Shown here: one piece after another, positions 1-48,814 of the stretch
Position numbering within the stretch: position 1 is the first letter of the stretch
Layout: every line of letters begins with the position of its first letter
DNA from: Candidatus Corynebacterium avicola
GTDB lineage: Bacteria; Actinomycetota; Actinomycetes; Mycobacteriales; Mycobacteriaceae
Length of the DNA: 48,814 nt
Direction: 5' to 3'
Assembly: GCA_019114135.1 (NCBI GenBank)
Contig: DXGC01000117.1
Span: forward strand, 1-48,814
The notes under the pieces: model-generated
What the model was told of the DNA's origin: nothing
Database searches by the model: none
The model's input: only the letters and a program-made list of their open reading frames with translations
Position numbers and translations under genes: made by a program

Positions 1-69
1 GAAGCTAAGCCTGCCTGCGCCGATGGTACTGCACCTGGGAGGGTGTGGGAGAGTAGGTCGCCGCCGGCA
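1..69 (+). rRNA. rrf: 5S ribosomal RNA, 3' end (partial)
   Basis: The first ~69 bases match the conserved 3' part of actinobacterial 5S rRNA: the GCGCCGATGGTACTG loop E/helix IV segment followed by GGGAGGGTGTGGGAGAGTAGG and a terminal CGCCGCCGG. The 5' part lies outside the window, so an rRNA operon transcribed on the plus strand ends here. The exact 3' end is estimated from the family pattern. A hairpin follows about 20 bases later. Confidence 0.93.
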
Positions 70-91
70 TTTAACTTTAGAGAGGCTGTTG

Positions 92-131
92 GGCCCTGGT
101 TGTTGATTCTTTGTGATCAACGGCCAGGGCC
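92..131 (+). terminator. Hairpin after 5S rRNA
   Basis: Bases 92-107 pair with 116-131 (GGCCCTGG...CCAGGGCC, 16 bp with G-T pairs in the middle) around an 8-nt loop. It sits right after the 5S gene, so it is the likely rRNA operon terminator. The following T-tract is poor, as is common in high-GC actinobacteria. Confidence 0.75.
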
Positions 132-201
132 TTCAGTCATTTCCGGAGCCTTTTCCGGGCTATTCGGTTCTTCTCAGCCGACGTTGACATATAGTTACGT
201 C

Positions 202-1230
202 ATGTCTGGAAGCAAAAGTATCTTCGCCAACTCACCCTCCGTCGTTTTGGCGTTGGGTACTACCTTGCTCGTCTCCACTGCGGTCCTCTCGCCAGCAGTA
301 GCGGGAACAGCACGTCCCGATGTCTCACCTGTCGGCGACGTCGAGCAGGCGCCGCGTCCCGCGAATCCCGTCACCCTGGAGCAGGCGGGGGACATCAGCA
401 TGCGGGATCCTCACCGGGACCCGCCCGGGGCCAATGACTGGAATTGTGCTCCGACTGCGCAGAATCCGTATCCGGTCGTCCTGCTGCACGGCACATGGGG
501 AAGTGCCTACAACTCTTTCGCCGGCATGTCCGCCGAGCTGAAGGCAGACGGGCATTGTGTCTACTCCACCAACTTCGGCGAGGCGTCGGTCCTGGAGAGA
601 GGTGGCGTCCAGGCAATCGCACCCAACGCCTTCGCCACCGGTGACATCGGACGCTATGCGGACGAAGTCGGCGCCTTCATTGACCGTGTTCTCGCCAGTA
701 CGGGAGCGGAGAAGGTCAATGTCGTCGGTCATTCACAGGGAGGCGTCGTGGCCCGCCACTACACCAAGTTCAACGGCGGGGCGGAGAAGGTCAACCACAT
801 CGTGACCCTCGGCGCGACCAACCACGGCACGACCTTGAACGGGGTGTCAGAGCTCTACGAGGCTGTCTCCGGGGCCGGGGTGGACATCGACCCTGCGCTG
901 GACCATATCGTCGGAGTCGCGGGGATGCAGCAGCTTGTGGGTTCGCCCTACATGACGGCGCTGAATGAGGGTGGTGACACTGTCCCCGGCGTCGACTACA
1001 CCGTCATCGCCACGGTCAACGACCAGGTGTCTACCCCCTACAACGCGACATTCCTCGAAGCGGGCCCCGGCTCAGAGGTCGACAACGTGACCCTGCAGGA
1101 CTCCTGCAGTATCGACCAGTCCGACCACAGCACGATGATGTACTCGCCGCACTCCTACGACATCGTCCGGGAGGCACTGGCACCCGGAACTGTCCCGGAG
1201 GATGCCCGACGCTGCACCGCGAACGTGTAG
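202..1230 (+). CDS. Secreted triacylglycerol lipase / esterase (alpha/beta hydrolase, class 2 lipase-like)
   Basis: A 342-residue exported serine hydrolase, probably cleaving lipids or esters outside the cell. The open frame runs back into the 5S gene, so I chose ATG 202: it gives a signal peptide of about 35 residues (hydrophobic core VVLALGTTLLVSTAVL, then an AVAG-type cleavage region). The mature part has the oxyanion-loop motif PVVLLHGTWG, the nucleophile elbow GHSQGG, LGATNHGT after the nucleophile strand, and a C-terminal DHSTMMYSP that probably supplies the catalytic His. Cysteines near both ends could form disulfides. No clear ribosome-binding site precedes the start. It stands alone between the rRNA operon and a convergent pseudouridine synthase gene. 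Family assignment is firm; the substrate is inferred. Confidence 0.88.
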   Translation: MSGSKSIFANSPSVVLALGTTLLVSTAVLSPAVAGTARPDVSPVGDVEQAPRPANPVTLEQAGDISMRDPHRDPPGANDWNCAPTAQNPYPVVLLHGTWGSAYNSFAGMSAELKADGHCVYSTNFGEASVLERGGVQAIAPNAFATGDIGRYADEVGAFIDRVLASTGAEKVNVVGHSQGGVVARHYTKFNGGAEKVNHIVTLGATNHGTTLNGVSELYEAVSGAGVDIDPALDHIVGVAGMQQLVGSPYMTALNEGGDTVPGVDYTVIATVNDQVSTPYNATFLEAGPGSEVDNVTLQDSCSIDQSDHSTMMYSPHSYDIVREALAPGTVPEDARRCTANV

Positions 1231-1250
1231 AGGGCTCCCTGACAGGGGAG

Positions 1251-2306
1251 CTAGCGTCGGAACTCCCGCGGTTCCTGGCTCAGCGGGTCGGTGAATCTCA
1301 TCGCCGCGGCGGTCAGTCCCATCGGAGCGCTGAAGTCCTCATCGGCCACGGCGGGCACGAAGGGCATCGGAGCGTCGGCGTCCCACAATGCCTCGTCGCT
1401 CAACGGTCCGTACAACGGATCGTTGACGATCGGGACGCCGAGGAGGCGCATGTTCACCCGGAGCTGGTGTGTGCGGCCACTGTGCGGTTCCAGCGTCCAC
1501 ACGACAACATCCTCGTGCCCGTGCTCGCCGCCACCGCGGACCAGCCGCACACCGGTCACGCGGGTCTCGCTGTTCGGTTCGCCGGCCTCCAGGTAGGTGG
1601 CCATGCGTCCACGGAGCTTGATCATCCGGTGCCGCAGCACCCACGGCTCGGCCTCGGACGGTGCGTCCAACTCGGTAGCCGGGCTCCGGTAACCGAGGGC
1701 GCCGTCCGGCACCGGGAACGTGGCCGTGTCCCCGTCCGATCCGGCGAACCATCCGGTCGGCACCGGCGTCACCGCCTCGTAGGTCTTCACGACCTCCCGC
1801 GCCTCGAAGAGGCGCTGGTACGCACCACGTACCGAGGGGTCGACCGTGAACAGCAGCACCCCGCGGGTCAGGCGGTCCAGCCGGTGCGCCGGGGACAAGG
1901 TGGAGATGCCGAACTGCCGGCGGGCCCGGACGACCGCCGTCTCGGTGATGTGCTGGCCGCGCGGCAGAGTCGACATGAAGGTCGGCTTGTCGACGACCAG
2001 GAGGTGGTCGTCCCGGTGGATCTCACGTAGTTCCCCAGGTACGACCCTCTCGGGCGCCGGGCGCCGGTAGAACCAGATGAACTCCCCGGCCGGCACCACT
2101 GTCGACGGCGACAATCTGGTGCCGTCATCCAGGCGCACCAGGCCCTCCGCGAACCGCTGGAGCACGGCTGCGTCGTCGTCGGTGGGGTCGTGGTGTTGCT
2201 GTGTGTCGATCAGGTGCCTGACTATGGACCGTGCGCTGCCGGAATGCTCGACGCGCACCCGTGACGGATTCAGGCCGTCCGCTATTGGTAGCGGTGGGTT
2301 CCTCAC
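1251..2306 (-). CDS. RluA-family 23S rRNA/tRNA pseudouridine synthase
   Basis: A 351-residue enzyme that isomerises uridine to pseudouridine in structured RNA. The catalytic motif is HRLDRLTRGVLLF, whose aspartate is the nucleophile, preceded by the RluA motif HLLVVDKP. Downstream are GRTHQLRVNMRLLGVPIVNDPLYG, read here as the family's RTHQLR and G-x-P-I-x-x-D-x-x-Y-G segments. The N-terminal ~90 residues look like the short S4-like or linker domain of actinobacterial RluA proteins. The start is GTG 2306, only 15 bases from the divergent microprotein start at 2322. The exact RNA target cannot be told from sequence. Confidence 0.9.
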   Translation of the reverse strand: MRNPPLPIADGLNPSRVRVEHSGSARSIVRHLIDTQQHHDPTDDDAAVLQRFAEGLVRLDDGTRLSPSTVVPAGEFIWFYRRPAPERVVPGELREIHRDDHLLVVDKPTFMSTLPRGQHITETAVVRARRQFGISTLSPAHRLDRLTRGVLLFTVDPSVRGAYQRLFEAREVVKTYEAVTPVPTGWFAGSDGDTATFPVPDGALGYRSPATELDAPSEAEPWVLRHRMIKLRGRMATYLEAGEPNSETRVTGVRLVRGGGEHGHEDVVVWTLEPHSGRTHQLRVNMRLLGVPIVNDPLYGPLSDEALWDADAPMPFVPAVADEDFSAPMGLTAAAMRFTDPLSQEPREFRR

Positions 2307-2321
2307 GCTAAGCTCCTGATC

Positions 2322-2444
2322 ATGGATCTCTCAATCATCACTGACTTCCTCGGCACCGGTGTCGGGCGCATCGTTCTCCAGGGACTGCAGTTCATCTACG
2401 AGCTGCTGTACCCGAGCAATGCGCCGGCCGTCCCGGGCGAGTAA
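2322..2444 (+). CDS. 40-residue hydrophobic microprotein (unrecognised)
   Basis: An ATG-started frame of 40 codons that begins MDLSIITDFLGTGVGR and ends PSNAPAVPGE. Residues 4-29 form a mostly hydrophobic, possibly amphipathic helix (IITDFLGTGVGRIVLQGLQF) followed by a Pro-rich polar tail. No signal peptide is visible. I do not recognise the protein. Its size, lack of a leader and MDLS opening recall the small corynebacterial mycomembrane peptides PorA and PorH, but that is only a resemblance in character. It is divergent from the pseudouridine synthase with a 15-bp gap, lacks an obvious ribosome-binding site (it might be leaderless), and is followed 60 bases later by a strong hairpin, which supports a separate short transcript. 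Confidence 0.5.
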   Translation: MDLSIITDFLGTGVGRIVLQGLQFIYELLYPSNAPAVPGE

Positions 2445-2503
2445 CACCGTCCCTTACCTTACTACCCCCGCCTGGGGTGACCGTTCTCCGGGCATGCTTC
2501 AGC

Positions 2504-2529
2504 AACCCTCCCCCTGAAGGGGGAGGGTT
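2504..2529 (+). terminator. Perfect 11-bp hairpin upstream of the stress protein gene
   Basis: AACCCTCCCCC (2504-2514) pairs perfectly with GGGGGAGGGTT (2519-2529) around the 4-nt loop TGAA. It lies between the microprotein and the universal stress protein gene. It can terminate the microprotein transcript, or act as a leader hairpin of the stress gene, whose start is 72 bases downstream. Confidence 0.7.
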
Positions 2530-2600
2530 CATGCACGAAAGGGCCCGATGGGGGGATACTGGGAGGTGGAGAGAAACCATCAACCGGAAAGGGGTCCGTG

Positions 2601-3506
2601 ATGTCGGACACCAAGGCAAACAATGAAATCGTCGTCGCAGTCGATGGGTCTGATGCCGGCACCGCTGCCGTCGCCTGGGCGGCCAATGCCGCCGTCAAGC
2701 GTGGCGCCCCGCTGAAGCTCGTCACCGCCTACACCATGCCCCAGTTCATGTACGCCGACGGCATGGTGCCGCCGCAGGAGCTCTACGACGAGCTCGAGAA
2801 CGAGGCGATGGACAAGATCAACAACGCCCGCGCCCAGGTCAGCGCCGTGAGCGAGGACATCCCGGTCAGCCACTACGTGGCCGAGGCAACCCCGATCGAC
2901 CTGCTGCTGCAGCTTTCCGAGGAAGCGGACATGGTCGTCATGGGCTCCCGCGGTCTCGGTGGCCTGTCCGGCCTGGTGCTCGGCTCGGTGTCCTCCGCGG
3001 TCGTCGCCCACGCCGCCTGCCCCGTCGTGGTGGTCCGCAAGGACAACGACGTCTCTCCGGAGACCAAGTACGGCCCCGTCGTCGTGGGTGTCGACGGCTC
3101 GGACATCTCCCGCGAGGCCCTGGCCTACGCCTTCCGTGAGGCGGATGCCCGTGGAGCAACCCTCCGCGCCATCCACAGCTGGGCGGACGCCCAGGTCCAG
3201 ACCAGCCTGGTCGGACTGGCCGCGGTCCAGAGTCAGCTGGACTCCATGAGCGCCCAGGAGCGCAAGGTCCTGGACGACGAGCTCGCCCCGTACCGCGAGA
3301 AGTACCCGGACGTCCAGGTCGAGGAGGTCGTCGAGCGCGACCGCCCGATCCAGGTGCTCAAGGAGAACTCCGATGACGCGCAGCTGCTGGTCCTGGGCTC
3401 GCACGGTCGCGGTGGATTCCGCGGCATGCTGCTCGGTTCCACCTCGCGCGCGTTGCTCCAGTACGTACCGTGCCCGATGATGGTCGTCCGTCCGACCGCC
3501 AAGTAG
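2601..3506 (+). CDS. Tandem-domain universal stress protein
   Basis: A 301-residue cytoplasmic protein made of two Usp domains (about residues 8-147 and 156-299). Each domain opens with the strand V-D-G-S-D and ends with the ATP-binding signature: GSRGLGGLSGLVLGSVS in the first and GSHGRGGFRGMLLGSTS in the second, so both are predicted ATP binders. Such tandem Usp proteins accumulate under starvation, hypoxia or stationary phase in mycobacteria and relatives; the precise client is unknown. I chose ATG 2601 over the overlapping GTG 2598 because the GGAAAGGGG ribosome-binding site (2586-2594) is better spaced. It is monocistronic, between two strong hairpins. Confidence 0.92.
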   Translation: MSDTKANNEIVVAVDGSDAGTAAVAWAANAAVKRGAPLKLVTAYTMPQFMYADGMVPPQELYDELENEAMDKINNARAQVSAVSEDIPVSHYVAEATPIDLLLQLSEEADMVVMGSRGLGGLSGLVLGSVSSAVVAHAACPVVVVRKDNDVSPETKYGPVVVGVDGSDISREALAYAFREADARGATLRAIHSWADAQVQTSLVGLAAVQSQLDSMSAQERKVLDDELAPYREKYPDVQVEEVVERDRPIQVLKENSDDAQLLVLGSHGRGGFRGMLLGSTSRALLQYVPCPMMVVRPTAK

Positions 3507-3540
3507 AGGGCTGCGTCAGGACGCACCACCGCCGCTGCTG

Positions 3541-3587
3541 GCCGCCGCCGGCCGGCGCCGACACTGTCGGCGACGACCGGCGGCGGC
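3541..3587 (+). terminator. Two-tier GC hairpin after the stress protein gene
   Basis: GCCGCCGCCGG (3541-3551) pairs perfectly with CCGGCGGCGGC (3577-3587), and an inner CGCCGACA/TGTCGGCG hairpin can form in the loop. It begins 34 bases after the stop codon of the universal stress protein and is its likely terminator. Confidence 0.75.
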
Positions 3588-3739
3588 TCCTGCGTTTGTG
3601 TGCCGCGCCACCCGTGTAAACTCGGCACACAGAAACAACGCGAACAACGTCAACGGCCGCGGTATTCCGGTTTCCCGAGAATCAGTCTGCGACCTCTGAC
3701 AGACTTGCCCCCGACCCGACAGTGAAGGATGGACGAGAC

Positions 3740-4411
3740 ATGGCCGGCACCGGTTCCTCGACGAGCAACGGTGGCAGCGTGTCCGGATCCACGGCGAAGG
3801 GGAGCAAAGGGGGGTCCCGTCGGCGTGACCGTCCGGGGCCGCGACAGCGCCTGCTGGCCAGTGCCACGGAGCTGTTCACCACCGAGGGCATCCGGGTTAT
3901 CGGTATCGACCGGATCCTGCGTGAGGCGGATGTGGCGAAAGCCAGCCTGTACTCGTTGTTCGGCTCCAAGGACAACCTGGTGGTCGCCTACATCGAGGAG
4001 CTCGACCGCTCGTGGCGCCAGCAATGGGAGGAGATGTGTCAGGAACTGCCGAAGCCGGAGGACAGGATTCTGGCGTTCTTCGACATGTGCATCGCCAGCC
4101 AGCCGGGGGAGAACTACCGGGGGTCACATTTCCAGAACGCCGCCAGCGAGTACCCGCGCCCGGACACCGACAGTGAGCGGCGCATCCGCGAGGCCGCCCT
4201 GGAACACCGGCGGTGGTGCCGCGACACGATGGCCGACCTGCTCACCGAGAAATTCGGATACGCCTCGCGCACCCTGGCCGACCAGCTGATGGTCTTCCTG
4301 GACGGGGGAATCGCGGGATCGAAGATGAGTCGGGCGGTCACCCCGCTGGAGACCGCCCGAGAGCTCGCCAAGCAGCTGCTCTACACTGCACCGATGATGT
4401 ACAGCATCTAG
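3740..4411 (+). CDS. TetR/AcrR-family transcriptional regulator
   Basis: A 223-residue DNA-binding regulator. A basic, disordered, Ser/Gly-rich N-terminal tail (about 35 residues) precedes the TetR helix-turn-helix: LLASATELFTTEGIRVIGID, then RILREADVAKASLYSLFGSK, the recognition helix followed by the usual YxxFxSK. The C-terminal ligand domain includes SHFQNAASEYP and a helix ending LAKQLLYTAP. ATG 3740 is preferred over the upstream GTG 3722 because AAGGA lies 10 bases ahead of it. The 230-bp upstream region carries a terminator and its promoter. It converges on the yidC-like gene with a 22-bp gap. Ligand and targets are unknown. Confidence 0.9.
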   Translation: MAGTGSSTSNGGSVSGSTAKGSKGGSRRRDRPGPRQRLLASATELFTTEGIRVIGIDRILREADVAKASLYSLFGSKDNLVVAYIEELDRSWRQQWEEMCQELPKPEDRILAFFDMCIASQPGENYRGSHFQNAASEYPRPDTDSERRIREAALEHRRWCRDTMADLLTEKFGYASRTLADQLMVFLDGGIAGSKMSRAVTPLETARELAKQLLYTAPMMYSI

Positions 4412-4433
4412 TCACCGTCCCCGAGGTTGGAGG

Positions 4434-5816
4434 TCACTCCCAGAGGCGGTGGCGGCCCCGGTAGGACGATTCCGGGGCGTCGGGGGACTCGTCCATCTCG
4501 GTGTTTTCGGGTGTATCGGTGTTTTCGACGTCCTCGACGTCGTCTGAATCCGCCTCCGGGGTTTCTTCCTCCGTGATCGGAACCTCGGTGTCTGCGGACT
4601 GCTCAGCCTGTGTGGTCTCCTCGGTCGCTTCCGTTTCCATGGGTTCGGCCTCCTCCGCCTTACCCTTCGCCCGCGCCGCTCGTTCGGCCCGCATCGCCTC
4701 GCGCCGCCGGGCCTTACGCTGCTCCTTCTCCAGCTTCTCGCGGTTCACGAACCGGTCCACCGCGTCCTTGTCCTCGGACTGCTCGCGGAGCAGCGCCTCC
4801 TTCTCCTCCGTGGCCTCCTGGCGCACCTCCTCAAGTGACGAGTGCTTCAGGGTGTGGTCGAGTTCCCGGATCCGCCCGGAACGGTCGGCAGAGCGCTTCT
4901 CCAGCGCGGCCTGCGCCTCCCGGATCTCCGCGCGGCGGGCCTTACGGCCGGCGCCGACGGCGCGCCGGTGCGTCCGGAACTCCTCGGTGTACGGCACCTG
5001 GCGGTCCAGGACGACATGCAGACCGATGTTCTGCACCATCGTCCACAGGTTGTTCATCACCCAGTAGCAGAGGATCGCGACGGGGGCGGGACCCAGCAGG
5101 CCGAACAGCAGCGGCACCGAGATCGCGATGCCGGTGAGCACGAACATCGACCGGAAGATCACCCGGGCGGTCGTGTTGTTCTCGTCCAGGGTCATCCAGT
5201 TGCGGTAGATCGAATAGGCCATGTTCAGGCTGGTGAAGATGGCCGCGGCGATGCACAACGGCAGGGCGAAGCGGAAGACCTCGGCGCCGGTGGTGCCGAG
5301 GAAGTCAAACCGCTCGTCGCTCATGGCTGCATACGCCGTTAGCGGGATTCCGAAGACCTCGGCCTGCAGGAAGTGTGAGACCTCCGAGCTGCTCAGGGCA
5401 CCGATCCCGGGGTGGGTGGCGGCCTCCAGGTCCTGCGGCCGCGACACCTGCAGCAGGATCCGGTACAGGCCGATGAACACCGGCAGCTGGATCAGGGCGG
5501 GCAGACACCCGTCCCGCATCCGGTAGCCCTCGTTCTTCTGCAGTTCACGCCGCCTGGCCAGTAGTTCCTTGCGGTCACTGGAGGTGTAACGGTCGGTGTA
5601 CTCCGCCTCCAGTGCGGCCAGGGCAGGACGCAGGTTCACCAGCACGCGGGTGGACCGGTACGCCCGGTAGGCGAAGGGCAGCAGGATCAGACGCACGGTG
5701 ACGACCAGGAACACGATCGACAGCGTCCAGGCTGGGATGTCCGACATGCCGACAGCCGTCAGGGCCATGTGCCACAGCTTCAGCACGCCGGATACCGGAT
5801 ACTCGATGAACTCCAC
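4434..5816 (-). CDS. YidC/Oxa1/Alb3-family membrane protein insertase (probable second paralog)
   Basis: A ~460-residue polytopic protein that inserts and folds membrane proteins. The start GTG 5816 gives the usual MEFIEYPVSGVLKLWH opening; an ATG at 5840 would add MRTQYPRH and cannot be excluded. Membrane segments: IPAWTLSIVFLVVTVRLILLP, whose Arg is the family's groove arginine; ALIQLPVFIGLYRILLQ; FALPLCIAAAIFTSLNMAY; and GIAISVPLLFGLLGPAPVAI with CYWVMNNLWTMVQN. After residue ~310 comes a long charged coiled-coil tail (RKARRAEIREAQAALEK), then a strongly acidic Glu/Thr/Asp-rich tail of ~80 residues ending YRGRHRLWE. Corynebacteria normally carry a yidC at the replication origin beside rnpA; none of those neighbours is here, so this is probably an additional paralog. 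It is divergent from the sensor kinase gene. Confidence 0.85.
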   Translation of the reverse strand: MEFIEYPVSGVLKLWHMALTAVGMSDIPAWTLSIVFLVVTVRLILLPFAYRAYRSTRVLVNLRPALAALEAEYTDRYTSSDRKELLARRRELQKNEGYRMRDGCLPALIQLPVFIGLYRILLQVSRPQDLEAATHPGIGALSSSEVSHFLQAEVFGIPLTAYAAMSDERFDFLGTTGAEVFRFALPLCIAAAIFTSLNMAYSIYRNWMTLDENNTTARVIFRSMFVLTGIAISVPLLFGLLGPAPVAILCYWVMNNLWTMVQNIGLHVVLDRQVPYTEEFRTHRRAVGAGRKARRAEIREAQAALEKRSADRSGRIRELDHTLKHSSLEEVRQEATEEKEALLREQSEDKDAVDRFVNREKLEKEQRKARRREAMRAERAARAKGKAEEAEPMETEATEETTQAEQSADTEVPITEEETPEADSDDVEDVENTDTPENTEMDESPDAPESSYRGRHRLWE

Positions 5817-5838
5817 GTGTCGAGGATACTGTGTTCGC

Positions 5839-7089
5839 ATGGGCAATGAAGATGCGGTACGCGATTCGCTACTGATCAGGGGTGGTTTCGCGACATTGCT
5901 CAGCTTCCTCCTGGGCTCCACCATGTGGTCGGCCACGCATCCGGACGACGGTTCCGCGCAGCTCGTCTTCCTCTCCTCGCTGGCTTTCGGGCTGGTCGCG
6001 GCCTACGGACTGACCCGCCCGACGATGATGTCCCTGCCCAAGAGGGCGACATGGATGCTGATACTGACGGTGCTGTGGGCGGTGCTGGCGTTCCAGGAGC
6101 CCACCGCGCACTACATGATCGTCGCCCTGTTCGCCCTCTACCTCTACCGCCTGCCCTTGTGGTGGGGTGTGGCGGCCACGGCGGTGGTCATGCTCCTCGG
6201 CTCCGGTATCGGGGTGGTCGTCATGGGGTCGGATGTGTCCGTGGTCGTCGGTCCGGTGATGGCGGGGCTGGTCGCCATCGCCGTGGCGGTCATCGTCGAG
6301 GAGGTCTTCATGGTCGGCGAGGACCGCCGGGAGCTCATCGACGAACTGATCTTCACCCGTAGTCAGCTGGCGGAGTCGGAGCGCGAGGCCGGCGTCGTCG
6401 CCGAGCGCCAACGCGTGGCGCACGAGATCCACGACACCGTGGCCCAGGGACTCTCCAGCATCCAGATGCTGCTGTACGCCGCCGAACGCGACATCCCGGA
6501 CGACTCCCCGGCCCGCGACCGGATCGAGGTCGCACGGAAGGTCGCCGCCGAGAACCTGCGGGACACCCGCGCCATCATCGCCGCCCTCCAGCCGCGGGCG
6601 TTGCAGGGAGGGACCTTGGCGGACGCCCTGCGCAGACTCGCCACGGCCTCGCACGAGAACGTCCCGGGGCTCAGCGTCGAGGTCACCGTCGGGCATCGCT
6701 CTGATTCGGGTGCGCTCGCACTGGGGACTCTCGAGGTGTCGCTGCCGATCATGGTGAAGTCGGTGCTTCTGCGGATCGCCCAGTCGGCGATGGCGAACGT
6801 CCGGCACCACTCCGGGGCTACCACGGCGCAGATCACGGTGGTCGCGGACCTCTCCGCCGGCCTGGTGGAGATGGAGGTCATCGACGACGGACGTGGGTTC
6901 GACGTGCCCGGGGCCCTGGTGGGGGCATCCGGGCGGGCGCAGGGCGGACACATCGGCCTGATGACGATGCGTCAACGTGCGGCGAGCATCGGCGGCACCG
7001 TGGAGTTCGGGTCCGCCCCTGGGCGGGGGACGGTCGTGCGAACCAGCGCCCCGCTGGAAGGGCACCGTCTAGAATCACAACATCCCTGA
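5839..7089 (+). CDS. Sensor histidine kinase, NarL/HisKA_3 type
   Basis: A 416-residue membrane kinase, partner of the regulator that follows 32 bases later. The N-terminal ~150 residues hold 4-5 hydrophobic segments with little exposed sequence between them (for example FATLLSFLLGSTMW and MIVALFALYLYRLPLWW), so the signal may be sensed in the membrane. A short coiled coil leads to the dimerisation/phosphorylation helix ERQRVAHEIHDTVAQGL, with His198 the predicted phosphosite. The ATPase domain shows ANVRHHSGA (N box), DDGRGF (G1) and GGHIGLMTMRQRA (G2). ATG 5839 overlaps, on the opposite strand, the alternative ATG of the yidC-like gene, so the two genes share a very tight divergent promoter. 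Signal and regulon are unknown. Confidence 0.9.
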   Translation: MGNEDAVRDSLLIRGGFATLLSFLLGSTMWSATHPDDGSAQLVFLSSLAFGLVAAYGLTRPTMMSLPKRATWMLILTVLWAVLAFQEPTAHYMIVALFALYLYRLPLWWGVAATAVVMLLGSGIGVVVMGSDVSVVVGPVMAGLVAIAVAVIVEEVFMVGEDRRELIDELIFTRSQLAESEREAGVVAERQRVAHEIHDTVAQGLSSIQMLLYAAERDIPDDSPARDRIEVARKVAAENLRDTRAIIAALQPRALQGGTLADALRRLATASHENVPGLSVEVTVGHRSDSGALALGTLEVSLPIMVKSVLLRIAQSAMANVRHHSGATTAQITVVADLSAGLVEMEVIDDGRGFDVPGALVGASGRAQGGHIGLMTMRQRAASIGGTVEFGSAPGRGTVVRTSAPLEGHRLESQHP

Positions 7090-7121
7090 GCCCTGGCCCT
7101 CATAAAAAGGAGAGTCCACCG

Positions 7122-7763
7122 ATGATCCGTGTCCTGCTGGCCGACGACCACCACATTGTCCGGATGGGACTGCGCGCCGTCCTGGAGAGCGCCGACGACA
7201 TCGAGATCGTCGGGGAGGTCGACACCGCCGACGGGGCGGTGCAGGTGGTGCAACGCATCGACGTCGACGTCGTCCTGATGGACCTCCGTTTCGGACCCGG
7301 GACCTCCGGTCACCAGGTGGAGTCCGGAGCGCAGGCCACGGAGCGAATTCGAGCACTGGACCTGGATAATTCGCCGAATATCCTCGTCGTCACAAACTAC
7401 GATTCCGACGGTGACATTCTCGGCGCCGTCGAAGCCGGTGCGGTGGGATACCTCTTGAAGGACGCCCCGCCCGAGGAATTGATTGTCGCGGTCCGGAATG
7501 CGGCTGAAGGAACCCCGGCAATGTCGGGTTCGGTGGCCGACCGGCTGGAGAACCGTGACCGTGAGGCGGCGTCGTCACTGTCCGCCCGGGAAATAGAGGT
7601 TCTCCGTGAAGTCGCGAACGGGAAATCAAACCGTCAGATAGGTACGGACCTGTTTCTGTCGGAAGCAACCGTGAAATCACATCTGGTCCACATCTACAAC
7701 AAGATGGGCGTCAGGTCCCGGACGTCAGCGGTCGCAGCTGCCCGCGACGCAGGAATTCTGTGA
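7122..7763 (+). CDS. Response regulator, NarL/LuxR type
   Basis: A 213-residue regulator. The receiver domain begins IRVLLADDHHIVRMGLRAVLE, the phospho-acceptor is Asp54 in VVLMDLRFGPG, and TNYDSDG and LLKDAP supply the conserved Thr and Lys. The LuxR helix-turn-helix is LSAREIEVLREVANGKSNRQI followed by LFLSEATVKSHLVHIYNKMG. The loop after Asp54 is longer than usual (GPGTSGHQVESG), a variant seen in actinobacterial receivers. An AAGGAGAG ribosome-binding site lies 9 bases before ATG 7122. From about base 7340 to the end, codon use shifts to A/T-ending codons (AAT, ATT, GAA, AAA, ATA), unlike the first half, which hints at a mosaic gene. Confidence 0.92.
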   Translation: MIRVLLADDHHIVRMGLRAVLESADDIEIVGEVDTADGAVQVVQRIDVDVVLMDLRFGPGTSGHQVESGAQATERIRALDLDNSPNILVVTNYDSDGDILGAVEAGAVGYLLKDAPPEELIVAVRNAAEGTPAMSGSVADRLENRDREAASSLSAREIEVLREVANGKSNRQIGTDLFLSEATVKSHLVHIYNKMGVRSRTSAVAAARDAGIL

Positions 7764-7817
7764 TCCCCCTCCCGGAAACCCGGGCTCACGGCGACGTCGC
7801 GGAAATCCCCCGGAAAG

Positions 7818-8180
7818 CTAGCGGTCGGAGGGGTTCGCTGCCTCGTAGGCTGCGATGAGCTCGTGGGGGATCTGGCCACGGGTGGAGACCTCGTGCCCCT
7901 GCTCGCGGGCCCACTCGCGGATCCGGCGGTTACGGTTCGGGTCGGACTTGGCGCCGGTGGAGGCGCTGCGCTGACGACCGCGGCCGGTGTTCTTGCTCAC
8001 CTTGGTGGCGTGGGAGATGTAGGACTCCAGGTCCGAAGCGAACTTCTGGGCGTTCTCCTCGGAAAGATCCAGGACGTAGGTGGTTCCCTGGTAGGCGAAT
8101 TCGACGACGTTGACTTCGTCGGCGGACAGGGGGGTCTTGTCCAGATCATCGTAGAACTGGACGATTTCCTTGCGGGCCAT
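7818..8180 (-). CDS. lsr2: Lsr2 nucleoid-associated protein (xenogeneic silencer)
   Basis: A 120-residue DNA-bridging protein that coats AT-rich or foreign DNA and represses it, the actinobacterial counterpart of H-NS. The N-terminal dimerisation domain (residues 1-~65: ARKEIVQFYDDLDKTPL, VEFAYQGTTYVLDLSEENA) leads through a basic linker (KNTGRGRQR) to the C-terminal DNA-binding domain REWAREQGHEVSTRGQIPHEL, which contains the AT-hook-like RGQIP in the minor-groove binding position. Start ATG 8180 has a GGAGG ribosome-binding site 7 bases upstream. It converges on the response regulator gene. Its own upstream region is unusually AT-rich, which suggests autoregulation. Confidence 0.97.
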   Translation of the reverse strand: MARKEIVQFYDDLDKTPLSADEVNVVEFAYQGTTYVLDLSEENAQKFASDLESYISHATKVSKNTGRGRQRSASTGAKSDPNRNRRIREWAREQGHEVSTRGQIPHELIAAYEAANPSDR

Positions 8181-8370
8181 GGTTTACCTCCGGTTGGCTG
8201 CGGGTTTTCATCGAGAGTGTAACGCAATTGATCTCTGAATGCCATTTAATATCAAGATTCATAAAGAAACTTATTTGCGAACCAATGATTCACATCTGCG
8301 AATACTAAATGGCCTTTAGCCGCTCAAGGTATCGGAGGTTGCCTATACCGTGCCTTTCGGAAACCGGATA
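8181..8370. promoter_or_regulatory. AT-rich region upstream of lsr2
   Basis: About 110 bases (8215-8330) are strikingly AT-rich for this window, with runs such as CCATTTAATATCAAGATTC and AAAGAAACTTATTTG. They separate lsr2 from the downstream end of the coiled-coil gene at 8371, which is on the same strand. This stretch must hold the lsr2 promoter and is a natural Lsr2 binding target. No gene is visible in it. Confidence 0.6.
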
Positions 8371-8973
8371 TCAGGCCTTTTCGGAGAGCTGACGGTCCAG
8401 CAGATCAAGCTCGGTGGAGACGCTGGAGGTCAGGCTGCTGGCCTGGGAATCCGACATCGTGTCCGCATTGTCCAGGGAGGTCTCCAGCTGGTCGAGACGC
8501 TCGGTGGCGTCCTTGGCGAAACCGGAGGAGACGTCCGCGCGCTCGATCCGGTTGCGCAGGTCGGCGATGCGGGCACGCTGGGCGGCGCCGACGCCGACGA
8601 AGGCCGACGGGGCCGCACCACCGTTCTGGCCACGCTGGGAGAGCTGGGTCAGGCCCCGGTAGGCCAGCGGGATGACCACGGGCAGCAGGACGCGCAGAGC
8701 ACCGGTGTAGCGCAGCACGGTGCCGGCGTTGAAACGGCCGGCCTTGATCTGCTGGATGGTCGCGGTCGCCATCTTCTGATCATGCTTCTGCTGGGCCTTG
8801 AGCTGGCGCTTGTCCTCCTTGCGGACCTTCTTCGCCATCTTCTGGAGGTACTGCTCCTTCTTGGCGTCCAGCTTCGCGTACTCACGGGCCTCAGTCTTGG
8901 CCTGGACCTTCGCCGCCTTGTACGTGGCCCTCTTCTCGTGCCGACGCTGGCGCGCCGAGCGGAAAATTCCCAT
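8371..8973 (-). CDS. Conserved coiled-coil membrane protein (probably DUF6474)
   Basis: A 200-residue protein starting MGIFRSARQRRHEKRATYKAAK; ATG 8973 has a GAGG ribosome-binding site directly upstream. Residues ~5-75 are a highly charged Lys/Arg/Glu/Ala coiled coil. Then comes a single hydrophobic segment (GALRVLLPVVIPLAYRGL, ~95-112), a Gly-rich patch, and a second helical region ending in Ser/Asp/Leu-rich heptads (TERLDQLETSLDNA, TELDLLDRQL). I recall similar corynebacterial proteins as DUF6474, without known function. The architecture suggests a membrane-anchored scaffold, but that is inference. Confidence 0.75.
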   Translation of the reverse strand: MGIFRSARQRRHEKRATYKAAKVQAKTEAREYAKLDAKKEQYLQKMAKKVRKEDKRQLKAQQKHDQKMATATIQQIKAGRFNAGTVLRYTGALRVLLPVVIPLAYRGLTQLSQRGQNGGAAPSAFVGVGAAQRARIADLRNRIERADVSSGFAKDATERLDQLETSLDNADTMSDSQASSLTSSVSTELDLLDRQLSEKA

Positions 8974-9061
8974 GATCCTCTGACTCCCGTAACTGATTAT
9001 TGGTTTTCTGCGGTCTGTGCGGTTTCTCCGGCACAACACTAGTCAATAGTATGGGGGCATT

Positions 9062-10765
9062 GTGAGAAACAGTTCCACTCCAGTGCCGGCGGGCCCGGGT
9101 AGTCGGGGTCTCCCGGTGCTCCCCGCCGACCTCACCGGCTGCCGTTACCGGCGCGTCCTCACCCGCGCCGCCGGTACCGGGAGGGTGTCGGCGGAGGACC
9201 CCGTCGACGTACTGGTGGGACGCACCGCGTCCCGCGGCCGCGCCCTCCTGCGCCGCGCGGCGGTGGTGGACACCCTGCCCACAGAGCCGCGGTTCGGTGA
9301 GAGGACCGTCCCGTCCAGGGTGGACATCGACCCCGACTCGGCGACGGCCGAGGAGGAGACCCTGGAGGCGATCGCCGCTGGGACCAGGATCATCACCGGT
9401 GCCCGCCTCGCCGACGGGGCCCTGGCCTGCGAGGTCGACCTGCTCGTCCGCACCGACATGGTGAACGTGCCGACCCCGACCATGACCTACATGCCGGTCG
9501 TGGTCACCTCCCACACCGTCAGTGCGGCCGCCAGGAAGAGGTCCCCCGGGGTACGCGTCGTCGACGTCGCCGCGCTGAGCCTGGCGACGCCCCAGCCCGC
9601 CCAGGTCAAGCACCGCAGTACCCCGGCGGACTCCCAACGGGTCGCGGTCGCCCACGTACTGCTCCAGCTCGCCGAGGTGGCGTCCGGCGACGTCGGTTTC
9701 ATCGGCACCGACATCCGTAGCTGCCTGGTGATCCCCGCCGAGCGGGTGACCCCGGGCCTGATGCGCTCCCTGGAGTCCCCGGTGCCGCGTGCGCCTGTGC
9801 GGGTGAAGGAGTGCGGGCACTGCGAGTTCCACAACCACTGTCGTGCCCGGCTGCTGCGCCGCGGTGACCTGTCGTTGATGCTTCCCGGTGACAAGGCCAC
9901 CCACTGGCGCGAGCAGGGGATCGACACCCTGGCCGAGCTCGCCGCCGCAGAGGAGGGGGAGGTCTCCGCGCTGGCGAGCGCCTGGATGGCCGGTGTCGGC
10001 TACCTGCGCCGTCCGCTGCAGCGGTGGGTCACCCACGGTGACCTGTGGTGCGGGCACCGCTTCCGGATGCCGTCCCGCCGCGACGGCGCGGTGCTTCCCA
10101 TGGCCGAGGAGTTGGCCGACGCCGAGGAGATCGACGTCGACATGGAGGCGCACCCTTCGCGCGGCACCTTCCTGTGGGGCACCTTCGACGGGTCGGTCTA
10201 CCGCTCCTTCACCGACTTCGGCAGACAGGACGACGGCGGACGACATGTCGCCGTCTTCTGGTCCTGGCTGATGTCGCGGCGACGTGCCGCCCTGGACGAC
10301 GGACGCGTCTTCCGCGCCTACTGCTACGCCCAGCAGGGGGAGAACCACTGGTTGCGGCACTATGCACGGACCTACGGCGGGACGAGCTACCTGCTGGAGA
10401 CCGACGGATCGGCCACGGTGACCATGCCCAGCCTGGAGGAGGTCGAGGCATTCCTGCGCTCCGATGAGTGGGTCGACGTCTTCGCGCTGGTCAAGGCTGC
10501 GATCGCGGCGAATTCCTCGCTGGGGCTCAAGGCCGTCGCCCCGCTGGCCGGCTTCACCTTCAGTCAGGACGACGTGGACGGCCGCGTCGCCGTCGACCTC
10601 TTCGAGGTCGCGGTGGGGACCTCCCGGCAGGACGCCCAGATCGCCCAGCGCACCCTGGAGCGCTACAACGCCGACGACTGTTACGCCACCGCCGCGGTCC
10701 GTCGTTGGCTCCGTCTCGGCGCACCGGGAATCCCTGCGCTGTCCCAACCGTTGGAGAAGACATGA
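9062..10765 (+). CDS. TM0106-family RecB-like nuclease with RNase H-like C-terminal domain
   Basis: A 567-residue putative DNA nuclease. The N-terminal half resembles the RecB/Cas4-like nuclease fold and includes the cysteine cluster CGHCEFHNHC (about residues 250-260), possibly part of an Fe-S or zinc site. The C-terminal half is an RNase_H_2-like exonuclease domain: EIDVDMEAHP carries the first acidic pair and LERYNADDCYATAAVRRWL carries the final D-D-C motif typical of this group. GTG 9062 is the first start in frame. The stop overlaps the msrA start by 4 bases (ATGA), so the two are translationally coupled. Proteins like this are widespread in actinobacteria; the role in repair is inferred. 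Confidence 0.82.
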   Translation: MRNSSTPVPAGPGSRGLPVLPADLTGCRYRRVLTRAAGTGRVSAEDPVDVLVGRTASRGRALLRRAAVVDTLPTEPRFGERTVPSRVDIDPDSATAEEETLEAIAAGTRIITGARLADGALACEVDLLVRTDMVNVPTPTMTYMPVVVTSHTVSAAARKRSPGVRVVDVAALSLATPQPAQVKHRSTPADSQRVAVAHVLLQLAEVASGDVGFIGTDIRSCLVIPAERVTPGLMRSLESPVPRAPVRVKECGHCEFHNHCRARLLRRGDLSLMLPGDKATHWREQGIDTLAELAAAEEGEVSALASAWMAGVGYLRRPLQRWVTHGDLWCGHRFRMPSRRDGAVLPMAEELADAEEIDVDMEAHPSRGTFLWGTFDGSVYRSFTDFGRQDDGGRHVAVFWSWLMSRRRAALDDGRVFRAYCYAQQGENHWLRHYARTYGGTSYLLETDGSATVTMPSLEEVEAFLRSDEWVDVFALVKAAIAANSSLGLKAVAPLAGFTFSQDDVDGRVAVDLFEVAVGTSRQDAQIAQRTLERYNADDCYATAAVRRWLRLGAPGIPALSQPLEKT

Positions 10766-11466
10766 GCTTCCTTGACCGCATCCTCGCCATGAACGCCGCA
10801 CAGTCCGGCGCCGCCTACAAGGCGGAGCGTCCCACCGCCGAGACCGCCCTCTCCGGCGGCCGCCACCCGGTCCTGCCCGAGCCCCGGCCGCACACCGTGC
10901 TGGGCACCCCGATCACCGGTCCGTGGCGGGACGGCCAGGAGCACATCGTGCTGGGCCTGGGCTGCTTCTGGGGCGCGGAGAAGCTGCTCTGGCAGATCGA
11001 CGGGGTCGAGTCTACCTCGGTGGGCTACGCCGGCGGCTACACGCAGAACCCCACCTACCGGGAGGTCTGCACCGGACGCACCGGCCACTCCGAGGTCGTC
11101 GACGTGATCTTCGACCCCTCGAAGGTCTCGGTGCGGGAGATCCTGCAGGTCGCGCTCGAGAACCACGACCCGACCCAGGGCGACCGTCAGGGCAATGACG
11201 TGGGATCGCAGTACCGTTCGGTGATCTACCCGGCCGGCACCGAGGAGCAGGCAGCACAGCAGGCGGAGGTCGCCCGCGAGGTGCTCACCAACTATGCCGC
11301 GAACCTGTCGGAGGCCGGCTTCGGGGAGGTCACCACCGAGGTGCTGCCCCTGTCCGAGACGCCGGCGGGGGAGTACTACCTCGCCGAGGACGAGCACCAG
11401 CAGTACCTCGACAAGAACCCGGACGGCTACTGCCCGGTCCACGCCACCGGCGTGACCTGCTCCTAG
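10762..11466 (+). CDS. msrA: Peptide-methionine (S)-S-oxide reductase
   Basis: A 234-residue enzyme that repairs oxidised methionine in proteins. The active-site motif is GLGCFWGAEKL with catalytic Cys68, followed by GYAGG and the substrate motifs GHSEVVDVIFDP and HDPTQGDRQGNDVGSQYRS. Likely resolving cysteines lie in the C-terminal tail (GYCPVHATGVTCS). The N-terminal ~45-residue extension before the domain is typical of actinobacterial MsrA. ATG 10762 overlaps the stop of the nuclease gene (ATGA) and has a TTGGAGAAG ribosome-binding site. The neighbourhood also contains superoxide dismutase and thiol peroxidase. Confidence 0.96.
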   Translation: MSFLDRILAMNAAQSGAAYKAERPTAETALSGGRHPVLPEPRPHTVLGTPITGPWRDGQEHIVLGLGCFWGAEKLLWQIDGVESTSVGYAGGYTQNPTYREVCTGRTGHSEVVDVIFDPSKVSVREILQVALENHDPTQGDRQGNDVGSQYRSVIYPAGTEEQAAQQAEVAREVLTNYAANLSEAGFGEVTTEVLPLSETPAGEYYLAEDEHQQYLDKNPDGYCPVHATGVTCS

Positions 11467-11486
11467 CACCGGAGCTTCGGAGGGGG

Positions 11487-12017
11487 TCAGTCCCGGCCGA
11501 CGGGGGCGAGGGTGGCGTCGAGGGTGCCCACCAGGTCATCGGGGGTCAGCTCGATGTCGAGTCCACGGCGTCCGCCGGAGACCAGGATGGTCTCGTGGTC
11601 GGCCGCGGACAGGTCCAGCACGGTCGGCAGCTGCTTCTTCTGGCCCAGGGGGCTGATCCCGCCGACGACGTAGCCGCTGGACCGTTCCGCGGCGGTCGGG
11701 TCGGCCATGGTCGCCTTCTTCGCGCCGAAGGCCGAGGCCACGGCTTTGAGGTCGAGGCTGGTGGTCACCGGGACGATCGCCACGGCCATCTGACCGGAGT
11801 GGGGGCCACCGGTGAGGTCGACCATGAGGGTCTTGCAGATGCGCTCCGCGACGTAACCCTCGGCAGCCAGGGCATCGGCCGCTTCCGCACCGAAGTCGGT
11901 CACACCGCTGGAGTGCTCGAAGGTGCGGATGGTGAAACTGGTCCCGGCCTTCTCGAGGGCGAGGGTGGCCGGTGTCGCCCCGTGGTGGTCTGACTTCTTC
12001 TTGCTCACGGCCTCCAT
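11487..12017 (-). CDS. ybaK: Cys-tRNA(Pro)/Cys-tRNA(Cys) deacylase YbaK
   Basis: A 176-residue trans-editing enzyme that removes mischarged cysteine from tRNA(Pro). The YbaK/EbsC domain is seen in ATPATLALEKAGTSFTIRTFEHS, the catalytic-lysine segment AERICKTLMVDL, SAFGAKKATMADP and GYVVGGISPLGQKKQLP. Two starts are possible: ATG 12017 (MEAVSKKK) or GTG 12008 (MSKKK); neither has a well-spaced ribosome-binding site, and I kept the longer. It converges on msrA, with a 20-bp gap. Confidence 0.9.
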   Translation of the reverse strand: MEAVSKKKSDHHGATPATLALEKAGTSFTIRTFEHSSGVTDFGAEAADALAAEGYVAERICKTLMVDLTGGPHSGQMAVAIVPVTTSLDLKAVASAFGAKKATMADPTAAERSSGYVVGGISPLGQKKQLPTVLDLSAADHETILVSGGRRGLDIELTPDDLVGTLDATLAPVGRD

Positions 12018-12350
12018 CCTAGGAGCCGGTGCCGGCGGTGTCCGGAGGTGACCGGACCACTCGGGCCAAACCGGTCAGGGGGTGTCGAATCCGTGGGATG
12101 GATCGCTGGTTTTTCGGCCGGATCGCGACGTTTCATCTCACCTATCGGACATGGTGGGGATTGGAGGGCCGACTTGGAGGATCTATCGAGGAGCCAGGGA
12201 TGCCGGAGCAGGAAACACAGCACCCCGGGGCTGCGCCGGGACAACCACACGTCGGTGGTTGCCCCGGCATCAGTCACCCGGGGTGGGTGCCTGCGGAGTC
12301 CTGGGGACCCGCAGGGCAGTCTGGGAAGGCCCAGAGAAGACCCAGAGAAA
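12018..12350. other. Intergenic region between ybaK and sod
   Basis: These 333 bases hold no convincing gene; the long plus-strand frames that enter it are antisense to sod. It must contain the ybaK promoter and the sod terminator. The main structure is the 65-nt hairpin at 12221-12285, annotated separately. Confidence 0.6.
12221..12285 (-). terminator. Long two-tier hairpin downstream of sod
   Basis: The outer arms CACCCCGGG (12221-12229) and CCCGGGGTG (12277-12285) pair perfectly over 9 bp. The inner arms GCCGGGACAACCAC (12235-12248) and GTGGTTGCCCCGGC (12255-12268) pair with a one-base bulge. It lies 65 bases beyond the sod stop codon on the sod strand and probably terminates that transcript. 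Confidence 0.6.
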
Positions 12351-12953
12351 CTAGGCCTTGGCGGCAGCGAAGCGCTCGGCGACGTCGTCCCAGTTGAAGA
12401 CGTTCCAGACAGCCTTGACGTAGTCTGCCTTGACGTTCTTGTACTGCAGGTAGAAGGCGTGCTCCCACATGTCGAGCAGCAGCAGCGGGGTCAGGTTGAT
12501 CGAGGTGTTGCCCTGCTGGTCGGTGAGCTGCTCGACGACCAGACGGCCGGCGATGTGGTCGTAGCCCAGGACGGCCCAGCCGGATCCCTGCAGGCCTAGG
12601 GCGGCACCGTTGAAGTTGGCCTGGAAGTTCTCGAAGGAACCGAAGTCCAGGTTGATGGCCTCAGCCAGCTCGCCGGTGGGCTCGCCGCCACCGTTCGGGG
12701 AGAGGTTCTTCCAGAAGATGGAGTGGTTGGTGTGGCCACCGAGGTTGAATGCGAGGTTCTTGGACAGCGCACGGATGGTGTCCGGGTTGCCACCCTCCTC
12801 GCGGGCCTTCTCCAGGGCCTCCAGCGCGGCGTTGGCACCGCCGACGTAGGTCGCGTGGTGCTTGTCGTGGTGCAGCTGCATGATCTCCGCGGAGATGTGC
12901 GGCTCCAGGGCGTCGTAGTCGTAGGGTAGGTCAGGGAGCTCGTAGACGGCCAT
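12351..12953 (-). CDS. sodA: Superoxide dismutase, Fe/Mn family
   Basis: A 200-residue cytoplasmic enzyme converting superoxide to peroxide and oxygen. It opens with the family's [17 protein letters not shown]. The metal ligands are His28 in [11 protein letters not shown], the His in [10 protein letters not shown], and the Asp and His of [21 protein letters not shown] and the C-terminal [10 protein letters not shown] are also standard. Length equals the usual family size, and no signal peptide is present. An AAAGGA ribosome-binding site precedes ATG 12953. It is divergent from ldh across 357 bp. The corynebacterial enzyme is usually manganese-dependent, but the metal cannot be proven here. 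Confidence 0.97.
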
Positions 12954-13155
12954 GTCCTCGTGTCCTTTCCATGTCGATTATCGTTTGTCCGCTCACCAGT
13001 GTTGTCACTTTTTCGCATACTCGCAATGATCAACAACAAGAACATGTGAGTTCAATCACTAGAACATTTGCGATGCCCGTCCCAGTGTCGGCGCCACCCT
13101 GTCCGACAAGGCTCCTACCTGGGGCGCGAGGTACCCACGGGCACCACACCCGCCC

Positions 13156-13183
13156 TGTCAACAGTCCCGATCACCGGTATTCT
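13156..13183 (+). promoter_or_regulatory. Putative ldh promoter
   Basis: TGTCAA (13156-13161) and TATTCT (13178-13183) are separated by 16 bases, a fair match to a housekeeping -35/-10 pair. It would give a leader of about 120 bases that contains the 10-bp repeats. Assigned by eye only. Confidence 0.35.
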
Positions 13184-13260
13184 GGGAGTTGTTCGGCCAC
13201 CTCAGCCGGCCACCGGACCACCACCACTCCTGTCCGATGGTTGTCGCCACAAGCACCACC

Positions 13261-13300
13261 AGACACCACCAGACACCACCAGACACCACCAGACACCACA
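13261..13300 (+). repeat. Tandem 10-bp repeat, four copies, before ldh
   Basis: AGACACCACC is repeated three times head to tail, with a fourth copy AGACACCACA that differs in its last base; a partial copy (CACCACC) precedes. The array ends 10 bases before ATG 13311 and directly abuts the AAGGAA ribosome-binding site. Such short arrays change length by slippage. Confidence 0.9.
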
Positions 13301-13310
13301 AGGAAGCGCC

Positions 13311-14276
13311 ATGAAATCTCCCGCCGCAACCCGCATCGTCCTCGTCGGCGCCGGTGACGTCGGAGTCGCCTACGCCTACGCGCTGGTGAACCAGGGACTC
13401 TGCGACCACCTCTCGATCATCGACGTCGACGAACGCAAGACCTGGGGCCACGTCCAGGACCTCAGCCACGCCGTCCCCTGGTCCGGGCACAACACCCGCG
13501 TCACCCAGGGCGACTACGCCGACTGTGCGGACGCCGCCATCGTCTGCATCTGTGCCGGCGCCGCCCAGCGTCCCGGGGAGACCCGCCTCGACCTTGTCGG
13601 ACGCAACGTCGAGATCACCCGTTCCATCGTCTCTGAGATCGCCGCCACCGGTTTCGACGGCATCTACCTCGTGGCCAGCAATCCGGTCGACATCCTCACC
13701 TACGCCACCTGGCAGGCCGCCGGCGTGCCGCACTCCCAGGTCATCGGTTCCGGCACGGTGCTGGACACCGCCCGACTGCGCGCCGCACTCGGCGACTACT
13801 TCCAGGTGTCGGCGACCTCCGTGCACGCCTACGTCATCGGTGAGCACGGGGACACCGAACTGTCCGTCCTGTCGGCCGGTTCCGTCGCCGGCGTCCCGTT
13901 GCCCACCCGCCTGGCGCAGACCCCCAGCGGGGAGGAGGACGTCGACACGATCTTCCAGCGCACCCGCGACGCCGCCTACGAGATCATCAACGCCAAGGGA
14001 TCCACCAGCTTCGGCATCGGTGTCGCGCTGGCCCGGATCACCCGTGCCGTCCTGCAGAACGAGGACGTGGTGCTTCCGGTCTCCGCGCTGGTCGAGGGCC
14101 AGTACGGCCGCGGCGAGCAGCCGGGCATCTACATCGGGACGCCGGCGGTGATCAACCGCCGCGGCATCCGGGAAGTCATCGAGCTCGACCTCGACGACAC
14201 CGAGCAGCAGCAGTTCACCACCTCGGCGGAGACACTCCAGAAGATCATGGAGGATGCCGGGGTGCTCGAGGCGTAG
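13311..14276 (+). CDS. ldh: L-lactate dehydrogenase
   Basis: A 321-residue NAD-dependent enzyme reducing pyruvate to L-lactate. The NAD-binding motif is [16 protein letters not shown], the cofactor-selecting acidic residue lies in [22 protein letters not shown] follows the loop, and [12 protein letters not shown] precedes the catalytic motif [12 protein letters not shown] with its active-site His. The specificity-loop [13 protein letters not shown] carries the substrate Arg and a Gln typical of lactate rather than malate dehydrogenases. ATG 13311 has AAGGAA 7-8 bases upstream. It follows a 10-bp repeat array and converges on the patatin gene. Confidence 0.95.
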
Positions 14277-14301
14277 CTGCCGCAGTCAGGCTAGACCCCG
14301 G

Positions 14302-15294
14302 CTACACCCCGAGGAAACGCCGGATCAGCGGCATCTCCTCGCGGGCCTGCGCCAGGCCCGCCTCGTAGGTCTCCGCCAGCTCGTTGAGCTTGCGGGTGCC
14401 GTTGCTGATCGGCATCCGGTGCGGGGCGAAGATGTACGCCTTGCCCAGGCGCTCCTGCTCGAAGACCCAGTCACGTGCCTTGTTGTACCGGGCGTGCCGG
14501 TCCAGCATGGACTGCGCCAACGCCGGGTACTGCGGGAACGCCTTCTTCACGAACCAGGTGAACCGGGTCTGGGACTTGCGGTACGACCGCGTGCGGGTCA
14601 TCACCACCAGGAAGCGGTCGAAGCCCTCCATCTCGATGGGTGCGTCGATCGGCATCCCGCCGGTCGTCCCGAAGGCGCCGTCGAAGTAGATGTCGGTGCC
14701 GATCTTCGTCGGCGGCATGATGATCGGCAGCGATGCGGAGGCACGGGCGTGCCGGAGGAAATCGTCCAACCCGTGCATGTCCTCCCGTGACCAGTGCACG
14801 GTCTCGCCGCTCTTGCCGTTGAACCCGGAGATGCGGAAGTTGCCGAAGCTGGTGCGGATCGCCTCCCAGTCCGGGACCATCGACTTGTCCTCGACCTGGG
14901 CGTCCGGCCCGAAGATGTAGCGGGCGTTGAAGAAGCCGTCGCCACGCAGGAACGGGCGGATCCCGCCGAACAGGGGGTCGCCGGGGAAGACGGTGAAGTA
15001 GTCGCGGGCCAGCTGCGGGTCCTGCGAGAGGTAGGTGGCGACGTGCACGGCGGATGCGGAGTTGCCGTAGGTCCAGTCGAAGTGGATACCCTCCTCCAGC
15101 AGAGCCTCGACCATCGCCGAGGAGAAGGCGGTACGCATCGCGCCACCCTCGAAGACCAACGCCGTGTCCTGCACCTGGGCAGCACCTGAGGAACTCCCGA
15201 TCGTCGGGGTCTGGGTCGTCCGCAGAATCTGTGCCACGTCGTCCGATAATACAGGTCTGGGAGTTAACGACAGAGTGGACTTTGAGTGAAACAT
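14302..15294 (-). CDS. Patatin-like phospholipase / acyl hydrolase
   Basis: A ~330-residue putative lipid acyl hydrolase with a Ser-Asp dyad. The oxyanion-loop motif ALVFEGGAMR is present. The nucleophile motif is GNSAS (Ser79 from ATG 15294) in place of the usual GxSxG, and the catalytic Asp is in FDGAFG. The C-terminal region resembles bacterial patatins of the YjjU type. The start is uncertain: ATG 15294 (MFHSKSTLS) lacks a ribosome-binding site, while GTG 15237 also gives a complete domain. No signal peptide is evident. It is divergent from the glycerophosphodiesterase gene, fitting a lipid-turnover theme. Confidence 0.82.
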   Translation of the reverse strand: MFHSKSTLSLTPRPVLSDDVAQILRTTQTPTIGSSSGAAQVQDTALVFEGGAMRTAFSSAMVEALLEEGIHFDWTYGNSASAVHVATYLSQDPQLARDYFTVFPGDPLFGGIRPFLRGDGFFNARYIFGPDAQVEDKSMVPDWEAIRTSFGNFRISGFNGKSGETVHWSREDMHGLDDFLRHARASASLPIIMPPTKIGTDIYFDGAFGTTGGMPIDAPIEMEGFDRFLVVMTRTRSYRKSQTRFTWFVKKAFPQYPALAQSMLDRHARYNKARDWVFEQERLGKAYIFAPHRMPISNGTRKLNELAETYEAGLAQAREEMPLIRRFLGV

Positions 15295-15334
15295 TGGCGT
15301 CGAGTGGTGACGAAATGACGATGAGGGGATAAGA

Positions 15335-16099
15335 ATGGTGGACGTGAAGATCATCGCGCACCGCGGAGCCAGCGGATACCGTCCTGAACTCACCCTCGAC
15401 GCCTACGAGCACGCCGCCGAGCTGCACGCCGACGGTTTCGAGTGCGACATCCGTCTGTCTGCGGACGGAGTGCCCGTCATCATCCACGACGCCACCGTCG
15501 ACCGCACCTCCGACGGAACCGGCGCCGTCGTCGACAAGTCCGTCGCCGAGCTCAAGGAGCTCAACTTCGGCACGTCCGAGCGCCCCCAGCAGATCCTCAC
15601 CCTGCGTGAGCTGCTGGAGTTCACCGCCGACATCCAGTCCGAGGACTACAAGCCGGAACTCTTCGTGGAGACCAAGCGGCTCGGCTCGCGCGCCGAGCGC
15701 TCCGGCCAGCTGGAGACCGCGCTGAACCGGGAGCTGCACGGCATCGGCCTGGACCGCAGCGAGCTGATGCACCTGATCTCCTTCGACCATGGCTCATTGG
15801 CCCGCTTCCGGGACATCAACCCCCACATCCACCGCGTCTACCTGCGCAAGGAGTACCGGCTGTGGATGGCGCTGCGCCACCTGGAGCCCTACGAGGTCGC
15901 CGACGCGCAGGGTTTCTCGATCTACCGGGCACGGTTCGCGCCGGGCGCGGTCGTCGGCAACCCGGGGGACACCTACCTGTTCACCGCCAACAAGGAGGAC
16001 GACCTGCTGTGGGCCTACCGTCACGGCGTGGAGTGGGTCGCCACCGACTACCCCGACCGGGCGCGCGAAGCCGTCCTCGGGGCGATCTCCATCCGTTAG
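15335..16099 (+). CDS. glpQ: Glycerophosphodiester phosphodiesterase
   Basis: A 254-residue enzyme splitting glycerophosphodiesters into glycerol-3-phosphate and an alcohol. The GDPD hallmarks are IAHRGASGYRPELTLDAYEHA with the HRG catalytic loop, GFECDIRLSADGVPVIIHDATVDRTSDG with the metal-binding Glu and Asp and the second catalytic His, and ELFVETK. The C-terminus VEWVATDYPDRA is also typical. There is no signal peptide, so it is cytoplasmic and may act on glycerophosphodiesters released by lipases such as the divergent patatin. A GAGGGG ribosome-binding site lies 7 bases before ATG 15335. Confidence 0.92.
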   Translation: MVDVKIIAHRGASGYRPELTLDAYEHAAELHADGFECDIRLSADGVPVIIHDATVDRTSDGTGAVVDKSVAELKELNFGTSERPQQILTLRELLEFTADIQSEDYKPELFVETKRLGSRAERSGQLETALNRELHGIGLDRSELMHLISFDHGSLARFRDINPHIHRVYLRKEYRLWMALRHLEPYEVADAQGFSIYRARFAPGAVVGNPGDTYLFTANKEDDLLWAYRHGVEWVATDYPDRAREAVLGAISIR

Positions 16100-16159
16100 T
16101 TGCGGAACTACCTCCGGTAGTCCTACGCAGCGCGGGTCGCACACGATACACTGTGCGGC

Positions 16160-17116
16160 GTGGCTAAGAAGAACAGGAAGAACAAGAACGCCGACGCCGA
16201 CCTGCCGGAGGGCATGAGCCGTCGTCAGGCGAAGCTCGCCGCCCGCGCCGCCGAGCGCGCCAAGCTGGAGCGCGACCCCCGCCCCTACGACGGCTTCGCC
16301 GCCGAGACCGACCTCATTGCGCTGCAGGAGTTCGTCCCCTCGGCGTCCTTCACCGCCGAGACCGCGCCGGACGCCGGGTTCACCCGTCCGGTGATCGTCT
16401 GCACCGTCCTGCCCGGTGCGGCAGCAGCCCTGGTGCGTGCCGAGGACGAGGGCGGAGAGGCACTCGTCGCCCTGCAGACCCAGCACCGCGGCGACAACCC
16501 GAACCGCGACCTGGCCTTCGCCCTGAACTGGGCCAAGAACGCCGAGCCGGGCTCCACCCTCGAGGTCGCCGTCTCCGACGGCTCCGAGCCGGCCCTGCGC
16601 GACCTGCTCGCCGTCGACCAGACCCCCGAGATCACCGTCTCCGACGACTTCAACTGGTGGCTCACCGAGGGGCAGCGGGAGAACCCGCAGGTCGCCGCCT
16701 CCCTGCAGCAGGCCAATGACTCCGTCCTGCCGAGCGAGAAGGTCGACGCCGAGATCACCGGTTCGGCCTGGTGGATCGACCCGGGCGAGAAGGCCCACAT
16801 TCGCTGGGTTCGTCCGGAGACCGAGGCGCAGCTGATGCCGGCCCTGGCGCGCGTGCACGCCGCTGGTGACCTCAACCTGGGCGAGGGCACCCGCTTCGCC
16901 GGTGTCTTCCGCACCCACGGCATCCTGGTGCCGGTCTTCGACCTGGACAACACCATGGCCGCCTCGGAGTTCGTCGCCCCGCTGAAGGAGCTCGAGGCCA
17001 AGCTGGCCGCAGCGATCGCCGACCTGGGTGAGGGCTCCGACGCCATCGGCAAGCTCACCGCCGACGAGCAGAAGTCCCGCCAGACGATCATCGCCCGCGA
17101 AGTCACGATCCGCTGA
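16160..17116 (+). CDS. DUF5926-family protein
   Basis: A 318-residue cytoplasmic protein of unknown function found across actinobacteria. The conserved opening is recognisable: a Lys/Arg/Asn-rich tail ([10 protein letters not shown]), then [21 protein letters not shown] and [20 protein letters not shown]. The rest contains [10 protein letters not shown] and [13 protein letters not shown] and ends in a helical bundle. The start is GTG 16160, at the first codon of the basic tail. It precedes tpx by 20 bases on the same strand, so cotranscription is likely. Confidence 0.85.
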
Positions 17117-17136
17117 TTTGTGCCACCATTGGTGGC

Positions 17137-17634
17137 ATGGCTGATACCGCATTCTCTGGAACCCCCGCCCACACCGTCGGTGACCTGCCCGCTGTCGGGT
17201 CCAAGGCGCCGAACTTCACCACCGTCAACGCTGACCTGAAGGACGTCAACGGCGACTCCCTCACCGGTCAGCGCGTCGTGCTGAACATCTTCCCCTCGGT
17301 GGACACCGGCGTCTGCGCCGCCTCCGAGCGCGAGTTCAACAAGCGCGCCGCCGGCCTGGAGAACACCACCGTCGTCTCGGTCTCCAAGGACCTCCCCTTC
17401 GCCCTGGGCCGCTTCTGCGCCGCCGAGGGCATCGAGAACGTCGAGGCGACCTCCGCCTTCCGTTCCTCCTTCGGTGACGACTTCGGTGTGACCTTGCAGG
17501 ACTCCCCGCTGGCCGGCCTGCTGGCCCGCTCCGTCGTCGTCCTCGACACCGACGGCACCGTTCTGTACACCCAGCTCGTGGACGAGATCACCACCGAGCC
17601 GGACTACGACGCCGCTCTCGCCGTCCTGAACTAG
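17137..17634 (+). CDS. tpx: Thiol peroxidase (atypical 2-Cys peroxiredoxin)
   Basis: A 165-residue peroxidase reducing peroxides with thioredoxin. The peroxidatic cysteine is Cys60 in [16 protein letters not shown] and the resolving one Cys94 in [11 protein letters not shown], the characteristic Tpx pair. The family ending [10 protein letters not shown] is present, and the length is the usual ~165. No signal peptide. It lies 20 bases after the DUF5926 gene, and its last 4 bases overlap the end of the convergent ABC-ATPase gene. Confidence 0.96.
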
Positions 17635-18362
17635 GACTTGTTCGCGATGCTGCCGGCGGCGGGGACGACCCTGCCGTCGTGCAGTGTCACGACCTCGTCC
17701 GCCAGCTCCAGCTGACGACGGTCGTGGGTGACGAGCACCATGGCCAGCCCGAACTCGTCGGTCAGGTCACGCAGCAACTCGACGATCGATCGCGACAGCT
17801 CCGCGTCCAACGCGGAGGTCGGTTCGTCGGCGAGCAGGAGGCGAGGGGAGCCCATGAGGGCACGGGCGATGTTCACCCGCTGTCGCTGACCACCGGAGAG
17901 CTGGTGGACGCGGCGGTGACCGTACCCTGACAGGCCGACGCGCTCCAGCAGCGCGTCGGCGTGCTTCTTTGTGGCGGCATCCGGACGGTGGCCGCGGATG
18001 TGGTCGGCGATGAGCAGTTGCTCGCGGACGCGCAGCGAGCCGAAGAGGTTGGGGGACTGGAAGACCATGCCGGTGTGGTCGCGGCGAACCCGGGTACGGG
18101 TCGCCTCGTCGGCTCCGGACGCCGGTGACAGATCGACACCGTCCACCTGCACCGTCCCGGAGTCGGGGACGGTCATCGCCGCGGCGACGGACAACAAGGT
18201 GGACTTGCCGCAGCCGGACTCGCCGACCACCGCGGTGACGGTGCCTGGGTGGGCGGTCACGGATACCGCATCCAGCGCGGTGACCCGCTGGTCGCCGTCG
18301 GGGAAGGTGACGGAGACGTTGTCGAGGTCGAGGACAGGGTGTTCAGAGTTACTGGTGGACAT
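17631..18362 (-). CDS. ABC transporter ATP-binding protein, HrtA-like
   Basis: A 243-residue ATPase of the MacB/LolD/HrtA group. Walker A is GESGCGKST (47-55), the Q-loop is [13 protein letters not shown], the signature is [15 protein letters not shown], Walker B is [12 protein letters not shown], and the switch His is in [10 protein letters not shown]. Its ATG overlaps the permease stop (ATGA), so the two form one complex. Because the pair is divergent from a NarL-type kinase/regulator, as in corynebacterial hrtBA-chrSA, heme export is the best guess. Antimicrobial-peptide export is the main alternative. Confidence 0.88.
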
Positions 18363-19435
18363 CAGGCATTCGCTCCCAGGGCAGTACGCGGATCAGTGGA
18401 CAGGACGCGGCGGGTGGCGGCGAGGGCGCCGACGACGCCGAGGATCAGGACGCCGGCACCGGGCACGATGACGGTGGCCGGCGACAGGTTGAAGGGCAGG
18501 ACCTCTTGTGCCAGGACGCCGAGGCCGAGTCCCAGAAGGACACCGACCGCCACACCGGAGGCCACGACCGTCACTGCCTGGCCGAGGGCGTCCCGAAGGA
18601 CGTATCCCCTCGAGGCACCGAGTGCCCGGAGGACGGCGATGTCGCGGCTGCGTTGCATCGTCCACACCGACAGGAAGGCCAGCACGACCAGAGCGGAGAT
18701 GCCGTAGAGCAGCCCCTGGATCGCCAGCAGTGAGCCGCGTTCCGAGTTGTAGGCGCCGAGTCCGTTGAAGGACTCCTCGACGGTCAGTGCGGTGGTGCCG
18801 GACTGGGTGGCTGCAGCGGCCCACTGTTCGTCGGAGAGGGTGCCGTCGACCATGAGCACGGTCGGGTCGTCGGTGTGGGCGACCTGTCGCCAGGAGTCGA
18901 GGTCGGTGAAGGCCACCGGGACGTGGCTGTGGTGCACCGTGGATTCTCCGGCGCTGACCTGGGTAGGGACGCCGCCCAGGTCGACGGAGGTGGTCCCGTC
19001 GTTACTGGAAGTCGGGGACATGCCCTCAGGCAGGACGACACCGTCCTCGGGCACGGACATGCCGTCCACCGTCGTTCCCGCCGGCAGTCCGAAGACGGCC
19101 ACGGACTCGGTGGTGGATGATTCGCCGTCGCCCAGGGTCAGCCGGGTCTGGGAGATGCCCAGTGGCGTCACCGAGTCGACGCCGTCGGTGTCTTCCCACT
19201 GGGCCACGGCGCCATGTCCGACGGAGGAGCTCGTGAAGGAGAATTCCCCGTCCTCCGAGGTGGTGGCGATGAACCGGTCCGGGGAGAGTTCCTCCAGCGC
19301 GGAGGTGTTCTGCTTGCCTAGTCCGGCGGTGAGCCCGGTGAGCATGACGATGAGCAGGGTGACGAGTCCGACGACGGACCCGATCAGGACGAACCTGCCG
19401 ACTGAGGCGCGGATGTCGCGGAATGCCAGGTACAC
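18362..19435 (-). CDS. ABC transporter permease, FtsX family, HrtB-like
   Basis: A 357-residue permease. GTG 19435 was chosen because AGGAG lies 8 bases upstream, and it gives the short MYLAFRDIRASVGR lead. One membrane segment follows (FVLIGSVVGLVTLLIVMLTGL), then a ~200-residue extracytoplasmic domain (about 45-245), then three segments: LLYGISALVVLAFLSVW, VVASGVAVGVLLGLGLGVL and VIVPGAGVLILGVVGALAAT. The FtsX cytoplasmic-loop motif SRDIAVLRALGASRGYV is clear. The segment GLGKQNTSALEELSPDRF recalls HrtB proteins. It is translationally coupled to the ATPase. Confidence 0.87.
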   Translation of the reverse strand: MYLAFRDIRASVGRFVLIGSVVGLVTLLIVMLTGLTAGLGKQNTSALEELSPDRFIATTSEDGEFSFTSSSVGHGAVAQWEDTDGVDSVTPLGISQTRLTLGDGESSTTESVAVFGLPAGTTVDGMSVPEDGVVLPEGMSPTSSNDGTTSVDLGGVPTQVSAGESTVHHSHVPVAFTDLDSWRQVAHTDDPTVLMVDGTLSDEQWAAAATQSGTTALTVEESFNGLGAYNSERGSLLAIQGLLYGISALVVLAFLSVWTMQRSRDIAVLRALGASRGYVLRDALGQAVTVVASGVAVGVLLGLGLGVLAQEVLPFNLSPATVIVPGAGVLILGVVGALAATRRVLSTDPRTALGANA

Positions 19436-19568
19436 GGCATTCTCCTTTCTTCGGGGTGTCTCCCATGCTTCGTGCCAGTGGGGTGTCGGCACATCGCCCC
19501 GGTGGACGGTCTCTTTCTCAACCGATCGGTCGATACGCCGCCGCCCTCCCCGCCCTAGGCTTGGGGAC
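19436..19568. promoter_or_regulatory. Divergent control region between transporter and two-component system
   Basis: This 133-bp gap serves both the permease-ATPase operon (leftward) and the kinase-regulator operon (rightward). It contains the 10-nt palindrome ACCGATCGGT (19521-19530). In the known hrtBA-chrSA loci the phosphorylated regulator binds such an intergenic region to activate the exporter; that role is inferred here. Confidence 0.5.
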
Positions 19569-20921
19569 GTGCCCACCCTCGAGACGTCCGCTGACCGGAG
19601 CGCAGACCGGTCCACCGACCGAACCACCCTTGCCCAGCTGCTGGAGACGCTGCGGCTCAGCGTGCACCTGGCCTTCGCCGCCCTGCTCGTCGTCGCACTG
19701 GTGCAGTTCCTGGCGCGCGGGTATTCCCCGGCGCACCAGGTCGCTGTCGCCGCGGTCAGTGCCCTGCTGGCGGTGGTGTACCTGGTCGGCACGGTGTGGG
19801 AGAACCGTTTCGCCGCAGGACGCACCAGCCGGGACCTGCGTCGGCTGACCGGTCCGTGGCTCGCGGTGGTGCTGGGACTGTGGATCCTGCTGGTGGTGCT
19901 CAGCGCGGACGCCGTGTGGTTGCTGTTCCCGCTGGTCTTCGTCTCCCTCGCCCTGACTGGTCCGTGGACTGGCGGCCTGACCGTGGCGGCCTGCTGGGCG
20001 GTCGTGGCGGTGGTGCCCGTCCTCACCGGGCAACGCACCGGGGTCGGCGGAATCATCGGCTCGGGTATCGGTGTCCTCTTCGCCGCGCTGACCTACTGGA
20101 CCTACCTGCGGCTCACCCGGGAGGCCGAGCACCAACGTCGGATCGCCGAGCAACTCCGGGCGACGCGTGACAGGCTGCTCGCCGCGGAGAACCAGGCGGG
20201 ACGCTTCGCCGAACGCGAGCGCTTCTCCCGCGAGATCCACGACACCCTGGCCCAGGGGTTCAACTCCGTCCTGCTGCTCTCCCGCGCCGCCCGCACCGCA
20301 CTGGACCAGGGGCGGGTTCCGGACGCCGCGGACCAGATCGAGGTCATCACCACCACCGCCCACGACAACCTCGTCCAGACCCGCGCCCTGGTTGCCGAGG
20401 GTGCCAGGGCGGGCTCGGTGCCACTGGTCGCGGCACTGCGTCAGCTCACCCAGGACGCCACCCGTCGGGCTCGGGCACTGGGGGCGGAGGTGACGGTGGA
20501 ACTCGACACCGACGACTTCGACGACACTGAAGACTCAGTCGACTCAGTCGGCTCAGTCGACTCAGACGGTCTGGGGGACAGCGTCCTCGGCACTGGCGAT
20601 CCGAGCGGTACCGTCGCCGGCGTGCTGCTCAGGGTGGCGCAGGAGGCGGTGGCCAATGCGGTGACCCATGCGGACGCCTCCCACATCCGTCTGACGCTCG
20701 GGGTGTGGGACACCGAGGCGACACTCGACATCTTCGATGACGGCCGCGGCTTCGACCCGGCGGCGGTACAGCGCACCGCCACGAGCGGCTTCGGTCTTTC
20801 CGGGATGCGACAGCGGGTCGCCGAGATCAACGGGGAACTCACCGTGGACTCGACAGTGTCTGGGGTCTCCGGCACCGTCGTCGCGGTCCGCGTCCCGATC
20901 ACCCAGGGAGGTGCACTGTGA
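19569..20921 (+). CDS. Sensor histidine kinase, NarL type, ChrS-like
   Basis: A ~450-residue membrane kinase. Its N-terminal half has about six membrane segments (for example LAFAALLVVALVQFLA, VAVAAVSALLAVVYLVG and LAVVLGLWILLVVL). The phosphorylation helix is ERFSREIHDTLAQGFNSVLLL with His224. The ATPase domain shows AQEAVANAVTHADA (N box), DDGRGFDP (G1) and GFGLSGMRQRVAEI (G2). GTG 19569 is chosen because it begins just before the soluble lead; the open frame extends much further upstream without sense. Residues 322-333 are a DSV repeat encoded by four 9-bp units inside the ATPase domain. The stop overlaps the regulator start. The arrangement beside an HrtBA-like exporter suggests heme sensing. 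Confidence 0.88.
   Translation: MPTLETSADRSADRSTDRTTLAQLLETLRLSVHLAFAALLVVALVQFLARGYSPAHQVAVAAVSALLAVVYLVGTVWENRFAAGRTSRDLRRLTGPWLAVVLGLWILLVVLSADAVWLLFPLVFVSLALTGPWTGGLTVAACWAVVAVVPVLTGQRTGVGGIIGSGIGVLFAALTYWTYLRLTREAEHQRRIAEQLRATRDRLLAAENQAGRFAERERFSREIHDTLAQGFNSVLLLSRAARTALDQGRVPDAADQIEVITTTAHDNLVQTRALVAEGARAGSVPLVAALRQLTQDATRRARALGAEVTVELDTDDFDDTEDSVDSVGSVDSDGLGDSVLGTGDPSGTVAGVLLRVAQEAVANAVTHADASHIRLTLGVWDTEATLDIFDDGRGFDPAAVQRTATSGFGLSGMRQRVAEINGELTVDSTVSGVSGTVVAVRVPITQGGAL
20532..20567 (+). repeat. Four in-frame 9-bp repeats inside the kinase gene
   Basis: Four tandem 9-bp units (GACTCAGTC, GACTCAGTC, GGCTCAGTC, GACTCAGAC) encode DSV-DSV-GSV-DSD. They lie in a low-complexity acidic stretch between the dimerisation helix and the N box, where sister kinases have a short linker. 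The repeat can expand or contract without a frameshift. Confidence 0.85.
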
Positions 20922-21562
20922 ACGACAGCGACAACCCGGCAAGCCCGGCCAACCCGGTCCGTGTGATGCTGGTCGATGACCACCCGGTCGTCCGCGCCGG
21001 GCTCCGCGCGATCCTCGACAGCTTCGGCGACATCACCGTCGTCGCCGAGGGCTCCGACGGCGCCGAGGCACAGGCCGCCACGGTGGAGAGGGTGGACGTC
21101 GTCGTCATGGACATCCAGATGTCCGGCCTCGACGGCGTCACGGCGACCCGTGAACTGGTCGCGTCCGGAGGGCCACCGGTGTTGATCCTGACCACCTACG
21201 GCACCGAGGCCGACATCGTCGACGCCCTCGCCGCAGGTGCCCGTGGCTACCTGCTCAAGGACGCCCCGGAGGATGAACTCCACCAGGCGGTGCTGGCCAC
21301 GGCCCGTGGCGACGCCTCCTTCTCCTCCGAGGTCGGGGCGGCTCTGGCGCGCCGGGTCGGACGACCCGACGTGGCGCTGTCGCGCCGCGAGACCGAGATC
21401 CTCCGGTCGCTGGCGACCGGGGCGTCCAACCAGGAGGTGGCCGCGGCGCTGTTCATCTCCCCGGCGACGGTGAAGACGCACCTGGTGCACATCTACCAGA
21501 AGCTCGGGGTGGACAACCGGACCGCTGCCGTGGTCGAGGCGACGGCCCGCCGACTGATCTGA
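20918..21562 (+). CDS. Response regulator, NarL/LuxR type, ChrA-like
   Basis: A 214-residue regulator whose GTG start overlaps the kinase stop (GTGA). The receiver begins VRVMLVDDHPVVRAGLRAILD; the phosphosite is Asp65 in VVVMDIQMSGLDG; TTYGTEA and LLKDAPEDEL carry the switch Thr and Lys. The LuxR domain is LSRRETEILRSLATGASNQEVA followed by FISPATVKTHLVHIYQKLG. It is the partner of the upstream kinase and probably controls the divergent ABC transporter. A GGGAGG ribosome-binding site precedes the start. Confidence 0.92.
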   Translation: MNDSDNPASPANPVRVMLVDDHPVVRAGLRAILDSFGDITVVAEGSDGAEAQAATVERVDVVVMDIQMSGLDGVTATRELVASGGPPVLILTTYGTEADIVDALAAGARGYLLKDAPEDELHQAVLATARGDASFSSEVGAALARRVGRPDVALSRRETEILRSLATGASNQEVAAALFISPATVKTHLVHIYQKLGVDNRTAAVVEATARRLI

Positions 21563-21591
21563 CGGGCAGTGTCCGAACGGTCCTGACCGTC

Positions 21592-22923
21592 CTACCGCAG
21601 GTCGCTGAACAGTTCCTCCGCGGCCTGCTCGTCCCACTGCACGACGCTTCCGACGTCGGCGTCGGCGAAGCCGCCGATCGGGACGGTCTCCTGCTCGGCA
21701 CCACGGATCATGCCGAGTGCGAGGTGGGCGAGGTGCCACACGTGGTCGCCCTCGTCGACGGTGAGGGCATCGGTGAACGCCGACACCAGCGGCATCGCCT
21801 TGAAGGGGTTGGCCAGCGTCCCGAAGGAACCGACCTTGGAGACGACGGCGGAGAGGAACTCACGCTGCCGCTCCACGCGGTCCAGGTCACCGGATGCCGA
21901 GGTGTAGCGCGTACGGACGTAACCCAGGGCGGTGGGGCCGTCCATCTCCTGGCAACCCGCCTCGAGGTCGAGGCCGGCCATCGGGTCGTCGATCGGCTCC
22001 TCCGGGCAGAGCTCCACACCACCGACGGCGTCGACGATGTCGCCGAAGCCACCGAAGCCGACCTCCATGTAGTGGTCCATCCGCAGGCCGGTGGCCTGCT
22101 CCACGCTCTGCTGCAGCAGCTGCGGGCCCCCGTAGGAGAAGGCGGAGTTGATCTTGTCCATGCCGTAGCCGGGGACCTCGACGTAGGAGTCGCGGGGGAT
22201 GGACACCATCGTCGGCTTGCCGCCGAAGCTGGGCACGTGCACGACGATGATCGTGTCGGTCCGGGAGCCACCCTCGCTGAGGTCACCGGCGGCGTAGCGC
22301 TCACCGTCCTCCTCGCTCATGCCCTCGCGGGAGTCGGAGCCGACCAGCAGCCAGTTCGAGCCGCTGGTGTTGCCGACCTGGCCGTCGTAGCCGGAGAGGG
22401 CGTCGATCCGGTTGATCTTCGAGTCGACCCACCAGGCCGTGCCGGCGAGCACGAGGAGGATGACCAGCAGCAGGGCGCCGATGATGCGCAACGGCCGGAT
22501 CCTGCGGCGTTTGCGGGGACGCCGCGACCGGGGTGCACGCTGCGGCTGTTGCGGCTGCTGTGGTGGCGGTTGTTGCGGCGCGTACTGCTGTTGCGGTGGT
22601 GCCTGCTGGTACTGCTGCTGTGGCGCGTACTGTCCCTGGTTCCGGAACTCGGCGGGTCGCTCATAGGGCGCGGCCTTCGGCGGCTGCTCGGGCTGACGGC
22701 GGTACTGCGGCGGCTCCGGCTGCGCACCGGAGGCGGACTGCCGGGACTGCCGCGACGGCGGCACAGCGGACCGCTTGGCTCCGGTGCCGCCGTCGCCGAA
22801 GACGCGCGTGGCGTCCTGTCCGGCAGCGGGACCGCGACGCTGGACGGGACGTCCGTAGCGGTCGAGGATCGGCCTGCCGAACTTGTCGTGGGCGATGTTG
22901 TCGTCGGACGGATTCTGGGCCAT
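21592..22923 (-). CDS. LytR-CpsA-Psr (LCP) family cell-wall ligase
   Basis: A 443-residue membrane-anchored enzyme of the family that attaches arabinogalactan to peptidoglycan in corynebacteria. The cytoplasmic N-terminal ~155 residues are disordered and rich in Gln, Pro and Arg, ending in a basic cluster (RSRRPRKRRRIRPLR). A single membrane segment follows (IIGALLLVILLVLAGTAWWV). The external LCP domain shows WLLVGSDSREGM, GGSRTDTIIVVHV and VSIPRDSYVEVP, the Asp and Arg residues that bind the pyrophosphate lipid, then MDKINSAFSYGGP and YVRTRYTSASGDLDRVERQ. ATG 22923 gives MAQNPSDDN; no strong ribosome-binding site. By location it is probably the ortholog of C. glutamicum LcpB, from memory. 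Confidence 0.9.
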   Translation of the reverse strand: MAQNPSDDNIAHDKFGRPILDRYGRPVQRRGPAAGQDATRVFGDGGTGAKRSAVPPSRQSRQSASGAQPEPPQYRRQPEQPPKAAPYERPAEFRNQGQYAPQQQYQQAPPQQQYAPQQPPPQQPQQPQRAPRSRRPRKRRRIRPLRIIGALLLVILLVLAGTAWWVDSKINRIDALSGYDGQVGNTSGSNWLLVGSDSREGMSEEDGERYAAGDLSEGGSRTDTIIVVHVPSFGGKPTMVSIPRDSYVEVPGYGMDKINSAFSYGGPQLLQQSVEQATGLRMDHYMEVGFGGFGDIVDAVGGVELCPEEPIDDPMAGLDLEAGCQEMDGPTALGYVRTRYTSASGDLDRVERQREFLSAVVSKVGSFGTLANPFKAMPLVSAFTDALTVDEGDHVWHLAHLALGMIRGAEQETVPIGGFADADVGSVVQWDEQAAEELFSDLR

Positions 22924-23054
22924 GCAGGACAGCATATCGGTGAGGAGCGGGGGAAATGGTCATCCCGAGGGCTGACTTCGGTCCTCTGTCCCGGCATGAA
23001 CGGCCACTGCCTGCTCATTCGCGGGTATGAGGCCGCTCCGTATAATTCGTCACC

Positions 23055-23534
23055 ATGGGTGAGAATATGGCAGCGGTGGCTTTTCCGGCGATCATGGCTG
23101 TGGTGGTGGCCGTGGTCGTCTCCTCGATCGCCAAGGCGGCGGGGCGCGGTGACCTGCCGCGGGACGGTGCGGTGGGGATCCGGACGAAGGCGACGAAGGC
23201 CAGCGACGCCGCCTGGTTGGCTGGCCACCGTGGCGCAGTTCCCAAGGCACGGGTGCTGACCATCCTGACCTCGGTGGTGTCGTTGGTGATCATCGTGCTG
23301 GGAATGCTCGTGGACGCCACCTGGGTCACCGCGGTGGGCATCGTGCCCTTCGGCGTGGTCATCATCGGGCTCATCCCGGTGGTACAGGCGGCGAATGCTG
23401 CGGCGAAGGAGGCGGAGCAGGCCGAGAAGAAGGCTGCGCGCAAGGGGACGAAGGGAAACCGTTCCGCCACGGGGAGTGGGAAGAGCAGTGCGAAGAAGGC
23501 GAAGAAAAAGGGGTCACAGAAGCGCCGTCACTAA
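23055..23534 (+). CDS. SdpI-family small membrane protein
   Basis: A 159-residue protein with a first membrane helix (AAVAFPAIMAVVVAVVVSSI), the SdpI-family motif VGIRTKATKASDAAWLAGHR, two further membrane helices (LTILTSVVSLVIIVLGMLV and WVTAVGIVPFGVVIIGLIPVV), and a 45-residue tail very rich in Lys, Arg and Ala. SdpI in Bacillus gives immunity to the SdpC toxin, but the actinobacterial members have no proven role. It stands directly before a cluster of tiny exported proteins, which is of interest given the immunity role of the family. A two-tier terminator follows at once. Confidence 0.72.
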   Translation: MGENMAAVAFPAIMAVVVAVVVSSIAKAAGRGDLPRDGAVGIRTKATKASDAAWLAGHRGAVPKARVLTILTSVVSLVIIVLGMLVDATWVTAVGIVPFGVVIIGLIPVVQAANAAAKEAEQAEKKAARKGTKGNRSATGSGKSSAKKAKKKGSQKRRH

Positions 23535-23535
23535 G

Positions 23536-23576
23536 AGGGCGGCACCGCGGGACTGAGCGGGTCCCGCTGACGCCCT
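23536..23576 (+). terminator. Two-tier hairpin after the SdpI-like gene
   Basis: AGGGCG (23536-23541) pairs with CGCCCT (23571-23576), and GCGGGAC (23547-23553) pairs with GTCCCGC (23561-23567). It starts one base after the TAA stop codon and runs up to the point where similarity to the exported-protein family begins. Confidence 0.7.
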
Positions 23577-23772
23577 GGCGGCAGGAACCGCACTGACCGT
23601 CGCCCCGTCCGCCTCCGCACAGGAAGAGGAGACGGGATAGTCGTCCAGCCCCCTCGCCTCGGCGGAATGGGCCTATGACGTGCTCCCCGAGGAAGTGTCG
23701 GTCCCTCTCATCGCGGGGAGCGTGGGCGCCTTCTGGTTGTTGTACGAGCTGACCGGAAGTGACAGCGCCTGA
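23572..23772 (+). pseudogene. Decayed first member of the small exported protein family
   Basis: Read in one frame, this stretch gives ALAAGTALTVAPSASAQEEETG, then a TAG stop (23638-23640), then SSSPLASAEWAYDVLPEE..., ending TGA at 23772. The signal-peptide end GTALTVAPSASAQE closely matches GTAFAVAPGASAQE of the next gene. The start codon and basic N-terminus are missing, lost where the SdpI terminator now sits. The C-terminal part keeps the hydrophobic stretch (PLIAGSVGAFWLLYEL) but lacks the paired cysteines and the final Phe of its three sisters. It is therefore a relic of a fourth tandem copy. Confidence 0.7.
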
Positions 23773-23881
23773 GGGTAAACGCCGCTGACCACGTTTTCTG
23801 GGTAGCCTGCAAGAGTCGGCGAAGTATGTTCCCCTGGGAAAGGCACGTACACCACATTCACCTCGAAGAAAGGACCACCAC

Positions 23882-24151
23882 ATGTCTTCGATCACTCGCC
23901 GTCTCTCCGCATCCGCTGCCGCCGTCGTCGTCGCTGTCGGAACCGCCTTCGCGGTCGCCCCGGGTGCCTCCGCGCAGGAAGATGTCCCGTCAGAATCGCC
24001 GGCCCCGGCTGACAACACGAACATCCTGGTCGCCATGTCGCAGCCGGTCTATGGTCCGATCACCCTCGGCTCCCTGGCGTCGGTGATGTACGGTTCGATC
24101 GCCCTGTGCGCCTCGGACCTCACCGAGCGTCCCTCGAACGCCTGCTTCTGA
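23882..24151 (+). CDS. Small exported protein, tandem family member 1
   Basis: An 89-residue precursor that I do not recognise. The signal peptide is clear (MSSITRRLSASAAAVVVAVG..., cleavage after ASAQ-type AxA at ~31). The mature ~58 residues have a polar Pro/Ser/Asp-rich start, a hydrophobic stretch (PITLGSLASVMYGSIALC), a second cysteine and a C-terminal Phe (SNACF). The two cysteines, 11 residues apart, could form a disulfide once exported. An AAAGGA ribosome-binding site precedes ATG 23882. It belongs with the two genes that follow and a decayed copy upstream. A surface or mycomembrane role is inference only. Confidence 0.8.
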   Translation: MSSITRRLSASAAAVVVAVGTAFAVAPGASAQEDVPSESPAPADNTNILVAMSQPVYGPITLGSLASVMYGSIALCASDLTERPSNACF

Positions 24152-24186
24152 TCTCGGCTTCCGAGCCCCGTGTGGGCTGGTGTCCA

Positions 24187-24214
24187 CCCTTCCTGGTTCA
24201 TTGACCAGGGAGGG
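24187..24214 (+). terminator. Intrinsic terminator after family member 1
   Basis: CCCTTCCTGGT (24187-24197) pairs with ACCAGGGAGGG (24204-24214), 11 bp with one G-T pair and a 6-nt loop, followed by TTAACGTTTTT. This is the most classical intrinsic terminator in the window, so member 1 is transcribed separately from members 2 and 3. Confidence 0.8.
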
Positions 24215-24302
24215 TTAACGTTTTTCCGGGGAAAGCGATAGAACTGAGGTAGTGGGCGCCTCGCCCTGGGGTGTCCGACCGCTTTCACGGAGAGGAAACA
24301 CC

Positions 24303-24626
24303 ATGCCAGGCCCGACCGACCACCGCACAGCGACCTCCCGACGTTCCCGACGTTCCCGACGCCGTGTGCGCACCCGCGTCGCCGCCGCTGCCGCCGCCAC
24401 GATGATGGCCGCCGGAGGTGCTGCCGCCGTTGCGCCGTCCGCCTCCGCCCAGGGGCTTCCGGACCCGGTCCAGGCGTCCTACGAGGCTCAGCACCCCTAC
24501 GTCCAGCAGGCGATCGGTAGCACCATCGTCGGGTCCTACGCTGCGGTCGCGCTCCCGTACCTGCTGTGGGTTTGCCCTGCCCTGGGGGAAGTGGGCGTCG
24601 TGGACCCCAGCAGCTGCGCATTCTGA
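24303..24626 (+). CDS. Small exported protein, tandem family member 2
   Basis: A 107-residue precursor with an unusually long basic N-region (MPGPTDHRTATSRRSRRSRR...) before the signal core (VAAAAAATMMAAGGAAAV) and an ASAQ cleavage region, nearly the same as members 1 and 4. The mature ~66 residues hold a hydrophobic segment (STIVGSYAAVALPYLLWVC), then a second cysteine 13 residues further and a C-terminal Phe (DPSSCAF). GAGAGGAAA precedes ATG 24303. Function unknown; it is followed 55 bases later by member 3, with no terminator between, so they probably share a transcript. Confidence 0.8.
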   Translation: MPGPTDHRTATSRRSRRSRRRVRTRVAAAAAATMMAAGGAAAVAPSASAQGLPDPVQASYEAQHPYVQQAIGSTIVGSYAAVALPYLLWVCPALGEVGVVDPSSCAF

Positions 24627-24681
24627 GCGGCTGACCAGTTGATCAACTGACCATCTGCCACCCATCGAGGAGATGAGAACC

Positions 24682-24993
24682 ATGGCAGGAACGTCCGACC
24701 ATTCATCCCGCAGCACCCCGAGTCGTCACGGTATCCGTTCACGGGTCGCCGCCATCGGCGGTGCAGCCCTTCTCGCCGTCGGCGGTGCGACGGTCGCTGC
24801 GCCGACCGCGACAGCGGCGGAGCTTCCACAGTCCTCGCAGGAAGCCCTGGACACCGCCAACGGGATCGCCCAGTCCGCAACGGGCGTCATCGTCAACAGC
24901 GGCCCCCTTGCCGGCATGACGCTGTACTACTTCGTCTGGTGTCCGGCGGCCGTCCAGCTGGGCCTGCAGGACCCGCAGGCCTGCTCGTTCTGA
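24682..24993 (+). CDS. Small exported protein, tandem family member 3
   Basis: A 103-residue precursor: basic lead (TPSRHGIRSRV), signal core (AAIGGAALLAVGGATVAA), ATAAE-type cleavage near residue 46. The mature ~55 residues contain a hydrophobic stretch (GVIVNSGPLAGMTLYYFVWC), a second cysteine 13 residues later and a C-terminal Phe (DPQACSF). ATG 24682 is preferred over ATG 24673 because GAGGAG is then spaced about 10 bases away. The WCPA/VCPA and DPxxCxF patterns tie it to member 2. Function unknown. Confidence 0.8.
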   Translation: MAGTSDHSSRSTPSRHGIRSRVAAIGGAALLAVGGATVAAPTATAAELPQSSQEALDTANGIAQSATGVIVNSGPLAGMTLYYFVWCPAAVQLGLQDPQACSF

Positions 24994-25009
24994 CCGGCCC
25001 CGCAAACGA

Positions 25010-25063
25010 CTCCACCCCACCGTCGGCAGGATCCGAGGGATCCCGTCCGGCGGTGGGGTGGAG
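25010..25063. terminator. Bidirectional terminator between family member 3 and the GDSL hydrolase
   Basis: CTCCACCCCACCG (25010-25022) pairs perfectly over 13 bp with CGGTGGGGTGGAG (25051-25063), and GGATCC...GGATCC can form an inner hairpin. It lies between two converging genes and can serve both. Confidence 0.85.
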
Positions 25064-25082
25064 CGTTGCTGCCGTCCGTGGT

Positions 25083-25973
25083 CTAGGCGTTGGCGGCGGC
25101 GCGACCGACGTTGCGCAGGCCGACGTCGGTCATGTGCAGCGGCAGGTTGCGGCGTTGGGAGGTGGTGTCGATCAGGCCGACGACCCACCGGTCGTTGGAG
25201 CACATCTCGTGACCCTTGCTGACCGGCTTCAGGCTCACGAACTTGCCGCCGGCGGCGTTGGCACCGTCACGCACACCGCGCTCCAGGGCCCACTCGAGCG
25301 GACCGGCCTGGATCAGGGCGCTGGGAGTCTGGACCCCCGGGATGAGGTTGACCGGGCAGACCTGGCCGGCACCGTTGGTGATGTGCGGCATGCCGACCAC
25401 CTTCACGTTGGCCTGCGGGGCCTGACGCTTGACCTGGGCGACGGTGCTCTGCACGGAAGCGCGCAGGTTGGACTCGATCTTCGACACCGGGAGCTTGTCG
25501 TTCAGCACGTAGGGGTAGGTGTCGTTGGTACCGGCCCAGATGACGACCTCGCTGGTGTTGCCGTTCAGCTTGCCGGCGGCGTTGGCCTTGTTGGCCTGGG
25601 TCTTGATGTGCATTCCACCGGTGCGGTAGGACGAGCCGGCGCAGGAGAAGTTGTCGACCTTCTTGCCGGACGCACCGGCGTAGGCGTTGGCGAAGCGGTT
25701 GTCGGTACCGCAGCCGGAGCCGCTGAGGATCGGGTCCGGCAGCGGGACACCCTTACCGGCGAAGTAGTTGTAGAGGTCCGGGTTGGCCGCGACGGAATCG
25801 CCGAGGAGGACGGTGTTGCCCGGGGCCGCCTGGCTCTCCGGGGCGGAGAGCAGGGTGCCGGACAGGGCGGCGACGGTGGCGACCGCAGCGGCTGCCAGGC
25901 CGGCGATGCGGCGTCCTGCGCTGGTCTTCTTGTTGGCGCGGGCGCTGTGCCGGCCACTCGGTCGTGAGCTCAT
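25083..25973 (-). CDS. Exported SGNH/GDSL-type hydrolase
   Basis: A 296-residue secreted esterase or lipase. The N-terminus is a long basic lead (SSRPSGRHSARANKKTSAGRR) and a hydrophobic signal core (IAGLAAAAVATVAALSGTLL) with likely cleavage at SQAA. The block I motif is NTVLLGDSVAANP with the nucleophile Ser; the Gly block is around CAGSSYRTGG, the Asn block is VVIWAGTNDTYP, and the C-terminal LPLHMTDVG probably carries the catalytic His region. Four or more cysteines suggest disulfides. A GAGAGGA ribosome-binding site lies upstream of ATG 25973. It is divergent from an acyl-CoA synthetase across 516 bp. Confidence 0.85.
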   Translation of the reverse strand: MSSRPSGRHSARANKKTSAGRRIAGLAAAAVATVAALSGTLLSAPESQAAPGNTVLLGDSVAANPDLYNYFAGKGVPLPDPILSGSGCGTDNRFANAYAGASGKKVDNFSCAGSSYRTGGMHIKTQANKANAAGKLNGNTSEVVIWAGTNDTYPYVLNDKLPVSKIESNLRASVQSTVAQVKRQAPQANVKVVGMPHITNGAGQVCPVNLIPGVQTPSALIQAGPLEWALERGVRDGANAAGGKFVSLKPVSKGHEMCSNDRWVVGLIDTTSQRRNLPLHMTDVGLRNVGRAAANA

Positions 25974-26489
25974 GGCGTCAGTGGTCCTCTCGTGAAACGT
26001 GTGTCGGTGCCGGTGGAAGCCGGCTTATGCCGTTCTGTGCCGGTGTCTACCGGCGGCGGGGCCGGGTTTGGGGGTGGTCCCGCAGGGGCAATGCGTCAAA
26101 CCGTTCTTCAGGGCAACGACGTTACAGTACCGTGACGTTAGCCGACAATCGGCGATAATGTAACCCCTGGTGCAAATGTTACTGATGTGAAGTAAGTTAT
26201 TCTAGTGACTATCCATCCCGGGATATGTCCGCTGTCGCCCCGAAGGGTCTCCGGGTCGCGTCAGGGACCTCCCACTACATGCGAGGTGAATGACAGTCAC
26301 CTGACCAGGCATTTTGATCATCGGGTAACATTTCGGTCACTTCGACCGGTATGGTAACCGAAAGTAGTTGTACGGCTTCATGTGTGAAGCCATGCTGAGG
26401 GCCGTCGGCCCACTCAGTAAGCCGCTGTACAACACGCTGTAGAACCCATCGAACCAACTCGCTGAACCAACTCATCGAAAGGAGGGGCA
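25974..26489. promoter_or_regulatory. 516-bp divergent control region, GDSL hydrolase / acyl-CoA synthetase
   Basis: No convincing gene lies here; a 66-codon minus-strand frame (26275-26475) is rejected below. Visible elements are: direct repeats GACGTTA at 26118-26124 and 26134-26140; the inverted repeat GCCGA-CAA-TCGGC at 26141-26153; TTTCGGT (26331-26337) pairing with ACCGAAA (26357-26363) around a CGGTC/GACCG hairpin; a branched RNA-like fold at 26367-26433 annotated separately; and two copies of GAACCAACTC just before the synthetase ribosome-binding site. The region is AT-richer than its flanks and must hold both promoters. Confidence 0.6.
26367..26433 (+). ncRNA. Candidate branched leader RNA upstream of the acyl-CoA synthetase
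   Basis: A closing helix GTTGTAC (26367-26373) / GTACAAC (26427-26433), perfect over 7 bp, encloses two hairpins. The first is GGCTTCA-TGTG-TGAAGCC (26374-26391), perfect 7 bp, stacked directly on the closing helix. The second is GGGCC-GTC-GGCCC (26399-26411), extended by CTGAG/CTCAG. This makes a three-way junction ending 56 bases before the GTG start. It is not a tRNA and matches no riboswitch I know. Confidence 0.4.
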
Positions 26490-28136
26490 GTGTTCGAGCA
26501 GCTGTCCTATGACCTCAAGGGCGCCATCCGAGGCTCCAAAGCCTTCCTGGATACGGGATTCCTCAAGGGTTCCACCCCGGGCGGAGGGCTCGGTGTCGTC
26601 AAGTCGCTGGGTCGTTACGGGACCAGCCTCGCCGGCCTCCTCGAGGGGTCCGCGGCCCGCTTCCCGGACCGTCTCGTCCTCGTTGACGACGACGGTGAGC
26701 TGACCTACCAGGAGCTCGCCAACCGGGCCCGGCTCACCGCCCACACCCTCGCCAGTCACGGCATCGGACCGAACAGCCGGGTCGGCATCATGGCCCGTAA
26801 CGGCCGTGGATTCTTCACGCCCCTCGCTGCCAAGGGCTACCTCGGCTTCACCGTCTTCCTGCTGAACGTCGGTGCATCCAAAAACCAGCTGGCCGACATC
26901 GTCCGTGAGCACAAACTCGACGTGATCTTCGTCGACTCCGAGTTCGACGACCGCTTCCCCGAGGACCTCAGCGACTACGGCTGCACCCTCGTCCACGCCG
27001 ATGCCGCCGAGGGTTACCGCACCGACTTCGACTTCCCCACCATGGAGGAGTTCTGGACCTCCCCGGGTGCACACAACGACGCCTTCCCGTCGCGTCCGAA
27101 GCAGGGCGGCGTCGTCCTGATGTCCTCCGGTACCAGCGGCACCCCGAAGGCCGTCTCGCACACCGAGCCGTCCTTCCCCGTCGGCGTCCTCGGCCCGGCC
27201 CTCGACGGCCTCGGCGTGAAGGCCGGTGACCGTCTGCAGCTCACCGCATCCCTGTTCCACGTTCTCGGCTGGGGTGCCTCCGTGCTCGCCATCGTCGCCG
27301 GCTGCACCCTGGTCACCCAGCGTGAGTTCAAGCCGAAGGTCGTCCTCCAGCAGATCCAGGACTACAAGTGCACCGGCACGATCAGTTCCGCGGTCTTCCT
27401 CAAGGACGTCCTCGCCGCTGATGACGGCACCTACGACACCTCCTCGATGACCTGGATCATGAACGCCGGCAACGCCATGAGCGAGGACCTCGTCGTCGGC
27501 CTGCAGCAGCGCTACGGCAACATCGTCTCCAGCGGTTACGGCTCCACCGAGGGACTCCTCGTGGCCTTCGCCGGCCCGGAGGACCTGGCCGCCGACCCGC
27601 TCACCGCCGGCTACCCGGTGTGGAACGGTCGTCTCGAGGTACTGGACCCCGAGACCGGCAAGGAGGTGCCCGCCGGCCAGGTCGGCATCATCCACGCCAT
27701 CAACGCCCTGTCCATGAAGGGCTACCTCGGCGACCGTGACAAGGCGGAGTACCGCAACGGCATGATCGACCTGGGTGACAAGGGCATCATCGACCCGGAG
27801 TCCGGCCGTCTGCGCGTGCTGGGCCGCAACAACGACATGATCATCGTCGGCGGCGAGAACATCTGGCCGACCTCGGTGTCCGACATCATCGACCGCCTCG
27901 ACGGTGTCGACGAGTCCTACTGCGTCGGTGTCGACGACGACGAGAAGTTCCAGCGCGTCAAGGCCTACGTCGTGGTCAAGGACGGTGCCTCGGTCACCGA
28001 GGACGACGTCCGCTCGCAGATCGAGGACAACTTCCTGAAGCCGGCCATCCCGCGCGACGTGGTCCTCATGAACGAGTCGCTGCCGCGCAACGCCATCGGC
28101 AAGGTCGTCAAGCGCGATCTCGAGGCCTTCGGCTGA
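26490..28136 (+). CDS. Long-chain acyl-CoA synthetase / fatty-acid-CoA (or AMP) ligase
   Basis: A 548-residue adenylate-forming enzyme activating a fatty or carboxylic acid. The AMP-binding P-loop is VLMSSGTSGTPKAV; the adenine motif is SSGYGSTEGL; the conserved Asp/Gly region is NGMIDLGDKG; the hinge is LRVLGRNNDMIIVGGENIWP; and the catalytic Lys is in LPRNAIGKVVKRDL. FHVLGW before it is the usual substrate-side His motif. GTG 26490 has a strong GGAGGGG ribosome-binding site. The ~23 residues before the domain (DLKGAIRGSKAFLDTGFL) are typical of actinobacterial FadD proteins. It is divergent from an exported GDSL lipase, so the pair may release and reuse fatty acids, which is inference. Confidence 0.92.
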   Translation: MFEQLSYDLKGAIRGSKAFLDTGFLKGSTPGGGLGVVKSLGRYGTSLAGLLEGSAARFPDRLVLVDDDGELTYQELANRARLTAHTLASHGIGPNSRVGIMARNGRGFFTPLAAKGYLGFTVFLLNVGASKNQLADIVREHKLDVIFVDSEFDDRFPEDLSDYGCTLVHADAAEGYRTDFDFPTMEEFWTSPGAHNDAFPSRPKQGGVVLMSSGTSGTPKAVSHTEPSFPVGVLGPALDGLGVKAGDRLQLTASLFHVLGWGASVLAIVAGCTLVTQREFKPKVVLQQIQDYKCTGTISSAVFLKDVLAADDGTYDTSSMTWIMNAGNAMSEDLVVGLQQRYGNIVSSGYGSTEGLLVAFAGPEDLAADPLTAGYPVWNGRLEVLDPETGKEVPAGQVGIIHAINALSMKGYLGDRDKAEYRNGMIDLGDKGIIDPESGRLRVLGRNNDMIIVGGENIWPTSVSDIIDRLDGVDESYCVGVDDDEKFQRVKAYVVVKDGASVTEDDVRSQIEDNFLKPAIPRDVVLMNESLPRNAIGKVVKRDLEAFG

Positions 28137-28152
28137 TCGAGTCACGTGCCAC

Positions 28153-28182
28153 AGCGGCGCCCAGCATCACGCTGGCGCCGCT
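28153..28182 (+). terminator. Hairpin after the acyl-CoA synthetase
   Basis: AGCGGCGCC (28153-28161) pairs with GGCGCCGCT (28174-28182), with the stem extended by CAGC/GCTG across a one-base bulge, followed by TCTTC. It lies 16 bases after the stop codon, between convergent genes. Confidence 0.8.
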
Positions 28183-28217
28183 TCTTCATGTCCACCTGCG
28201 GGTCCGACTCCGTCCGG

Positions 28218-29063
28218 CTACAACCCAGGTGTCGACCCGATCACCTGGTAGCCCACGAAGGCGACGGTGTCGATCATCCCGTGGGCGATGACCAGCGGCC
28301 ACACCCGCCCGGTGCGGTAGAAGAACCAGACGAACACCACGCCCATCACCATGTTGCCCAGGCCCGCCGAGTACCCCTGGTACAGGTGGTAGCTCCCGCG
28401 CAGCACGGCGGAGGCGACGAACACCCACACCCACGGCACCTTGATCTGACGCAGCCGGGTGCACAGCCACGCCACGACCAGGATCTCCTCGGCGAAGCCG
28501 TTGGCCCAGGAGTTCAGCACCAGCAGGACCAGGTCCTGGATGCTGCGGTCGAGTCCGGTGGGGATCACCTCGCGTGAGAACCCCAGCTGGACCGCCGCCA
28601 CGTAGAAGACCAGTCCCGGCAGTCCGATCAGAGCGGCCATGCCGAGGCCGGGCAGGAGGTCCCGCCAGGACGGGGCGAGCACCGGGTGCACCGGACGGCC
28701 TGGAGCGCCCCTGGACCACAGGCGCAGCAGGGGACCGGTCGACGCCCCGAGCTCCCCCAGCCTCGGCGGCACATGCCTGATCAGCAAGAACAGTGACAGG
28801 GCACCCCAGGCGACCAGCACTCCGGAGGAGATCAGCTGGAAAGCGGGGTCGAGCCAGGCCAGGTCCGACTGCCGGGCGTTGAGCGTGGTGGTCTGCTCGT
28901 TGAGGTCCTCCGGCATCGTCGCCGCCTCGACGAGCCGCAGGACGGCGCGGACACCGGACGCTCCGAACGTCACCGCCAGCACGATGAGGATCTCCCAGCG
29001 CAGTGCGCTGCGGTCTGCCGCATTCGGCTGGCTGTCGTCCGTGCTTACCCGGCTTTCCCGCAT
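28218..29063 (-). CDS. CPBP-family intramembrane protease/regulator
   Basis: A 281-residue polytopic membrane protein of the CAAX/Abi type. ATG 29063 is chosen because GGAGG lies 5 bases upstream; the open frame continues through the inverted repeat further upstream. About seven hydrophobic segments are seen. The conserved family motifs are EEILVVAWLCTRLRQ (Glu-Glu), RGSYHLYQGY (Arg and His) and LVIAHGMIDT (His...Asp). These fit the actinobacterial subgroup of CPBP proteins. Substrate unknown. Convergent to the acyl-CoA synthetase. Confidence 0.85.
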   Translation of the reverse strand: MRESRVSTDDSQPNAADRSALRWEILIVLAVTFGASGVRAVLRLVEAATMPEDLNEQTTTLNARQSDLAWLDPAFQLISSGVLVAWGALSLFLLIRHVPPRLGELGASTGPLLRLWSRGAPGRPVHPVLAPSWRDLLPGLGMAALIGLPGLVFYVAAVQLGFSREVIPTGLDRSIQDLVLLVLNSWANGFAEEILVVAWLCTRLRQIKVPWVWVFVASAVLRGSYHLYQGYSAGLGNMVMGVVFVWFFYRTGRVWPLVIAHGMIDTVAFVGYQVIGSTPGL

Positions 29064-29161
29064 CTCGCCTCCGTTCCGGGTGTTGTCCGCGCTGGTGTCC
29101 TTGCCGTCGCCGCTGAGTGATACGAGGAGAGTGTACGCACCGACCCTGGAGCGAGAAATAG

Positions 29162-29211
29162 GCATACCTGGGGGTACGCTCCCAGGGTCGTTGGCGTACC
29201 TCCAGGTATGC
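29162..29211. repeat. 18-bp inverted repeat between the CPBP and amidase genes
   Basis: GCATACCTGGGGGTACGC (29162-29179) and GCGTACCTCCAGGTATGC (29194-29211) are inverted copies with a single difference and a 14-nt spacer. Each arm contains a smaller dyad (TACC..GGTA; TACCTCCAGGTA). It lies 69 bases beyond the amidase stop and ~100 bases upstream of the CPBP start on the same strand, so it can be the amidase terminator or a double operator of the CPBP promoter. There is no T-tract. Confidence 0.8.
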
Positions 29212-29279
29212 ACATTTCACATGGGGAGCTGTGTGGGAGCGGTGCAGATGTCCTGCGGCGCTCCGATGCAGCCGGGGAG

Positions 29280-30719
29280 CTACCGGCGGACGGGCGCGGT
29301 GAGGACGTCCAGGGCGTCCGGATCGGCGGAGACGAGACCGGCCACGGCGTCCTGCAGGTGGGCCCCGAGGTCCAGCAGCTCGGCGACACTGACCCGGTCA
29401 GACACCGCGCCCAGGTGCACCGACACCGGCCAGCGGCCGTGGGGGACGGTCGGGGTCGACGCGGAGGAGACCGCCGACCCCGCCGACCCTCCCGGCCTTG
29501 CCGGGACCAGCGGGACCGACAACCCGGCCCATCCGGTGAGGTTCCACAGCGTCGCCCACGGGGTCCAGGCGGTCTGTGCGGCGAAGTCGAGCTCCGGGCG
29601 TCCCACCGCCGGATCCGAGAAGCGGGAGAACGCGCCGACCGGCGGGGGAGGGAAGGCCAACGTCGGGGTGATGACCACGTCCACCTCGGCCCATGCCGCA
29701 CACACGTCCTCCGGCAGCGAGCGCACCGCCGCCGACGCCTCAGCCACCCGCTCGGACGACAGCGACTGACCGCAGGACCGCAGCCAGGTCGGCATCGCCG
29801 TCACCGGGGAGGGCAGCCCGGCACAACGGGCCGCCATGACGTCCGAGAAGACCTTGAATCGCTCCACCGGGTACGGCGGGTCCACCGGCGCGACCCCGGA
29901 CACGCCGGGATGGGTGACCAGCAGGGCCGCCGCCGCTCCGGTGGCATTGGCCACCGAGGGGGCCACCGCCTCCTGCGAATGGAAGGGCAGGTTCGTGTGC
30001 CCGACGCGTAGCGGACGCCCTGCTGTGGCGCGACGGGACACCGACTCCCACCACGGGGCGGGGGAGTCGGTGGCCCCGTACGCACGGGCGGTCAGCTCCA
30101 GATCCGCGGCGATGTAGCCCTGTGCCCCCGGGTTCGGTAGGACCGGCGTCTTCCCAGGGGCATCGCTATCCGGGAACACCGGGTGCCGCGGCTTCAGCCC
30201 TGGCAGGCCAACCGCCGCCGCCGGTACCCGGATCGATCCGCCGCCGTCACTGGCGTGGGCCACGTCCACCACACCACGGGCCACCGCCACCGCCGCCCCA
30301 GAGGACGAGCCACCGGTGGTCAACGAGGGATCGACGGGGTTCACCGGGCCCCGGCCCACGGAGGGTTCGGTGTACACCGTGGCCCCGAACTCGGCGGTCA
30401 CGCTGGATCCGACCAGACGTGCACCGTCGTCAAGCAGCCGCTGCACCGCATCGTCGGAACTGGTCGATCGCACGGCGTGTGAGGGTTCCCCGAAGGTCGT
30501 CACCTCGCCGGCCACCCGGTTGAGGTCCTTGACCAGCACGTCGAGACCACGCAGCGGGCCGTGGGCGTCCGGGTCGACATGGGCGCGGTCGTAGAGCCGC
30601 ACCACGCCGAGCTCCTGCGGGGACAGGCTCGTCCGCACGCACACCTGGTGCAGACGTCGGGACACGGCATCGGTGCTGCTGTCGGTGCTGCCTGCGCTGC
30701 CGTCCCCGGGGTTCGTCAT
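29280..30719 (-). CDS. Amidase-signature family hydrolase
   Basis: A 479-residue amidohydrolase with the Ser-cisSer-Lys triad: Lys in LDVLVKDLNRVAG, the Gly/Ser-rich GGSSSGAAVAVARG with the cis-Ser, and the nucleophile in ASDGGGSIRVPAAAVGLPG. It resembles actinobacterial amidases (AmdA-like), hydrolysing amides to acid and ammonia; the substrate is unknown. ATG 30719 was chosen over an in-frame codon 20 residues upstream that would run into the pheA promoter. It is divergent from pheA with a 37-bp gap. Confidence 0.9.
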   Translation of the reverse strand: MTNPGDGSAGSTDSSTDAVSRRLHQVCVRTSLSPQELGVVRLYDRAHVDPDAHGPLRGLDVLVKDLNRVAGEVTTFGEPSHAVRSTSSDDAVQRLLDDGARLVGSSVTAEFGATVYTEPSVGRGPVNPVDPSLTTGGSSSGAAVAVARGVVDVAHASDGGGSIRVPAAAVGLPGLKPRHPVFPDSDAPGKTPVLPNPGAQGYIAADLELTARAYGATDSPAPWWESVSRRATAGRPLRVGHTNLPFHSQEAVAPSVANATGAAAALLVTHPGVSGVAPVDPPYPVERFKVFSDVMAARCAGLPSPVTAMPTWLRSCGQSLSSERVAEASAAVRSLPEDVCAAWAEVDVVITPTLAFPPPPVGAFSRFSDPAVGRPELDFAAQTAWTPWATLWNLTGWAGLSVPLVPARPGGSAGSAVSSASTPTVPHGRWPVSVHLGAVSDRVSVAELLDLGAHLQDAVAGLVSADPDALDVLTAPVRR

Positions 30720-30756
30720 GGCGTCCCAGCCTACCGGGGAGCGGTAGATTGGTGAC

Positions 30757-31782
30757 ATGAGCGAAACCAGCCCAGCCACCGTGGCCTACCTCGGGCCCCG
30801 CGGTACCTTCACCGAGCAGGCCGTCCTCAACCTCCGGGACGCCGGACACCTGCCGGAGGACGTCGTCCACCGCACCGTCGACTCCCCGGCCGCGGCCCTG
30901 GACCTGGTGCGGTCGGGGGAGGTCGACCAGGCGGTCGTCGCCCTGGAGTCCAGCGTGGACGGGCCGGTGACCCAGACCTTCGACTCCCTGGCCAGCGGCG
31001 AACCCGTGCAGATCCTGCGTGAGCACGACGTCCCGGTGGTGTTCTCCATCCTGGTGCGCCCGGGCACACGCATCGAGGACATCACGACCTTCACCACCCA
31101 CCCGGTCGCCCAGGCACAGGTCAGGGGCTGGGTCGGCGAGCACCTGCCGGACGTCACCTTCGTGCCGGCGGCGTCGAACGGTGCCGCGGCCCAGGCGGTC
31201 GCCGAGGGGAAGGCGGACGTCGCGGCGGCCCCTGCCCGCGCCGGGGAGATCCACGGGCTGGTTCCCCTGACCATGGAGACGGTAGAGACGGACAGTGCGA
31301 CCACCGAGGCGACCGAGGTCGCCGACGTCGCCGGTGCGCGCACCCGTTTCGTCCTGGTGGGACGCCCGCAGCCCCCGACGCCGCAGACCGGCCACGACCG
31401 GACGGCGATCGTACTGCAGGTGCCGAACGTCCCGGCGTCCCTGGTCATGGCGCTGATGGAGTTGGCGACCCGTCGGGTCGACATGTCGCGGATCGAGTCC
31501 CGGCCCACCCGCGAGCGGGCCGGGACCTACAACTTCCACGTGGAACTGGTCGGACACGTCGAGGACGGGGCGGTCGCCGAGGCACTGGCCGGACTGCACC
31601 GCTACTGCGAGAAGATCCGCTTCCTCGGCTCCTGGCCGCAGGAGGGGTGGGTCGGAGGGGTGTCCGGACCGGCAGGGTCCGTGCCGCCGGACTACCTTGA
31701 GTCCCGGGAATGGGTCCGCTCCCTACGGCGCGGACAGGAGGGCCGACCACGACAGGGCGGCGACGCCGGAAGGAGACAGTGA
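30757..31782 (+). CDS. pheA: Prephenate dehydratase
   Basis: A 341-residue enzyme converting prephenate to phenylpyruvate in phenylalanine synthesis. The catalytic domain opens AYLGPRGTFTEQAV and ends with the active-site TRF motif in GARTRFVLVGR. The C-terminal ACT domain (about 215-300) carries the phenylalanine-binding ESRP motif (MSRIESRPTR) and the YNFHVELVGH strand, so feedback inhibition by phenylalanine is predicted. A ~45-residue Arg/Gly-rich tail extends beyond the usual end. ATG 30757 has only a weak ribosome-binding site. It is followed 3 bases later by the mutase-like gene, hence an operon. Confidence 0.96.
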   Translation: MSETSPATVAYLGPRGTFTEQAVLNLRDAGHLPEDVVHRTVDSPAAALDLVRSGEVDQAVVALESSVDGPVTQTFDSLASGEPVQILREHDVPVVFSILVRPGTRIEDITTFTTHPVAQAQVRGWVGEHLPDVTFVPAASNGAAAQAVAEGKADVAAAPARAGEIHGLVPLTMETVETDSATTEATEVADVAGARTRFVLVGRPQPPTPQTGHDRTAIVLQVPNVPASLVMALMELATRRVDMSRIESRPTRERAGTYNFHVELVGHVEDGAVAEALAGLHRYCEKIRFLGSWPQEGWVGGVSGPAGSVPPDYLESREWVRSLRRGQEGRPRQGGDAGRRQ

Positions 31783-31785
31783 CCC

Positions 31786-32658
31786 GTGAGCCGACTGCTG
31801 CTGATCCGGCATGGTCAGACGACCTCGAACGTCCGTCAGGCACTGGACACCGCACTGCCGGGCGCGGCACTGACCGACCTGGGATGGTCGCAGGCCTTCA
31901 CCGCCGGTGAGATGCTCGCCGGGGAGCAGGACGAGTCGGCCTCCCCGTTGTCGTTGGTGTCCTCGCAGGCGCTGCGCGCCCGGCAGACCGCGGCGGGGAT
32001 CGCCACCGCAGGGCAGAACCTGGGCCTCCGGTTGGCGGAGACCGGTCCGGGCACGCCCTTCGCCCGGGCGCTGGGGGAGTGGGGCCCGGTGGAGGTCACC
32101 GGCGGTATCGACCGGGAGGACGTCGGCCCGCCACGGTCGGCGGCCTCGGACAGTGTCGCCGCCGCGGCGACCGGCACCGACCCGGTGTCGACCACCTTGC
32201 CGCTGGTGATGCCGGGTGCGGTGCCGGGGATCTCGGAGATCCCGGCCGGACGCTACGAGATGCGCGAGGACCACGAGGCACACTACGACTACCACCGGAC
32301 CTTCGCCGAGTGGCTCGGCGGGGCGATGGACGTGCCGGTGCCGGGGGCGTCCACCGGACGCGAGGTGGTGGAGCGCTATCTCGACACACTGCTGCCGTTG
32401 GCGGCGTCGGTGCAGCGCGCCGGGTCGGACCTGGCCGTGGTCAGCCACGGTGCGGTGATCCGCCTGGTCGCCGCCTACCTGGGCCGGGTGGATCCGGAGT
32501 ACGCGGTGCGAACCCTCATGCCGAACACCTCGCGGGTGGAACTGGAGATCCCGGACGTCTTCGGTGATGGTGCGTCCTTCCACACCGACGCCCTGGCCTC
32601 CGGCTGGAAGGTCGTGGACTGGGCCGGGCACGGCGAACCGGTGCGCGCGGCCCTCTGA
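31786..32658 (+). CDS. Histidine phosphatase superfamily protein (phosphoglycerate-mutase-like)
   Basis: A 290-residue phosphatase of the branch-1 histidine phosphatase group. The phosphohistidine motif is LLLIRHGQTTSNV, the second Arg is in SSQALRARQTA, and the second catalytic His is in LAVVSHGAVIRLVAAYL. It is longer than typical (~200-230), with a Pro/Ala-rich insert at about residues 85-140. GTG 31786 starts 3 bases after pheA, with AAGGAGA upstream. The pairing with pheA is conserved in corynebacteria from memory, yet no role in phenylalanine synthesis is proven. True phosphoglycerate mutase activity is not implied. Confidence 0.88.
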   Translation: MSRLLLIRHGQTTSNVRQALDTALPGAALTDLGWSQAFTAGEMLAGEQDESASPLSLVSSQALRARQTAAGIATAGQNLGLRLAETGPGTPFARALGEWGPVEVTGGIDREDVGPPRSAASDSVAAAATGTDPVSTTLPLVMPGAVPGISEIPAGRYEMREDHEAHYDYHRTFAEWLGGAMDVPVPGASTGREVVERYLDTLLPLAASVQRAGSDLAVVSHGAVIRLVAAYLGRVDPEYAVRTLMPNTSRVELEIPDVFGDGASFHTDALASGWKVVDWAGHGEPVRAAL

Positions 32659-32697
32659 TCGGTGCTGGACCTGCGCTGGACCGGCGCGCCCGGCGTC

Positions 32698-33045
32698 CTA
32701 CCCCCAGCCGAGCTCGTGCAGGCGCTCGTCGTCGATGCCGAAGTGGTGGCCGATCTCGTGCACCACGGTGACCGCCACCTCCTCCACCAGCTGCTCACGT
32801 GAGTGGCAGTAGTCGCACAGGGCATCCTTGTAGATGCTGATCTTGTCCGGCAGGAACGTCGGCCATTCCACGGACCGCTCCGTCAATGCCACGCCATGGT
32901 AGAGCCCCAGCAGGGTGGGGTCCTCCTCGTTGTGGTCCTCGACGACGATCGCCACATTGTCCAGGGAATCGAGCAGCTGGCGGGGGATCTGCCGCAGTCC
33001 GGCGTCGACGAGGTCCTCGAACTCCTCGTCAGAGATGTCGACCAT
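32698..33045 (-). CDS. Zincin-like metallopeptidase (small, MPN/UPF-type)
   Basis: A 115-residue cytoplasmic zinc-dependent hydrolase candidate. The HExxH motif is VVHEIGHHFGIDDERLHELG (His96, Glu97, His100; the Asp/Glu of the extended region gives a third ligand). It opens VDISDEEFEDLVDAGL, typical of the small Zincin_1 family common in actinobacteria. Its ATG is 3 bases after the stop of the upstream septum-formation gene, so both are on one transcript. Substrate unknown. Confidence 0.88.
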   Translation of the reverse strand: MVDISDEEFEDLVDAGLRQIPRQLLDSLDNVAIVVEDHNEEDPTLLGLYHGVALTERSVEWPTFLPDKISIYKDALCDYCHSREQLVEEVAVTVVHEIGHHFGIDDERLHELGWG

Positions 33046-33048
33046 CGG

Positions 33049-34158
33049 CTACCGGCTGTCGTCGTTGTTCTGGTCGCGCAGCGGACGGCGCGGCTCCGGG
33101 GGCTCCGGGGTCTCACCGTCGATGGTGAAGGACTCGCGGACGTCGCCCTGCAGATCGGCGAAGGAGTCGTCCTCCCGGGCCTTGGTCAGCGCACAGTTGA
33201 CGGTGCGCGAGCCGGCGTTCCAGGACTCCTGCGGCAGTGTGGTCCAGAACGGGGTCAGGGTGGACTGGTAGAGGGCCTCGTCCTCCTCGCCCTCGGGGGC
33301 CTGGCCACCGTTCATGAAGTCGATGGCTGCACGGGTGCACACCTTGTCGAGGTGCTCGTTCTGCTTCTCGATCGTCGGCCATGCACCGTCGGTGAAGGTG
33401 TCGCCCAGGTTCTCGGTCGAGGTGACGACCCAGGAGTAGGGGGTGTCGCAGCCGACGTTGCGCACGCTCTCGCCCTCGGCACGCACACAGGTCTCCACCG
33501 GTGCCGCCGTCGACTGGTCCGTCTCCGCCGCACGTCCGGTCGCTTCGGCGTACTCGCCCTCGCCCTGCGGCACCGCCACACCGCACAGCATGGTGCGGTC
33601 ACCCTCGGACCAGGCATCCTCGGGCGGGAGGATCGGGGCCACGGAGTAGCGGCCCTGCGGGTCCAGACGACCGTCCAGGTAACTCAGCGTCGGCCCGGCA
33701 CACAGGTCGGACGTCAGCTGCGACTGCCGGTCCAGGTCGGGCTGCGGTGCGTCCGGCCCGAACTCACTGGTCGGGTACTGCGAGAGGTCCTCGCGGGTCG
33801 AGACCTCGAAGCGGTGCGGCTCGGCGCAGTCAACCACGGTGAAGTTCGTGGTGACGCCTTCGCTCTGCTCCCAGTTCACGCATTCACCGGTGTCGGCGTC
33901 GGTGAAGGCCACGAGCTCAGGCTCGGTCTCCTCTTCGGCGCCGGTCCCCGCCACCAACGACGCATTGTCCGGCGCGGTGTACTCGTAGACGGCCGCACCG
34001 AAGCCGCCGGCCAGCGCAGCGGTCAGCGCCACTGGGAGCGTCCGGCGACTCGGCCGACGGCGCTTCTTGCGAGACGTCTGGTCGTCAGGGCGCGCGTCGG
34101 TGTCGCTGGGCACTGGTCGGTCGTCAGAATTCGGGTCGGTGGTCGGCATAGGGGGCAT
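33049..34158 (-). CDS. Septum formation family membrane protein
   Basis: A 369-residue protein: a hydrophilic N-terminus with a basic cluster (SRKKRRRPSRR), one membrane segment (LPVALTAALAGGFGAAVYEY), then a long external region with paired cysteines (GECVNWEQ, VVDCAEPHRFEV, SDLCAG, MLCGVAVP, ETCVRAEG, VGCDTPYSWVV, KVCTRAA, NCALTKA). The CxxPH-type element DCAEPHRFEV and its counterpart GCDTPYSW are the repeated Septum_form units. The acidic C-terminal tail is short. ATG 34158 is the first start; an internal ATG at 34149 is possible. The name comes from the family; direct evidence for a role in division is limited. Confidence 0.8.
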   Translation of the reverse strand: MPPMPTTDPNSDDRPVPSDTDARPDDQTSRKKRRRPSRRTLPVALTAALAGGFGAAVYEYTAPDNASLVAGTGAEEETEPELVAFTDADTGECVNWEQSEGVTTNFTVVDCAEPHRFEVSTREDLSQYPTSEFGPDAPQPDLDRQSQLTSDLCAGPTLSYLDGRLDPQGRYSVAPILPPEDAWSEGDRTMLCGVAVPQGEGEYAEATGRAAETDQSTAAPVETCVRAEGESVRNVGCDTPYSWVVTSTENLGDTFTDGAWPTIEKQNEHLDKVCTRAAIDFMNGGQAPEGEEDEALYQSTLTPFWTTLPQESWNAGSRTVNCALTKAREDDSFADLQGDVRESFTIDGETPEPPEPRRPLRDQNNDDSR

Positions 34159-34232
34159 TCTCTCACAGGGGACGGGGACTTCCGTCAGGCCATGGGGCCA
34201 CGTAGCCCACCACTATAGCTAAGCTAAGGGTC

Positions 34233-35507
34233 ATGATTGATCTGAAGTTCCTCCGGGAGAACCCCGACGTCGTCCGTGATTCCCAACGTACCCGTGGTGA
34301 GGACCCCTCCCTGGTGGACCAGCTCCTGGAGGCGGATCAGCGCCGCCGTGAGGCCATCTCCGCCGCTGACGTGGCACGATCCGACGCCAAGGCGTACTCC
34401 AAGTCGATGGGCGCGAAGATGAAGGACGCCACCGACGAGGAGCGTACCGAGCTGCGCGCCGAGGGGCAGGCCCGCTCGGCGAAGGTCAAGGAACTCGAGG
34501 CCGTGCAGAACGAGGCCGAGGGCGCCGTCAACGACCTGCAGATGAAGATCTCCAACGTGGTCACCGGTGCACCGGCCGGCGGCGAGGACGACTTCGTCGT
34601 CCTGGAACACATCGGTGAGCCCACCGAGTTCGACTTCGAGCCGAAGGACCACCTCGAGCTCGGCGAGTCCCTCGGTCTGATCGACATGGAGCGCGGGGCG
34701 AAGGTCTCCGGCGCCCGCTTCTACTTCCTCACAGGCGACGGAGCCCTGCTCCAGCTCGGCCTGCTGCAGCTCGCCGCCCAGAAGGCCCGCGACCACGGCT
34801 TCCAGCTGATGATCCCGCCGGTGCTGGTGCGTCCGGAGATCATGGCCGGCACCGGCTTCCTCGGTGCCCACGCCGACGAGATCTACCGCCTCGAGGCCGA
34901 CGACATGTACCTGGTCGGCACCTCCGAGGTGGCCCTGGCCGGCTACCACAAGGACGAGATCATCGACCTGTCCGAGGGACCCGTCCGCTACGCCGGCTGG
35001 TCGTCCTGCTTCCGTCGCGAGGCCGGCTCCTACGGCAAGGACACCCGCGGCATCCTGCGCGTCCACCAGTTCGACAAGGTCGAGATGTTCGTCTACGCCA
35101 AGCCGGAGGAGTCCCAGCAGGTCCACCAGGAGCTGCTGGAGATGGAGAAGGACATGCTCTCGGCCGTCGAGGTGCCCTACCGGGTCATCGACGTCGCCGG
35201 TGGCGACCTCGGCTCCTCGGCCGCCCGCAAATTCGACACAGAGGCCTGGGTGCCCACCCAGGAGACCTACCGCGAGCTGACCTCCACCTCGGACTGCACC
35301 ACTTTCCAGGCCCGACGGCTCAAGACCCGCTACCGTGACAGTGACGGCAAGGCGCAGACCGCCGCCACTCTCAACGGCACCCTGGCGACCACCCGGTGGC
35401 TGGTGGCCATCCTGGAGAACAACCAGCAGGCCGATGGTTCGGTGGTGGTGCCCGAGGCACTGCGCCCGTTCGTCGGCAAGGACGTCCTGACGCCCAAGAC
35501 GAAGTAG
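34233..35507 (+). CDS. serS: Seryl-tRNA synthetase
   Basis: A 424-residue class II aminoacyl-tRNA synthetase. The N-terminal coiled-coil arm that binds the tRNA variable arm spans residues ~1-110 ([19 protein letters not shown] through [19 protein letters not shown]). The catalytic domain carries motif 2 ([24 protein letters not shown]) and motif 3 ([18 protein letters not shown]). [18 protein letters not shown] is typical of bacterial SerRS. The length is usual. An AAGGG ribosome-binding site precedes ATG 34233. It leads the serS-acyltransferase-HAD operon. Confidence 0.98.
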
Positions 35508-35520
35508 AAAGAGATTCTCC

Positions 35521-36453
35521 ATGGCTTTCAAGCTGCCCCGCGACCACTTCTGGCTTCCGAAGGGCTTCTCGGTCACCCCGAAGCTCCCCGACACCACGCC
35601 CCACCCGGAGTCCCGGGAGCCGTTCTACGGACGGATCATCATCCCCTTCGCGAAGCTGTGGATGCGTCGTATGCAGCACCTGGAGGTGGAGATCCAGCAC
35701 CCCGAGCGCATCCCCGCCACCGGTGGTGCCGTGCTGGCGGTGAACCACACCGGCTACTGGGACTTCGTCTACGGCGCGATCCCCGCCGCCTACCAGGGTG
35801 GACGCCTGGTCCGCTTCATGGCGAAGAAGGAGATCTGGGACAACAAGATCGCCGGTGCGGCCATGAGCGGCTGCAAGCACATCCAGGTCGACCGCGCCGA
35901 CGGCGCAGCCTCGGTCCGTGAGGCCACCGAGCGCGCCGCGAAGGGCGAGCTGATCGGTATCTTCCCGGAGGCGACGATCTCCCGCTCCTTCGAGATCAAG
36001 GAGGTCAAGGACGGTGCCGGCCGCATCGCGCAAGAGGCCGGCGTCCCGCTGATCCCTGTGGTGATCTGGGGTTCCCAGCGAGTCTGGACGAAGGGCCGTA
36101 AGCCTGTCTGGCGTCCGAAGAAGACCACCCTGGTGGTCTCCGTCGGCGAGCCGGTGGAGATCGACGAGGACTCCAAGGTCACCGCGAAGAACCTGCACGA
36201 CGCCATGGTCACCCGGCTCGACGAGGTCCGCGCCCGCTACGACGAGCTCTACGGTCCCTTCCCCGAGGGCGAGTACTGGATGCCGAAGTCGCTCGGCGGC
36301 TCCGCCCCGACGCTGGAGGAGGCGACGGTGAAGGACCGGGAGGACGCCGCCGCCCGCCGCGCCGCACGGGAGCAGCGCGAGGCGGAGAAGGCAGCCAACC
36401 CCGAGGCCGTGAAGCAGAAGAAGCCGCTGTGGAAAAAGCTGCTCCGTCGCTAG
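35521..36453 (+). CDS. 1-acyl-sn-glycerol-3-phosphate acyltransferase-like protein (PlsC family)
   Basis: A 310-residue acyltransferase, probably making phosphatidic acid or acylating a related lipid at the membrane. The HX4D motif is VNHTGYWDF (His76, Asp81); the glycerophosphate-binding element is GIFPEATIS, with Ala where Gly is usual; PLIPVVIWGSQRV is the late motif. The C-terminal ~60 residues are a charged, Lys/Glu/Ala-rich tail. It lies 13 bases after serS and its last 25 bases overlap the HAD gene, so the three genes form an operon. Confidence 0.9.
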   Translation: MAFKLPRDHFWLPKGFSVTPKLPDTTPHPESREPFYGRIIIPFAKLWMRRMQHLEVEIQHPERIPATGGAVLAVNHTGYWDFVYGAIPAAYQGGRLVRFMAKKEIWDNKIAGAAMSGCKHIQVDRADGAASVREATERAAKGELIGIFPEATISRSFEIKEVKDGAGRIAQEAGVPLIPVVIWGSQRVWTKGRKPVWRPKKTTLVVSVGEPVEIDEDSKVTAKNLHDAMVTRLDEVRARYDELYGPFPEGEYWMPKSLGGSAPTLEEATVKDREDAAARRAAREQREAEKAANPEAVKQKKPLWKKLLRR

Positions 36454-37304
36454 TCGTCAGCGACCTCGACGGTACCCTGCTGACCTCGGCCGAGCGGGTC
36501 TCGCCCCGGACCCGTGAGGTGATCGGCCGAGTGGTGGACGCTGGCGTGCGGTTCATCCCCGCTTCCGGACGCCCCGCCCGCTGGATGCTCCCGGTGATCG
36601 AGCAGCTGGGACTGCGTCCGGTCTGCGTCTGCGCCAACGGCGCTGTGGTGTACGACTCGGCGACCGACCGTATCACCTATGCCGCCGAACTGGCACCGGA
36701 GGTGCTGGCGCAGGTCGCCGCACAGGTGCGGGACGCCACGGACGACGTCCTGTCCGCCAGGGGATTGCCGCCGGTGACCTTCGCCGTGGAACGCGCCGGT
36801 ACCAGTGCCTTCGACCGGGTGGACGAACTGTTCGCCGTGGAGGAGGACTACCCGCACGCCTGGGAGTCGGACGAGCACTCCGTCGAGAACAGGAACTCCC
36901 TGTTCAGAAAGCCCGCGGTGAAGCTGTTGGTACGCCACGAGGATCTGCACTCCGCCGAGTTGTACTCCCTGGTCCAGCCGGTCGTGGACCCGGTCGATGC
37001 TCATGTGACGTGGTCCTTCAGCGGCGGACTGCTGGAGATCAACGTGCCCGGGGTGACCAAGCTGTCGGGGCTGGCCCATGCGCTGGGCGAGGTGGGTACG
37101 GCCGGTTCCCCGACGGTCCCGGAGATCGACCCGGCGCAGGTCGTGGCCTTCGGCGACATGCCGAACGACATCGCGATGCTGCGGTGGGCAGGTCTGGGTG
37201 TGGCGATGGGCAATGCGGTCGACGAGGTCGTCGCCATCGCCGACCACCGCACCGCCTCCCATGACGAGGACGGTATCGCCGAGGTCCTCGAACGCTGGTT
37301 CTGA
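36429..37304 (+). CDS. HAD-superfamily hydrolase, Cof type
   Basis: A 291-residue phosphatase of the HAD IIB (Cof) class. The nucleophile and general acid are Asp12 and Asp14 in VVSDLDGTLL; motif II is ASGRPARW; the conserved Lys is in VPGVTKLSGL, and motif IV is VVAFGDMPNDIAML, followed by GVAMGNAVDEV. GTG 36429 lies inside the end of the acyltransferase gene (25-base overlap), in another frame. Substrate unknown, commonly sugar phosphates or cofactor phosphates. It is the last gene before the catabolic island. Confidence 0.9.
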   Translation: MEKAAPSLVVSDLDGTLLTSAERVSPRTREVIGRVVDAGVRFIPASGRPARWMLPVIEQLGLRPVCVCANGAVVYDSATDRITYAAELAPEVLAQVAAQVRDATDDVLSARGLPPVTFAVERAGTSAFDRVDELFAVEEDYPHAWESDEHSVENRNSLFRKPAVKLLVRHEDLHSAELYSLVQPVVDPVDAHVTWSFSGGLLEINVPGVTKLSGLAHALGEVGTAGSPTVPEIDPAQVVAFGDMPNDIAMLRWAGLGVAMGNAVDEVVAIADHRTASHDEDGIAEVLERWF

Positions 37305-37338
37305 GGTGCAGGGGTCGGGACCGGCCACGCAGGTAGCA

Positions 37339-38688
37339 CTAGGTATTCCGTCGAACGTCCACTGCCTTGCCGGAGTTCGCTCTGGTGGACAATGCCACGA
37401 ACCCCAGGAAGATCATCGAGGACACCGCAAACGCCGCGAACACGCTGAACCCCCAGCTCTCCAGGCCTGCAGCAAAAAGCTGACCACCCAACCACGGGCC
37501 GAAGACGGCGCCAAACCTGCCCATCCCCGTCGTCCAGCCGATTGCTGTGGCCCTCATTGACGTCGGGAAGACGTGCGCGACTGCCGCGTACACCATCGTC
37601 TGCGAGCTGAACAGGAAGAACCCGGCGACGAAGATGATCGTGTAGGTCACGATGACCGGCGCCTTGACACTCAGCAGCAGGAGCATCAGCGCGGTAACAA
37701 AGAACCAGATCATCGCCACCCGTACCGGCCCCAGGGAATCCGAGAGTCGACCAGCGGTCAACATCCCGAACACACCGCCGAGATTCACCACCAGGAGGAA
37801 GGAGAGGGATGATCCGAGCGCGAAACCCTCCGACATCATCAATGACGGCAGCCAGTTGCTGAGTCCGTAGACCAGTAGGAGACCGCCGAAGGATGCGCAC
37901 CAGAAGAACAGCGTTGTTGCGATGTTCCGTCCGGTGAAGAGTTTGACGAGACTGGTGCCGACCGAACCGGTCGCCGAACTGGAGGATACTTCAGGCATAG
38001 CCACGCCTAGCTGCCGGCCAGTTTCCTCCGCCTCCCTGTGCCGTCCCTTAGCCTGGAGGAACGCCAGTGACTCTGGCATGTATTTTAGGATCAGGGGGAC
38101 GAGGACGATGAGCGGAAGCACTCCTACCCAGTACATCGAGCGCCATCCCAGTGCAGGAAGCAGCCAGATCCCGAGCAAGCTCGCGAGGATCCCACCTACC
38201 TGGTGTGCCGACATCAGCAGTCCGATCGAAAAGTTCCTGCTTCCGCCGGGGGAGTACTCCGAGACCATCGAAATAGCCGTAGGCAGCAGTCCGCCCAATC
38301 CGACGCCTGCCAGAGTCCGACCAATCCCGAAAATCATGGCGTTCGGAGCTATGGCGCACACTGCGGAAAACACGGAGAACACGACGGTGCAGCTGATGAT
38401 TCCCCAACGTCGGCCGATGACGTCCGTCAGCATGCCGACCGTCAAGGCGCCAATGAGCATTCCGAAGGTGGCGTAAGAACCGATGTCTCCGGCGAGCGAG
38501 GAACTCATGTCCAGATTCGTGTCTTCGGTCATCGGCGGAATCGTCGCACCGTACATGAATGTGTCGATGCCGTCGAAGCACACCGCCAACCAACACAGGA
38601 CCATGACGACGACCGGCCCCCTTCGCGAAGGTGGAGTCTCCGTGGCAGTGGACTTCCTCAACCGTTGTTCCGAAACTACTTGGCCCAT
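37339..38688 (-). CDS. MFS aromatic-acid:H+ symporter, AAHS family (GalT/PcaK-like)
   Basis: A 449-residue permease with 12 predicted membrane segments. Segment 1 has the AAHS hallmark Asp in LAVCFDGIDTFMYGATIPPM; the loop 2-3 motif is GMLTDVIGRRWGI; the family motif GVGLGGLLPTAISMVSEY lies in segment 4; the loop 8-9 repeat is AGRLSDSLGPV. These transporters import benzoate-type acids such as protocatechuate, vanillate, gentisate or gallate. It lies beside ring-cleavage genes and an operator-like copy sits ~150 bp upstream, so it is most likely the importer of the pathway substrate. It has a weak GAGGGA ribosome-binding site and somewhat lower GC than core genes. Confidence 0.88.
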   Translation of the reverse strand: MGQVVSEQRLRKSTATETPPSRRGPVVVMVLCWLAVCFDGIDTFMYGATIPPMTEDTNLDMSSSLAGDIGSYATFGMLIGALTVGMLTDVIGRRWGIISCTVVFSVFSAVCAIAPNAMIFGIGRTLAGVGLGGLLPTAISMVSEYSPGGSRNFSIGLLMSAHQVGGILASLLGIWLLPALGWRSMYWVGVLPLIVLVPLILKYMPESLAFLQAKGRHREAEETGRQLGVAMPEVSSSSATGSVGTSLVKLFTGRNIATTLFFWCASFGGLLLVYGLSNWLPSLMMSEGFALGSSLSFLLVVNLGGVFGMLTAGRLSDSLGPVRVAMIWFFVTALMLLLLSVKAPVIVTYTIIFVAGFFLFSSQTMVYAAVAHVFPTSMRATAIGWTTGMGRFGAVFGPWLGGQLFAAGLESWGFSVFAAFAVSSMIFLGFVALSTRANSGKAVDVRRNT

Positions 38689-39089
38689 GTCTGGTTCCCT
38701 CGATCCTGTCTCGATGCTGAGTGGACGATTCCGGGAGCGGGTCCCGTACGCCTAAACCTGCGGTCGCTGACCGACTGATTCCGCTAGTCGGTTGCAACAC
38801 GTTTGGTGTCCGCAAGTGAACCAGACCACATTCAGATCGTCAACAATCCTGTTATCAATATCGAGTAACCGAATTCTTCGTGCCATAGGACGGAAACCCC
38901 GAAGCGCCCCTCGGGCCATGACATATTGCCTGGTAAAAGCCACACATCTTGAGTGCTCGGCGCATTGGATAGGGGCTCGGTATGTCTCCCCCGAGATTCA
39001 CCCCACAATGTCGATTGCTGACATTCTTAACCTCTGTTGCCCTGACGGTCCCCCCGGTTTCCCCGGTGCCCATTCGTCCCTGGGTGGGC
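38689..39089. promoter_or_regulatory. 400-bp transporter leader and promoter region
   Basis: No gene is visible between the regulator gene and the transporter gene (both leftward). The region contains the operator-like site at 38839-38856, an inverted repeat ACCGACT-N9-AGTCGGT at 38770-38792 about 80 bases before the transporter start, and AT-rich sequence around the operator copy. It should hold the transporter promoter; the long distance suggests a sizeable leader. Confidence 0.55.
38839..38856. promoter_or_regulatory. Imperfect copy of the GntR operator upstream of the transporter
   Basis: GTCAACAATCCTGTTATC matches 14 of 18 positions of the perfect palindrome found in the operon promoter. 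Its left half (GTCAACAAT) is identical. It lies 151-168 bases upstream of the transporter ATG. Confidence 0.55.
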
Positions 39090-39761
39090 CTACAGGTTCT
39101 CCCCGATCTCCCTGATGGCCGTTCCGACGCTGGTCAGGTGTGCTTGCATTGCTGCGGCGGCCGAATCGGGATCATGGGCGCACACCGCCTCGATAATCGC
39201 CAGGTGCTGCGGCAGTGACACTTGTGGGCGGCCCTGCTGATTCGCGAGGCGGAACTGGTACCGGACCGCCTGCCCTCGGAGCCGCTGTACGGTGTCAGCG
39301 GCCGTCTTCTGGCCACTTACCTCGATGATTAGTGCATGGAGGCGCTTGTTCGCCGCAGCGTATGCTTCGCGGTCCCCGCCGTCGACGGCTCGCGCCATGT
39401 CGCGGCCGATCTCCCGGAGGTGGGAAATATCCTGTTCCTCGATGCGTTCCGCGGCCTTCCGGGCGCACAGTGCCTCCAGTGCGGCACGAACCTCTGTGAT
39501 CTCCACCGCCTCCTCCATGGTGACGGCACGGACCCGCGCGCCACGATTCTGTACGCGCTCGACCAGTCCCTCAACACTCAGTTCCGCGAGGGCGCCGCGC
39601 ACGCTTCCCCGTGATGCCCCGAATTCCTCGGCCAGATCCGCCTCCACCAGTCGTTGGCCAGGTACAAATCTCCCGGTTACGATCGAATTCCGCAGTTCGG
39701 TCACCAGATCATCCGTGCGGGGAGGGCTCTGTGGCGTGTTCTCCACACTCACGTTAACCAT
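39090..39761 (-). CDS. GntR-family transcriptional regulator with FCD ligand domain
   Basis: A ~223-residue repressor-type regulator. The winged helix is clear: TELRNSIVTGRFVPGQRLVE, ADLAEEFGASRGSVRGALAEL and VERVQNRGARVRAV. The all-helical FCD domain follows (EITEVRAALEALCARKAAERI, with metal/ligand residues such as the Asp/His of LHALIIEVS and LPQHLAIIEAV). ATG 39761 is chosen with AAAGG 8 bases upstream; a GTG at 39812 would add 17 residues. It is divergent from the catabolic operon across ~170 bp containing a perfect palindrome, so it probably represses the operon until the aromatic acid or a pathway intermediate binds. Confidence 0.9.
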   Translation of the reverse strand: MVNVSVENTPQSPPRTDDLVTELRNSIVTGRFVPGQRLVEADLAEEFGASRGSVRGALAELSVEGLVERVQNRGARVRAVTMEEAVEITEVRAALEALCARKAAERIEEQDISHLREIGRDMARAVDGGDREAYAAANKRLHALIIEVSGQKTAADTVQRLRGQAVRYQFRLANQQGRPQVSLPQHLAIIEAVCAHDPDSAAAAMQAHLTSVGTAIREIGENL

Positions 39762-39875
39762 GCCTCGACCTTTCGTACGGGGCCCTGTGACAGGCACCGG
39801 TTTCTCTGTCACGTCACTTTCTACCTGGCTAGCCTAGCAGTACCGCAAGGTCGCTCGACTGCGCGCCCGCTCGGA

Positions 39876-39904
39876 TTGTCAACAATTTTGTTGACGTATA
39901 TGAT
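39876..39904 (+). promoter_or_regulatory. Promoter with embedded palindromic operator of the catabolic operon
   Basis: TTGTCA (39876-39881) and TATGAT (39899-39904) are separated by exactly 17 bases, a near-consensus housekeeping promoter. The perfect 18-nt palindrome GTCAACAATTTTGTTGAC (39878-39895) fills the space between them, the classical position for repressor blocking. Transcription would start near 39911, ~23 bases before ATG 39934. The divergent GntR protein is the obvious ligand. Confidence 0.75.
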
Positions 39905-39933
39905 CGGGGTCACTGTCGAAGAAAGGACCGACA

Positions 39934-41094
39934 ATGACCCCTCCTCTACCGCAGACCGCGGTCCCGACGACCCTCATGCGTGGCGGCACCTCTCGGGGGC
40001 CGTTCTTCCTGGAGAGTGATCTCCCACCGGTCGGGGAACTCCGCGACCGCGTTCTCCTCGCTGTCATGGGAAGCCCTCACCCGCTGCAGGTCGACGGGGT
40101 GGGTGGGGGAAATCCTCTCACCAGTAAGGCCGGCGTTGTCGCACTGTCGCCGGAACCAGATATCGACCTGGACTTCACCTTTGGCCAGTTGCGTCCGGAA
40201 TCAGACACGGTGCAGTTCACCGCAAACTGCGGCAACTTGCTCGCTGCCGTACTTCCATTCGCCATCGAGCGCGGCCTGATCACTCCCGTGGGTGATCGGA
40301 CCACCGCCACCATCCGAACAACGAACACCGGACTCCTTGCCAGCGTCACCGTGGTGACCCCACTGGTGGAGGGTACAGACCGACGATTCGTCGCCTACGA
40401 CGGAGACACCCGGATCGCCGGGGTCGGCGCTACCTCAAGCCCGGTGGAGATCAGCTTTCTCGACACCGCCGGGTCCGTGGTCGGGCAGCTGCTACCCACT
40501 GGAAATCTGACCGACGATCTGGTCCTCCCCGACACTCGGACGGTGTCGGCCACTCTCATCGACAATGGTCAGCCGTTGGTTGTTCTGCGTGCCGATGAAC
40601 TTGGGATCGCTGGCGTGGAGCCCCCTCATGAGCTGGAGAACGAGCACGCACTGAAGCGCGGTCTGGAGGCTCTGCGATTACAGGCCGGAGAGCTGATGGG
40701 ACTCGGCGACGTCTCCTCGGTTTCCTATCCCAAGATGACTCTCGTCTCACCTCCCTCCGGTGACGGGGTCGGCGCGCTCTCGACCCGCAGTTTCATCCCG
40801 CACACAGTGCACCGGTCGATCGGAGTCCTCGCTGCAGTGACGGTGGCGACAGCCGCCTGCATGCCGGGAACCGTCGCGGCAACTGTGGCCGAAGCCGGTG
40901 AAGGCCGCGAGCGGACTCTCACCGTGGAGCATCCGAGCGGGGGTTTTCCTGTGCACCTCACCTTCGACGAACACGGCGATGTGGTCAGTTCAGGGATTAC
41001 TCGTACCGCCAGAAACATCATGGTCGGTGCAGTGAACGTGAGCCCGTCTGTCTGGTCACCCGGCCGGACCAACCAGAAAGGACCAGCCAAATGA
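39934..41094 (+). CDS. 4-oxalomesaconate tautomerase, PrpF family (LigU/GalD-like)
   Basis: A 386-residue isomerase. The PrpF-family opening VPTTLMRGGTSRGPFFLESDLP is unmistakable, followed by QVDGVGGGNPLTSKAGVVAL and the catalytic-Cys element FTANCGNLLAAVLPFAI (Cys99), then SYPKMTLVSPP. LigU and GalD isomerise 4-oxalomesaconate before its hydration. The family also contains methylaconitate isomerase (PrpF), but the LigJ- and LigK-type genes that follow make the 4-oxalomesaconate role far more likely. AAAGGA precedes ATG 39934. Its stop overlaps the next start (ATGA). Confidence 0.85.
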   Translation: MTPPLPQTAVPTTLMRGGTSRGPFFLESDLPPVGELRDRVLLAVMGSPHPLQVDGVGGGNPLTSKAGVVALSPEPDIDLDFTFGQLRPESDTVQFTANCGNLLAAVLPFAIERGLITPVGDRTTATIRTTNTGLLASVTVVTPLVEGTDRRFVAYDGDTRIAGVGATSSPVEISFLDTAGSVVGQLLPTGNLTDDLVLPDTRTVSATLIDNGQPLVVLRADELGIAGVEPPHELENEHALKRGLEALRLQAGELMGLGDVSSVSYPKMTLVSPPSGDGVGALSTRSFIPHTVHRSIGVLAAVTVATAACMPGTVAATVAEAGEGRERTLTVEHPSGGFPVHLTFDEHGDVVSSGITRTARNIMVGAVNVSPSVWSPGRTNQKGPAK

Positions 41095-42113
41095 TCATTG
41101 ACTGCCACGGTCACTTCACGACAGCCCCCGCCCCGTTGGGTGAATGGCGCGAGCAGCAGAACGCCGCACTTACCGGCGGTACGGAGCCCGATCCGGCAGG
41201 TCCCGTCATCCGCGACGATGAACTCCGCGAGGCTGTCGAGCCGCACCAGCTGAAGCTCATGGACGAACGCGGCATCGACCTCACGGTGTTTTCGCCCAGG
41301 GCCTCCTTCATGGCACACCACATAGGGGATTTTTCGACTTCCTCGACGTGGGCGCGCATCTGCAACGATCTCATTGCCCGGGTCGCCGAACTCTTCCCGA
41401 CGCGTTTCGCGCCGGCGGCGATGCTCCCGCAGTCCCCTGGAGTCGCTCCCGAGACCTGCATCCCGGAGTTGGAACGCTGCGTCGACGAGCACGACATCGT
41501 GGCGGTGAACATCAATCCGGATCCCTCAGGTGGGTACTGGACCTCACCCCCTCTCACCGATGAATCATGGTTTCCGCTGTACGAGAAGCTCGTGGAACAT
41601 GACCTTCCCGCCATGGTCCACGTATCGACCTCAGTCAATCCCGCGTTCCACACGACGGGTGCGCACTATCTCAACGCCGACACCACTGCGGTGATGCAGT
41701 TGATCCAGGGTGACCTGTTCGCGAAATTCCCCGACCTCCGCCTGGTCATCCCCCACGGTGGTGGTGCTTCCCCCTACCACTGGGGTCGCTTCCGGGGCTT
41801 GGCGATGGCGATGGGCAAGCCGCCGTTGGAGGAACACATTCTCGGCAATGTCTTCTTCGACACCTGCGTCTATCACCAGCCCGGGTTCGACACACTCATG
41901 GACGTCATCCCCCACGAGAACATTCTCTTCGCGTCCGAGATGATCGGTGCCGTCCGGAACATCGACCCCACGACCGGGAACTACTTCGACGACACCCTGC
42001 GGTACCTCGACAAAACAGGATTAAGCGCCACCGACCGCGAGGTGATCACCGAGGGAAACATCCGTCGGACCTACCCACGTCTCGACCGACGTCTCACCCG
42101 CCTCGGACTGTGA
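41091..42113 (+). CDS. ligJ: 4-oxalomesaconate hydratase, amidohydrolase family (LigJ-like)
   Basis: A 340-residue zinc enzyme of the amidohydrolase superfamily that adds water to 4-oxalomesaconate to give 4-carboxy-4-hydroxy-2-oxoadipate. The metal-binding HxH is DCHGHFTT (His6, His8). The stretches VFSPRASFMAHHIGDF, MLPQSPGVAPETCIPELERC, NPDPSGGYWTSPPLTDE, FHTTGAHYLNADTT, HGGGASPYHWGRFRG and FASEMIGAVR agree with the LigJ sequence as I remember it over most of the length, more closely than with decarboxylase relatives (LigW, ACMSD). The ATG overlaps the tautomerase stop. Confidence 0.88.
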   Translation: MIIDCHGHFTTAPAPLGEWREQQNAALTGGTEPDPAGPVIRDDELREAVEPHQLKLMDERGIDLTVFSPRASFMAHHIGDFSTSSTWARICNDLIARVAELFPTRFAPAAMLPQSPGVAPETCIPELERCVDEHDIVAVNINPDPSGGYWTSPPLTDESWFPLYEKLVEHDLPAMVHVSTSVNPAFHTTGAHYLNADTTAVMQLIQGDLFAKFPDLRLVIPHGGGASPYHWGRFRGLAMAMGKPPLEEHILGNVFFDTCVYHQPGFDTLMDVIPHENILFASEMIGAVRNIDPTTGNYFDDTLRYLDKTGLSATDREVITEGNIRRTYPRLDRRLTRLGL

Positions 42114-42147
42114 CACCACCACGGAAAACTACGGAAGGAAGAGCACC

Positions 42148-42831
42148 ATGTTTGATCTCGGCATCGTCCACACCGACGTTCGTCGTCCCGCCGCTGAACA
42201 CGTCGAGGCATTGGGGAGGTTCGGGGTTCCGACCATCCATGAAGCCATGGGACGCGTCGGACTCCTGCGCCCTTACATCCGGCCGATCTACCCCACCGCG
42301 AAGCTCTGCGGCCCAGCCGTCACAGTCCTGCTGCAACCCGGTGACAACTGGATGCTGCACGTAGCCGCGGAGCAGATCCGCCCTGGTGACGTCGTCGTCG
42401 CCGGGTGCACCACCGAGAGTGAGGACGGCTTCTTCGGCGAGCTGCTCGCCACGTCGATGCGTTCTCGTGGCTGCAGTGGGCTGGTGATTGACGGCGGCTG
42501 CCGGGACACCGAGGAACTGGAGGAGATGGATTTCCCGGTCTTCTCCCGTGCCATCAACTCCAAGGGCACCATCAAGGCCACCCTCGGCTCCGTCAATGTC
42601 CCGGTGGTGTGCGCCAACGCCCTTATCCATCCTGGGGACGTTGTCGTCGCTGACCACGACGGTGTCGTCGTCGTTCCCATCGACCGTGTTGCCGATGTCG
42701 CGGAGGCGGCGCAGAAGCGTGAGGACCTCGAAGCAAGCAAACGGACGAAGTTCCAGGACGGGACGCTCGGTCTGGACCTCTACAACATGCGTGGACCGTT
42801 GGCAGACGCCGGCCTGCGCTATGTCGACTGA
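42148..42831 (+). CDS. 4-carboxy-4-hydroxy-2-oxoadipate aldolase (LigK/GalC, RraA-like fold)
   Basis: A 227-residue metal-dependent class II aldolase that splits 4-carboxy-4-hydroxy-2-oxoadipate into pyruvate and oxaloacetate, and usually 4-hydroxy-4-methyl-2-oxoglutarate too. The active site is visible: GFFGELLATS (residues 95-103) binds pyruvate, and GLVIDGGCRDTEEL carries the Arg119-Asp120 pair for pyruvate and metal binding. GDVVVADHDGVVVVP is the conserved C-terminal strand. GGAAGGAAGAG precedes ATG 42148. It completes the lower pathway and follows ligJ by 34 bases. Confidence 0.9.
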   Translation: MFDLGIVHTDVRRPAAEHVEALGRFGVPTIHEAMGRVGLLRPYIRPIYPTAKLCGPAVTVLLQPGDNWMLHVAAEQIRPGDVVVAGCTTESEDGFFGELLATSMRSRGCSGLVIDGGCRDTEELEEMDFPVFSRAINSKGTIKATLGSVNVPVVCANALIHPGDVVVADHDGVVVVPIDRVADVAEAAQKREDLEASKRTKFQDGTLGLDLYNMRGPLADAGLRYVD

Positions 42832-42845
42832 AAGGGAGAAGGACC

Positions 42846-43862
42846 ATGGCTGAATACGAGAACTTCGACGTCTCCCACCTGGGCGCAGTGGAGCTGTTCA
42901 CCCCGGTGTTCGATGAAAGCCTGCAGTTTTTCACGGACCTGCTGTCCATGAAGGAGGTGGCGCGCATCGGCGACTCTGCTTACCTGCGGTGCTGGGACGA
43001 GTACGAGCTCTACACGATCAAACTCACCGCATCCGACACCAACGGTGTGGGACGCACCCTTTACCGGGCGTCCAGCCAGGAAGCCCTGGACCGTCGGGTC
43101 GCCGCCATCGAGTCGACCGGCCTCGGTCACGGCTGGCGGGAACCGGAGGTGGGCATCGGCGCGTCCTACGAATTCGAGGACCCGGACGGGCACCTCATGG
43201 CGCTCTACTACGAGACAGAATATTACGTCCCGGATGCAGACGACCGTCCTGCAATGAAGAACCAGGCATCGGCCTTCCCCGGTCACGGTGTCAACGCCCG
43301 GCGCCTGGATCACATCAACTACCTGTCCTCGGACGTCACTGCCTGCGGTGAGTTCTGGCGGGATGTCATGAAGGCACGGGAGTCAGAACGCGTCGCTCTA
43401 GACGACGGTGGATATGGCGCTTGGTGGTACCGATTCCAGCAGAAGTCCTACGATGTGGTCTACTCTGACGACTGGACCGGGGAGCGCGGGCGCTTCCACC
43501 ACCTCGCCTTCTCCCCAGACACCCGGGAGGACATCCTCAAGGCGGCGGACATCTTCGTGGAGAACGGGGTGTTCATCGAGTACGGCCCGTACAAGCACCT
43601 GATCAACCAGACGTTTTTCCTGTACGTGTGGGAACCAGGCGGCAACCGCATCGAGTTCGCCAATGCGGGAGCACGTTTGATACTCGACCCGGACTGGCCG
43701 GTAGTCGAATGGTCGGAGGCTGAGCGTGCCAAGGGGCAGGCGTGGGGGATGAAGACCGTACCCACCTTCCACACCCACGGTACCCCGTACGTGAAGGACC
43801 AGGATGAGATCGACCGGGCGGCGATGGAGGGGCGGAAATACGTGCCCTCGGAGGACCTCTAG
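42846..43862 (+). CDS. Type I (vicinal oxygen chelate) extradiol ring-cleavage dioxygenase
   Basis: A 338-residue two-domain Fe(II)/Mn(II) dioxygenase of the catechol 2,3-dioxygenase / homoprotocatechuate 2,3-dioxygenase group. The N-terminal domain (~10-125) has lost its metal site; the C-terminal domain (~150-275) is catalytic. Metal ligands are His156 (LDHINYL), His218 or His219 (RFHHLAF) and Glu270 (NRIEF). The acid-base residues His251 and Tyr260 fit the extradiol signature in YKHLINQTFFLYVWEPGG. The ~60-residue C-terminal extension with HGTPYV is homoprotocatechuate-enzyme-like. With the three genes before it, it should produce 4-oxalomesaconate, which implies gallate or a near relative as substrate. 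It lies 14 bases after the aldolase gene with GGGAGAAGGA upstream. Confidence 0.88.
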   Translation: MAEYENFDVSHLGAVELFTPVFDESLQFFTDLLSMKEVARIGDSAYLRCWDEYELYTIKLTASDTNGVGRTLYRASSQEALDRRVAAIESTGLGHGWREPEVGIGASYEFEDPDGHLMALYYETEYYVPDADDRPAMKNQASAFPGHGVNARRLDHINYLSSDVTACGEFWRDVMKARESERVALDDGGYGAWWYRFQQKSYDVVYSDDWTGERGRFHHLAFSPDTREDILKAADIFVENGVFIEYGPYKHLINQTFFLYVWEPGGNRIEFANAGARLILDPDWPVVEWSEAERAKGQAWGMKTVPTFHTHGTPYVKDQDEIDRAAMEGRKYVPSEDL

Positions 43863-43944
43863 GAGGAACTCCGGTAACGGTGGTGGGTTGGTGACTGCTC
43901 GTGACCGGGGCCGGGCAAGTACGTTCTTCGAGTTGTTGAGACTC

Positions 43945-44637
43945 CTACAGGCGCGGGTCGTGCGAGGAGTCCGCGTACATCTCCGGGCAGCCCTGGGTGG
44001 CGGCCTCGGGGAAGTGCTCGAAGTGCCATCCCTCGTTGGCGTAGGTCCGGCACAGCCCGTAGGCGGCACCGTTGTCCTCGAGCCACTGAGCGGAGTCGAC
44101 GGGGCCGATGTCCACCGCCGATCCGGAGACGTGCGACGAGGTCGTCGCCGGGGCAACCCACCGGGACGCCTCCTCGATGGAGCCGTACTCCTTCACCGCG
44201 TCATCGAGAAGCTCCTGCTGGTAGGCCTCGGAACGCCAGCCGCTGTTGACGTTGAGGGTCACGCCGTACTGTGCCTCGGCATCGGTGGTGGCCTGCTGCA
44301 GGGCCTCGAGCAGGCCCGGTTCGAGGTTGTCGATGCCGGCCAGCCCGGTGGAGTGCGCGGTGGTGTTGGACGGCAGGTCGCCTCCGTCGGTGTCGGTGGC
44401 CCAGGGGAGGCCGCGGTCGAAGGCGAGCACCGCGCACCCGGCGACGGCGATCAGGATGGCGACCAGCGCAACGATCAGCGCGGTGCGACGGTTGTAGGAC
44501 CTGCGGTGGGAGGTCTTCGAGGGGGACGGCCAGTCAGAGGTGGGCTCGGAGTAGGTGGGCCGGTCGGTGGACTCCGCGAACCAGTGGGTGGCGGGGCGCG
44601 GACCGGTGTGCCGGGGAGCGGGTGTTGACGTGAGCAT
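43945..44637 (-). CDS. Membrane-anchored D-alanyl-D-alanine carboxypeptidase, VanY/M15 family
   Basis: A 230-residue zinc peptidase acting on peptidoglycan stems. A ~50-residue cytoplasmic lead precedes one membrane segment (TALIVALVAILIAVAGCAVLAF, ~52-73), then the external M15B domain. It shows LNVNSGWRSEAYQQELLDDA, SSHVSGSAVDIGP with the zinc His and Asp, and NEGWHFEHFP with the catalytic Glu and third ligand His. The gene is 54 bases after the kinase stop on the same strand, so it probably forms an operon with the OmpR-type two-component system. Paired direct repeats near its start may be regulator boxes. Confidence 0.9.
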   Translation of the reverse strand: MLTSTPAPRHTGPRPATHWFAESTDRPTYSEPTSDWPSPSKTSHRRSYNRRTALIVALVAILIAVAGCAVLAFDRGLPWATDTDGGDLPSNTTAHSTGLAGIDNLEPGLLEALQQATTDAEAQYGVTLNVNSGWRSEAYQQELLDDAVKEYGSIEEASRWVAPATTSSHVSGSAVDIGPVDSAQWLEDNGAAYGLCRTYANEGWHFEHFPEAATQGCPEMYADSSHDPRL

Positions 44638-44682
44638 GCGTCAATACAAACGAACCGCCCGTTGCAGGGGCGTAAGCAAAAA

Positions 44683-44702
44683 ACGATATGTTCACGATAT
44701 GT
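44683..44702 (-). promoter_or_regulatory. 11-bp-spaced direct repeats between kinase and carboxypeptidase genes
   Basis: ACGATATGT occurs at 44683-44691 and again at 44694-44702, so the copies start 11 bases apart (one helical turn). This is the usual layout of OmpR/PhoB-family binding sites. The site overlaps the kinase stop codon and lies ~50 bases before the carboxypeptidase ATG, followed by T6 on the coding strand. Confidence 0.4.
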
Positions 44703-45873
44703 CGGCGGGGAGAGCCGCATCGACCCGCAGGCCACCGTCCGGACGTGCTGTGAGCTGCAGCGTTCCACCGTGGGTGGCGACGATGCGCTGCACGATCGCC
44801 AGGCCCAGTCCGGCCCCTGCATGATCGCCGAGGTCGTCAGGACGCTCCGGGTCGGTGGACGGGGTGCCAGCGCGGTTCGTCCTGCCCTCGGCGCGACGGA
44901 AAGGCTCGGTGAGCTGCGACAGCGACGCCGGGTCCACGGCGGGGCCGGTGTTCTCCACACGCAGGACGATGCTCCCGTGCCCGTCGGCCTGCCTGCCGCC
45001 GCGGAAGGTCGACACCCAGACCTTCCCGTCCTGCGGGAGGTTGTGGACGATCGCGTTCTGGATCAGGTTCGTCGCCAGCTGCGACAGCAGCGCCTCGGAA
45101 CCGGTGACCAGGTCGCGTCCCGGGGACAGCGACGTGGCGGTCTCGATCTCGATGCCGCGGCGTTCGGCAGCGGGGACCAGCAGCTCCTCGGCTTCGTCGA
45201 CCATCAGCGACAGATCCACCGACGAGGTCTCGGTCAACCTCTGGCCCGCTCGACTGAGCAGCAGCAGACTCTGGGTCAGCTCGATCGCCCGGGTGTTCAC
45301 CGACTCCAGTCGCTCGAGGTCACGGGCCGTCACAGAATCGACAGAGCGCTGCGGATCCGACTGTGCCACGTTCAGGATCGCCTGCGAGGTCGCCAGTGGC
45401 GTCCGCAGTTCATGGGAGGCGTTCGCCGCGAAGCGTTGCTGTTCGGCGACGTGCGCCTCGATCTGGTCCAGCATGTCGTCGAAGGAGTCGGCGAGTTCAC
45501 GGAACTCGTCGTTCGGGCCGTCCAACCGCACCCTGTGGTCCAGTTGGCCGGAGCCGGCAATGCGGGATGCCTCGGTGAGTCGATCCAGCGGGGCGAGCAT
45601 GCGACCTGCGAGGATCCAACCACCGACCAGACCGAAGACCAGAAGCGTGAGCAGCATCTGGATGATTCGGGGAGCGAAGGCCTCGATGAGTTCTGTTCGA
45701 GCCGGTGCATACCCCCGACTGTCGCCGACGGAGCGATCCGGCACATAGCGCAGCAGGAACAGCCATACGACGGCGAGCAGCAGGGTTCCGGCAAGCATGA
45801 GGAATCCGGCGTAGCTCAGCGTGAGCTTCAGCCGGACGCTCAGGCCCCGTCTCCGGACGGGACGGTCAGTCAT
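44692..45873 (-). CDS. Sensor histidine kinase, OmpR/HisKA type
   Basis: A 393-residue membrane kinase. Membrane segments at ~16-42 and ~66-92 frame a short external sensor of ~25 residues. A HAMP domain follows (MLAPLDRLTEASRIAGSGQ). The phosphorylation motif is FAANASHELRTPLATSQ with His154. The ATPase domain has the N box LATNLIQNAIVHN, and the late motif GAGLGLAIVQRIVATHGG. A Pro/Asp/Thr-rich insert (TNRAGTPSTDPERPDD) interrupts the ATP lid. ATG 45873 overlaps the regulator stop by 8 bases. The small sensor fits intramembrane or envelope sensing; the VanY-type neighbour points to cell-wall stress. Confidence 0.93.
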   Translation of the reverse strand: MTDRPVRRRGLSVRLKLTLSYAGFLMLAGTLLLAVVWLFLLRYVPDRSVGDSRGYAPARTELIEAFAPRIIQMLLTLLVFGLVGGWILAGRMLAPLDRLTEASRIAGSGQLDHRVRLDGPNDEFRELADSFDDMLDQIEAHVAEQQRFAANASHELRTPLATSQAILNVAQSDPQRSVDSVTARDLERLESVNTRAIELTQSLLLLSRAGQRLTETSSVDLSLMVDEAEELLVPAAERRGIEIETATSLSPGRDLVTGSEALLSQLATNLIQNAIVHNLPQDGKVWVSTFRGGRQADGHGSIVLRVENTGPAVDPASLSQLTEPFRRAEGRTNRAGTPSTDPERPDDLGDHAGAGLGLAIVQRIVATHGGTLQLTARPDGGLRVDAALPADIS

Positions 45874-46558
45874 CGGTGGCACCGTCCGGTTTGTCGCCCG
45901 GTGCGGAGATCCGGTAGCCGACACCCGGCACCGTCTCGATCAATCCCGGTTCCCCGAGTCTCTTCCGCAGAGCCGACACGGTGATGCGCACCGCATTGGT
46001 GAAGGGGTCGGCGTTCTCGTCCCATGCCTTCTCCAGCAGTTCCTCGGCGCTGACGACACCGCCATCTGCGGTGACCAGGATGTCGAGCACGGCGAACTGT
46101 TTGCGGGTGACCGCGACGTACCGGCCGTCCCGGTAGACCTCGCGGCGGAAGGGGTCCACCTTCAGCCCGGCGATCTCGTGCACCGGCGGCCGGTGCTGGT
46201 CGCGTCGCCGGTCCAGGGCGCGCAGTCGCATGACCAGCTCACGCATGTCGAAGGGTTTGGTGAGGTAGTCGTCCGCCCCCAGCTCGAAACCGGAGGCCTT
46301 GTCGTCCACCCGGTCGGCGGCGGTGAGCATCAGGATCGGCATGCCGGTGCCGGATTCCACGATCCGTGTGGCGATCTCGTCGCCGGACGGGCCGGGGACG
46401 TCCCGGTCGAGGACGGCGATGTCGTAGTCGTTGACGGAGAGCATCTCCAGGGCGGTGTCCCCGTCGCCGGCGATGTCGGCGGCGATGGCCTCCAGGCGCA
46501 GCGCGTCACGCACGGCCTCGGCCATGAACGGTTCGTCCTCGACGATCAGTACTCGCAT
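45866..46558 (-). CDS. Response regulator, OmpR/PhoB type
   Basis: A 230-residue regulator. The receiver starts MRVLIVEDEPFMAEAVRDAL; the phosphosite is Asp51 in IAVLDRDVPGPSGD; MLTAADRVDDK and YLTKPFDMREL hold the conserved Thr and Lys. The winged-helix domain includes VYRDGRYVAVTRKQFAVLDIL, VVSAEELLEKAWDENADPFT and ITVSALRKRLGEPGLIETVPGVGY. ATG 46558 is preferred; a GTG at 46564 would add two residues. It is first in the regulator-kinase-carboxypeptidase operon. Confidence 0.94.
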   Translation of the reverse strand: MRVLIVEDEPFMAEAVRDALRLEAIAADIAGDGDTALEMLSVNDYDIAVLDRDVPGPSGDEIATRIVESGTGMPILMLTAADRVDDKASGFELGADDYLTKPFDMRELVMRLRALDRRRDQHRPPVHEIAGLKVDPFRREVYRDGRYVAVTRKQFAVLDILVTADGGVVSAEELLEKAWDENADPFTNAVRITVSALRKRLGEPGLIETVPGVGYRISAPGDKPDGATDD

Positions 46559-46614
46559 GGGCACATGATACGGGGCGCCGCCGGGAAGGACAGGTCAGCG
46601 TGATTCAGCTGAGC

Positions 46615-47652
46615 TCAGCTCTTGACGACGATCTTGCCGGTGACGTGTCCGCGCTCCACCTCGCGGTGGGCCTCGGCCAGGGTCGAGGCCTTCAGGCCGA
46701 GCATCGTCTCGCCCACGGTGGGGATGATGCGGCCGTCGTCGACCATCTCGGCGATGCGGTCCAGGATCACGCCCTGTTCCTCGACGTCCTCGGTGTCGAA
46801 GATGACCCGGGTGAACATCGACTCCCAGTGCAGGGAGATCGACTTCTTCTTGAAGGCGATGATGTCGAAGTCCTCCGGGTCGTCGATCAGGCACAGCTGG
46901 GACTGAGGGTTCATCAGCTCGGCCAGTTCGCCGGAGTGTCCGGTGGTGTGGGTGGTGAAGACGTAGTCGATACCGTCCGGCTCCAGGTCCAGGACCTGCT
47001 CGGAGAGACTCCGGCGGTGGTCCACGACCTCGTGCGCCCCCATCTCCACGACCCAGTCGCGGGACTCCTCGCGCGAGGCGGTGGCGATCACCGTCAGGCC
47101 CGTCAGCGCTCGGGCCAGCTGGATCATCACGCTGGGTACGCCCCCGGCTCCGCCGAGGATCAGCAGTGAGCCGTTGGAGTAGATGTTCGCGCCCAGCCGC
47201 TCGAACAGTGCCTCCCAGGCGGTCAGGGCCGTCAGAGGCAGCGAGGCCGCCTCGGTCGCCGAACAGGTCGTGGGACGGTGGCCAACGATCCGCTCGTCCA
47301 CGGCATGGAACTTCGCGTTGGTGCCGTCACGGAGCTGGCTGCCGGCGTAGAAGACCCGGTCGCCGACCTCGAAACGGGAAACGTCCTCGCCGACGGCACG
47401 GACGACACCGGCAGCGTCGTAGCCGAGGATGGGCTGGTCACCGCGGGTGATGGCGTCTGCAGCCCGACGGCGCATCTTCACATCGATCGGGTTGACCGAC
47501 ACGGCCTGGACCTCCACCAGGAGATCGCGGGGTCCGACGACGGGCAGCGGCACCGTCACATCGGTGAGGCACCGGGGGTCATCGACCGGAAACTCACCGG
47601 TGACGGCGACGGCGGGCATGGACGAGGGGAGGTCAACAGCGCGGGAATTCAT
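46615..47652 (-). CDS. Zinc-binding alcohol dehydrogenase family / quinone oxidoreductase-like protein
   Basis: A 345-residue medium-chain dehydrogenase/reductase, probably NADPH-dependent. The GroES-like N-domain has VSVNPIDVKMRRR and LGYDAAGVVRAVGEDV. The Rossmann motif is LLILGGAGGVPSVMIQLARAL, a variant of AGGVG. The catalytic zinc ligands of true alcohol dehydrogenases are absent (DAAG region without the Cys/His set), so it belongs to the quinone oxidoreductase/ZADH group. ATG 47652 was chosen as the start of the conserved domain; the frame extends 27 codons upstream. Substrate unknown. The palindrome AGCTGAGCTCAGCT overlaps its stop codon (46607-46620). Confidence 0.9.
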   Translation of the reverse strand: MNSRAVDLPSSMPAVAVTGEFPVDDPRCLTDVTVPLPVVGPRDLLVEVQAVSVNPIDVKMRRRAADAITRGDQPILGYDAAGVVRAVGEDVSRFEVGDRVFYAGSQLRDGTNAKFHAVDERIVGHRPTTCSATEAASLPLTALTAWEALFERLGANIYSNGSLLILGGAGGVPSVMIQLARALTGLTVIATASREESRDWVVEMGAHEVVDHRRSLSEQVLDLEPDGIDYVFTTHTTGHSGELAELMNPQSQLCLIDDPEDFDIIAFKKKSISLHWESMFTRVIFDTEDVEEQGVILDRIAEMVDDGRIIPTVGETMLGLKASTLAEAHREVERGHVTGKIVVKS

Positions 47653-47731
47653 GGTGCCCCATCGTACGTGTTCGAACGTGCCCGAACAGGAGCGGAAGAA
47701 CGTGTCCGGACGGCTTGATAGAACCAGCGAC

Positions 47732-48223
47732 ATGAGCGACTACACCAGCGACCACAGCAACCACACCGGCGAACTCACCACCTCCGTTCCGGACGGTGTT
47801 CTCCAACCCCTGTCCCGGCACCGGGTGATGGCTGCCCTGGAAACCCTCGGATACGCCTACACCGTCGACCGTGATCGCCGGGTCAGCGGGGACTGGGGCA
47901 CCGCGACCTTCGGTTTCGACATCAGCGGCCCTGATGAATGCTTCTTCTCGGTGCGGGGCTACTGGGACCGGTATCTGCCGGCGGAGCGCTATGCGGACAT
48001 GCTGGAACACGCCAACAACTGGAACAACGGGCACTACATGCCGATGGCGGCAGTGGTCAGCGACCCCGACGGAGACCTGCACTTCGTCACCGATTACGCC
48101 GTCGACTACGGCTACGGGGCGACCGACGAGCAGATCTGCCGCCACATCGAGCGGGCACTGTCCCCGGCGGGCACCTTCTTCGAGGAGCTGGACGACCTGT
48201 TCCCCGACAGTGTGCACCTCTGA
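47732..48223 (+). CDS. YbjN-domain protein
   Basis: A 163-residue protein without signal peptide or membrane segment. After a polar Asp/His/Ser/Thr-rich lead of ~20 residues comes the YbjN fold: LSRHRVMAALETLGYAYTVDRD, ATFGFDISGPDECFFSVRGYW, ERYADMLEHANNWNN and LHFVTDYAVDYGYGATDEQI. In actinobacteria such proteins are often called sensory transduction regulators or type III chaperone-like proteins, without proven role. ATG 47732 has no clear ribosome-binding site. It is divergent from the oxidoreductase gene with an 79-bp gap and precedes glf by 67 bases. Confidence 0.82.
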   Translation: MSDYTSDHSNHTGELTTSVPDGVLQPLSRHRVMAALETLGYAYTVDRDRRVSGDWGTATFGFDISGPDECFFSVRGYWDRYLPAERYADMLEHANNWNNGHYMPMAAVVSDPDGDLHFVTDYAVDYGYGATDEQICRHIERALSPAGTFFEELDDLFPDSVHL

Positions 48224-48284
48224 CCGGCCGGAGCGTTTCACCGGCATGGCGCCGCGCAGTTGCCGGACGCGACCTGTACCCTGA

Positions 48285-48814
<530 letters not shown>

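What the first reader, a model, noticed from the sequence alone, without database searches (positions are those of the whole stretch)
37339..43862. Compact gallate-type catabolic island with a type I extradiol dioxygenase in place of a LigAB-type enzyme
Seen in sequence: an AAHS transporter, a GntR/FCD regulator, and an operon whose proteins carry the motifs of 4-oxalomesaconate tautomerase (PrpF type), 4-oxalomesaconate hydratase (LigJ type), 4-carboxy-4-hydroxy-2-oxoadipate aldolase (LigK/GalC type) and a vicinal oxygen chelate extradiol dioxygenase with all metal ligands. Established knowledge: gallate cleavage yields 4-oxalomesaconate in one step, whereas protocatechuate 4,5-cleavage also needs LigC (dehydrogenase) and LigI (lactonase), and neither is here. 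Known gallate dioxygenases (GalA, DesB) are LigAB-type, unrelated in fold. Inference: this type I enzyme cleaves gallate (or a close trihydroxybenzoate) directly to 4-oxalomesaconate, so the island would be a different evolutionary solution to gallate breakdown ending in pyruvate and oxaloacetate.
Basis: partly seen in the sequence, partly recalled or inferred. Interest (0 to 1): 0.88.

Follow-up and report, generated by a model that had tools for sequence, protein, structure and literature searches.

The report
Gallate dioxygenase from another fold
A Corynebacterium carries a compact gene set predicted to break down gallic acid, the building block of many tannins, in which the ring-opening step is likely done by an enzyme from a different protein fold than the bacterial gallate dioxygenases known to us, and in which a tyrosine stands where related enzymes have their catalytic histidine.

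Summary
An AAHS transporter and a GntR/FCD regulator lie beside a tight operon of PrpF-type oxalomesaconate tautomerase, LigJ hydratase, LigK aldolase and a vicinal oxygen chelate (type I) dioxygenase. In the host genome (Corynebacterium by serS; 94% complete) no LigB-fold protein and no LigI were found, and for LigC only a 24%-identical Gfo/Idh protein. Relatives of the enzyme occur in Actinomycetota, Bacillota and Pseudomonadota. In 80 named loci, 64 carry tautomerase, aldolase and hydratase around it; the hydratase is LigJ (17) or the unrelated PIG-L/GalB type (48), never both. LigM-like O-demethylase genes are near in 63. In 96 loci LigC has no hit over 48 bits. On an Agrobacterium walnut plasmid the operon adjoins a tannase. 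Of 15 loci without a hydratase, 8 genomes were searched and all 8 hold LigJ elsewhere. This points to gallate. New here: at the place of the acid-base His200 of type I enzymes the 92 rows of this clade have Tyr (Y202), the 27 other rows His (119 in all). Nothing was assayed, and one His-type member sits beside PIG-L and aldolase genes. Verdict: well-supported non-orthologous replacement of GalA/DesB, with an unexplained catalytic substitution.

The parts
37339..38688 (-). AAHS-family MFS transporter, likely gallate uptake
   Evidence: TIGR00895 295.7 bits, below cut-off 418.55; a homologous MFS follows the VOC gene in the g8 operons L134-L137
38839..38858 (-). imperfect copy (2 mismatches) of the palindrome upstream of the operon; lies between transporter and regulator
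   Evidence: pattern taken from the site at 39876; mean 0.01 matches in shuffles
39090..39812 (-). GntR/FCD transcriptional regulator
   Evidence: PF07729 102.1, PF00392 62.1 bits; homologous GntR near the VOC gene in 29 of 80 loci
39876..39895 (+). palindrome TTGTCAACAATTTTGTTGAC, possible GntR operator upstream of the operon
   Evidence: read: similar palindromes upstream of the operon in L009 (1 mismatch of 14), L006 and L033-L039 (3 mismatches), none better than 4 in L007, L010, L085; no shuffle control
39934..41094 (+). PrpF-type 4-oxalomesaconate tautomerase/isomerase (GalD/LigU)
   Evidence: NF033377 427.1 bits (cut-off 440); 6p3j 315.5 bits
41091..42113 (+). LigJ-type 4-oxalomesaconate hydratase
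   Evidence: 2gwg 518.4 bits, 6dxq 474.6 bits
42148..42831 (+). LigK/GalC 4-carboxy-4-hydroxy-2-oxoadipate aldolase
   Evidence: TIGR02798 378.8 bits, above cut-off 304.5; 3noj 250.3 bits
42846..43862 (+). type I (VOC) ring-cleaving dioxygenase, predicted gallate dioxygenase
   Evidence: neighbourhoods
43311..43313 (+). codon of metal ligand H156 (H155 of 1f1r)
43449..43451 (+). codon of Y202, at the place of catalytic His200
43500..43502 (+). codon of metal ligand H219 (H214 of 1f1r)
43653..43655 (+). codon of metal ligand E270 (E267 of 1f1r)

Best explanation
The island is likely a complete gallate catabolic unit in which a type I (VOC-fold) dioxygenase, predicted to be iron-dependent, would open gallate directly to 4-oxalomesaconate in place of the LigAB-type GalA/DesB. 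The predicted order is: gallate enters through the AAHS transporter; the VOC enzyme cleaves the bond between two hydroxyl-bearing carbons; PrpF isomerises 4-oxalomesaconate; LigJ hydrates it; LigK splits the product to pyruvate and oxaloacetate; the GntR/FCD protein controls both divergent units. Shown by calls: gene content, the metal-ligand triad, the absence of LigB and LigI matches in the host genome, conserved co-location in two phyla, and Tyr in place of His200. Inferred: substrate, product, metal, the role of Tyr202, and regulation. Cleavage of gallate between C3 and C4 (= C4 and C5 by symmetry) gives the same product whether counted as intradiol or extradiol; I suggest that this is why the clade could lose the acid-base histidine.
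For: Lower pathway beside the enzyme. Host genome: 0 LigB matches, 0 LigI matches, one Gfo/Idh at 24% to a LigC, no LigM over cut-off. 80 named loci: tautomerase 70, aldolase 65, hydratase 65 (PIG-L 48 or LigJ 17, never both), all three 64, LigM-like 63; two LigM-like proteins checked, 914 and 917 bits, cut-off 580. 33 of 47 genomes searched have no LigB match. In 96 loci LigC has no hit over 48 bits and LigAB occurs once. Agrobacterium pAt: PIG-L, VOC, aldolase, tautomerase, tannase in a row (PF07519 437.9 bits). Four large-genome actinomycetes (genus g8): GntR, PIG-L, aldolase, tautomerase, VOC, MFS. 396-genome sample: 8 of 9 genomes with a tautomerase over 420 bits have the Tyr-type enzyme; the ninth has LigC, LigB, LigA, LigI and LigJ in one cluster. 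Positions of homoprotocatechuate dioxygenase Arg243 and Arg293 read Tyr246 and Gly297.
Against: No activity was measured. One His202 member (L114/L142) also sits beside PIG-L and aldolase genes, so Tyr does not map one-to-one onto the pathway. 10 of 80 loci lack every lower gene; six of these were among the 8 genomes searched for LigJ, all positive, four could not be or were not checked. LigI, which acts on 2-pyrone-4,6-dicarboxylate, is near the enzyme in 4 of 96 loci, and LigAB with it in one. The host genome is 94% complete in 128 contigs. The one solved structure with the Tyr among the sequences aligned, 9wgj, is named catechol 1,2-dioxygenase by its depositors. The 396-genome overlap is not corrected for kinship: six of the eight genomes are from one genus, and the 420-bit line was set after seeing the scores (next lower 327).
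Confidence: 0.84

Rival explanations
1. The enzyme's true substrate is 3-O-methylgallate; it opens the ring before the methyl group is lost, giving the methyl ester or 2-pyrone-4,6-dicarboxylate, which then joins the same lower pathway.
For: LigM-like genes near the enzyme in 63 of 80 loci and DesA-like genes in 37; LigI near it in 4 of 96. P. putida GalA also takes 3-O-methylgallate (PMC12481942, passages).
Against: LigM removes the methyl group of 3-O-methylgallate, so its presence argues that gallate is the ring-cleavage substrate. The window genome has no LigM over cut-off, and the g8 operons L134-L137 and the Agrobacterium operon L172 show no O-demethylase hit in 19-20 kb, the latter a tannase instead. 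LigI gave no hit in 92 of 96 loci.
Confidence: 0.1
2. A protocatechuate 4,5-dioxygenase of type I that feeds the classic LigC/LigI route, with those genes elsewhere in the genome.
For: LigJ and LigK serve both routes; five genomes hold a LigJ-LigK-LigI-LigAB-LigC cluster besides the VOC gene.
Against: LigC has no hit over 48 bits in 96 VOC loci; window genome without LigI match and with only a 24% Gfo/Idh. Those five genomes already have a LigAB.
Confidence: 0.04
3. An ordinary catechol 2,3-dioxygenase or homoprotocatechuate 2,3-dioxygenase that happens to sit next to lig genes.
For: Best NCBIfam hit is TIGR03211 (284.5 bits), and a Tyr-type relative, L138, passes that model's cut-off at 325.2; most names shown are catechol 2,3-dioxygenase or VOC family protein.
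Against: The window protein is below the cut-off of 320.2; Tyr at the His200 place and the Arg243/Arg293 positions changed; the operon holds none of the usual semialdehyde-processing genes; co-location with oxalomesaconate genes in two phyla.
Confidence: 0.02

Closest known systems
Gallate dioxygenase GalA (P. putida KT2440) and DesB (Sphingobium SYK-6), LigAB-type (type II)
   Same: Predicted reaction (gallate to 4-oxalomesaconate) and neighbours: transporter, regulator, hydratase, aldolase and tautomerase, as in the gallate pathway of P. putida (PMC9942251, passages)
   Different: Unrelated fold (PF02900 versus PF00903); no LigB-fold match in the window genome. In DesB His192 is the likely catalytic base (PMC3962378, abstract and passages)
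AphC of Rhodococcus RHA1 (7q2a, 3lm4), type I extradiol dioxygenase solved with 4-ethylcatechol
   Different: 3lm4 has His at the place of Tyr202. The link of 3lm4 to AphC is by the near-identical alignments
9wgj, deposited as catechol 1,2-dioxygenase
   Same: Closest solved sequence (371 bits), 52% identity, same Tyr, within the Tyr clade of the tree; its searched stretch is identical to P0121, Geobacillus zalihae
   Different: Other phylum; its neighbourhood was not seen and the library search for its code found no paper
Homoprotocatechuate 2,3-dioxygenase (1f1r, 1q0c)
   Same: Fold, metal triad, His248 and Tyr257 equivalents H251 and Y260
   Different: His200 is Tyr202, Arg243 is Tyr246, Arg293 is Gly297
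Gal/lig lower pathway: LigU/GalD, LigJ or GalB, LigK/GalC
   Same: All three enzymes by sequence
   Different: Nothing unusual in the lower pathway itself

Membership tests
Type I (VOC) extradiol dioxygenase | His-His-Glu metal ligands | tested here: met
   H156, H219, E270 match H155, H214, E267 of 1f1r; HHE in all 119 rows
Type I (VOC) extradiol dioxygenase | paired-module VOC fold | tested here: met
Type I (VOC) extradiol dioxygenase | conserved acid-base histidine (His200 of homoprotocatechuate dioxygenase) | tested here: not met
   Tyr202 in window and 91 other rows; His in the 27 remaining rows
Catechol 2,3-dioxygenase TIGR03211 | curated score 320.2 | tested here: not met
   284.5 bits; a Tyr-type relative, L138, does pass with 325.2
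LigAB-type gallate dioxygenase (GalA, DesB) | LigB fold, PF02900 | tested here: not met
   only PF00903 matched; no PF02900 match in the genome
LigAB-type gallate dioxygenase (GalA, DesB) | turnover of gallate to 4-oxalomesaconate | not testable with these tools
   needs an assay; implied by neighbours only
Homoprotocatechuate 2,3-dioxygenase | arginines at 243 and 293 (their role in carboxylate binding is recalled) | tested here: not met
   Tyr246 and Gly297 in the alignment
LigK/PcmE aldolase TIGR02798 | curated score 304.5 | tested here: met
   378.8 bits
4-oxalomesaconate tautomerase NF033377 | curated score 440 | tested here: not met
   427.1 bits, far over PrpF TIGR02334 at 199.2; assigned by best model and neighbours, not by the cut-off
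LigJ 4-oxalomesaconate hydratase | closest relatives are the solved hydratases | tested here: met
   2gwg 518 and 6dxq 475 bits, next family 167 bits

The most novel reading that the evidence does not exclude
A clade of VOC-fold gallate dioxygenases, spread over Actinomycetota, Bacillota and Pseudomonadota, arose independently of GalA/DesB and works without the acid-base histidine held to be general in extradiol enzymes: a tyrosine takes its place, because gallate's symmetric triol gives one and the same product by intradiol or extradiol cleavage, so the enzyme need not control regiochemistry and may run an intradiol-like course on an extradiol scaffold.
Probability: 0.4. Interest if true: 0.88.

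Novelty: new variant of a known kind. Interest (0 to 1): 0.76.

Why it matters
Gallate is a product of tannin and syringyl-lignin breakdown, and the bacterial gallate dioxygenases known to us (GalA, DesB) are LigAB-type; AromaDeg likewise files gallate dioxygenases in the LigB superfamily (PMC4250580, passages). A second, unrelated ring-opener would explain how bacteria without LigB genes could use gallate and syringate, and would give a function to many proteins now called catechol 2,3-dioxygenase or VOC family protein (239 of the 240 best relatives listed have the Tyr). The natural His-to-Tyr exchange offers a ready test of what the acid-base histidine does in ring cleavage, which PDB entries show has been studied through variants made at that place (H200Q, N, E, C).

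Tried and rejected
Homoprotocatechuate, catechol and protocatechuate as substrates: set low for the reasons under rivals. LigC elsewhere in the host: the only Gfo/Idh match (C1, 24% to a LigC, 50.7 bits; 27%, 54.3 bits by BLASTP) sits beside what looks to me like a nucleoside hydrolase (my reading of the translation, not searched) and is not convincing. LigI elsewhere: the second amidohydrolase over cut-off (C104) showed no BLASTP similarity to a LigI (18.5 bits), and that LigI gave no match in the genome (the tool warns that an empty answer alone shows little). The own genome's second VOC enzyme (C31, 34%) has His at this place and lies in another cluster that looks like a catechol meta-cleavage cluster. 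A palindrome pattern with a wrong spacer found only one chance-level hit.

Papers: 10 searches of a library that holds only CC-licensed PubMed Central papers listed no paper whose title or shown abstract describes a VOC-fold or type I gallate dioxygenase; I opened nine. Subscription papers are not covered, so this is weak evidence of absence. Seen as passages (some with the abstract among them): PMC9867520, PMC12311729, PMC4250580, PMC12481942, PMC8431788, PMC9942251, PMC3962378, PMC11264262, PMC10512348. PMC6888825 was seen only in the listing. PMC4558303 is not held. In the fungus Aspergillus niger gallate use does not need the 17 predicted ring-cleavage enzymes and may start with an FAD monooxygenase (PMC10512348, abstract and passages), so my statement on known folds is about bacteria. 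The roles of HPCD Arg243/Arg293 are recalled, not read.
Full report
What is there. The operon PrpF, LigJ, LigK, VOC dioxygenase (39934-43862, plus strand) is tightly packed, with gaps of -4, 34 and 14 bases. Divergent from it lie the GntR/FCD regulator (39090-39812) and the AAHS-type transporter (37339-38688). LigK is over its curated cut-off (378.8 vs 304.5); the tautomerase is just under (427.1 vs 440); the VOC protein is under the cut-off for catechol 2,3-dioxygenase (284.5 vs 320.2). LigJ matches the solved oxalomesaconate hydratases at 473-518 bits, the next family at 167. A palindrome, TTGTCAACAATTTTGTTGAC, lies upstream of the operon (39876-39895). A pattern made from it finds, besides itself, a two-mismatch copy between transporter and regulator (38839-38858), against a mean of 0.01 in shuffles. 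Upstream of the operon in relatives, similar palindromes were seen in L009 (1 mismatch of 14 positions) and in L006 and L033-L039 (3 mismatches), none better than 4 in L007, L010 or L085; no shuffle control was run there. The island's G+C is 59-63.5% against 66-72% in the flanks, which fits acquisition from elsewhere. The seryl-tRNA synthetase (34233-35507) places the host in Corynebacterium: the best hit (96%) has no name, the best named ones (88-89%) are Corynebacterium. The nearest named relatives of the VOC protein are Brevibacterium (90%).

The host genome. It is 94.1% complete in 128 contigs. It has no LigB-fold match (4 of 14 control genomes rang). Two amidohydrolases are over the family cut-off, this LigJ and one with no similarity to LigI. 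LigI gave no match, LigC one Gfo/Idh protein at 24%, and LigM only a match far below cut-off (40.9 bits vs 580). So neither the protocatechuate 4,5 route nor a LigM route from syringate is visible.

Neighbourhoods in named genomes. One scan of genome contigs returned the best 80 of 166 relatives. By tblastn with window and locus proteins, 75 bits or more, 70 of 80 loci have a tautomerase, 65 an aldolase, 65 a hydratase and 64 all three. The hydratase is LigJ in 17 and a PIG-L protein of GalB type in 48, never both: two unrelated hydratases around the same dioxygenase. 63 of 80 have a LigM-like gene and 37 a DesA-like one. Two LigM-like proteins were checked and score 914 and 917 bits on the LigM model (cut-off 580); the one DesA-like protein checked scores 482 on the DesA model, under its cut-off of 800. 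In Sphingobium SYK-6, DesA and LigM turn syringate into gallate (PMC6888825, abstract start in the listing). 28 of 80 have a methionine-synthase-like gene, fitting methyl recycling. Twelve loci share the window's PrpF, LigJ, LigK set.

The exceptions. Fifteen of 80 loci have no hydratase and ten have none of the lower genes: L015, L016, L017, L020, L021, L024, L044, L055, L057, L078. L015 and L017 lie on contigs of 5.6 and 12.5 kb; the genomes of L021 and L057 are not held; these four were not resolved. For the other six, and for L049 and L064, LigJ was found elsewhere in the genome in 8 of 8. Five (G008, G011, G014, G037, G046) carry it in a cluster of LigJ, LigK, LigI, LigAB and LigC, and these are the five genomes with the strongest LigB scores (294-306 bits). 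There the VOC gene would feed a shared lower pathway. Of 47 genomes searched (50 of 80 loci given, 3 not held), 33 have no LigB match and 14 have one or more; the weaker ones were not identified.

LigC, LigI, LigAB and tannase. LigC has one hit of 47.8 bits, LigAB occurs once (Roseomonas, L173), LigI four times (L007, L010, L085, L173); six of six control loci ring for LigC, LigI and LigAB, two of them being the source of the queries. LigI without LigC may salvage 2-pyrone-4,6-dicarboxylate, formed from 3-O-methylgallate by GalA and from gallate by PcaHG (PMC12481942, passages). On plasmid pAt of Agrobacterium tumefaciens 186 from walnut the order is PIG-L, VOC, aldolase, oxalomesaconate tautomerase, tannase (PF07519 437.9 bits). 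Arthrobacter L085 has a strong tannase hit (419 bits); six further loci have weak ones (142-170 bits). Tannase releases gallate. Of 87 plasmid records with a match I opened 8: besides Agrobacterium, Roseibium, Rhizobium and Thioclava show PIG-L, VOC, aldolase and tautomerase together, Nonomuraea the same with GntR by tblastn, Methylobacterium LigJ- and LigK-like genes, Roseomonas an aldolase, LigI and a class III dioxygenase, Chimaeribacter the VOC gene without them.

Sample of the phylum. In 396 genomes, 44 have a VOC match at 1e-20 or better. Fourteen have one better than 1e-100, and position 202 is Tyr in these (G363's contig is that of L041). Seventeen genomes have a tautomerase match at 1e-60; nine score 427-518 bits, the other eight 327 or less. 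Of the nine, eight are among the fourteen (hypergeometric 1.9e-12). The line between nine and eight was drawn after seeing the scores, and kinship is ignored: six of the eight belong to one genus, g8. The ninth, G396, has LigB, LigA, LigI, LigC, LigJ, aldolase and tautomerase in one cluster (LigA and the order from my reading of the translations). In this sample the LigC/LigI pair goes with LigAB, and the VOC enzyme goes without it. In the g8 operons opened (L134-L137) the order is GntR, PIG-L, aldolase, tautomerase, VOC, MFS. Six of the fourteen (family f18) have PIG-L and aldolase-like genes beside the VOC gene but no tautomerase match at 1e-60.

Mechanism, as inferred. Gallate has hydroxyls at C3, C4 and C5. 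Breaking C3-C4 (or C4-C5) gives 4-oxalomesaconate whether the bond is counted as lying inside or beside the chelated diol. An enzyme dedicated to gallate thus does not need to steer between intradiol and extradiol cleavage, and the acid-base histidine could be replaced. Whether Tyr202 donates a proton, binds a hydroxyl, or merely fills space cannot be told from sequence.

Limits. No assay; unnamed and partly incomplete genomes; the Bacillota branch was seen without its neighbourhoods. An actinobacterial LigAB-type enzyme also takes gallate (44% of its activity, Pseudarthrobacter, PMC8431788, passages), so genomes with both could have two ways.

Noticed in passing
L142 (G385:C395) and P0210: A VOC dioxygenase with His at position 202 next to PIG-L and RraA-type aldolase genes (L142; P0210 is a protein with a similar motif, context unseen): a possible intermediate between the His and Tyr groups.
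   Followed up: partly
L172, plasmid pAt of Agrobacterium tumefaciens 186 (walnut): PIG-L, VOC, aldolase, oxalomesaconate tautomerase and tannase in a row; 19 of the 40 plasmid rows listed are Agrobacterium records from walnut with the same match.
   Followed up: partly
L144 (G000:C31): The host genome has a second, His-type VOC dioxygenase (34% identity) in what looks like a catechol meta-cleavage cluster.
   Followed up: partly
L129-L133: Five genomes that hold the VOC gene also carry LigJ, LigK, LigI, LigAB and LigC clusters (fused LigA-LigB over the NF009912 cut-off in L129).
   Followed up: partly
L052:11064-12173 and 27 other loci: A methionine-synthase-like protein (PRK06520 family in L052) lies near the VOC gene in 28 of 80 loci, perhaps to recycle methyl-tetrahydrofolate from O-demethylation.
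   Followed up: no
L007, L010, L085, L173: LigI-type lactonase without LigC near the VOC enzyme; may salvage 2-pyrone-4,6-dicarboxylate.
   Followed up: no
L172, L173, L177, L179: A DUF1932/NAD-binding protein of unknown role recurs beside the alphaproteobacterial VOC genes.
   Followed up: no
PDB 9wgj (P0121, Geobacillus): A solved structure named catechol 1,2-dioxygenase belongs to the Tyr clade; if intradiol activity was measured it would bear directly on the mechanism.
   Followed up: partly
window 37500-43500: G+C of the island is 59-63.5% against 66-72% around it, and the VOC protein is 90% identical to Brevibacterium iodinum (L006) while its operon partners are 63-81%: the parts may have different histories.
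   Followed up: no
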